Part shown: positions 1 to 35,564 of the stretch, piece by piece
Layout: the number at the start of each line of letters is the position of its first letter
How positions within the stretch are numbered: the first letter of the stretch is position 1
NCBI GenBank assembly: GCA_030620515.1
Contig: JAUXEM010000014.1
Span: 1-35,564, forward strand
Direction: 5' to 3'
Origin: Salinivirgaceae bacterium
GTDB taxonomy: Bacteria; Bacteroidota; Bacteroidia; Bacteroidales; SZUA-534
DNA length: 35,564 nucleotides
The notes under the pieces: generated by a model
The model's database searches: none
What the model was told of the DNA's origin: nothing
What the model saw: only the letters and a program-made list of their open reading frames with translations
Program-made: the position numbers and the translations under genes

Positions 1-284
1 ATATTAAAACACTAGAACAAAAAATTGATAAAATGGATAAAACCCTTCCTCAATTAACTTATTTTATTTTGCCAGGTGGGCATACCACCGTTTCGTTTTG
101 TCATATTGCTCGTACTGTTTGCCGACGATGCGAACGCCTTTCTATCAGGGTAAATGAAGAAGAAGGGAATTGTGATTTCGTTGTTAAATACTTAAACAGA
201 TTGAGTGATTTTTTCTTTGTTTTTGGGCGTAAATTAAATAAAGATTTAAATGTTGAAGAAATTACTTGGATTCCGAGCAAATAA
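1..284 (+). CDS. ATP:cob(I)alamin adenosyltransferase, PduO type (C-terminal part)
   Basis: This is the 3' end of a gene that begins before the window; the frame stays open back to base 3. The family transfers the adenosyl group of ATP to cob(I)alamin to make coenzyme B12. The visible part holds the family's C-terminal signature: LPQLTYFILPGG, then a run matching the usual ARxxxRRxER helix (here ARTVCRRCER), then YLNRLSDFFFVFGR, which corresponds to the conserved YLNRLSDxLF segment. The ATP-binding N-terminus is outside the window. An ATG at 33 is internal and should not be taken as the start. A DUF2795 gene follows after 62 bases on the same strand. I am confident of the family, but whether the protein is complete cannot be judged. 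Confidence 0.9.
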   Translation, partial: IKTLEQKIDKMDKTLPQLTYFILPGGHTTVSFCHIARTVCRRCERLSIRVNEEEGNCDFVVKYLNRLSDFFFVFGRKLNKDLNVEEITWIPSK

Positions 285-346
285 TTAGATTTTTTTTATA
301 ATATTTGCAAAATTTTAAAATTGATCGTTAAACAAAACTTACACAT

Positions 347-568
347 ATGTATTGGACCCTCGAATTAGCTTCAAAACTTGAAGATGCTCCATGGCCAGCA
401 TCCAAAGAAGAATTAATTGACTTTGGTATTCGCTCAGGTGCACCTCTTGAGGTTATTGAAAATTTACAGGAAATTGAAGACGAAGGTGAAATTTACGAAA
501 GCATTGATGACATTTGGCCTGATTATCCTAGTAAGGACGACTTCTTTTTTAATGAAGAAGAATATTAG
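347..568 (+). CDS. DUF2795 family small acidic protein
   Basis: A 73-residue, very acidic protein that resembles the DUF2795 proteins common in Bacteroidota, whose function is not known. It starts MYWTLELASKLEDAPWPAS and contains an AxxEELIDxxxRxGAPxEVIENL stretch, followed by an acidic tail rich in D, E and F. There is no signal peptide or membrane segment, so it should be cytoplasmic. No Shine-Dalgarno sequence precedes the ATG, as usual in this phylum. It may be co-transcribed with the adenosyltransferase gene 62 bases upstream, and a terminator hairpin follows 24 bases after the stop. The family call rests on remembered sequence similarity; no function is inferred. Confidence 0.75.
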   Translation: MYWTLELASKLEDAPWPASKEELIDFGIRSGAPLEVIENLQEIEDEGEIYESIDDIWPDYPSKDDFFFNEEEY

Positions 569-591
569 AACCATTTAAAAGTATAGTAAGG

Positions 592-622
592 GCTGTTAAT
601 TTTAGATTGGCAGCTTTTTTTT
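592..622 (+). terminator. Rho-independent terminator after the DUF2795 gene
   Basis: GCTGTTAA (592-599) pairs with TTGGCAGC (607-614) over 8 bp, two of them G-U, around a 7-base loop. Eight T residues follow directly (615-622). It lies 24 bases after the preceding stop on the same strand. Confidence 0.7.
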
Positions 623-720
623 ATTCAAAAGCTTCTGTTAATAAATTCAGAACTCCTTAGTCAATTACTCATTACAAGCAACTTAAGCAAGTTTGTTCAT
701 AAAAAGGAATTGTCGTTTTT

Positions 721-779
721 AGTAGGCTGCCCACAGTTTCCAGTCAGTTCTGTCAACTTGAGACTGTGGGCTGCCTACT
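721..779. repeat. Large imperfect palindrome in the spacer between DUF2795 and ostA-like genes
   Basis: GTAGGCTGCCCACAGT (722-737) is the reverse complement of ACTGTGGGCTGCCTAC (763-778) except at one position, and bases 721 and 779 also pair, giving a stem of about 17 bp around a 25-base loop. TTTTTA follows on the + strand, so it could terminate + strand transcription, but the upstream gene already has its own terminator. The right arm resembles a stretch at 31613-31629 (14 of 17 identical), which suggests a dispersed element. The rest of 623-863 shows nothing I can name. Confidence 0.65.
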
Positions 780-863
780 TTTTATTTACAGGTATGTAAT
801 AATATTTGCGGCGGTCAAGCTTACGAGTAGTCCAGATATCTAAAATTACTTCTATCAGTTTTA

Positions 864-2414
864 TTACTCCCAAATAAAAATATCTTCTGGTTTTTTGGGG
901 CGTTGGTCATCTAACCAAATAAATTCTTTCATAACCATTTCCTTAGGTCGTAAATCACCTATAGGATACATTGTTGATTTAGGTTGGTTTCTGTAAATAA
1001 TACGCTGCACTTCATTGTCACGCATATAAATGGAAACATTGACACTATTTGCTTTATTAATGCCTATTATTTCGCCATCGTCAGTTGGAAAATAAATGGT
1101 TTCGCTTTTTTTCACAACATCAATTTTATACAAATCATTGTTTCTAAAATAGCCTGTAATCTCTTTTCCTTTAATCTGATTAAAATGAGAAGAATCTTGC
1201 ATTGCAATTATTAATCCGGTTTCGTATAATTTAAAGCGCTCCAAAACTTCGTCTACAATATACCCTTCAATAAAAGCAGCTGTTATTTGACTCGATTCTG
1301 CCCACAAAACAGGGGAACCATAAAATTCTATAATAGAATCGGCCATGGAAAAATATAGTGAGTCGGTCTTAGCCTGAAAATTCGATTTAAATATTTTTAC
1401 ATGATGAAAGGCTGTGAATGATCTGAAAGTTCCAATAGAATCGGTTTGTAACGAATCTATCTCAAGTTTAACGGTATCAACTACAGATAAAATAGTATCG
1501 CCATGCAAAAACAAGGTATCGCCTTGCAATACACTTTGCACCATAGCACTATCCGTAACAAAAATGCTTTCCATTTGCTTTCTAACCTCCATATAATTAC
1601 CAGTAATCACAAATTGCTCTACAGAATCGGTAGCTATGACATTTGAGTATGCAATACCAAATTCTATTGTTCTATCCATAAAAAGGCTATCGGCCTCAAT
1701 ACTTTGAGTAGGATTAGTATATAAAGCATTTTGTTTAAATAGTGCTTTATTGTTATTAGTATTATACCATCCGTATTCGGCATACATATTATTGGAATCG
1801 TTAACCATATTAGTTGGACCAAAGAAGTATGCCGTTTTGTTAATTGTATTATATTTTAAAGTATCTGTAAATAATTTATATTCATCTTTATTGTGATTAA
1901 TAACAACATCATCTTTAAAATATATAGCATTTCTATGATGATAATAATGACCTTTAACGCTTGTTAATGTAGTAGCGCTATCTACAATTTCGGCACCATA
2001 TAAATAATAGCCAATATCATTATTTATATCATAGTCTAACGAATCGGTATATAATACAACTTGCATATCACGTAATACAACATTCTTGCGAAAGTAAGCC
2101 ATTTTTCTATTTCCATGATGCCTTAAAAAATCACTTTTAACATCAACCTCAGAGCTACCTATTTTATATAAATGCACATTACTAAAAGCATCGAACATAT
2201 TTTTATCCGAATAAAAATATGCGCTATCGCATAGCATGATAGTACTGTCTTGTTTAAACTTAACGTTTCCAATTAACCTTCGTGCTCCTCCTTTAATATT
2301 CTTATCTGATTTTATATACTTGGCACTAAGTAGCTCAATTTGAGACTGTTTTTGAGCAAAAGCAACATTCCCAAAAAAGAAAATACATAATATGATAATA
2401 GTTGTAAAACGCAT
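864..2414 (-). CDS. OstA/LptA-like periplasmic protein
   Basis: A 516-residue exported protein of the OstA-like type found in Bacteroidota. OstA/LptA-family domains form beta-jellyroll structures that carry lipopolysaccharide from the inner to the outer membrane. From the chosen ATG the protein has a signal peptide (residues 1-21, ending in AFA before Gln). A long series of repeats of the form 'DSxxYxxxxxxxxxxGNVxLxD' follows, as in OstA-type beta repeats. The frame stays open upstream to 2573, but that extension would bury the signal peptide inside the chain, so I start at 2414. It is the last gene of the guaB/PPIase run and lies 183 bases after the MoxR gene. A role in LPS transport is inferred from the fold family; a full LptD-type barrel is not apparent. 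Confidence 0.8.
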   Translation of the reverse strand: MRFTTIIILCIFFFGNVAFAQKQSQIELLSAKYIKSDKNIKGGARRLIGNVKFKQDSTIMLCDSAYFYSDKNMFDAFSNVHLYKIGSSEVDVKSDFLRHHGNRKMAYFRKNVVLRDMQVVLYTDSLDYDINNDIGYYLYGAEIVDSATTLTSVKGHYYHHRNAIYFKDDVVINHNKDEYKLFTDTLKYNTINKTAYFFGPTNMVNDSNNMYAEYGWYNTNNNKALFKQNALYTNPTQSIEADSLFMDRTIEFGIAYSNVIATDSVEQFVITGNYMEVRKQMESIFVTDSAMVQSVLQGDTLFLHGDTILSVVDTVKLEIDSLQTDSIGTFRSFTAFHHVKIFKSNFQAKTDSLYFSMADSIIEFYGSPVLWAESSQITAAFIEGYIVDEVLERFKLYETGLIIAMQDSSHFNQIKGKEITGYFRNNDLYKIDVVKKSETIYFPTDDGEIIGINKANSVNVSIYMRDNEVQRIIYRNQPKSTMYPIGDLRPKEMVMKEFIWLDDQRPKKPEDIFIWE

Positions 2415-2597
2415 AAATCGAATAATAAATACACATTGGTTATTTTTGAAGCTTATATTGCTAAATAAATTGATATTTTTTTGCATATCGCTGATTATAA
2501 ATATATTGTGAGCTATCAGACCAGTATGTAACCATCTCACTCTAAGCAATACTCTTCTTATCTCACTATTCACGTCTATTAATCTAACAATCTTATA

Positions 2598-3575
2598 TTA
2601 CTTTAAGCTTTTAATTAGTTCATTAATAATGTATTCAACAGATATATTTTCTGCCTCCGCTTTATAGTTTCTAACTATTCTATGACGAAGAATTGGAAGA
2701 GCAACTGCATTAACATCTTCAATATCGGGTGAATATTTACCGTTAATTGCGGCATGTGCTTTTGCACCAATTATTAAAAACTGCGAAGCTCGTGGACCTG
2801 CTCCCCAATTAATAAATTTATTTGTTATTTCATGCGCATCAGGTGTATTTGGTCGAGTTATGGTAGCCAATGTTACAGCATACCTTAAAACATTATCATT
2901 AACAGGTATCTTCCTTACTAGCTGCTGAAAAAACACAATTTCATCGCCACTAAGTACTTTGTTAACCTTTTTTATAGTGTTTGATGTAGTTTCCTCAACA
3001 ATTCTTATTTCGTCTTCTAATTTAGGATACTCAAGCCAAACATTGAACATAAAACGATCTAGTTGAGCCTCTGGCAATGGGTAAGTCCCCTCTTGTTCGA
3101 TTGGATTCTGCGTAGCCAAAACAAAAAATGGTTCATCTAATTTATAATTATTACCGGCTGCTGTAACCGATTTTTCTTGCATTGCCTCAAGCAAGGCCGA
3201 TTGTGTTTTTGGTGGTGTTCTATTTATTTCATCGGCTAATATAATATTGGCAAACAAAGGTCCTTTTATAAATTTAAATTCACGCTTATCGTTTAATATC
3301 TCAGCACCAATAATGTCTGAAGGCATTAAGTCAGGTGTAAATTGAATACGTTTATAATTCAATCCTAAAGCATCGGCAATAGTATTTACCAACAATGTTT
3401 TAGCTAAGCCTGGCACACCAATAAGTAGGCAATGACCACCACTAAAAATTGAGATTAAAGTATCTCTAACAATCTCATCTTGCCCTATTATAATTTTTTG
3501 AATCTCACTAAGCAGTTTGTTGTAAGCTAACTTTAAAGCATCAACAGCTTCAACATCGTTTTTAAATTGGGTCAT
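2598..3575 (-). CDS. MoxR family AAA+ ATPase
   Basis: A 325-residue AAA+ ATPase of the MoxR family; these act as chaperone-like ATPases, often in metal or cofactor insertion and envelope stress. Walker A is GVPGLAKT (residues 53-60), Walker B is IILADE (111-116), the sensor-1 region is LATQNP (153-158), and the C-terminal lid domain is present. Length is normal. The longest frame begins at a TTG at 3593, which would overlap the upstream PPIase gene by 16 bases. The in-frame ATG at 3575 lies 2 bases after that gene's stop and is preferred. MoxR genes in this phylum usually sit beside DUF58 and von Willebrand-domain (Bat) genes. None is present here; the gene sits among outer-membrane folding and LPS-transport factors instead. 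Confidence 0.92.
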   Translation of the reverse strand: MTQFKNDVEAVDALKLAYNKLLSEIQKIIIGQDEIVRDTLISIFSGGHCLLIGVPGLAKTLLVNTIADALGLNYKRIQFTPDLMPSDIIGAEILNDKREFKFIKGPLFANIILADEINRTPPKTQSALLEAMQEKSVTAAGNNYKLDEPFFVLATQNPIEQEGTYPLPEAQLDRFMFNVWLEYPKLEDEIRIVEETTSNTIKKVNKVLSGDEIVFFQQLVRKIPVNDNVLRYAVTLATITRPNTPDAHEITNKFINWGAGPRASQFLIIGAKAHAAINGKYSPDIEDVNAVALPILRHRIVRNYKAEAENISVEYIINELIKSLK

Positions 3576-3577
3576 AT

Positions 3578-4930
3578 TTATTTTATTTTCCAAATATCGT
3601 TTTTGAATGTACAGTTTTTGTATTCCTCATCAACTTTAACATAAGTGCCTTTTACTTTCTTGCTTACCCATTCCTTCATGAATTCATCTTTCTTTTTACC
3701 TAAAGCCATGTCTTGAATTTTCTGATAATCATGTTCAAGGTTTGCACTATGAGGTTCAGTTTTAGTTTTTAAAAGAATTATTTGGTAAATTGAATTTCCA
3801 TTTTGGTCTTCACTTTCAAAAGGCTTTGATATTTCGCCTACTTTTAAACCTTTTACTGCATTTGCTACTTTAGGCTCAATATGACTAGCTTCCCATCTTG
3901 AATTTCCTGTCATAGGGTTTACAATTACACCACCATTTAAACGAGTATCTTCACTATCAGAATATTTCCAACAAGCCTGTTTAAAAGTAATTTCCTCATC
4001 ATTTATCGATATTCTTATAGAGTCTAGTTTCTGACTTGATTTTGTTTTCTCAGTATGGCTTACTCTAGGCTTTAAAAGAATATGTCTACAATTTAAACGT
4101 TGTCCTTTCTTTTCAATTACTTGAATAATATGGTAACCAAAATCTGTTTTAACAATTTTTGAAACCTGTCCTGGATCAAGATTAAATGCTATGGCAGAAA
4201 ACTCAGGTACTAAATCGTTACGACTCATAAAACCAAGTTCACCGCCTTTTACAGCTGAGCCTGGATCTTCAGAATATAGTACCGCTAGAGTAGCAAGACT
4301 CTCTCCTTTATCTACTCTATCTTTGAATTCGCGCAACCTATCCTTTATTCTTAAAACCTCTGTTTCCTCTATTTTTGGATTAATAACTATTTGCTCTAAT
4401 TCAAATTCTGTATTTACTATAGGCAAGCTATCAATTGGTATGCTTTTATAAAATGATTTAACCTCGTGTGGTGTTACGCTTAAATCTGCTGTAACTTGCT
4501 GTTGCAAGCGCTGACTTAATAATTGATCTTTAATAACTTCACGAAACTCAACTTTAATTTCGTACATTGATTTTCCGTAAAATTCCTCCAATTTTTCCTC
4601 ACTACCAATTTGGTTAATGAACATATTCAAGCGACGATCTAATTCAGAATTAATTTCTGCATCAGATACCTCAACACTATCAAGTCTAGCTTGATTTACT
4701 AATAATTTAGAATAAAGTATTTCTTCAAATACTTCACATTTTAAATCACCAGAAGTGTAATACCCTTGCGAACGTAGCTGCAATGATTGATTTTCAATAT
4801 CACTCATTAACACAATTTCTTTTCCCACTACAGCAACAACCTGATCAAGAATTTTCTTTTCTTGTGCGAAAGAACTACTTAAAAATAAGGATTGAAAAAG
4901 GACGAATACAATTAAAATATTTTTGCACAT
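3578..4930 (-). CDS. SurA-like periplasmic peptidyl-prolyl isomerase
   Basis: A 450-residue exported folding factor of the SurA/PpiC class, expected to escort outer-membrane proteins through the periplasm. A signal peptide covers residues 1-22 (ending SSSFA). An N-terminal SurA-like chaperone region follows (about 28-160, containing VVAVVGKEIVLMSDI). A parvulin domain lies at about 175-273 (GGELGFM, then DFGYHIIQV). A second, more diverged parvulin-like domain starts at RHILLKP (282) and runs to about 390; it lacks a clear FGYH motif. The ATG is preceded by no Shine-Dalgarno sequence. The gene follows the SurA-like lipoprotein gene by 15 bases and precedes moxR by 2, so co-transcription is very likely. 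I avoid the symbol surA because several related genes sit side by side. Confidence 0.9.
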   Translation of the reverse strand: MCKNILIVFVLFQSLFLSSSFAQEKKILDQVVAVVGKEIVLMSDIENQSLQLRSQGYYTSGDLKCEVFEEILYSKLLVNQARLDSVEVSDAEINSELDRRLNMFINQIGSEEKLEEFYGKSMYEIKVEFREVIKDQLLSQRLQQQVTADLSVTPHEVKSFYKSIPIDSLPIVNTEFELEQIVINPKIEETEVLRIKDRLREFKDRVDKGESLATLAVLYSEDPGSAVKGGELGFMSRNDLVPEFSAIAFNLDPGQVSKIVKTDFGYHIIQVIEKKGQRLNCRHILLKPRVSHTEKTKSSQKLDSIRISINDEEITFKQACWKYSDSEDTRLNGGVIVNPMTGNSRWEASHIEPKVANAVKGLKVGEISKPFESEDQNGNSIYQIILLKTKTEPHSANLEHDYQKIQDMALGKKKDEFMKEWVSKKVKGTYVKVDEEYKNCTFKNDIWKIK

Positions 4931-4945
4931 AAAATTTTCTGTTTA

Positions 4946-5806
4946 TTAATTGGCATATATAGTAAATCTCTTTTGATTAACGGCATCTCGGTAGATATTA
5001 TTTTCGAGATCGTTAATGAATTTCATTTTTCTGCGATTTAATATTATGTTTCTTATTTGAGGTTTAACAAAATCTATAGGTGTAGTATCGTAGGATAACT
5101 TATAGTCAATAATACCAACATAATATCGATATAACGAATCCTGAGATTCGAAGAATCTATTATACTTTAAAAAAGCTTCCTGATCATTTACCTTGCGAGG
5201 AATAAATCTTAATAAGTCGCTAAAGGAAATCCAATTTTCTCCCATGTCAAAATTTCTTGCATGTTGGTAGCAATAATCTTCCAAACTTATTAAATCTTCT
5301 TCTCTATTGGAACGAATCCATTGTCGTACATTATACGAATTGTGCAAAGCTTTTGGCAACTTAACAAAAACAGCCTTAACAACTGAGCTATCAAGCTTGA
5401 AATTACCAGCATTATCTGCATAATAATCTTCAATATTTTCTTCGGTAATTATAGTATCTAATTTTTGCTGAACAAGCATTTGTTGATATTGAAAAACCAT
5501 TAATGATGTTTTGTAGTTATCAATCATTAATTCAATTTCATTCAATGTGTGATTATCAAGATTTAACTCGGCTTTTTCTAATAGCAAGTTATTTTTTACC
5601 CATTTTTCAATATAGTTCTGAACAAACGAAATGCTATCAATCTCATTCATACCCCTTGGTGTTGCCATTACTAACTGAGAATATAACAATTCATTACCCG
5701 CAGCCACAGCAATTACTTTATTGGTTGTTTTTCTATTAAAAAGCTCGTTGCAAGAGCTCAAAACAGCTAATAAAATCACCACACTTAACAATATATTTTT
5801 ATTCAC
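4946..5806 (-). CDS. SurA-N-like lipoprotein without a parvulin domain
   Basis: A 286-residue lipoprotein. The signal sequence ends in LSSC, with lipidated Cys19. The mature part looks like the N-terminal substrate-binding region of SurA-type folding factors: an AVAAGNELLYSQL start, then helices such as SFVQNYIEKWVKNNLLLEKA. I find no GGDLG or FGYH parvulin motifs, so it probably has no isomerase activity. The start codon is GTG; no upstream in-frame ATG is available, and the signal sequence begins directly at it. It lies between two genuine parvulin genes on the same strand. A role as a membrane-anchored holdase in outer-membrane protein assembly is inferred from this context only. Confidence 0.75.
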   Translation of the reverse strand: MNKNILLSVVILLAVLSSCNELFNRKTTNKVIAVAAGNELLYSQLVMATPRGMNEIDSISFVQNYIEKWVKNNLLLEKAELNLDNHTLNEIELMIDNYKTSLMVFQYQQMLVQQKLDTIITEENIEDYYADNAGNFKLDSSVVKAVFVKLPKALHNSYNVRQWIRSNREEDLISLEDYCYQHARNFDMGENWISFSDLLRFIPRKVNDQEAFLKYNRFFESQDSLYRYYVGIIDYKLSYDTTPIDFVKPQIRNIILNRRKMKFINDLENNIYRDAVNQKRFTIYAN

Positions 5807-5846
5807 AAGAATACTTTTTTCAATTAATAAATGGGTCTTAAAATAG

Positions 5847-5873
5847 AATCAGCCAGATTAATTCTGGCTGATT
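5847..5873 (-). terminator. Hairpin between two PPIase-operon genes (partial terminator or attenuator)
   Basis: AATCAGCCAGA (5847-5857) and TCTGGCTGATT (5863-5873) form a perfect 11-bp stem with a 5-base loop, 5 bases after the stop of the two-parvulin PPIase gene. On the - strand it is followed only by a broken T-run (CTATTTT), so it may be a leaky terminator or mRNA-stabilising hairpin rather than a full stop. Confidence 0.6.
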
Positions 5874-5878
5874 TAAAG

Positions 5879-7855
5879 CTATTTAATCATTTTATTAAAA
5901 ACTTCCTTATTAATATGTACTTTATATTTCTCTTTTAATTCTATAATCCACACTTCTTCCAAGTAAGTCTGATAATCGGCAGTAATTAATCCACGTGCTT
6001 CGTTCAACAGTTTTGGTTCAGGGTTTATTTGTCCATTTACGTAAACAATAAATACTTCATTTTCTTTTACAACCTGAGCTTTAATGCCGGTTTCCCATCC
6101 TAAGCTATCAATTATTTCATTATCTCCCTTACTGAATTTTTGCTTTACAACACTCATTTGAAACATAGTATCTTTAGAAACAATTTTCGTCTCAAATTTA
6201 GCAGCAACAGCAACATAATCAGTATTTTTATTTCCTACTTTTGTAGCCAATTTAGAAACAGAACCTGCATGTTCTACATTATTCAATGTGTAAATTGTAG
6301 CCTCCACTCTATCGCCCCACATATATTTATCTTTCTTCTGTTTATGGAAAGCCTCTAAACCAACAGTATCTTTCACTGCTTTTGACCAAACCATTTCATC
6401 AGATAAATTAAACAGTAATATTCCATCATGGTATTCCTTCAATAGGTGTTTAAATTCGGGGTATTTTTCTTCTAAACGAGATTGCTCATAAGAAATTATC
6501 ATTTTTTCAACATAACGATCGTACTCTTTATTTACCACAACAACAATAGGATCATTAACTCTACGTAAGCCATCGTTACTAATATAATCCGTAAAATCTT
6601 TCTGTGTGTATTTCACTGTATCTGAAAGAGTAAATAAAACATCATTTAATCCCTTGGCCTCTTTTCCACACCATCCTCCATCATAAATTGTCGAATCAAT
6701 TAATGTATAAAAAGGCTCAAAAGCTTTCTTATTTTCAGTAAAATCATACTCTTTTTTCAATCTCGCTAAAAGCATTTTTCTTCCTTTTTGAGCTCTAATA
6801 TCTTTAGACACTTTGCTTTTTAAAGTAGATTCCAACTCTTCGAATGAACCTAAAGGTTTCCTATCCATTAGTTTTATAATATGCCATCCGTAAGATGTTT
6901 GAATTGGCTTTGATAAACCACCAATTCCTTCAATTGCAAAAGCAGCTTTTTCAAACTCAGGTATCATTCTACCTGTCCCAAAATAAGGCAACTCGCCACC
7001 TTTTGTACTTGTTCCACGGTCGTCAGAATATTTTGCTACCATTTTAACAAAATTTTCACCAGCAATTATTGAATCGTAAATCTGAAAAATCTTAGTTTTT
7101 TCTTCTAATATTTTTTCTTTTGAGCTTTCTTTAGGTGTTGCACGCATAAGGTGGGCAACTTTAACCTGACCAGCATCTTCTTTCTTATCTACTACTTTAA
7201 GTATATGGTATCCAAATTTTGTTCGAATTATATCCGAAATTTTTCCAACCTCTGTGGTATAGGCTGCGGTTTCAAATTCATACACCATTGAAAAAGCTGT
7301 AAAATAACCTAAATCACCGCCGTTTTGCGCTGCAGAAGGGTCTTCAGAATTTTCTTTTGCTAAAGCATTAAAATTCGCATTTTTCTGTATTGCTTTACTT
7401 CTTATGGTTTTAATTTTATTATAGGCTTTTAAAGTATCAGCTGGTAATGCATTGTCTGCACAACGAATTAGAATATGACTAGCTCTAACGTTCCACTTCA
7501 TTCTGTCATAAGCCTCTTGCATTAACAAGCCATCAGCAGATGGGTCTGATAAGTAAGGTTTCTCCAACTGTTGCTTGTATCCTTTTAATTCTGTTTTGAA
7601 GCTTTTCAAAGTATCAAGACCTAAAGCCTCTGCTTCAATTACTTTGAGTTTAAAGTTTACAAACAAATTCATATACTCATCAATAGAAGCTTTGTCAAAA
7701 GATGGTTCTTGATTGTTTTTAGAATAAATTCTCTCGAATTCTGATTGTGTTATTGGTTTGTCATCAATAGTTAGTAATACTGTGCTTTCGTTATTTTGAG
7801 CAACAATAATTGTTGCAAATAACGTAACCAATAAAAATGAAATTAATTTTCGCAT
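5879..7855 (-). CDS. Periplasmic peptidyl-prolyl isomerase with two parvulin domains
   Basis: A 658-residue exported PPIase. A signal peptide covers about residues 1-19 (ending IVA). A SurA/PpiD-like N-terminal helical region follows (LTIDDKPITQSEFERIY). Parvulin domain 1 spans about 124-222 (RASHILIRC, GGDLGYF, FGYHILKV). Parvulin domain 2 spans about 232-331 (VAHLMRATPKE, GGELPYFGTG, YGWHIIKL). A long C-terminal region of about 320 residues has no motif I recognise. Both parvulin domains keep the recognisable core, so activity is plausible. The gene follows guaB by 39 bases and begins the block of three SurA-like genes. It probably acts in folding outer-membrane proteins and secreted proteins in the periplasm. 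Confidence 0.9.
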   Translation of the reverse strand: MRKLISFLLVTLFATIIVAQNNESTVLLTIDDKPITQSEFERIYSKNNQEPSFDKASIDEYMNLFVNFKLKVIEAEALGLDTLKSFKTELKGYKQQLEKPYLSDPSADGLLMQEAYDRMKWNVRASHILIRCADNALPADTLKAYNKIKTIRSKAIQKNANFNALAKENSEDPSAAQNGGDLGYFTAFSMVYEFETAAYTTEVGKISDIIRTKFGYHILKVVDKKEDAGQVKVAHLMRATPKESSKEKILEEKTKIFQIYDSIIAGENFVKMVAKYSDDRGTSTKGGELPYFGTGRMIPEFEKAAFAIEGIGGLSKPIQTSYGWHIIKLMDRKPLGSFEELESTLKSKVSKDIRAQKGRKMLLARLKKEYDFTENKKAFEPFYTLIDSTIYDGGWCGKEAKGLNDVLFTLSDTVKYTQKDFTDYISNDGLRRVNDPIVVVVNKEYDRYVEKMIISYEQSRLEEKYPEFKHLLKEYHDGILLFNLSDEMVWSKAVKDTVGLEAFHKQKKDKYMWGDRVEATIYTLNNVEHAGSVSKLATKVGNKNTDYVAVAAKFETKIVSKDTMFQMSVVKQKFSKGDNEIIDSLGWETGIKAQVVKENEVFIVYVNGQINPEPKLLNEARGLITADYQTYLEEVWIIELKEKYKVHINKEVFNKMIK

Positions 7856-7894
7856 AACTGTAAGCTAATTTTATTTTGTGTTAGATTATTTATT

Positions 7895-9361
7895 TTATCT
7901 TGAATAATTTGGTGCTTCTCTAGTAATAGTCACATCATGAGGATGACCTTCTGCCATTCCTGCATTTGTAATTCTTACAAACTGTGCCTTTTTAAGTTCT
8001 GCCATGCTTGATGATCCACAATACCCCATACCAGCACGTAAACCACCAACCATTTGATATATTACTTCTGACAAGGTGCCTTTGTAAGGTACACGAGCAG
8101 CTATCCCCTCAGGTACTAATTTTTTAATATCGTCTTCTGCATCCTGAAAATAACGATCTTTAGAACCTTGTTGCATAGCTTCTAATGATCCCATTCCACG
8201 GTACGATTTAAATTTTCTTCCCTGATAAATAATTGTTTCACCTGGACTCTCTTCAGTACCAGCGAATAAAGATCCTGCCATTATTGAATCAGCTCCAGCT
8301 GCTAAGCCTTTAACTATATCACCTGAATAACGAATGCCACCATCACCAATTACAGGAACACCTGTTCCTTGTAACGCTTCAGACACCCAACTTATTGCAG
8401 TCAATTGCGGAACACCCACACCTGCCACAATACGTGTGGTACAAATTGAACCCGGCCCAATGCCTACTTTAACTGCATCAGCACCAGCCTCAGCCAATGC
8501 TTTAGCTGCTTCGGCAGTGGCAATATTACCAACAACAAAATCCACTTGTGGAAATAAGCTTTTTGCTTTTTTAAGCATATCAACTACTCCTTGCGAATGA
8601 CCATGAGCTGTGTCAATTACAATAGCATCTACATCTGCTTTTACTAAAGCTTCTATTCTTTCTATTGTGTCGTGCGTAACGCCCACGCCAGCAGCTACTC
8701 TTAACCTACCCTTATCGTCTTTACATGCATTAGGACGGTCTTTCGCTTTTGTTATATCTTTATATGTAATTAAGCCAACAAGTTTATTGTCTTCGTCAAC
8801 AACTGGAAGCTTTTCAATCTTATGCTTTTGTAGAATCTCAGCTGCATGCTCTAAATCAATAGATTGCGGAGTTGTTACAATATTTTCCGATGTCATTATA
8901 TCAGAAATAATTTTATCGCCCGATTCAAATCTCAAATCACGATTAGTAACTATCCCAATAAGTCTATTCTTATTATCAACAACAGGAATACCGCCAATTT
9001 TAAATTCTTTCATTAGCGCTAAAGCATCGCCAGTAGATTTTTCTTTAGTTATAGTTATAGGGTCGATAATCATTCCATTTTCGGCCCTTTTTACCATTTT
9101 AACTTTTTTTGCTTGGTCTTCAATAGACATATTTTTATGAATAACACCTATCCCTCCTTCGCGGGCAATGGAAATTGCCATAGCTGACTCTGTCACGGTA
9201 TCCATTGCTGCAGAAACAATTGGAGTGTTTAAACGAATATTCCTTGAAAATTGCGAAGAAATATCAACATTTCGAGGTAATACATTTGAATATGCAGGTA
9301 CTAAAAAAACATCGTCAAAAGTTAAGCCCTCACCAATAATTTTATCTCTTAATAATGCCAT
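7895..9361 (-). CDS. guaB: Inosine-5'-monophosphate dehydrogenase
   Basis: A 488-residue IMP dehydrogenase, the normal bacterial length. It oxidises IMP to XMP with NAD+, the committing step of guanine nucleotide synthesis, in the cytoplasm. The catalytic TIM barrel starts with [11 protein letters not shown]. Two CBS domains interrupt it at about residues 95-205 (IGGIPVVDN and EKLPVVDED). The catalytic loop GPGSICTTR contains the active-site Cys307, followed by the flap region (KDRYFQ) and the conserved [10 protein letters not shown]. Translation starts at ATG. It is the first gene of a run that continues into periplasmic PPIases, 39 bases away. A near-consensus -7 element (TAATTTG, one base short in the spacer) lies upstream around 9396-9402 on the - strand. 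Confidence 0.98.
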
Positions 9362-9709
9362 AATATATTGAGTTCTTTATTTTTAAAAATTGTGCCAAAT
9401 TACAAAAAAAATAGCTACGGTAATAAGTAAATATATAAATTTTTATTTTTTTGATTTTAAGTCACTTACGTAGCATATGTTTTATACATAAGCCTAATTC
9501 CAAAAATAGAGTCTTCATTAATCATCAAATTTGTAAAATTAATATGCCAAAAGTAAAAATTATTAACTTACGTTTTGGATATTCTCTAATTAGTTGAAAA
9601 TAAGTGTTGTTTATTTTAATGCTTTGAGTATTTATATTGTATGCGTTTGTATTTTTATCTATTTCTAATTTAATAGTACGTTAAATTTTGAGACTTGCCT
9701 GAAGGTAAA

Positions 9710-9753
9710 CCTTGGCGGCAGACAGGTATGAGCCCGTCCTGTATGCCGCCAGG
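9710..9753. repeat. GC-rich palindromic intergenic repeat, copy 1
   Basis: CCTTGGCGGCAGACAGG (9710-9726) pairs with CCTGTATGCCGCCAGG (9738-9753) around an 11-base loop, with one bulge and one mismatch. The first arm with its flank to 9732 matches 18687-18709 at 22 of 23 bases, so this is a dispersed element. GC-rich palindromes of this kind are common between Bacteroidota genes; their function is unknown to me. Confidence 0.75.
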
Positions 9754-9893
9754 CAGGCTGAACAATTCGGGCAGGTAGTGAGAACAAAAAATAACACGCT
9801 GATAATATGCATGTTAGTCATAGTTTCTGATTTTATACAATACGCTTATTGTCAGCTAGATGCAAAAATTTAACAAACTATTGTAATTTATAC

Positions 9894-9923
9894 TTGATAC
9901 TTTGCACTACATTATTATTTTTG
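9894..9923 (+). promoter_or_regulatory. Bacteroidota-type promoter of recG
   Basis: TTG (9894-9896) and TATTTTTG (9916-9923) match the Bacteroidota sigma-ABfr consensus (TTG, then TAnnTTTG) with a 19-base spacer. The predicted start of transcription falls within about three bases of the recG ATG at 9931. The 11-mer TTTGCACTACA is repeated at 9901-9911 and 9920-9930. Confidence 0.6.
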
Positions 9924-9930
9924 CACTACA

Positions 9931-12036
9931 ATGTCAATATCTCTAAACGAAAATATAACTTATTTAAAGGGTGTAGGTCCACAAAAAGCAGATCTATTAG
10001 CTAGTGAATTAGGAATAAAAACCTACAATGATTTACTGTATTATTTTCCGTATAGATATTTAGATCGTTCAAAATTCTATACAATTAATGAACTAAATGG
10101 CGAAATGAGCCATGTTCAAATAAAAGCAAAAGTAATACATATTGAAACCATTGGCGAAAAACGCAAACAACGTTATGTAGTAACAGTAAACGATGGTACA
10201 GGAACAACAAAATTAGTTTGGTTTAAAGGTATTAAATGGATTAAAGACATTATTAAACCAAATAAGGAATATATATTTTTTGGCAAGCCCACGCTTTTTA
10301 ATCAAACTATCAATTTCACACATCCCGAGATTGATGATGCATCAAAACAGAAGGAAAAACTCAGCTTCAACTTTCAGGCATTTTATAACACATCTGAAAA
10401 AATGAAATCGAGATTCCTAAATTCAAAAGCAATTCATAGCCTTGTTTTAAACTTATTGCCAAAAGTTAAAGACAACATAACAGAAACGCTTCCATCCTAT
10501 TTAATAAAAAAACAAAAACTAATTTATTTAAACGAAGCTATATATAATATACACTTGCCTTTAAGTCAAGATTTATTACAAAAGGCTATTTTTCGTTTAA
10601 AATTTGAAGAGCTATTTTATATTCAACTAAAAATACTACGCTTAAAACAATACCAAAAAGAGAGTGTGAAAGGTTACTTTTTTAAGAAAGTGGGACAGTA
10701 CTTTAATTCCTTTTATAAAAATTGCATTCCTTTTGAACTTACAAATGCTCAAAAAAAGGTATTGCGCGAAATTAGGCTCGACACTAATTCGGGCAAACAA
10801 ATGAACCGCTTATTACAAGGCGATGTTGGCAGCGGAAAAACATTAGTTGCCCTAATGGCAATGCTATTGGCTATTGACAATGGTTTTCAAGCTTGTATAA
10901 TGGCGCCAACGGAGATATTGGCTAATCAGCATTACGAAACCATAAGAGAATTAGTTAAACCCCTAGGCATTTCAGTTGGTATTTTAACAGGATCAACAAA
11001 ACAAAAAGCTAGAAGATTATTGCATACAGATTTACTGGAAAATAAGCTTAATATATTAATAGGTACACATGCTTTAATTGAAGATGCAGTAAAATTTGCA
11101 AAACTAGGCATGGTAGTTATCGATGAACAACATCGATTTGGTGTGGCACAGCGAGCTAAATTGTGGCACAAAAACAAACAGCCACCTCATGTTCTGGTAA
11201 TGACTGCCACACCTATTCCTAGAACATTAGCTATGACTCTATACGGTGATTTAGATGTTTCAGTAATAGATGAATTACCTCCAGGACGAAAAGCAATTCA
11301 AACCTTGCATTACTACGATTCTAAAAGACTTAGGCTTTTTGGATTTATTAAAGAACAAATTAAACTAGGTCGTCAAATATACTTGGTATATCCATTAATA
11401 AAGGAATCGGAAGCCCTAGATTACAAAGACCTTGAGGATGGATTAGAAAGTATATCGAGAGCCTTCCCACCACCTGAATATTCAATTAGTGTAGTACATG
11501 GTAAAATGAAACCAATAGAAAAAGACAAGGCTATGGATTTGTTTGTAAGAAAACAGACCAACATTATGATAGCAACTACGGTAATAGAAGTTGGTGTTAA
11601 TGTTCCAAATGCATCGGTAATGGTTATTGAAAGTGCCGAACGTTTTGGTCTTTCTCAACTACATCAATTAAGAGGTAGAGTTGGGCGTGGTGCTAATCAA
11701 TCGTATTGTATTCTTATGACAGGAAACAAACTTTCATTGCATGGAAGAAAACGTATTGAAACCATGGTAAATACCAACGATGGTTTTGAAATATCGGAAG
11801 TAGATTTAAAACTGCGTGGACCGGGAGACATTGAAGGCACACAGCAAAGTGGCATTCCTTTAGATTTAAAAATAGCAAATTTGGGGAAAGATGCTCAAAT
11901 ACTTAGCTACGCAAGACAAATAGCTGAAAATATTTTGGATAAAGACCCAAAACTAGAAACGCATGAAAATGCAATGCTAAGAAATCAAATGGAAAAAAAA
12001 TGGAAGTATGAATTCAATTGGAGTCAAATTAGCTAG
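9931..12036 (+). CDS. recG: ATP-dependent DNA helicase RecG
   Basis: A 701-residue RecG, the usual length. RecG reverses stalled replication forks and moves Holliday junctions. The N-terminal wedge/OB-fold part begins with the typical YLKGVGPQKADLL (residues 11-23). Walker A is GDVGSGKT (297-304), the DEQH box is at 398-401, and TATPIPRTLAMT motif III and the RGRVGRG motif VI follow. The start at ATG 9931 fits RecG homologues; the next ATG would remove the wedge start. A promoter ends only 7 bases upstream, implying a leaderless or nearly leaderless mRNA. I find no terminator between recG and the rnf operon, so some read-through is possible. Confidence 0.97.
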   Translation: MSISLNENITYLKGVGPQKADLLASELGIKTYNDLLYYFPYRYLDRSKFYTINELNGEMSHVQIKAKVIHIETIGEKRKQRYVVTVNDGTGTTKLVWFKGIKWIKDIIKPNKEYIFFGKPTLFNQTINFTHPEIDDASKQKEKLSFNFQAFYNTSEKMKSRFLNSKAIHSLVLNLLPKVKDNITETLPSYLIKKQKLIYLNEAIYNIHLPLSQDLLQKAIFRLKFEELFYIQLKILRLKQYQKESVKGYFFKKVGQYFNSFYKNCIPFELTNAQKKVLREIRLDTNSGKQMNRLLQGDVGSGKTLVALMAMLLAIDNGFQACIMAPTEILANQHYETIRELVKPLGISVGILTGSTKQKARRLLHTDLLENKLNILIGTHALIEDAVKFAKLGMVVIDEQHRFGVAQRAKLWHKNKQPPHVLVMTATPIPRTLAMTLYGDLDVSVIDELPPGRKAIQTLHYYDSKRLRLFGFIKEQIKLGRQIYLVYPLIKESEALDYKDLEDGLESISRAFPPPEYSISVVHGKMKPIEKDKAMDLFVRKQTNIMIATTVIEVGVNVPNASVMVIESAERFGLSQLHQLRGRVGRGANQSYCILMTGNKLSLHGRKRIETMVNTNDGFEISEVDLKLRGPGDIEGTQQSGIPLDLKIANLGKDAQILSYARQIAENILDKDPKLETHENAMLRNQMEKKWKYEFNWSQIS

Positions 12037-12260
12037 CTTCTTATTTTTAATCATTCTAAACTACGGTGTTTTTATCCAATCCAATCCATGATATTTTACC
12101 ATATTTCTATCTGACAATTGTCATTAAAACAATCAAAAATCATCATAACTAATTAGTATTCTTGCCATTAACAATATGGTTAAGAATTTCTCAAATTTAC
12201 CTTCATTTTACCTATGTTCTAAAAAACAGTTTTGGGGTTTTCAAATACGATGCAAACGTT

Positions 12261-12268
12261 TACTTTTG
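12261..12268 (+). promoter_or_regulatory. Candidate -7 box for the rseC-rnf operon
   Basis: TACTTTTG matches the TAnnTTTG -7 consensus and ends 20 bases before the rseC ATG at 12289. No convincing TTG lies 19-21 bases upstream. Its position inside the longest rseC frame argues for the downstream start. Confidence 0.45.
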
Positions 12269-12288
12269 CTTCAAACAAACAAAATTTG

Positions 12289-12702
12289 ATGAGTTCATCT
12301 ACCATTACGCATCAAGGAATTATAGATTCCATTACAAACAATTTAATTAAAGTTAAAATTGTTAACATGTCGGCTTGTTCAGCCTGCCATGCAAAGGGAG
12401 CATGCAGTGCATCTGATATGGAAGAAAAAATAATTGATGTTACACCAAACGGGGAGAGTTACAAAATAGGCGAACCTGTTACTATTTATTCTAAATTAAC
12501 TACCGGTTTTAAAGCCCTATTTTATGGGTATATATTTCCATTATTAGTTGTACTTTTCATGCTAATACTTTTAACATCTTTATCGGTAAAAGAGACAACA
12601 GCAGGGCTTTTTTCAATTGGTATACTAGCCCCATATTATTTTGGATTATATTTATTCCGGAATAAAATTAAGAAGTCATTTATATTTGAAATATTAAAAT
12701 AA
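12289..12702 (+). CDS. rseC: RseC/MucC family membrane protein
   Basis: A 137-residue protein of the RseC family, which is linked to sigma-E regulation and to reduction of the SoxR iron-sulfur cluster. In Bacteroidota it commonly precedes the rnf genes. The N-terminal part starts THQGIIDSI and carries a cysteine cluster (C30, C33, C39 in SACSACHAKGACSA) that could bind metal or an Fe-S cluster. Two membrane helices follow (about 76-98 and 104-124). The frame is open upstream to a TTG at 12232 and an ATG at 12250. Both are disfavoured because a -7 promoter box sits at 12261-12268 and homologues begin shortly before the HQG motif. rnfB follows after 12 bases. Confidence 0.85.
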   Translation: MSSSTITHQGIIDSITNNLIKVKIVNMSACSACHAKGACSASDMEEKIIDVTPNGESYKIGEPVTIYSKLTTGFKALFYGYIFPLLVVLFMLILLTSLSVKETTAGLFSIGILAPYYFGLYLFRNKIKKSFIFEILK

Positions 12703-12714
12703 ATCAATTTCAAA

Positions 12715-13602
12715 ATGAGTATTACTATTGTTTATACCATTGTTTCATTAGGCGCCTTAGGTCTTTTAGCTGCAATTATTCTATATTTTGTAGCTCAAAA
12801 GTTTAAAGTAATTGAAGATCCACGGATTGATGAAACAGAAGGAATGTTGCCAGGCGCAAACTGTGGTGGTTGCGGTTTCCCCGGGTGTCGAGGCTTTGCT
12901 GAAGCTCTGGTAAAAGCCGATAACATATCAAAATTAAATTGCCCTGTTTCAGATGCAGCAGGCATGGTGGCTATCGCAAACTATTTAGGGCACGAAGCCG
13001 TAAAAGCCACACCCAAAGTAGCAGTTGTAAGATGCAATGGCACTTGCGAGAATCGTCAAAAAACCAACAATTATGATGGAGCAACATTGTGCACAATTGA
13101 ATCGGCATTATACGCAGGTGACACGGGCTGTTCATATGGATGTTTAGGGCATGGCGAATGTGTGGATGCTTGCGCCTTTGATGCCATGTACATGGATGCC
13201 GACACTGGCTTACCTGTTATAATTGAAGATAAATGTGTTGCTTGTGGTGCTTGCGTTGCGGCTTGCCCTAAAGACATAATTGAGCTTAGAAATGCAGGTC
13301 CTAAAAGCCGACGAATATTTGTATCGTGTATAAACGAAGACAAAGGTGGAGTTGCACGCAAAGCATGTAAAGTAGCTTGTATTGGTTGTGGAAAATGTGT
13401 TAAAGTATGCCCATTTGAGGCAATAACACTTGTTAACAATTTGGCATACATTGACTACAACAAGTGTAAGCTTTGTAGAAAATGTGTTCTAGAATGTCCT
13501 ACAGCGGCCATTCATGAATTAAACTTTCCACCCAAAAAAGCACCAGCTCCTAAACCAGAAGTTGTTGCTGAAAATAAGGGTACAGACGAGAAAAAAGCAT
13601 AA
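12715..13602 (+). CDS. rnfB: Electron transport complex subunit RnfB (polyferredoxin)
   Basis: A 295-residue RnfB, the subunit that takes electrons from ferredoxin. One N-terminal membrane helix (about 3-27) is followed by the Fe-S domain with C50, C53, C58 and C76 (CGGCGFPGC). Four ferredoxin-type cysteine sets come next: C139/C143/C149/C153, C174/C177/C180/C184, C222/C225/C228/C232 and C251/C254/C257/C261. The last about 25 residues are Pro/Ala/Lys/Glu-rich, as in other long RnfB proteins. The ATG has no Shine-Dalgarno sequence, unlike several other genes of this operon. The complex couples ferredoxin:NAD+ electron transfer to Na+ or H+ movement; which ion is used here cannot be read from this subunit. 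Confidence 0.97.
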   Translation: MSITIVYTIVSLGALGLLAAIILYFVAQKFKVIEDPRIDETEGMLPGANCGGCGFPGCRGFAEALVKADNISKLNCPVSDAAGMVAIANYLGHEAVKATPKVAVVRCNGTCENRQKTNNYDGATLCTIESALYAGDTGCSYGCLGHGECVDACAFDAMYMDADTGLPVIIEDKCVACGACVAACPKDIIELRNAGPKSRRIFVSCINEDKGGVARKACKVACIGCGKCVKVCPFEAITLVNNLAYIDYNKCKLCRKCVLECPTAAIHELNFPPKKAPAPKPEVVAENKGTDEKKA

Positions 13603-13627
13603 ATTAATATCATAAATTTCTCTAAAA

Positions 13628-13634
13628 AAGGAGG
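13628..13634 (+). promoter_or_regulatory. Strong Shine-Dalgarno site of rnfC
   Basis: AAGGAGG ends 4 bases before the GTG start of rnfC. Such a perfect anti-SD match is unusual for this phylum and supports the GTG as the start. Confidence 0.75.
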
Positions 13635-13638
13635 AAAA

Positions 13639-14970
13639 GTGTTAAAAACATTTAAAAAAGGTGGTGTTCATCCGGCTGAAAATAAACTCTCAGCAAATTC
13701 GGCTATTACAATGGCTGAATTACCAAAAATTGCTACTATCCCATTAGGGCAGCATATTGGTGCACCTGCAACACCCTTAGTAAAAAAAGGCGATGTCGTA
13801 AAAGTTGGTCAAATTGTAGCTCAGAGTAGTGGATTTGTTTCAGCAAATATTCACTCTTCCGTTTCCGGAACTGTGGCAAAAGTTGAAGATACATTAGATT
13901 CAACAGGTTTTAAACGTCCAGCAATAATAATTAATGTAGAAGGCGACGATTGGTTAGAGGAAATTGACCAATCTAAGGATATTAAAAAAGAAATATCACT
14001 TTCGGCAGAAGACATTAAAAAAAGCGTTCAAAATGCTGGTATTGTTGGACTTGGAGGAGCAACATTTCCAACTCATATAAAGCTATCGCCTCCACCTGGA
14101 AAAACTGCCGAAGTGTTAATACTTAATGGCGTTGAGTGCGAACCTTATCTTACCGCTGACCATAGGCTAATGCTTGAAAAAGGCGAAGAGATGGTAATTG
14201 GTACCAAAATATTAATGAAAGCCCTAGGTGTAAACAAAGCTTTTATTGGCATTGAGAACAATAAACCTGACGCCATTAAACACCTTAGCGATATTTGTAA
14301 AAACTATGAAGGAGTAGAAGTAACTCCATTAAAAGTAAAATATCCGCAAGGGGGCGAAAAACAATTAATAAAAGCAGTAATAAACCGCGAAGTACCTTCT
14401 GGTACTCTTCCAATTGAGGTTGGAGCTGTTGTTCATAATGTTGGTACTGCCTTTGCTGTTTACGAAGCTGTACAAAAAAACAAACCACTTATAGAAAGAG
14501 TAGTTACAATTACTGGAAAATCGGTAAAAACTCCTTCTAACTTTATGGTACGTATTGGTACACCAACTATTCAGCTTATTGAAGCCGCCGGTGGTGTTCC
14601 TGATGATACTGGGAAAATGGTTAGCGGTGGTCCAATGATGGGTAAAGCAATCAGTTCAGTTGATGTTCCAATAACTAAAGGATCATCTGGAGTATTAATA
14701 TTCAACAACACAGAAGCAAGACGCCGTGAAGTTGAGCCTTGTATTCGCTGCGGAAAATGTGTATCGGTTTGCCCAATGGGACTTGAACCATATATTTTGA
14801 TGACATTTGCCGAAAAGCAAATGTGGGAAGAAACAGAAACTGAAAGTGCCATGGATTGTATTGAATGTGGCTCTTGTATGTTTACTTGTCCTGCAGATAG
14901 ACCTCTGTTAGATTATATAAGATTAGGAAAAACAACTGTTGGTAAAATAATAAGATCAAGAAATCAATAG
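13639..14970 (+). CDS. rnfC: Electron transport complex subunit RnfC
   Basis: A 443-residue RnfC, the peripheral subunit that binds NAD(H) and FMN. The N-terminus has the family start TFKKGGVHPAENKLSA. The nucleotide-binding glycine-rich segment is GIVGLGGATFPTHIKL (residues 134-149), followed by LNGVECEPYLTADHRL. Two [4Fe-4S] motifs are C368/C371/C374/C378 and C407/C410/C413/C417. Translation begins at GTG, set by a strong Shine-Dalgarno sequence 4 bases away; the first residues match homologues. rnfB ends 36 bases upstream. A 96-base gap then separates rnfC from rnfD. Confidence 0.97.
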   Translation: MLKTFKKGGVHPAENKLSANSAITMAELPKIATIPLGQHIGAPATPLVKKGDVVKVGQIVAQSSGFVSANIHSSVSGTVAKVEDTLDSTGFKRPAIIINVEGDDWLEEIDQSKDIKKEISLSAEDIKKSVQNAGIVGLGGATFPTHIKLSPPPGKTAEVLILNGVECEPYLTADHRLMLEKGEEMVIGTKILMKALGVNKAFIGIENNKPDAIKHLSDICKNYEGVEVTPLKVKYPQGGEKQLIKAVINREVPSGTLPIEVGAVVHNVGTAFAVYEAVQKNKPLIERVVTITGKSVKTPSNFMVRIGTPTIQLIEAAGGVPDDTGKMVSGGPMMGKAISSVDVPITKGSSGVLIFNNTEARRREVEPCIRCGKCVSVCPMGLEPYILMTFAEKQMWEETETESAMDCIECGSCMFTCPADRPLLDYIRLGKTTVGKIIRSRNQ

Positions 14971-15066
14971 CATGCCACTCACGAGGGTAGCGAATAATAA
15001 TATAAAAGCTATTTCTCAAAGAAGGACATATTTGAAAATATGACATATGACTAACATTAAAAATAG

Positions 15067-16071
15067 ATGAATAGATTAATAAACATATCTCCATCGCCCC
15101 ACGTGGCTGGAGAATATTCCGTAAAAAAGATAATGTATGGAGTTGTTTTGGCACTTTTACCTGCCTTAGCTGCTTCTGTATATTTCTTTGGAACAGGCGC
15201 AATTATTGTAACTCTGGTTTCCATAGCCAGCTGTGTTGCATTCGAATACTTAATTCAAAAGTTTATTATTAAAACTACACCTAAAATTTCTGATGGTTCA
15301 GCAATTTTAACCGGCTTACTTTTAGCATTTAATGTTCCAAGTAACTTACCAATATGGATTATTATTATTGGAGCTTTAATTTCCATTGGAGTTGGAAAAA
15401 TGTCGTTTGGAGGTTTAGGGCAGAATCCTTTTAACCCTGCTTTAGTAGGCCGTGTATTTCTTTTAATATCGTTCCCAGTACAAATGACAAGTTGGCCAAA
15501 ACCACTTGGTTTTTTAACAGGCTATACCGATGCTGTAACTGGACCCACGGCTTTAGGAAAATTGAAAGAAGGCATTATGAATGGGGAAACAGTCTCAAAT
15601 ATTATGCAAGATATACCTAGTCATATGGAAGCATTCTACGGACACATGGGAGGAAGTATGGGAGAAATAAGTGCTCTGGCTCTTATTTTAGGTTTCGCAT
15701 TTATGCTTTACAGGAAGATTATCACTTGGCACATTCCAGTTATTTTAGTGGGAACAGTTTTTGCCTTTACAGGAATTTTACATTTTGCAAATCCTGAGCA
15801 ATTCGCTCATCCAGTATTTCACATTTTAACTGGAGGTGTTATGCTAGGCGCTATTTTCATGGCCACCGATATGGTTACATCCCCAATGAATCCGAAGGGA
15901 ATGATAATTTTCGCAGTAGGAATAGGCGTTATAACGGTTCTTATTCGAAGTTTCGGTGCATACCCTGAAGGTATATCATTTGCAATTCTAATTATGAACG
16001 CTTTTGTTCCTATAATTAATAAATACGTGAAACCTTCACGTTTTGGAGAGGAGGTTAAAAATGGCCAATAA
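15067..16071 (+). CDS. rnfD: Electron transport complex subunit RnfD
   Basis: A 334-residue integral membrane subunit homologous to NqrB. It starts ISPSPHVAGEYSVKKIMYGV, as in other RnfD proteins, and has about nine hydrophobic helices. The covalent FMN attachment site is in DAVTGPTALG, with the likely flavinylated Thr161 (T-G-P-T). GLGQNPFNPALVGRVF (residues 116-131) is also conserved. The ATG has no Shine-Dalgarno sequence and follows a 96-base non-coding gap after rnfC, which contains only a small CATATT/AATATG hairpin (15027-15042). Its 3' end overlaps rnfG by 11 bases. Confidence 0.97.
   Translation: MNRLINISPSPHVAGEYSVKKIMYGVVLALLPALAASVYFFGTGAIIVTLVSIASCVAFEYLIQKFIIKTTPKISDGSAILTGLLLAFNVPSNLPIWIIIIGALISIGVGKMSFGGLGQNPFNPALVGRVFLLISFPVQMTSWPKPLGFLTGYTDAVTGPTALGKLKEGIMNGETVSNIMQDIPSHMEAFYGHMGGSMGEISALALILGFAFMLYRKIITWHIPVILVGTVFAFTGILHFANPEQFAHPVFHILTGGVMLGAIFMATDMVTSPMNPKGMIIFAVGIGVITVLIRSFGAYPEGISFAILIMNAFVPIINKYVKPSRFGEEVKNGQ
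16045..16054 (+). promoter_or_regulatory. Strong Shine-Dalgarno site of rnfG
   Basis: GGAGAGGAGG inside the end of rnfD, 6 bases before the ATG at 16061. It decides the rnfG start over the frame's earlier start at 16043. Confidence 0.75.
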
Positions 16072-16708
16072 AAAAGAATCAACATTTATAAATATGGTAG
16101 TAGCATTACTAATTGTAACATTAGTAGCAGCAACAACCTTAGGTTTTGTTTATGAGTTTACAAAAGCACCTATTGCTTTAGCAAAACTCAATAAAAAGTT
16201 AAATGCTATAAAATTAGTAGTTCCTGAGTTTACAAATAACCCTGACTCTATTAAATACGAAATACCTGTTGAGGGTGGGTTACCAGTAATGGCATACCCA
16301 GCATACAACAACGAAGAGTTGGTAGGAACAGCCATTGAAACTTATACCATGAAAGGTTTTAGTGGCTTAATAAAGCTTATGGTAGGTCTTGCACCTGATG
16401 GCACTATTCATAGCGTTTCAGTACTTGAGCATAAAGAAACTCCCGGACTTGGCACACACATGAGTGATGAATGGTACATTAATCAATACAAAGGGAAAAA
16501 CCCAGGTACAGATAATTTAAAAGTCAAAAAAGACATGGGTGAAATTGATGCAATTACTGCTGCAACAATTAGCTCGCGTGCATTTTCTGATGCTGTTCAA
16601 AAAGCTTATGATGCATATGTAAATTATAATATAGAACCTGAATCTGCTGTAGTAGATTCAACCTTAAACACCCAAAAAGAAGGAGGCGAAAATGAGTCAG
16701 CTAACTAA
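16061..16708 (+). CDS. rnfG: Electron transport complex subunit RnfG
   Basis: A 215-residue flavoprotein subunit homologous to NqrC. One N-terminal membrane helix (about 9-31) anchors a periplasmic FMN-binding domain. The covalent FMN site is DAITAATISSRAF, with Thr169 the expected attachment residue; GVSVLEHKETPGLG-like sequence is present as SVSVLEHKETPGLGTH. The frame extends upstream to 16043, but the Shine-Dalgarno sequence at 16045-16054 points to 16061. The gene overlaps rnfD by 11 bases and rnfE by 17, suggesting translational coupling. The C-terminal tail is polar. Confidence 0.96.
   Translation: MANKKESTFINMVVALLIVTLVAATTLGFVYEFTKAPIALAKLNKKLNAIKLVVPEFTNNPDSIKYEIPVEGGLPVMAYPAYNNEELVGTAIETYTMKGFSGLIKLMVGLAPDGTIHSVSVLEHKETPGLGTHMSDEWYINQYKGKNPGTDNLKVKKDMGEIDAITAATISSRAFSDAVQKAYDAYVNYNIEPESAVVDSTLNTQKEGGENESAN
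16680..16686 (+). promoter_or_regulatory. Strong Shine-Dalgarno site of rnfE
   Basis: AAGGAGG within the 3' end of rnfG, 5 bases before the rnfE ATG at 16692. Confidence 0.75.
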
Positions 16709-17276
16709 TTTCACAAAAGGACTTTTAAAAGAAAATCCTGTATTTGTTCTCCTACTTGGTCTTTGTCCTACTTTAGGGGTTACAACCACAGCGTTTAATG
16801 GATTGGGAATGGGACTTGCAACAACCTTTGTTCTTGTAATGTCAAACATGGTTGTTTCGCTTGTTAAGAGCGGGATTCCTGACAAGGTTCGTATTCCAGC
16901 ATTTATAGTAATTATTGCATCGTTTGTTACAGTTGTTGAATTAACTATGCAAGCCTATTTACCTTCACTATTTGAAAGCCTAGGGCTATTCATTCCTCTT
17001 ATTGTAGTAAACTGTGTTGTTCTTGGGCGTGCAGAAGCTTTTGCATCTAAAAACAATGTAGGATCGTCAATTATTGATGGCTTAGGAATGGGCATAGGGT
17101 TTTCACTTGCATTAACCTTACTTGGTGCTATTAGAGAGTTTTTAGGAACTGGTGAAGTATTCGGTCTTCAAATATTTGATAGCAGCTATGGTATGATAGT
17201 GTTTATCTTAAACCCTGGAGCTTTTATTGTACTAGGCTACCTTATATTAGTTGTTAATAGATTAAATAAAGCATAG
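16692..17276 (+). CDS. rnfE: Electron transport complex subunit RnfE
   Basis: A 194-residue membrane subunit homologous to NqrD, with about six hydrophobic helices. Conserved [10 protein letters not shown] (Cys25) and [14 protein letters not shown] (Cys108) are present. In the related Nqr and Rnf complexes, these cysteines together with those of the partner subunit RnfA hold a [2Fe-2S] cluster within the membrane. It overlaps the end of rnfG by 17 bases and is followed after 11 bases by rnfA. Confidence 0.97.
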
Positions 17277-17280
17277 GAGG
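17274..17280 (+). promoter_or_regulatory. Strong Shine-Dalgarno site of rnfA
   Basis: TAGGAGG overlapping the rnfE stop codon, 7 bases before the rnfA ATG at 17288. Confidence 0.75.
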
Positions 17281-17287
17281 AAATATA

Positions 17288-17860
17288 ATGACATATTTTG
17301 TAATAATAATAACTGCGGTATTTGTTAACAACATTGTTTTAATGCAGTTTTTAGGTATATGTCCTTTCTTAGGAGTATCTAAAAAAATATCTACTGCAGC
17401 GGGTATGACTGGCGCAGTTGCTTTTGTAATGGTAATTGCTACTATTGTAACTTACTTGATTCAAAAATCGGTTCTAGATGTATTTGAAATTGGTTTTTTA
17501 CAAACAATAACTTTTATCTTAATTATTGCATCGCTAGTTCAGCTAGTTGAGATAATTTTGAAGAAGGTTAGTCCTGCTTTGTTTCAAGCACTTGGCGTAT
17601 TTTTACCATTAATTACTACCAATTGTGCTATTCTTGGCGTTGCAATTATGACAATACAAAAAGATTACAACCTACTTGAAGGGGTTGTATTTGCAATAGC
17701 TTCAGCAGTTGGATTTGGTTTAGCACTTATCCTTTTTGCAGGGCTTCGTGAACATCTTGATTTAATGAACGTTCCTAAAGGTATGAAAGGTGTGCCAATT
17801 GCTTTTGTTGTAGCCGGTATTTTAGCTATGGCATTTCTTGGTTTTTCTGGTTTAGTATAA
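17288..17860 (+). CDS. rnfA: Electron transport complex subunit RnfA
   Basis: A 190-residue membrane subunit homologous to NqrE and paired with RnfE. It has about six helices. The conserved cysteine segments are [11 protein letters not shown] (Cys25) and [11 protein letters not shown] (Cys113), which with RnfE are known to hold an intramembrane [2Fe-2S] cluster. The late position of rnfA after rnfE fits the B-C-D-G-E-A order; proteobacterial clusters use another order. It is the last gene of the operon, followed by a strong terminator. Confidence 0.97.
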
Positions 17861-17886
17861 GTCTATATAAATACACCTTAACTCAA

Positions 17887-17928
17887 CATAGTGCTGTATG
17901 AAAATATTATACAGCACTATGTTTTTTT
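17887..17928 (+). terminator. Rho-independent terminator of the rnf operon
   Basis: CATAGTGCTGTAT (17887-17899) and ATACAGCACTATG (17909-17921) form a perfect 13-bp stem with a 9-base loop, followed by seven T residues. It lies 26 bases after the rnfA stop. Confidence 0.92.
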
Positions 17929-18053
17929 ATGCATATCTCTTTAACCTAGCATACTATTTGCAGCAATATTTATTTGCTTTAAAATATACAAATAAACCAC
18001 TGTGTATTGAAAATACATAGGTTTTGAAAGCAAATTAAATTCACACATTTTTT

Positions 18054-18117
18054 ACCACGAAGACCCATAGTCACTAAGTATAGTATTAGTGGACTTTTCA
18101 CTTTGAATCTTAGTGGT
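18054..18117. repeat. Nested imperfect palindrome
   Basis: ACCACGAAGA (18054-18063) pairs with TCTTAGTGGT (18108-18117) at 9 of 10 positions. Inside it, CACTAA (18072-18077) pairs with TTAGTG (18086-18091). The 'accac-gaag-act-aag' wording resembles dispersed intergenic repeats I have seen in Bacteroidota; this is from memory. Confidence 0.5.
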
Positions 18118-18289
18118 TTTTGCCCTTAAAATAGAAAAATTATAGAAACTAAAGTAGCTGCAATAAAACCTGACTACCGTTAGGATAGTTTGCAGAGCAT
18201 TAACCTATAATTTCAGAATAACCGACTTGGACGGATTTGACATAAAATCTCTTAGTCCTGAAATGCCAGCCTAGCGTCACCCATGGGCG

Positions 18290-18473
18290 TAATTAGTCTT
18301 TCGAAAGCCTTGTCTTTGACGTTTTTTGCTAAAGACATTCAAAAACAAGGAGTTTTCTTGCTGACACTAATTAATAGCCTAGGTGTAGTTGCATGACCCT
18401 AAAAGCGACAGAAGTAACACGTATGGTTTGAAATGAAGAAGTTGCATGTGTTGCGCATAAAGGTATTACCTTT
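18290..18473. other. Structured non-coding element (possible decayed repeat or ncRNA)
   Basis: Stems visible: TAATTAGT/ACTAATTA (18290-18297 with 18366-18373) enclosing the palindrome CTTTCGAAAG (18298-18307) and an 11-of-12 stem (18308-18319 with 18339-18350). Next is an imperfect long stem (18376-18386 with 18417-18428) enclosing GTTGC/GCGAC (18388-18392 with 18405-18409). Last is AAAGGT/ACCTTT (18459-18473). No promoter consensus or coding potential is evident. It could be a dispersed repeat or a small RNA. Confidence 0.4.
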
Positions 18474-18682
18474 AAATATGACAAAGCATACATTAAAACC
18501 CGATATACCACAAGATAAGCCTATATAGTCAGTTGTTCTGAATTTGATAATAGAACTATTTATAAAGAATACAGCTAAACTTCTTATGGTTATACCATTT
18601 ATTTATCGTACTCATAATATGAAATAAATGCAATTATGATATATACACATTCTGACTAACAATAGTATGTTAGAATAATAGA

Positions 18683-18709
18683 CCTGCCTTGGCGGCAGAC
18701 AGGTTTGAG
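18683..18709. repeat. GC-rich intergenic repeat, copy 2
   Basis: CCTGCCTTGGCGGCAGACAGG-type sequence, itself a weak palindrome; 18687-18709 matches 9710-9732 at 22 of 23 bases. Here the second palindromic arm found at copy 1 is missing, so this may be a half element. Confidence 0.7.
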
Positions 18710-18794
18710 TAATGAGAAAAATATAAAAACATACCGAACTATTGAATATATGATACTTACAAAAAAAACGTAACGAATTGACAAGCGAAAACTG

Positions 18795-18845
18795 AATATA
18801 CCAAAAGGGCTTTTTATAAATTAAAAACAGCCCTTTTGGTATATT
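18795..18845 (-). terminator. Terminator-like hairpin after the HD-domain gene
   Basis: AATATACCAAAAGGGCT (18795-18811) and AGCCCTTTTGGTATATT (18829-18845) form a perfect 17-bp stem, starting 8 bases after the stop of the HD-domain gene. The A-rich and T-rich ends are within the stem; no clean T-run follows. Confidence 0.75.
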
Positions 18846-18853
18846 ACACAATT

Positions 18854-20959
18854 CTACTTATTCATTGTAGGATATTCTATTCTAGCATGATAAATATTTA
18901 ATAGTTTTTGTTTAAACACCTCCTTTACCATAAATACATCTTTAAAAGTAATATCCGCTTCCAAGAATTGATTATTATCCATTTGACTGTTTATAATACC
19001 TTCTACCAAACTATCAATAGTTGTTTCATTATACTCTTTTAATGTTCTTGAAGCAGCTTCAATAGAATCGGCCATCATAAGTACCGCTGTTTCTTTTGAA
19101 AAAGGCGCTGGTCCCGGATAAGAAAACTTTGCTAAGTTTGTATCTTTCTCTCCATTTTCATTTACATATTTAGTGTAAAAGTACTTTACTAATCCAGTTC
19201 CATGATGTGTTGGTATAAAATCGGCTACCAACTTTGGAAGCTTATATTTCTTTGCTAATTCTAATCCATAAATCACATGTTGAATTATTGTTTCAGCACT
19301 TTTCTCATATGGCAGTCCTTCATGCGGACTCCTACCCGATTGGTTTTCAATAAAAAATGCAGGAGCGCCAGTTTTGCCAATATCATGATACAATGCTCCT
19401 ACTCGCATTAACAAAGGATTTCCGCCAATTTTACGAATAGCCTCTTCAGCTAAGTTTGCCACTTGTATTACATGTTGGAAAGTACCAGGAGCTTTCTCTG
19501 CTAATTCTCTCAAAGCTGGATGGTTCGTATCGGAAAGCTCTAAAAGGGTAGCATCCGATAAAAAGCCAAATATTTTTTCGAATAAAAAAATCAGAGGATA
19601 ACTTGCTAAAAGTAATAATCCATTAATGGCGAAATATGCATAGTAGTATGGATTATCGATTACAAAACCACCCTCTTGTATAATGGCCAAGGCAGTATAA
19701 GCAACCGAATAAGACAATACAATTAAACCAACAGCATAAAATAGTTGTCCTCGTCTATAAAGTTGCGATAAACTAAATATTGAAATAGCACCTGCTACAT
19801 ATTGAAGAAATATAAATTCAAAACTATTGGGAGCTAAAAAACCGGCAATCATAATTGTAACCATATGAATAAAAAATGCCAACCTTGCATCATAAAAAGC
19901 ATGAATTATAATAGTTACAGCTACAAATGGAACTAAATAAATGCTTAATTCACTATACTGAATAACTAAACTAGTGACAATAATCACTATTAGTATTAGC
20001 AAAAGAATAAATAGTGATTTAGTAACACTATCTAATATTTCAGGTCTAAAATGGTACAAAAATAAAAATAGAACCATAAATACAATCAATATAAGTACAA
20101 TTTGCCCCAGAAAAATCCAATATATTCCTGAACTAGTTCCTAATACTGATTCGTATTCCTTTCTTAAAGATTCAAGAACTCTAAAGTTTTCAGTATGCAC
20201 TAAATCACCTCTAGAGATAATTCGCTCTCCTATTTGAATCATACCTCTAGTTAGCGAAATATTATTTATGAGTTTATTTTTAACCTGAATTGAAGTTTTA
20301 TCGTCATAAAATAAATTCTGAGCTACAAAGTCGTATAAACGTAAATTTTCAACCACCGCAGATAATAATGGTGATGCTAAGCTTTCATCGCTTAACTTTT
20401 TATTAATATAACCATAGGCAATTTTTTGGGTAAAAATCTCATCTACTTCTCGATTAGTAGCAACATTATCTTTTAAAATAACAACTGTGCTACCATTTTT
20501 TGTTTGATCTAGAATATCGGTAAAATCAACTACCCCTTTTTCATAAATAAAGTTTAGTAAATCAAAACAATATTTGTAAACGTTTTCGCGTAAGCTATCA
20601 GGCTGTTGCTTTAGTTGAATATTAGCCCTGCTTAATGCTTCTAAATATCTAGCATTATAATTATCTTTAAACTTGCTTAACTCCTCAATTACTACCTCCT
20701 GATCAATAGCAAAATACGGCCTAAACTTTTTAAGGACACTATCTCGTTCAACTTTTATCTCAACATCACTTTTATAAATAGCAAAATCAAATGGAGCTAT
20801 TAAATCTTCATGTTGCCATGGAGTCCCTTTTTGATATTCGAATCTAAATTTTCCTTGGGTAGGTAAAAAGTATACTGTTATAGCAGATGCAGCTAAAAAC
20901 AATAATGCTACATATATTCTTTTTGAATTACGTTTAATTCTCTTAACAAAACTTGTCAT
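18854..20959 (-). CDS. PgpH-type membrane HD-domain phosphodiesterase (7TMR-HDED)
   Basis: A 701-residue membrane protein with the architecture of PgpH, a cyclic-di-AMP phosphodiesterase in Firmicutes. An N-terminal helix (about 15-32) is followed by a 7TMR-HDED extracytoplasmic region (about 35-265), a block of about seven helices (265-460) and a cytoplasmic HD domain (about 475-640). The HD signature is ALYHDIGKTGAP, with the HD pair near residue 525. HVIQVANLAEEA precedes it and HHGTG follows. Loss of c-di-AMP hydrolysis cannot be excluded, but all the visible HD metal ligands seem present. The longest frame starts at a TTG two codons upstream; the ATG at 20959 is preferred. No diadenylate cyclase gene is in the window. 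Divergent from the peptidase gene across 274 bases. Confidence 0.9.
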   Translation of the reverse strand: MTSFVKRIKRNSKRIYVALLFLAASAITVYFLPTQGKFRFEYQKGTPWQHEDLIAPFDFAIYKSDVEIKVERDSVLKKFRPYFAIDQEVVIEELSKFKDNYNARYLEALSRANIQLKQQPDSLRENVYKYCFDLLNFIYEKGVVDFTDILDQTKNGSTVVILKDNVATNREVDEIFTQKIAYGYINKKLSDESLASPLLSAVVENLRLYDFVAQNLFYDDKTSIQVKNKLINNISLTRGMIQIGERIISRGDLVHTENFRVLESLRKEYESVLGTSSGIYWIFLGQIVLILIVFMVLFLFLYHFRPEILDSVTKSLFILLLILIVIIVTSLVIQYSELSIYLVPFVAVTIIIHAFYDARLAFFIHMVTIMIAGFLAPNSFEFIFLQYVAGAISIFSLSQLYRRGQLFYAVGLIVLSYSVAYTALAIIQEGGFVIDNPYYYAYFAINGLLLLASYPLIFLFEKIFGFLSDATLLELSDTNHPALRELAEKAPGTFQHVIQVANLAEEAIRKIGGNPLLMRVGALYHDIGKTGAPAFFIENQSGRSPHEGLPYEKSAETIIQHVIYGLELAKKYKLPKLVADFIPTHHGTGLVKYFYTKYVNENGEKDTNLAKFSYPGPAPFSKETAVLMMADSIEAASRTLKEYNETTIDSLVEGIINSQMDNNQFLEADITFKDVFMVKEVFKQKLLNIYHARIEYPTMNK

Positions 20960-21233
20960 ATACAATACGATTTTATATTGAGCACTAAATTAACCCGATT
21001 AATTCAATAAAAGAAATAGAAAATGACCCACGTTTATTAACTTTGGTTTTCAATAGGAAAAAAATAGTTTAACAGATTGTTAAATTTTAGATTTTAGAAT
21101 AGAAAACAAATACTAATTTGCTAGATATTAAATATTCAAAAAAATGTAATAATGATCTTAAATACCTGATAACTAACTATATTTTAAAGCAAAATAAACT
21201 AATGGTAATTATTATAAGCTGAATTATAGAACT
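20960..21233. other. Divergent promoter spacer
   Basis: AT-rich, with no ORF. The only perfect -7 match on the + strand is TAACTTTG (21038-21045), about 190 bases before the peptidase gene and without a matching -33 element, so it is weak support for a promoter. Confidence 0.3.
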
Positions 21234-22007
21234 ATGCAAGAATACGGAATTTGTTTACAAACATTAATAGCTTTAAGAAATGAGCCTTCGGAAACAGCTG
21301 AAATGATTTCTCAAATACTATTTGGCGAATTATACGAAATAATTAATTATAATGATAACTGGGTGCAAATAAAATTAACTAATGATAGCTACCAAGGTTG
21401 GGTAGACAAAAAACTCGTTAGTAAAATTAACAATAAGGATTTAAAGGAATTAAAAGCATTGGAAAAAATATATACAAATAATGCATTTACCTATATTAAA
21501 AAAGAAAAGAGTAGCCAACCTATACCAATTGTAGCTGGTAGTGAAATATATTTGACAAAAAACAAAACCATTCAAATTCAAAATAATACTTTCTTGGCTA
21601 ATGAAATTGATAAGCAAAATAATGAGATTTCCATTTCGGAAGTTGCTTTACGCTTTATAAATGCACCTTATTTATGGGGAGGAAAAAGCTTGCTGGGTAT
21701 TGATTGTTCCGGATTAATGCAAATTTTATATATAACTCAGGGAATTAGCATTCCACGCGATGCATCGGATCAAGCAAAACTTGGAAACAATGTAAGCTTT
21801 ATTAGTGAAGCTAAAACAGGCGATTTAGCTTTTTTTGATAATGAAGAAGGAGATATTATTCATGTCGGAATGTTTATGGATTCAAGCACTATTATTCACG
21901 CCTCAGGATGGGTTAGGATCGATCCCATTGATCATCAGGGGATTTATAAGCTTGAAGAAGAAAAATATTCTCATAAATTAAGAATTATAAAAAGAATTAT
22001 AGATTAA
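21234..22007 (+). CDS. NlpC/P60 (C40) peptidase with N-terminal SH3-like domain
   Basis: A 257-residue protein. The N-terminal about 65 residues look like a bacterial SH3 domain (LIALRNEPSETAEMISQILFGE, then GWVDKKLV). A linker follows, then an NlpC/P60 domain from about 133. The catalytic set is visible as Cys158 in GIDCSGLM, His210 in IHVGMF, and His222 in IIHASG as the likely third residue. Enzymes of this layout (YkfC-like) cut gamma-D-Glu to diamino-acid bonds in peptidoglycan fragments. No signal peptide is present, so it should act in the cytoplasm, as in murein-peptide recycling; this is inference. The Nudix gene follows after 5 bases, so they are probably co-transcribed. Confidence 0.9.
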   Translation: MQEYGICLQTLIALRNEPSETAEMISQILFGELYEIINYNDNWVQIKLTNDSYQGWVDKKLVSKINNKDLKELKALEKIYTNNAFTYIKKEKSSQPIPIVAGSEIYLTKNKTIQIQNNTFLANEIDKQNNEISISEVALRFINAPYLWGGKSLLGIDCSGLMQILYITQGISIPRDASDQAKLGNNVSFISEAKTGDLAFFDNEEGDIIHVGMFMDSSTIIHASGWVRIDPIDHQGIYKLEEEKYSHKLRIIKRIID

Positions 22008-22012
22008 GATTT

Positions 22013-22450
22013 ATGTCACATACTTATGAGTACCCACGTCCAATGGTAACAACTGACATTTTAGTCTATAATAAGCGGGGAAATATTTTTAAAATTTTAC
22101 TAATAAAAAGACTCAACGATCCATATAAGAATTGTTGGGCATTACCTGGTGGTTTTGTTGATAAAGACGAAGCGCTTATTGTAGCAGCAAAAAGAGAGTT
22201 GTTTGAAGAAACATCTGTTAAAAACATTGAATTGATACAATTTAAATCCTATGGGAATAAAGATCGTGATCCTAGAGGGCATTGTATTAGTGTTGTACAT
22301 TATGCTGTAGTTAGAAATGAGAAACTTATTGCAAAAGCAGGTGACGATGCAAAGCAAGTAAAATGGTTTAGCTTACAAGAACTGCCAAAACTTGCATTCG
22401 ATCATGAAAAAATTATTCATGAATCGCTAAAGGAACTATCAATTGAATAA
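22013..22450 (+). CDS. NUDIX hydrolase
   Basis: A 145-residue Nudix-fold protein. The Nudix box is G47-FVDKD-E53-ALIVAAK-R61-E62-L63-F-E65-E66-T-S68-V, matching GX5EX7REUXEEXGU except that the last Gly is Ser68. The catalytic glutamates E62, E65 and E66 are intact, so it should hydrolyse a nucleoside diphosphate linked to another group. The substrate is not predictable; the closest remembered relatives are annotated as ADP-ribose or NAD-related hydrolases. It follows the peptidase gene by 5 bases and ends at a bidirectional terminator. Confidence 0.92.
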   Translation: MSHTYEYPRPMVTTDILVYNKRGNIFKILLIKRLNDPYKNCWALPGGFVDKDEALIVAAKRELFEETSVKNIELIQFKSYGNKDRDPRGHCISVVHYAVVRNEKLIAKAGDDAKQVKWFSLQELPKLAFDHEKIIHESLKELSIE

Positions 22451-22464
22451 GCTAAAAGCATAAA

Positions 22465-22498
22465 AAAAGGTCATCCAGAAACATCAGAATGACCTTTT
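22465..22498. terminator. Bidirectional terminator between Nudix and oxoamine synthase genes
   Basis: AAAAGGTCAT (22465-22474) and ATGACCTTTT (22489-22498) form a 10-bp stem with a 14-base loop between converging genes. The T-run is longer on the - strand (7 T). Confidence 0.85.
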
Positions 22499-22516
22499 AA
22501 TAAATATAACTAAATT

Positions 22517-23785
22517 TTACGAACTCATTAGTGTAGCTAAATCTTCAAATTCATCTGAATTATAAGCACCGCTCTTTAATTTATTCTGACACTCTTTAAA
22601 CGCTGTAATAGTCCGATCTACATCTTCTAATGTGTGTTTCGATGTTGGGATAATACGTAGCAAAATATGACCTTTAGGAATTACCGGATATATTACAACC
22701 GATGTGAAAACACCATAATTCTCGCGTAAATCGATAATTAGCTTGGTAGCCTCAATTAGTCCGCCATGCATCATAACAGGAGTAACAGGCGATTCGGTAT
22801 TACCAATATCGAAGCCGTTTTCGCGTAATCCTTTTTGTAGTGCTTTAACAATTGTCCATAAATCTTCACGTAAACTAGGGTCATTTTTCAATAACTCGAG
22901 TCGTTTTAAAGCACCCTTTACCATAGGCATTGGTAACGCTTTCGCAAAAGTTTGCGAACGCATATTATAACGTAAAAAGTCTACAACATCTTCATCACCA
23001 GCAATAAAACCACCAATACCTGCCATTGCTTTGGCAAAGGTTGCAAAATACAAATCAATACCATCTTGTACTCCAAAATGTTCACCTGCTCCAGCACCGG
23101 TTTTACCCATTGTACCAAAGCCGTGTGCATCATCAACTAGTAATCTGAATTGATAGTCTTTTTTCATAGCAACTATCTCATCTAACTTGCCAAGGTCGCC
23201 TTCCATACCAAATACGCCCTCAGTAATTAATAAAATACCACCACCAGTTTCTTCAGCTCTTTTAGAGGCAAAACCAAGCATTTTACGGCAACGATCCATA
23301 TCGTTATGCGGAAAAACAAAACTTTTACCACCTTTAGCTTTATGTAAAAAAACACCATCCATTATACATGCATGCGATTCAGAATCGTAAACAATCACAT
23401 CGTTTCTACCCGATAAAGAATCAATTATAGAAACCATAGCTTGATATCCATAATTAATTAAAAATGCATCCTTTTTATCAACAAAGGCAGCCAATTTATT
23501 CTCTAACTCCTCGTGGTATTTTGTATTTCCCGACATCATACGTGCACCCATTGGATATGCCATACCATACTCAGCGGCAGCATCGGCATCAGCTTTACGC
23601 ACTTCAGGATGATTTGCTAAACCAATATAATTATTCAAGCTCCAGTTTAACATTTTTTTACCACGAAACATCATATGAGGATGTATCTCACCTACTAATT
23701 TCGGAAACATAAAATAACCATGTGCTATACTTTTATGTTGCCCTAATGGTCCCCTTTCGGTTCTTATTTTATCAAAAATATCCAC
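22517..23785 (-). CDS. Alpha-oxoamine synthase family PLP enzyme (serine palmitoyltransferase-like)
   Basis: A fold-type I PLP enzyme of the alpha-oxoamine synthase family, which condense an amino acid with an acyl thioester. The DDAHGFG motif (about 218-224) binds PLP, and Lys252 in ATFAKAMAGIGGF is the expected Schiff-base lysine. The sequence MLNWSLNNYIGLANHPEV fits the subgroup related to serine palmitoyltransferase and cysteate acyl transferase in Bacteroidota, so sphingolipid or sulfonolipid synthesis is likely. Which substrate cannot be told from sequence alone. The longest frame starts at TTG 23815, but this codon is inside a perfect -7 box. I prefer GTG at 23785, which gives 422 residues and fits homologues that begin just before the DIFDKI segment. 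The start is the less certain part. Confidence 0.85.
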   Translation of the reverse strand: MDIFDKIRTERGPLGQHKSIAHGYFMFPKLVGEIHPHMMFRGKKMLNWSLNNYIGLANHPEVRKADADAAAEYGMAYPMGARMMSGNTKYHEELENKLAAFVDKKDAFLINYGYQAMVSIIDSLSGRNDVIVYDSESHACIMDGVFLHKAKGGKSFVFPHNDMDRCRKMLGFASKRAEETGGGILLITEGVFGMEGDLGKLDEIVAMKKDYQFRLLVDDAHGFGTMGKTGAGAGEHFGVQDGIDLYFATFAKAMAGIGGFIAGDEDVVDFLRYNMRSQTFAKALPMPMVKGALKRLELLKNDPSLREDLWTIVKALQKGLRENGFDIGNTESPVTPVMMHGGLIEATKLIIDLRENYGVFTSVVIYPVIPKGHILLRIIPTSKHTLEDVDRTITAFKECQNKLKSGAYNSDEFEDLATLMSS

Positions 23786-23812
23786 AATACTAAAGTTTTT
23801 GTTTTTAAAGTG

Positions 23813-23820
23813 CAAAAATA
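23813..23820 (-). promoter_or_regulatory. -7 box of the oxoamine synthase gene
   Basis: CAAAAATA on the + strand is TATTTTTG on the - strand, a perfect TAnnTTTG. No clear -33 TTG is present. Transcription would begin near 23807, downstream of the TTG at 23815. Confidence 0.5.
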
Positions 23821-24167
23821 CTTGTAATTAATATAATTCACAGTAGTAAAAGTACTTATTTAGCTTAAATATTTTCAACCAAAAAATTAACAACAACATT
23901 ATTCCCAAACAAATGCACATTCAAATTCCAACTCTTTGCTTATTCCTTCAATATTCTATAACATTACTAAATTAGTACTTTGCAAACAACTAACAAAAAC
24001 CAATCTTTCTGAATTACAATGAAATACACATTGCGATAAACTAAAAAATCATAGAAGATATTATAATTCAAAAAATACAAGCAATCACCTTTCACTTAAC
24101 TAGTTAAAATGAAATTTATCGAATATTTTTTTTCATAACATTCAGCAATAAATTAAAAAGCTTTGTG

Positions 24168-24232
24168 TATATTTGCACCCCAAATAATAAAATTTATATC
24201 ATAAAATAAAAGTTCTTGCGTTACTAACTTTG
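24168..24232 (+). promoter_or_regulatory. Two candidate -7 boxes upstream of bamD
   Basis: TATATTTG (24168-24175) and TAACTTTG (24225-24232) both fit TAnnTTTG. The first would leave a leader of about 70 bases, the second about 14. Neither has a clear TTG at -33. Confidence 0.4.
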
Positions 24233-24252
24233 GAACTAGTTAAATTTTAAAA

Positions 24253-25053
24253 ATGATAAAAAAGATATCACAATTATTAATACTAAGTATTGGCTTTGCA
24301 TTTATGACGTCGTGTTCAGGCTATCAAAAAGTATTAAAAAGCACCGATTATAATTTTAAATACGAGAAAGCGGTAGAGTACTATGAAAAAGGTGATTTCT
24401 ACCGCGCTCAATCTATATTTGAAGAATTAGTAAATATACTAAAAGGGTCGACCAGAGGCGAAGATGTATTATATTATTATGCGGACTGCCACTACCAACA
24501 AGAAGATTACATTTTAGGAGCTTACTATTTTGAAAATTTCGCCAACTCATTCCCTTATAGTGACAGAACACCCGAAGCAACTTACATTGCAGCCAATTGC
24601 TATTATTTAAACTCTCCTAAGCCAAGCTTAGATCAAGCAGATACAAAAAAAGCAATTGATGCTATGCAACTTTTCATAAACAAGTATTCAGACGATGAAA
24701 GAGTTACTGAAGCAAATGATATAATTGAAAAGTTACAATTAAAATTAGAAGAAAAAGCTTACGAAAATGCTAAGCTATACTATAAGCTAAGCCATTACCA
24801 TGCAGCAAATATTACACTTAAAAATAGCATTAAAGATTATCCTGACACCAAATACCGCGAAGAGATTTTATATTTAATTGTAAAATCGAATTACTTATTG
24901 GCAGAGAATAGCATTCTTGCTAAACAAGGAGAAAGGTATCAAAGTACTATTTCGGAATACTATGTTTTTATTGACGAGTATCCTGAATCAAAGCATGTTA
25001 AGGAAATTGAGGAGATGTACGAAAAATCAGTAAATCAAATAAAAAATTTATAA
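24253..25053 (+). CDS. bamD: Outer-membrane assembly lipoprotein BamD
   Basis: A 266-residue lipoprotein with a signal ending in MTSC (Cys21). TPR-like helical repeats follow (YEKAVEYYEKGDFYRAQSIFEEL, then YYYADCHYQQEDYILGAYYFENF, interrupted in the protein by normal loops). This is the BamD layout: a periplasmic scaffold attached to the outer membrane that works with BamA to insert beta-barrel proteins. Length is normal. It precedes rpoZ by 2 bases and is the first gene of the bamD-rpoZ-coaBC-DUF4835 operon. Confidence 0.93.
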   Translation: MIKKISQLLILSIGFAFMTSCSGYQKVLKSTDYNFKYEKAVEYYEKGDFYRAQSIFEELVNILKGSTRGEDVLYYYADCHYQQEDYILGAYYFENFANSFPYSDRTPEATYIAANCYYLNSPKPSLDQADTKKAIDAMQLFINKYSDDERVTEANDIIEKLQLKLEEKAYENAKLYYKLSHYHAANITLKNSIKDYPDTKYREEILYLIVKSNYLLAENSILAKQGERYQSTISEYYVFIDEYPESKHVKEIEEMYEKSVNQIKNL

Positions 25054-25055
25054 TA

Positions 25056-25394
25056 ATGGATTATAAAAAAAGCACTGCACCCGCTACAAGTATTACGAGA
25101 GATTTAAAAGAAGTTGAAGATACTACTGGTAATATTTATGAAAGCATAATAGCAATTGCTAGACGATCGAACCAAATTAGCTCGGAGATGAAAGAGGAGT
25201 TAAGTAATAAATTGGAGGAATTTGCTTCGTATACGGATAATCTTGAGGAAGTATTTGAGAATAGAGAACAAATTGAGATTTCAAGATTTTACGAAAGGCT
25301 TCCAAAACCTGCATCAATTGCTACTGAAGAATTCATTAAAGGCAATGTATACATGCGAAGAGAAGAGCAGGAGGCTATTGAATCAAAGGAATAA
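25056..25394 (+). CDS. rpoZ: RNA polymerase omega subunit, Bacteroidota type
   Basis: A 112-residue protein matching the diverged omega subunit (RpoZ/Rpb6-like) of Bacteroidota. It begins MDYKKSTAPATSITRDLKEV, contains NIYESIIAIARRSNQIS and ends with NLEEVFENREQIEISRFYE. Omega helps assemble RNA polymerase. The identification relies on remembered homologues and on its place between bamD and coaBC; rpoZ neighbouring coaBC is common in bacteria. No signal peptide. The gap to bamD is 2 bases and to coaBC 10. Confidence 0.87.
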   Translation: MDYKKSTAPATSITRDLKEVEDTTGNIYESIIAIARRSNQISSEMKEELSNKLEEFASYTDNLEEVFENREQIEISRFYERLPKPASIATEEFIKGNVYMRREEQEAIESKE

Positions 25395-25404
25395 CCTTTG
25401 AAAC

Positions 25405-26610
25405 ATGCTTAAAGATAAAAATATAATATTAGGAGTAACCGGGGGGATTGCAGCATACAAAACTGCTAATCTTACCCGTTTGTTCGTTAAAGCAGGTGCC
25501 AATGTTAAAGTAATAATGACACCACTTGCAAAAGAATTTATTACGCCGTTAACCCTTGCCACTCTTTCAAAGAACCCAATTCTAGTTGACTTTTTTAATC
25601 CCGAAAATGGAGATTGGAATAGCCATGTGGACTTAGGATTATGGGCAGATGCCTATATTATAGCTCCTGCCACGGCAAATTCCATGGGTAAAATGGCAAG
25701 CGCAATTGCCGATAACCTATTACTTACAACTTATCTCTCTGCCCGATGCCCTGTTTTTATAGCTCCAACAATGGATTTGGATATGTACCAGCATCCGGCA
25801 ACACAGAAAAATATGGAGATTTTAAAAAGCTATGGAAACTTTTTAATTGAGCCTGAAAGTGGAGAATTAGCAAGTGGATTAGTGGGAAAAGGAAGAATGG
25901 CAGAGCCTGAAACTATTTGCAATTATTTAGGTAACTTTTTTGCTTCCAAAAAGGAATTTGAAAATAGAAAAGTACTAATTACTGCAGGTCCTACTCACGA
26001 AAAAATTGACCCAGTACGCTTTATTGGCAATTACTCATCGGGTAAAATGGGTTTTGCACTTGCTGAAGAGTTAGCCGAAAGGGGTGCTTCAGTTACTTTA
26101 GTGGCTGGTCCAACAAGCCTTTCGATTAATAACAAAGCAATTAATCGCATAAATGTAATCTCGGCCCAAGAAATGTATGAAGTTTGCATAAGCGAATTCA
26201 AAAACAATGACATTGGCATTATGGCTGCGGCAGTTGCGGATTACACAACAAAAGCTGCAAATCATAAAATTAAAAAAAATGACAATTGCATAAATCTGGA
26301 ATTGCAAAAAACAAAAGACATTGCGAAAGAATTAGGAGATGTAAAAACAGAGGAGCAATTACTTATTGGCTTTGCTCTTGAAACAAATAACGAGGAAATA
26401 AATGCCAAACAAAAGCTTAAGAATAAAAATTTCGACTTTATTGTATTGAATTCAATGAATGATGAAGGTGCTGGATTTCAATCAGACACTAATAAAATTA
26501 CTATCTTCACAAGAAACAACGAAGAAAAAACGTTTACACTAAAAGAAAAAAGAGAAGTTGCTAAAGACATTGTAAATGAAATAGCCATTTTTACAGAATC
26601 ATTAAAATAA
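25405..26610 (+). CDS. coaBC: Bifunctional phosphopantothenoylcysteine decarboxylase/phosphopantothenate-cysteine ligase
   Basis: A 401-residue bifunctional enzyme of coenzyme A synthesis. The N-terminal flavoprotein half (CoaC) keeps GVTGGIAAYK and His74 in NSHVDLG. Where E. coli has Asn125 in PAMN there is Asp124 (PTMD), and where E. coli has Cys158 there is Ser157 (ELASG). The CoaB half starts at about 188 with VLITAGPTHEKIDPVRFIGNYSSGKMG and keeps the conserved lysines in KIKKND. CoaB should be active. The changes in CoaC are at catalytic positions, although similar ones may be lineage-wide in Bacteroidota. The gene lies in a tight operon between rpoZ and the DUF4835 gene. Confidence 0.95.
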   Translation: MLKDKNIILGVTGGIAAYKTANLTRLFVKAGANVKVIMTPLAKEFITPLTLATLSKNPILVDFFNPENGDWNSHVDLGLWADAYIIAPATANSMGKMASAIADNLLLTTYLSARCPVFIAPTMDLDMYQHPATQKNMEILKSYGNFLIEPESGELASGLVGKGRMAEPETICNYLGNFFASKKEFENRKVLITAGPTHEKIDPVRFIGNYSSGKMGFALAEELAERGASVTLVAGPTSLSINNKAINRINVISAQEMYEVCISEFKNNDIGIMAAAVADYTTKAANHKIKKNDNCINLELQKTKDIAKELGDVKTEEQLLIGFALETNNEEINAKQKLKNKNFDFIVLNSMNDEGAGFQSDTNKITIFTRNNEEKTFTLKEKREVAKDIVNEIAIFTESLK

Positions 26611-26621
26611 AACTACACAAT

Positions 26622-27536
26622 ATGACCCATTGCCAAAAGTTCATACAGTACTTTAGCCTAATGGCAATCTTATTTCTTGCAACAACAAGTCAATCGCAAG
26701 AAATTAATTGTCGTATTCAGGTAAATTCATCACAAGTTCAAGGATCAAACAAATCTGTTTATGAAGAATTACAAAAAGCCTTGTTTGAATTCTTAAATAA
26801 CCAAATTTGGACCAACCATGTTTATACCATGGAGGAACGCATTGAATGTAGTTTTCTGCTTAATATTACTAATGCAATTTCAGCCGATGATTTTAAAGGA
26901 ACTTTACAAGTAACGTCTACCAGACCTGTGTATAAATCAGGATACGATTCTCCAATGATAAATATTATAGACAAAGATATTCGCTTTAGATACGCTGAAG
27001 GTCAAGCCCTTGAATATAGTGAAACATCACACGATGAACTCACTGCTCTTTTTGCTTATTATGTATATCTTATTATTGGTGTAGATTATGATTCATTTTC
27101 AAATCTTGGAGGAACTCCTTTTTTCGAAAAAGCAGAGAAAATTGTATCTACTGCCCAAAGCTCAGCATTCACTGGTTGGAAATCGTTTGAAAATAGAAAA
27201 AATAGGTATTGGCTAATTGAAAACCACCTGAATTCACAATACAGTGCACTTCGGGCATTCTCTTATTCGTATCATAGATTAGCACTAGACAATATGCACG
27301 CTAAACCTGCAGATTCTAGAACCACAATTGCAGCAGATCTAAGTCCTCTTTTGAAAGTGCATCAACAAAAGCGAGGTTCATATATTATGCAAGTGTTTTT
27401 CGATGCAAAAAGTGACGAAATAGTAAATATTCTTTCTGAATCATACTCTTCAGAAGGAACAAGAGCTTTCAATATACTTAAACAAATTGACCCAGGTCAC
27501 TTAAGTAAATATGAGAAAATTATTAAAAAGCAATAG
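26622..27536 (+). CDS. DUF4835 family exported protein
   Basis: A 304-residue exported protein. The signal sequence ends around residue 25 (ATTSQSQ before EINC). The mature protein begins INCRIQVNSSQVQGSN and resembles DUF4835 proteins found only in Bacteroidota; I recall some pipelines linking the family to type IX secretion, which cannot be checked here. No membrane segment beyond the signal and no known catalytic motif. It follows coaBC by 11 bases and is the last gene of that operon. The function is unknown, although position next to bamD suggests an envelope role. Confidence 0.8.
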   Translation: MTHCQKFIQYFSLMAILFLATTSQSQEINCRIQVNSSQVQGSNKSVYEELQKALFEFLNNQIWTNHVYTMEERIECSFLLNITNAISADDFKGTLQVTSTRPVYKSGYDSPMINIIDKDIRFRYAEGQALEYSETSHDELTALFAYYVYLIIGVDYDSFSNLGGTPFFEKAEKIVSTAQSSAFTGWKSFENRKNRYWLIENHLNSQYSALRAFSYSYHRLALDNMHAKPADSRTTIAADLSPLLKVHQQKRGSYIMQVFFDAKSDEIVNILSESYSSEGTRAFNILKQIDPGHLSKYEKIIKKQ

Positions 27537-27755
27537 TTAACTCAACAACCCAATGCTGTAAATAATTAATCTTCCTATTTAATTTTACAGTGCATATTCT
27601 ATTAATAGATTATTGTATTTGTATAATGCATTGTCAAGCAAGTGTAAAGTCACTGAACGCCTACCTAAAGGCATTATACTCAGAAATTTACATTTTCACA
27701 TAGCATCTAATATCTAAATTCTAACAATCTATTAACTATATTACTGAATAAATTA

Positions 27756-27763
27756 TAAATTTG
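27756..27763 (+). promoter_or_regulatory. -7 box of recN
   Basis: TAAATTTG matches TAnnTTTG and ends 20 bases before the recN ATG at 27784. No clear -33 TTG. It sits after a 247-base spacer, with a weak TGTAAA/TTTACA hairpin (27557-27589) following the DUF4835 gene. Confidence 0.45.
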
Positions 27764-27783
27764 TAGGCTGTTAATCATATAAT

Positions 27784-29439
27784 ATGCTAAAATCGCTAAA
27801 TATCAATAACTACGCATTAATTCAAGAATTAAATATTGAATTTGATGGGGGGTTTTCAACACTAACCGGTGAAACGGGTGCTGGAAAATCAATTCTATTG
27901 GGTGCTTTATCTCTTGCCCTAGGAAATAGAGCAGAGTCGAGTATTTTAAATAATACCGATGCAAAATGCATAATTGAAGCAAGCTTTAATATTAAGGGTT
28001 TTAATCTGAAAAAGGAATTTTCGGAGTTGGATGTCGATTACGATGATTTAACTATTATTAGAAGAGAAATTACCCCAACCGGTAAAAGTCGTGCATTTAT
28101 AAATGACACACCGGTAAATTTAAACGAATTAAAAACATTAAGTAGCAGATTAGTTGATATACATTCTCAGCACGAAAACTTGACACTAAACAATAACATC
28201 TTTCAAATGAAAGTATTGGATGGTGTCGCAAAAAACTCATCAACACTATCTGAGTACCAAAATACATATAAAAGCTATATTGCCTTAAAAAGAAAACTTA
28301 TAGAATTAGAAGAAAAGACAAAATTAGCTAATACTGATTCTGAATATAATCAATTTCAATTTAATCAATTAAACGAGATTAATTTAGAAAGCCTGAATCA
28401 AGCAGAAATAGAACAAGAACTGGAAGTGCTAAATAATGCAGAAGATATTCAGATTAGCTTAGCAAATGCGTTTAGCCTATTAGCTAACAATGAATTGAAC
28501 TCCATTGAACAATTGAAGCTGACAAAGCAAGCTTTCGATAAAATCAAAAGTTTTTATCCAAAGGCAAATGATTTTGCCAATAGGATTGAAAGTTGCTTTA
28601 TAGAATTGCAAGATATAGCCAATGACACCGAAACTGCAGCAGAGTCAATTGAATATAATTCTGAACGAATTTCACAAATAAAAGAACAACTTGACCACTT
28701 GTATGCTCTACTGCAAAAGCATCAGGCTACTGAAATTAATCAGTTAATTAAAATAAGAAATAACTTGGAAAGTGAATTACTACAGGAAGAATCATATACA
28801 CATGATATTGAAAAGCTAACAACAGAAATAGCAAATCATGCAAAAAAACTTGAAGCTTTATCAGAAAATCTTTCTCTTGGTAGAACATCTGCTCTTCCTT
28901 CGTTAGAACTTAATATTTCAGTTCTCTTATCTGAATTAGGCATGCCACATGCCAATTTTAAAGTTGACTTACAAAATACAGAAGACTTTACTGCTAGTGG
29001 CACTAACTCTATAAATTTCATGTTTTCTGCAAATAAAAATCATGCAGCACAAAATATTTCTAAAATTGCTTCTGGTGGTGAAATTAGTAGATTAATGTTA
29101 AGTATAAAATATATTTTGTCTCAATCCATAGCACTACCCACTATTATTTTCGATGAAATTGACACAGGTGTCTCTGGCGACATAGCAGATAAAATGGCTA
29201 ACATAATGCGCAATATGGCTAAAAACATGCAAGTTATTAGTATTACCCACCTACCTCAAATTGCCGCAAAAGGACAGGCACATTATAGGGTGTTTAAGCA
29301 AGAAATTAATAACCACACTGCTACTAAAATTACAAAACTCAATAACTCAGAACGTATTGAAGAAATTGCAAAAATGCTAAGTGGAGAAAAAATAACTCCA
29401 GAAGCAATTGAAAATGCAAAATCGCTGATTGAATTATAA
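27784..29439 (+). CDS. recN: DNA repair ATPase RecN
   Basis: A 551-residue SMC-like ATPase that takes part in double-strand break repair. Walker A is GETGAGKS (29-36). A central coiled-coil region (about 155-370) follows. The ABC signature is ASGGEISRLML (from about 429) and Walker B is IIFDEIDTGVSG (about 455), followed by QVISITHLPQIAAKG. Length is normal. It has its own -7 box; fabI follows after 65 bases. Confidence 0.97.
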   Translation: MLKSLNINNYALIQELNIEFDGGFSTLTGETGAGKSILLGALSLALGNRAESSILNNTDAKCIIEASFNIKGFNLKKEFSELDVDYDDLTIIRREITPTGKSRAFINDTPVNLNELKTLSSRLVDIHSQHENLTLNNNIFQMKVLDGVAKNSSTLSEYQNTYKSYIALKRKLIELEEKTKLANTDSEYNQFQFNQLNEINLESLNQAEIEQELEVLNNAEDIQISLANAFSLLANNELNSIEQLKLTKQAFDKIKSFYPKANDFANRIESCFIELQDIANDTETAAESIEYNSERISQIKEQLDHLYALLQKHQATEINQLIKIRNNLESELLQEESYTHDIEKLTTEIANHAKKLEALSENLSLGRTSALPSLELNISVLLSELGMPHANFKVDLQNTEDFTASGTNSINFMFSANKNHAAQNISKIASGGEISRLMLSIKYILSQSIALPTIIFDEIDTGVSGDIADKMANIMRNMAKNMQVISITHLPQIAAKGQAHYRVFKQEINNHTATKITKLNNSERIEEIAKMLSGEKITPEAIENAKSLIEL

Positions 29440-29504
29440 TCCCATAATTTCATTGAACATATTTACATAATAGCTGTTTATTCATAAAAACAAAAGTAAA
29501 ACTT

Positions 29505-30359
29505 ATGGCTTACAACTTATTAAAAGGAAAAAGAGGCATCATATTCGGTGCATTAAATAGCAATTCAATTGCATGGAAAGTGGCACTTAAAGCACATGAA
29601 GAGGGTGCGAAATTCGTTCTTACAAACACCCCTATTGCTTTAAGAATGGGCGAATTAGACGAACTTGGAAAAGCTTGCAATGCTGAAGTTATACCAGCTG
29701 ACGCAACAAATGTTGAAGATTTGGAAAAATTATTAACAAAATCGATGGAAGTATTAGGAGGAAAAGTTGACTTTATACTTCACTCTATTGGCATGTCACC
29801 TAATGTTCGTAAGGGCTTATCGTACGATAACTTGAATTACAATTTCTTTGAAAAAACATTAGACATATCGGCCGTTTCGTTTCATAAAATACTACAAGTT
29901 GCCAGAAAACTAGATGCTATAAATGAATGGGGTTCTGTAGTCGCTTTATCTTACGTTGCAGCCCAGCGTACTTTATATGGATATAACGACATGGCAGATG
30001 CTAAATCATTGCTAGAATCGATTGCCAGAAGCTTTGGTTACATTTATGGTAGAGATAAAAAGGTTCGTGTTAATACTATTTCTCAGTCACCAACAATAAC
30101 AACAGCTGGTAGTGGCATTAGAGGGTTTGATAAAATTGTCGATTTCGCAGAGAGAACATCTCCCTTAGGAAATGCTGATGCCGATGAATGTGCCGATTTC
30201 TGTATCACAATGTTCTCTGACTTAACAAAAAAAGTTACTATGCAGAATTTATTCCACGATGGTGGATTCTCAAGCATGGGTATGAGCTATCGGGCAATGA
30301 GCCAATATAACAAAAGTTTTGACTGCGAAGCTGCAGATGAAGTACCTACTGAATGGTAA
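29505..30359 (+). CDS. fabI: Enoyl-[acyl-carrier-protein] reductase FabI
   Basis: A 284-residue short-chain-dehydrogenase-type enoyl-ACP reductase; it performs the last step of each fatty-acid elongation cycle with NAD(P)H. The cofactor-binding start is GKRGIIFGALNSNSIAW. The catalytic residues are Tyr150, Tyr160 and Lys167 (YGYNDMADAK), with the spacing of E. coli FabI (Y146, Y156, K163). SIGMSPN is also present. The C-terminal tail is about 20 residues longer than in E. coli. It lies 65 bases after recN and ends in a terminator. Confidence 0.95.
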   Translation: MAYNLLKGKRGIIFGALNSNSIAWKVALKAHEEGAKFVLTNTPIALRMGELDELGKACNAEVIPADATNVEDLEKLLTKSMEVLGGKVDFILHSIGMSPNVRKGLSYDNLNYNFFEKTLDISAVSFHKILQVARKLDAINEWGSVVALSYVAAQRTLYGYNDMADAKSLLESIARSFGYIYGRDKKVRVNTISQSPTITTAGSGIRGFDKIVDFAERTSPLGNADADECADFCITMFSDLTKKVTMQNLFHDGGFSSMGMSYRAMSQYNKSFDCEAADEVPTEW

Positions 30360-30379
30360 AAATTAATTTCTAATATATA

Positions 30380-30410
30380 AAAAAGGCTACTGATTAACAG
30401 TAGCCTTTTT
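30380..30410. terminator. Bidirectional terminator between fabI and the seven-helix gene
   Basis: GGCTACTG (30385-30392) and CAGTAGCC (30398-30405) form an 8-bp stem with a 5-base loop, flanked by five A and five T residues; it serves converging genes. Confidence 0.92.
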
Positions 30411-30419
30411 CATTTCTGT

Positions 30420-31190
30420 TTAATGAAAACTTTCTAGTGAGTCTAGCGGATGATCAATTATATATTTAGACCCACGATAAAACATATATGCGGAAATTGC
30501 CATAAATGTATGACTAATATCTAAATGATTAAACCATTTATGAAGTGCCCATTCATTCATAAAGAACAGTGCTGCTAAAGCTGCAAAACCCACTGCTATC
30601 AAAAATCGAGCACTACCCTTGCTTCTTGTTTTATAAAATATAATCAAGTTAAAACTCAATACAATTATCATAAAACCATAAAAGGTATGCACCTCAACAA
30701 AGAAAAAGTTAAGTGTTGAAAAAGTAATTATAATAAAGAAAATTAATTCGAACACATTAAACCATGCAAAAAAAGTTCCAATGGAGGGTTTAATAATTTT
30801 ACGAGCATATTCAATCGATGCACGTTCAACCAACATTACAGCAAACATACTGGTAAGCCAACCTGGAAGTTTCCAAGGATTTGCGGCAGCATTTAATTTA
30901 TTTTCTGGTAATACTTGTTTCACAAATTCTATCCACCCTTGCGAAAGTTCCCATTGCGATTCAAATGCATACAAAAAAGCATGCCCTACTACTCCACCAA
31001 TAAAGGTTGCTATACCCATGGATAAAAAGTAGTATTTAAGATATAAGTGTACTTTATTTTTAATCGGAAAAGTAGTAAGTTTATAATAAGCAAAAAAACA
31101 AACGGCCGATACTATTAAATCAGTAAGCACTGTTACAGGCTCATCAATTCGCAAGCCTCCAATAAATATTTGTGTAAATTCAAACTGCAT
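30420..31190 (-). CDS. Seven-helix membrane protein of unknown function
   Basis: A 256-residue integral membrane protein I cannot assign to a named family. Seven hydrophobic segments are visible (about 18-37, 50-75, 110-125, 140-163, 166-186, 194-212, 224-240). Polar residues stand in or next to helices: Ser57 and His70 in helix 2, and His217, His222, Asp224 and His227 at the start of helix 7. This recalls the His/Asp/Ser sets of the CREST group (alkaline ceramidases, hemolysin III-like proteins), but the exact spacings are not shown to match. The longest frame starts at TTG 31208, which lies in the -7 box; ATG 31190 is preferred. It stands alone between two converging/diverging units. Confidence 0.8.
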   Translation of the reverse strand: MQFEFTQIFIGGLRIDEPVTVLTDLIVSAVCFFAYYKLTTFPIKNKVHLYLKYYFLSMGIATFIGGVVGHAFLYAFESQWELSQGWIEFVKQVLPENKLNAAANPWKLPGWLTSMFAVMLVERASIEYARKIIKPSIGTFFAWFNVFELIFFIIITFSTLNFFFVEVHTFYGFMIIVLSFNLIIFYKTRSKGSARFLIAVGFAALAALFFMNEWALHKWFNHLDISHTFMAISAYMFYRGSKYIIDHPLDSLESFH

Positions 31191-31205
31191 ATTAAAAATT
31201 TTGAG

Positions 31206-31236
31206 CAAATGTATAATTCTAATTAGGTGTTTGCAA
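31206..31236 (-). promoter_or_regulatory. Promoter of the seven-helix gene
   Basis: On the - strand TACATTTG (31206-31213) is a perfect -7 box and TTG (31234-31236) lies 20 bases upstream, a good match to the Bacteroidota consensus. The ATG at 31190 lies about 15 bases beyond the box. Confidence 0.65.
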
Positions 31237-31279
31237 CTTTTATAAAACCTTTATTGTTGAGTATTAACTTTTGGTAACA

Positions 31280-31320
31280 CAAGTGTGGGTCGCCGGGAGG
31301 CGACCCAAATTTCACACTTG
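31280..31320. repeat. Two-tier GC-rich hairpin
   Basis: CAAGTGTG (31280-31287) pairs perfectly with CACACTTG (31313-31320), and GGGTCGCC (31287-31294) with GGCGACCC (31299-31306) around a GGGA loop. Base 31287 is shared. A six-base AAATTT bulge is on one side. It lacks a T-run, so it is not a plain terminator. Confidence 0.75.
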
Positions 31321-31573
31321 ATAATTAACCCATGAAAAAGTAACAAATGAAGTGAAGAGTGCATATCAAATATAAGACTAATTTTAAAATCTCAAATATT
31401 ATTTTCGCTTTTTTTGTCTCATTGTTAATAAGTTGGCAATTATCTACACTAATTGTTAACAACATAATTTATACTTTACAAGACTATATTTACATGATGG
31501 TTATTTTATATTTTGGGTACTACTGCAAATTTAGTGGAAAAGCTTATAAATAATACTAATTTATATATAGTAT

Positions 31574-31633
31574 CAGTCAGTAGTTAACAGTTGATAATGC
31601 AGTAGACTGAGAACTGAGGACTGCTTACTCAGA
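31574..31633. repeat. Degenerate CAGT/ACTG-rich repeat
   Basis: The stretch is built from recurring CAGT and ACTG units. ACTGAGGACTGCTTACT (31613-31629) matches ACTGTGGGCTGCCTACT (763-779) at 14 of 17 bases, which suggests members of one dispersed family. Confidence 0.5.
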
Positions 31634-31922
31634 TGGTTCGCGAAAAACTAATTATTTAAATTACCACTAAATTGGTAGTACATAATATCTTGTCAACGCT
31701 ATTTATGAAAGGACACTGTGTCGACTGTTAGCTGCGAATGAAAAATTATAAAAATATTACCTAATTCCTCAAATCCACAATGCCTGCCCAGTTTTTTCGG
31801 GGTCGCAGTGCGACTATGTTGCAACTGAGAGTTTTAATAAGATTTAGCATCTTTTAAATTAGAGAAGTCGCGCCGCATCTATTGCTTAGTTTACAGAATA
31901 TTACACATTTTACTGCTTAACA

Positions 31923-33236
31923 TTAACTCAGCTTGGTGTTGATATTTTTCCTTATACTTTGAAAGTATATAACTGTTTGAGCAGCTCCACGTGCAAATAA
32001 AAATAAAATAAAGGCAAACCATAAAGCATGGTTACCCCAACTTTCGTTTAAAAAGTACCAAACAGGAAAAAAGACAGCAAATGCAGCTACTAACATACTA
32101 TTCCGCATTTGCTTTGTTGCAGTTAGTCCAACATATACTCCATCCCAAATAAACGACCCAACAGATGCAATTGGAATTAAAACTATCCAAAAGGTATAGT
32201 TTTTGCAAATATCAATAATTGCTTCCTGATTAGTTAGTAATTTCAACAAGCCAATATTACCTATCCAATAAATTATTGTAAATAAAACAGCTAGTAGCCC
32301 CCCCCACTTAAAACTTAATTTAATTGCTTGTTTAAGTTTTAATAAATCTTTACTACCATAATATTTTCCAGTTAAAGCTTCTGCAGCATAAGCAAATCCA
32401 TCGGTTAAAAATGAAAATATGAATAGGAATTGCAATAATAAAGTATTTGCAGCCAAAACATTATCGTCGGTTGAAGCAGATTGGGATGTGAAAAATGTAA
32501 ATACTGCAAGCAAACTAATTGTTCTAATAAAAATATCTCGATTAATCTTTACAAAATAGGTTAATTGCTCTCTATTAAAAACATTTACCCAGTTTAAAAA
32601 CTTTAGATACAATCTGTATTTTACAATTAAAAAAACGATTCCTGTAATTAAGCCAACATATTGTGCTATAACAGTACCCAGTGCTACTCCATCCGATTTC
32701 ATCCCAAAATACTTTACAAAAAGCAAGTTCAATACAATATTAACAGCATTAATTAATAGTGCTATTATCATAGGTATTCTGGTATTCTGCATACCAATAA
32801 ACCATCCACTTAAAACATATAAGCTTATGGTGGCAGGTGCAGCCCATATTCTAATAAAAAAATATTCACGTGCAAAAAATTCCACATCACTACTGCCATC
32901 AATTAACCAAAAAGTAAATTTCGCAATAGGCACCTGTAAGATAATTAACAACAAAGCACCGATAACAGAAATGGTTAAACCTCTGAAAAGAATGCTAACT
33001 ATTTCGGTTTGGTTTTTTGCCCCAAAAGATTGTGCTGTTAATCCGGTAATTCCCATTCGCAAGAAACCAAATGCCCAATAAATAATATTAAAAACCATTG
33101 CTCCAATAGCAATAGCACCAACATATATATTTGACTCTAAATGTCCGGTAATTGCCAAATCAACCATTCCTAATAAAGGAATAGTAATGTTACTAATTAC
33201 ATTAGGAATAGCTAGTTGTAGAATTTTCTTATTCAT
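31923..33236 (-). CDS. MATE family efflux transporter (DinF-like)
   Basis: A 437-residue membrane protein with about 12 helices in two halves. It starts KKILQLAIPNVISNITIPLLGMVDLAITGHL, broken up by normal MATE variation: the early proline-containing helix and the 'D-x-A-x-x-G' at about residue 26-32 are typical, and helices 7-12 repeat the fold. These transporters export cationic or aromatic compounds in exchange for Na+ or H+. The substrate is unknown. It starts 15 bases after the stop of the PepSY-type gene, so they are probably co-transcribed. The rest of the spacer downstream shows no terminator. Confidence 0.92.
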   Translation of the reverse strand: MNKKILQLAIPNVISNITIPLLGMVDLAITGHLESNIYVGAIAIGAMVFNIIYWAFGFLRMGITGLTAQSFGAKNQTEIVSILFRGLTISVIGALLLIILQVPIAKFTFWLIDGSSDVEFFAREYFFIRIWAAPATISLYVLSGWFIGMQNTRIPMIIALLINAVNIVLNLLFVKYFGMKSDGVALGTVIAQYVGLITGIVFLIVKYRLYLKFLNWVNVFNREQLTYFVKINRDIFIRTISLLAVFTFFTSQSASTDDNVLAANTLLLQFLFIFSFLTDGFAYAAEALTGKYYGSKDLLKLKQAIKLSFKWGGLLAVLFTIIYWIGNIGLLKLLTNQEAIIDICKNYTFWIVLIPIASVGSFIWDGVYVGLTATKQMRNSMLVAAFAVFFPVWYFLNESWGNHALWFAFILFLFARGAAQTVIYFQSIRKNINTKLS

Positions 33237-33251
33237 AGCTTGTTTTATTTG

Positions 33252-33803
33252 CTACGCATACATAAAAAATAAAATAAATGGAATTAAAATACCAAATGCT
33301 GTTAAAACAGCTCCCCTCCTTGTTATTCCATTTTTCCCTTTTACCATAAATAAGCCTGAAACTGCTAACCAAATTAATGATACGGCATAAATATCAGCAA
33401 ACCACATCCAAAGACGTTTAGAATGGTTGTAATGCAAATAATTAAATGAGTGAAAAACAGGACGTCTTTTCAATTTATCCAAATTTGCAACTCCTGTTTT
33501 AGTATTTATGAAAAGTGTTCCATTATCAATAAAAACCTTAATAGTATTTTTTCCTGCACTATAGTGTTTCTTATAGCTGCCTTTTTCTTCTATCGACTCT
33601 AAAAAAATCTTTATTGCTTTTTCATCAATATCACTTCCATTGTTAAATTCCGTTTGGTAACTTTCTGATTGGACAATATAATTAGGATTCCAATCCTTAA
33701 TATGGTTTAAGGCAATGCCAGAAAGACCATAAATTATGCTAGCAGCAAAAAATACATAACCTAAGTCACGGTGTATTATACGATTCAGTTTAAAAAGCTT
33801 CAT
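33252..33803 (-). CDS. PepSY-associated membrane protein
   Basis: A 183-residue membrane protein of the PepSY-TM type. An N-terminal helix starts at RIIHRDLGYVFFAASIIYG (about 8-27), with a conserved-looking HRxxG. A soluble middle part follows (35-125), then two C-terminal helices at about 130-155 and 160-182. Histidines flank the helices (His11, His34, His117, His123, His126), which in related proteins bind haem or metal. Related PepSY-TM proteins are found in iron reduction systems. A reductase role is only inference. It has its own -7 box and is followed by the MATE gene after 15 bases. Confidence 0.8.
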   Translation of the reverse strand: MKLFKLNRIIHRDLGYVFFAASIIYGLSGIALNHIKDWNPNYIVQSESYQTEFNNGSDIDEKAIKIFLESIEEKGSYKKHYSAGKNTIKVFIDNGTLFINTKTGVANLDKLKRRPVFHSFNYLHYNHSKRLWMWFADIYAVSLIWLAVSGLFMVKGKNGITRRGAVLTAFGILIPFILFFMYA

Positions 33804-33819
33804 AATTTAAAATTTCAAG

Positions 33820-33827
33820 CAAAGATA
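33820..33827 (-). promoter_or_regulatory. -7 box of the PepSY-type gene
   Basis: CAAAGATA on the + strand gives TATCTTTG on the - strand, a perfect match, about 17 bases before the ATG at 33803. No -33 TTG is evident. Confidence 0.5.
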
Positions 33828-33845
33828 AAAATGATTGTTTATAAA

Positions 33846-33880
33846 AATAAAAAAAGCGAGAAACTATAGTCCCTCACTTT
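33846..33880 (-). terminator. Terminator of the His/Cys-rich lipoprotein gene
   Basis: On the - strand AAAGTGAG (from 33880) pairs with CTCGCTTT (ending 33853), 8 bp with one G-U, followed by a T-run. It lies about 25 bases after the lipoprotein stop. Confidence 0.75.
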
Positions 33881-33904
33881 CTTTATATATATTATTATAA
33901 TATT

Positions 33905-34642
33905 TTAGTGCTCATGCCCGCAAGGCTTCGTCTCTTCTTTTGCTGAATCACAAGGTGCAGCTTTTTCTTTACCACCACAAGGTTTAGCTTCAGCACTATG
34001 ATCGTGACCTTCATGATTCTGGTCGTGTTCAACTTTAGCTTCCTTTTTACCCTTACAACAACCAGCTTCTTTTTTAGCACAATCTTTTTTTGAACATTCG
34101 TCGTACTTTACAACTTCTAAATAATAAGTAGATAAGTATCCTTTTTCACTAGCCTCAATTTCGGCTTTCCACCTAGCAATTTTCTCTAAAGAAGCATGAT
34201 GATCAACACCTTCTTTAAGCTCCACATCTGCTTCTTCTTTGTTCTCTTTCATTGCTTCATGAATACTCTTTTCGTACTCATCAACTTCAGCTAAATCCAT
34301 TTTAGATTCGCCAACAATTCCTGTTAAGCAAACTGCACTACCTTCAAGCTCAGCATTAAAATTACCCATAGTTTCACCAGCCTCACCATGAATAGATTTT
34401 GACGGACAAGATGAAAATATTTTTACTCGTTTACCACCATGCTTACATACGTGATCAACAGTACCTTGAACCGTAAGTTCTTTACCAATAAAATCGGCAG
34501 CAACTACCAAAAATGAATCTACTGAAATATAATCACACTCTTCAATAGCCTTATTCTGACTATCTTCATTCGTAGTTTTTGTATTAGTACTACATGCTAC
34601 AAAAATGGCAGCAACAAAAAACATTAACATTATTTTTTTCAT
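33905..34642 (-). CDS. Lipoprotein with OB-like core and His/Cys-rich C-terminal tail
   Basis: A 245-residue lipoprotein: signal with FVAC (Cys17). The middle part (about 40-115) reads like a small OB-type fold (LTVQGTVDHVCKHGGKRVKI), with C66 and H68 in HVCKHGG and a further Cys (C78). A helical, Glu/Lys-rich region follows (about 115-180). The C-terminal tail of about 65 residues contains 7 Cys and 6 His, with CxxKKDC, GCCKG, HDQNHEGHDH, and three PCG/PCD-type units. This composition points to binding of Cu, Zn, Ni or similar metals. The family is not identified. It sits with a PepSY-TM gene and a MATE gene on the same strand, but has its own terminator. A metal storage or handling role is inference. 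Confidence 0.8.
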   Translation of the reverse strand: MKKIMLMFFVAAIFVACSTNTKTTNEDSQNKAIEECDYISVDSFLVVAADFIGKELTVQGTVDHVCKHGGKRVKIFSSCPSKSIHGEAGETMGNFNAELEGSAVCLTGIVGESKMDLAEVDEYEKSIHEAMKENKEEADVELKEGVDHHASLEKIARWKAEIEASEKGYLSTYYLEVVKYDECSKKDCAKKEAGCCKGKKEAKVEHDQNHEGHDHSAEAKPCGGKEKAAPCDSAKEETKPCGHEH

Positions 34643-34719
34643 AATTATTTATTTCTATTATTAAGAGTTTACATAAATACTAAAAATCATTAATTTTCAC
34701 AAGTATATTCAGTCGTTTA

Positions 34720-35337
34720 TTATTTGCCATGGTAGGGCATTCTATTCAACAACGACCTACCTAAAGTTATTTCGTCGGTATACTCTAATTCATCGCCAAT
34801 AGAAATTCCACGTGCCAGAGTTGACAAAGGTACCTTATGCTTCTCTAATCTTCTAAAAATATAAAAACTAGTAGTTTCACCTTCCATGGTAGTACTTAAT
34901 GCTAAAATAACCTCAGCCACCACATTATTTACCACCCTATCTTCCAATGAATCAACATTTAAGTCTCTTGGGCCAATTCCATCCATTGGCGAAATCCTAC
35001 CACCTAAAATATGATATAAACCTTTGTATTGACTTGTTGACTCTATTGCTATTAATTCCTTAATTGACTCCACTACACAAATAAGTGATTCGTCACGCAC
35101 ATTTGAACTGCAAATACTACATAACTCTTCTTCTGTTATATTATTACATTTCACACAAAGCTTTACTTCTTCTTTCATCTGTATTAAAGCATTGGCAAAA
35201 GATAAAGCATCTTCAGTTGGTTGATTCAACATATGCAAAACTAAACGCAAAGCTGTTTTTTTTCCAATTCCTGGTAATTTTGAAAACTCGTTTACCGCAT
35301 TTTCAAGTAATCGCGATGGCAATTGACTAATATCCAT
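34720..35337 (-). CDS. recR: Recombination protein RecR
   Basis: A 205-residue RecR, standard length. RecR works with RecF and RecO to load RecA on gapped DNA. The N-terminal helix-hairpin-helix is [13 protein letters not shown]. The zinc finger is [16 protein letters not shown]. The Toprim domain follows with [16 protein letters not shown] and the [12 protein letters not shown] motif. The longest frame starts at TTG 35361, inside a -7 box; ATG 35337 ([15 protein letters not shown]) matches homologues. It is divergent from the symporter gene. Confidence 0.96.
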
Positions 35338-35358
35338 ACTATAAATTATAACTGGGCT

Positions 35359-35366
35359 CAAATGTA
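35359..35366 (-). promoter_or_regulatory. -7 box of recR
   Basis: CAAATGTA on the + strand gives TACATTTG on the - strand, a perfect TAnnTTTG about 20 bases before the recR ATG. No clear -33 TTG. Confidence 0.5.
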
Positions 35367-35410
35367 AGCACTTCTTTTATTGTGTACTATTTTTTTTGAT
35401 GCTTTTCGTG

Positions 35411-35418
35411 TAGATTTG
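35411..35418 (+). promoter_or_regulatory. -7 box of the symporter gene
   Basis: TAGATTTG, a perfect TAnnTTTG, 20 bases before the ATG at 35439. The nearest upstream TTTG is only 12 bases away, so the -33 element is not clear. Confidence 0.5.
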
Positions 35419-35438
35419 CAACTTACAAATTCAAAGCT

Positions 35439-35564
35439 ATGACACCAACTTTAATTATTACTATACTAGTTTCCTATTTTATATTGCTTTTTACTATTTC
35501 ATACTTCACAAGTCGAAACACAAATAACCAAACTTTTTTTGTTGGTGACCGAAAATCGCCTTGG
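35439..35564 (+). CDS. Sodium:solute symporter family protein (N-terminal part)
   Basis: The first 42 codons of a gene that leaves the window. The peptide starts MTPTLIITILVSYFILLFTI, the first membrane helix, followed by SYFTSRNTNNQTFFVGDRKSPW. This matches the N-terminus of SSS-family symporters in Bacteroidota (helix 1, then the FFxGxRxSPW loop). These couple uptake of a solute to Na+; the substrate cannot be judged from this part. It has its own promoter, divergent from recR. Confidence 0.82.
   Translation, partial: MTPTLIITILVSYFILLFTISYFTSRNTNNQTFFVGDRKSPW

Follow-up and report, generated by a model that had tools for sequence, protein, structure and literature searches.

In Bacteroides, the XusABC system, which comprises a TonB receptor, a DUF4374 surface lipoprotein, and an inner-membrane PepSY protein, is iron regulated, and its lipoprotein and PepSY protein cooperate (PMC13142918, PMC10434189). 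The inner-membrane importer for ferrous iron is given as unknown in the XusABC paper (PMC13142918). FoxB and CrpH have PepSY domains between TM helices and conserved His residues near the membrane faces, with at least four TM segments, and we took this type to require at least four TM helices and two His per face; in CrpH, a PepSY_TM protein, the periplasmic-face pair is required for function (PMC13038864). In the flavinylated PepSY systems (DUF2271/DUF4198 with ApbE), a PF16357/PF03929 protein is found with a small exported partner, and such proteins have been proposed to act as envelope iron reductases (PMC8238504). Thus far, the reduction and handing on of periplasmic iron and copper in Bacteroidota are incompletely known. 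Here, we describe a gene pair encoding an OB-fold lipoprotein and a PepSY protein. By analogy, the pair would work like XusABC and the FoxB/CrpH-type systems, and by the tests run it is a member of none of them. No description of a metal module of this composition was found in the open-access literature searched, in which the one paper that combined the relevant topics concerns the lipocone superfamily.

The window, that is, the whole stretch of 35,564 nucleotides analyzed, comes from a Salinivirgaceae bacterium; the features discussed are collected in Table 1.

Table 1 Features of the lipoprotein-PepSY locus in the window
Feature	Positions	Strand	Basis
Lipoprotein gene, 245 aa, OB-fold core and disordered Cys/His tail	33905..34642	minus	ORF, homologues, AlphaFold2 model
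Signal peptide and lipobox, lipidation Cys17	34592..34642	minus	Sequence; C17 at least 90% conserved in alignment A1
Core motif G60-T-V-D-H64-V-C66-K-H68-G-G-K71, candidate metal site, end of strand 1 and loop 1-2	34430..34465	minus	Conservation; strand 55-65 in AlphaFold2 model
Cys/His-rich C-terminal tail, residues 184-245, mostly predicted disordered	33908..34093	minus	Composition, Cys columns, AlphaFold2 model
Terminator-like hairpin and U-run between lipoprotein and PepSY genes	33847..33886	minus	18 pairs, z -3.9
PepSY_TM_like_2 partner, 183 aa, three long helices; H11, H34, H124 conserved	33252..33803	minus	PF16357 51.9 bits, cut-off 27
MATE transporter gene, 15 bp after the PepSY gene, present at few of the loci	31923..33236	minus	PF01554
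DUF6962 gene	30420-31208	minus	

The pair resembles XusABC in that a lipoprotein would work with an inner-membrane PepSY protein. It differs in that the lipoprotein belongs to an unrelated family, that a surface-export signal was not found in it, and that most loci have no recognized TonB receptor adjoining. DUF4374 is absent: the window lipoprotein has no Pfam match, and DUF4374 is not among the 16 families matched by 67 family members. Unlike FoxB and CrpH, the PepSY partner has only three long helices, with conserved His only at positions 11, 34, and 124, and an OB lipoprotein gene lies upstream of it. With the flavinylated systems, the pair shares a PF16357-type protein and a small exported partner; here, however, an OB lipoprotein carrying a Cys/His motif takes the place of the flavinylated protein.

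The original prediction, made from the sequence, had described a lipoprotein with a small OB-like core containing CKHGG and with no recognizable family, and all of this was borne out. The ORF starts with ATG, and its lipobox-type signal ends in FVAC17. Searches with the protein returned zero Pfam families up to E = 1, only matches far below cut-off in NCBIfam, and no chain of a solved structure (PDB) below E 0.4. An AlphaFold2 model built with 67 family members is confident over the core, with mean pLDDT values per ten residues of 93 to 98 at residues 41 to 130 and 151 to 180; these drop to 45 to 62 in the tail (residues 191 to 245). The modeled core matches OB folds with Z scores of 10.2 to 12.0 over 83 to 110 residues among the 50 matches listed, nearly all of which are OB-fold proteins, judged by their titles. 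Although these matches hint at nucleic acid binding, we discounted it for an exported lipoprotein. An OB fold by itself says nothing about metal.

The lipoprotein is probably membrane anchored and faces the periplasm, since it has no apparent surface-export signal, which we take to be acidic residues after the lipidated Cys. Positions +2 to +6 of the window protein (STNTK) hold no acidic residue, and only 1 of the 26 lipobox-bearing members found without motif seeding, as recognized by a crude lipobox pattern, has two or more.

Homologues of the lipoprotein are present in 24 of the 60 genomes searched, the window's own included. Our set of 111 unique members combines 40 from searches without a motif seed and 71 from a contig scan seeded with HVC[KR]HGG[KQ], of which the best 80 of 153 matches were used; 8 duplicate loci were removed from the locus set. 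No family gene was called in loci L076 and L146, yet the motif is encoded in both regions (in L076 via locus L029). Because the contig scan was seeded on the motif itself, we took motif counts from the 40 unseeded members. A profile scan of 395 genomes drawn evenly across the Bacteroidota gave matches in 91; this is not an exact family count, because scoring was limited to 8 candidates per genome and many of the lowest-scoring matches extend over the signal peptide alone. Homologues beyond the Bacteroidota, in metagenome bins labeled KSB1, Phycisphaerales, and Acidobacteria (L136, L139, and L149), reflect either transfer or binning error.

CKHGG is part of the best-conserved stretch of the core, H64-x-C66-x-H68-G-G. 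C66 is present in all 40 unseeded members; H64 and H68 occur together in 27, and C71, without either His, in 10, so that the two forms are mutually exclusive. Among the remaining members, H64 stands alone in two, and one has none of the three residues. C66 and G108 are invariant in alignments A1 and A3, and G60, G70, F95, and G101 are conserved to at least 90% in A3. We infer that H-x-C-x-H-G-G is a conserved candidate metal site, and the alternation of His and Cys around C66 looks like a change of ligands.

The C71 form corresponds to Pfam DUF4920: PF16267 is matched by 11 of the 67 members (best E, 4.2e-16), and hhalign aligned the H-x-C-x-H and DUF4920 forms with 98.8% probability and an E value of 8.5e-17 over 131 columns, the signal peptide included. 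The two have a homologous core and the same invariant Cys66, and a PepSY gene is next in 6 of the 10 DUF4920-type loci found here (one of the other four is at a contig end). Their differences lie in the ligands: the ten DUF4920-type proteins carry C66 and C71 without H64/H68, whereas the window protein has H-x-C-x-H and a Cys/His tail. The Cys pair motif VCxxxGC, derived from these ten, is missing from the window protein, in which C66 is accompanied by H64 and H68 and position 71 is Lys; PF16267 does not match the protein up to E = 1 and is also absent from the window's genome. Since the window lipoprotein fails both the DUF4920 model and the motif, we regard it as a sister branch of DUF4920 rather than part of it. 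The ten Cys-Cys members may form one clade. The open-access literature searched contains no mention of DUF4920 and a single paper mentioning PF16357.

In 99 of the 111 unique loci (71 of the 111 are seeded, from the best 80 of 153), the lipoprotein gene is immediately followed by a PepSY_TM_like_2 gene in the same orientation; by origin, these are 32/40 unseeded and 67/71 seeded loci. Among the other 12 loci, 4 run off the contig, 6 have a different gene, and 2 have a displaced PepSY gene: in L153 it immediately precedes the lipoprotein gene, and in L105 a 60-aa ORF on the opposite strand lies between the two. For unseeded H-x-C-x-H members, the PepSY gene is next in 25 of 27 (the exceptions are L070, at a contig end, and L094). 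All eight strong matches of the H-x-C-x-H profile in the 395 Bacteroidota genomes (E below 1e-35) have PepSY directly downstream. From the PepSY side the pairing is not obligate: 35 of the 66 PF16357 genes above cut-off in these genomes are just downstream of an OB lipoprotein of the superfamily and 31 are not. These counts rest on 79 profile-scan rows plus a row for G090, without which the pairs number 34; 21 weak rows, 5 of which cover part of the core, were left out, and none is beside a PF16357 gene. PF16357 and the OB lipoprotein co-occur in 37 genomes (sets of 62 and 76; hypergeometric P = 4e-15, relatedness ignored). PF16357 is above cut-off in 62 of the 395 genomes versus 199 for DUF4920, and most DUF4920 proteins therefore cannot have a PepSY partner.

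The neighboring PepSY-TM and MATE genes named in the original prediction are both present, and they fared differently: PepSY is likely a functional partner, and MATE is a rare addition. We rejected MATE as a core partner because it is second downstream in only 4 of the 111 loci (the window, L057, L058, and L113). A wider operon was likewise rejected as the module, as no third gene is widely conserved among the 111 loci; no other family occurs within six genes of more than 17 loci, and the ABC ATPase cluster that comes next in frequency is found around 17 loci, at varying positions. The DUF6962 gene follows the pair in the four close relatives (the window, L057, L058, and L059), three of which, together with L113, have MATE second downstream. 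Elsewhere, multiheme c-type cytochrome genes lie near the pair in L091 (4724-6586 and 9998-11344), and CxxCH-bearing proteins are among the first genes of L071; these hint at wider redox links. Within the window, genes at 12232-17860 on the plus strand resemble, by eye, an Rnf electron transport cluster.

The PepSY partner is modeled with a mean pLDDT of 91.9. Its long helices span residues 2 to 33, 130 to 150, and 163 to 182; the first two are separated by strands and two short helices, which form a small alpha/beta domain. Foldseek with this model found no solved match at E ≤ 0.001, and a second structural comparison (best Z, 5.3) gave no match to solved reductases; neither result argues against a reductase. 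In alignment A4, which holds 51 of the 95 partner sequences, H11 and H124 are conserved in 51/51 and H34 in 50/51. H34 and H124 sit at the ends of the helices that flank the alpha/beta domain, on what would be the periplasmic side; by analogy to CrpH, they could hold a putative heme. A second conserved His on the cytosolic face was not seen among the 51 sequences, so that a full two-heme path is not evident in a single PepSY chain. Because only H11 marks the other face, a PepSY dimer may be needed for the full path.

Our favored reading, held with moderate confidence, is that the two genes make up an envelope metal-redox module: the lipoprotein would present the PepSY heme protein with a metal, most likely iron. 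The lipoprotein would be anchored in a membrane, probably on the periplasmic side, and its OB core would bind a transition metal, most likely iron, via His64, Cys66, and His68, or a small metal-carrying complex. The PepSY protein would pass electrons across the inner membrane via heme on His34 and His124 near the periplasmic face and would reduce, or take electrons from, the metal held by the lipoprotein; the model for this step is the iron reduction proposed for PF16357/PF03929 proteins (PMC8238504). In the window lineage, the disordered Cys-rich tail would add soft ligands and could capture or buffer metal near the core site. More tentatively, OB-fold proteins with alternative His2Cys or Cys2 sites may be metal-presenting partners of minimal three-helix PepSY heme reductases, with the Cys-rich tail loading the site in the window lineage. 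An unnamed lipoprotein family, part of the uncharacterized DUF4920 family, and part of PF16357 would thereby be joined into one testable module with three named residues; if true, both the lipoprotein family and those DUF4920 proteins that are paired with PepSY would gain a function.

The close gene pairing would also suit a lipoprotein that helps to assemble the PepSY protein or forms a structural part of it, for instance by delivering heme; its Cys/His motif would then bind heme or fix the fold instead of binding a free metal. CcmE is a membrane-anchored heme chaperone with a periplasmic OB fold, and its structure (1j6q) matches the lipoprotein core with a Z score of 10.4 and an rmsd of 2.3 over 86 residues. 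It is, however, one of many OB folds and ranks no higher than unrelated nucleic acid-binding ones among the matches listed; its heme site is at the C-terminal end, whereas the lipoprotein motif is at strand 1 and loop 1-2. The apparent ligand change around C66 also argues against a subunit role, as does the hairpin between the two genes, which has a counterpart in L058 (3390-3512, minus strand; z -3.5). Such a hairpin may lower the expression of downstream genes and would yield more lipoprotein than PepSY protein; an excess of lipoprotein fits a carrier better than a fixed subunit. In L057 and L059, a hairpin with a U-run was not evident in the last 150 bases of the gap, which were folded, and in several other lineages the pair genes overlap by up to 17 bases. 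On balance, we regard a subunit or heme-delivery role as rather unlikely.

Several loci connect the pair with iron. In L063, L069, and L075, it lies near TonB receptor, DUF4876, and DUF4857 genes (the gene families were read on L075 and transferred to the other two by sequence cluster). L075 encodes, all on one strand, a TonB receptor, DUF4876, DUF6850, the lipoprotein, PepSY, an ABC ATPase, a 223-aa protein without a Pfam match, and DUF4857; L063 and L069 differ in having the TonB/DUF4876 unit on the opposite strand, and the ABC ATPase of that cluster is uncalled in L069. The order in L075 is that of Bacteroides thetaiotaomicron BT3633-BT3625, apart from one additional gene, BT3630 (fimbrillin), and different labels for BT3629 and BT3631. 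BT3633-BT3625 are reported to be upregulated 37- to 128-fold under iron depletion, and Table 7 of that study labels BT3629, like BT3628, as PepSY associated (PMC10434189). Elsewhere, BT_3629 appears as an uncharacterized protein within a set of fucosylated proteins (PMC8931616). From gene order, we infer that BT3629 is the lipoprotein homologue. A MATE gene, PG0827, a possible counterpart of the window MATE gene, is reported as the gene most induced by iron depletion in P. gingivalis (PMC10434189). FeoB-type genes lie near the pair in L077 and L078, and a TonB receptor is directly upstream of it in L092 and L093. The iron reading rests on a minority of loci, since the annotated genes around the pair mostly have unrelated housekeeping or envelope roles.

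Copper is the main rival to iron: the pair could supply or reduce copper for respiratory heme-copper oxidases, like the PepSY_TM system CrtA/CrpH in Bordetella, and the tail would then bind Cu(I), which Cys and His ligands suit. COX1 is above cut-off in 21 of the 32 family-bearing genomes tested, the window's included; in addition, CrpH supports heme-copper oxidases (PMC13038864) and is encoded alongside a copper TonB receptor (PMC12914433). On the other hand, 9 of the 32 genomes have no COX1 match at E ≤ 0.001, so a strict tie to these oxidases is not supported; the nine include G003, a genome that encodes the Cys tail, as well as three in which TonB/DUF4876 genes lie close to the pair (G297, G039, and G059). 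The gene-order counterpart in B. thetaiotaomicron responds to iron depletion (PMC10434189). We consider copper unlikely to be the metal and keep iron as the preferred reading.

The tail has the composition given in the original prediction, with 7 Cys and 6 His in the last 65 residues, PCG/PCD/PCG units, and a His-rich stretch; about 0.6 Cys and 1.3 His would be expected from the frequencies in comparison proteins (0.88% Cys, 1.9% His). At least 5 Cys in the last 65 residues occur in 15 of 1,398 proteins of at least 120 aa, and 6 of these 15 rows, two of them duplicates, are the lipoprotein family; the 1,398 were drawn from the retrieved loci without removing family members or duplicated loci. 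Most relatives lack a tail: 100 of the 111 homologues end within 14 residues past the core (71 of the 111 are motif seeded, from the best 80 of 153). Longer Cys-bearing tails are found in the window protein, L057, L058, L059, and L095, all from one bacterial family, and longer His-bearing tails in L062, L121, and L148. Thus, core plus tail recurs in 5 of the 6 homologues from that bacterial family, for which the search covered 20 genomes and gave a match in 5; the sixth homologue, L093, a second copy in G003, has no tail.

This restricted distribution would fit low-complexity drift without function, as would the divergence of the tails, which are 26 to 46% identical among the window protein, L057, L058, and L059 (63 to 69% for the cores) and hold 6, 1, 1, and 2 His, so that His is not conserved. 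Enrichment across the whole family is at most weak: 30-residue windows with at least 5 Cys plus His occur in 9/40 unseeded members versus 42/451 other proteins of 130 to 300 aa, and those with at least 6 in 2/40 versus 15/451 (the lipoprotein control in this comparison comprised 16 proteins only). The Cys positions, however, are kept beyond chance while the rest diverges. Aligned alone, the four tails have 4 Cys columns in common; 200 shuffles yield 0.8 on average and never more than 3. When the full-length sequences are aligned, any two of the window protein, L057, and L059 have 5 Cys columns in common, and each of them has only 3 in common with L058. Since these four columns persist despite far greater divergence than in the core, and since L095 from the same bacterial family also has a Cys-bearing tail, we consider pure drift quite unlikely, even though the tail is missing in most homologues.

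The proposal that the tail sequesters a metal at the envelope stands in part. We still favor metal binding in the envelope. Because the Cys tail occurs in a single bacterial family, however, sequestration was rejected as a family-wide function, and we consider it more probable that the lipoprotein and the PepSY protein exchange metal or electrons. Cys-rich inserts that are placed ahead of the last strand rather than C-terminally are found in L082 (7046-7558), L083 (8041-8505), and L096 (7950-8771).
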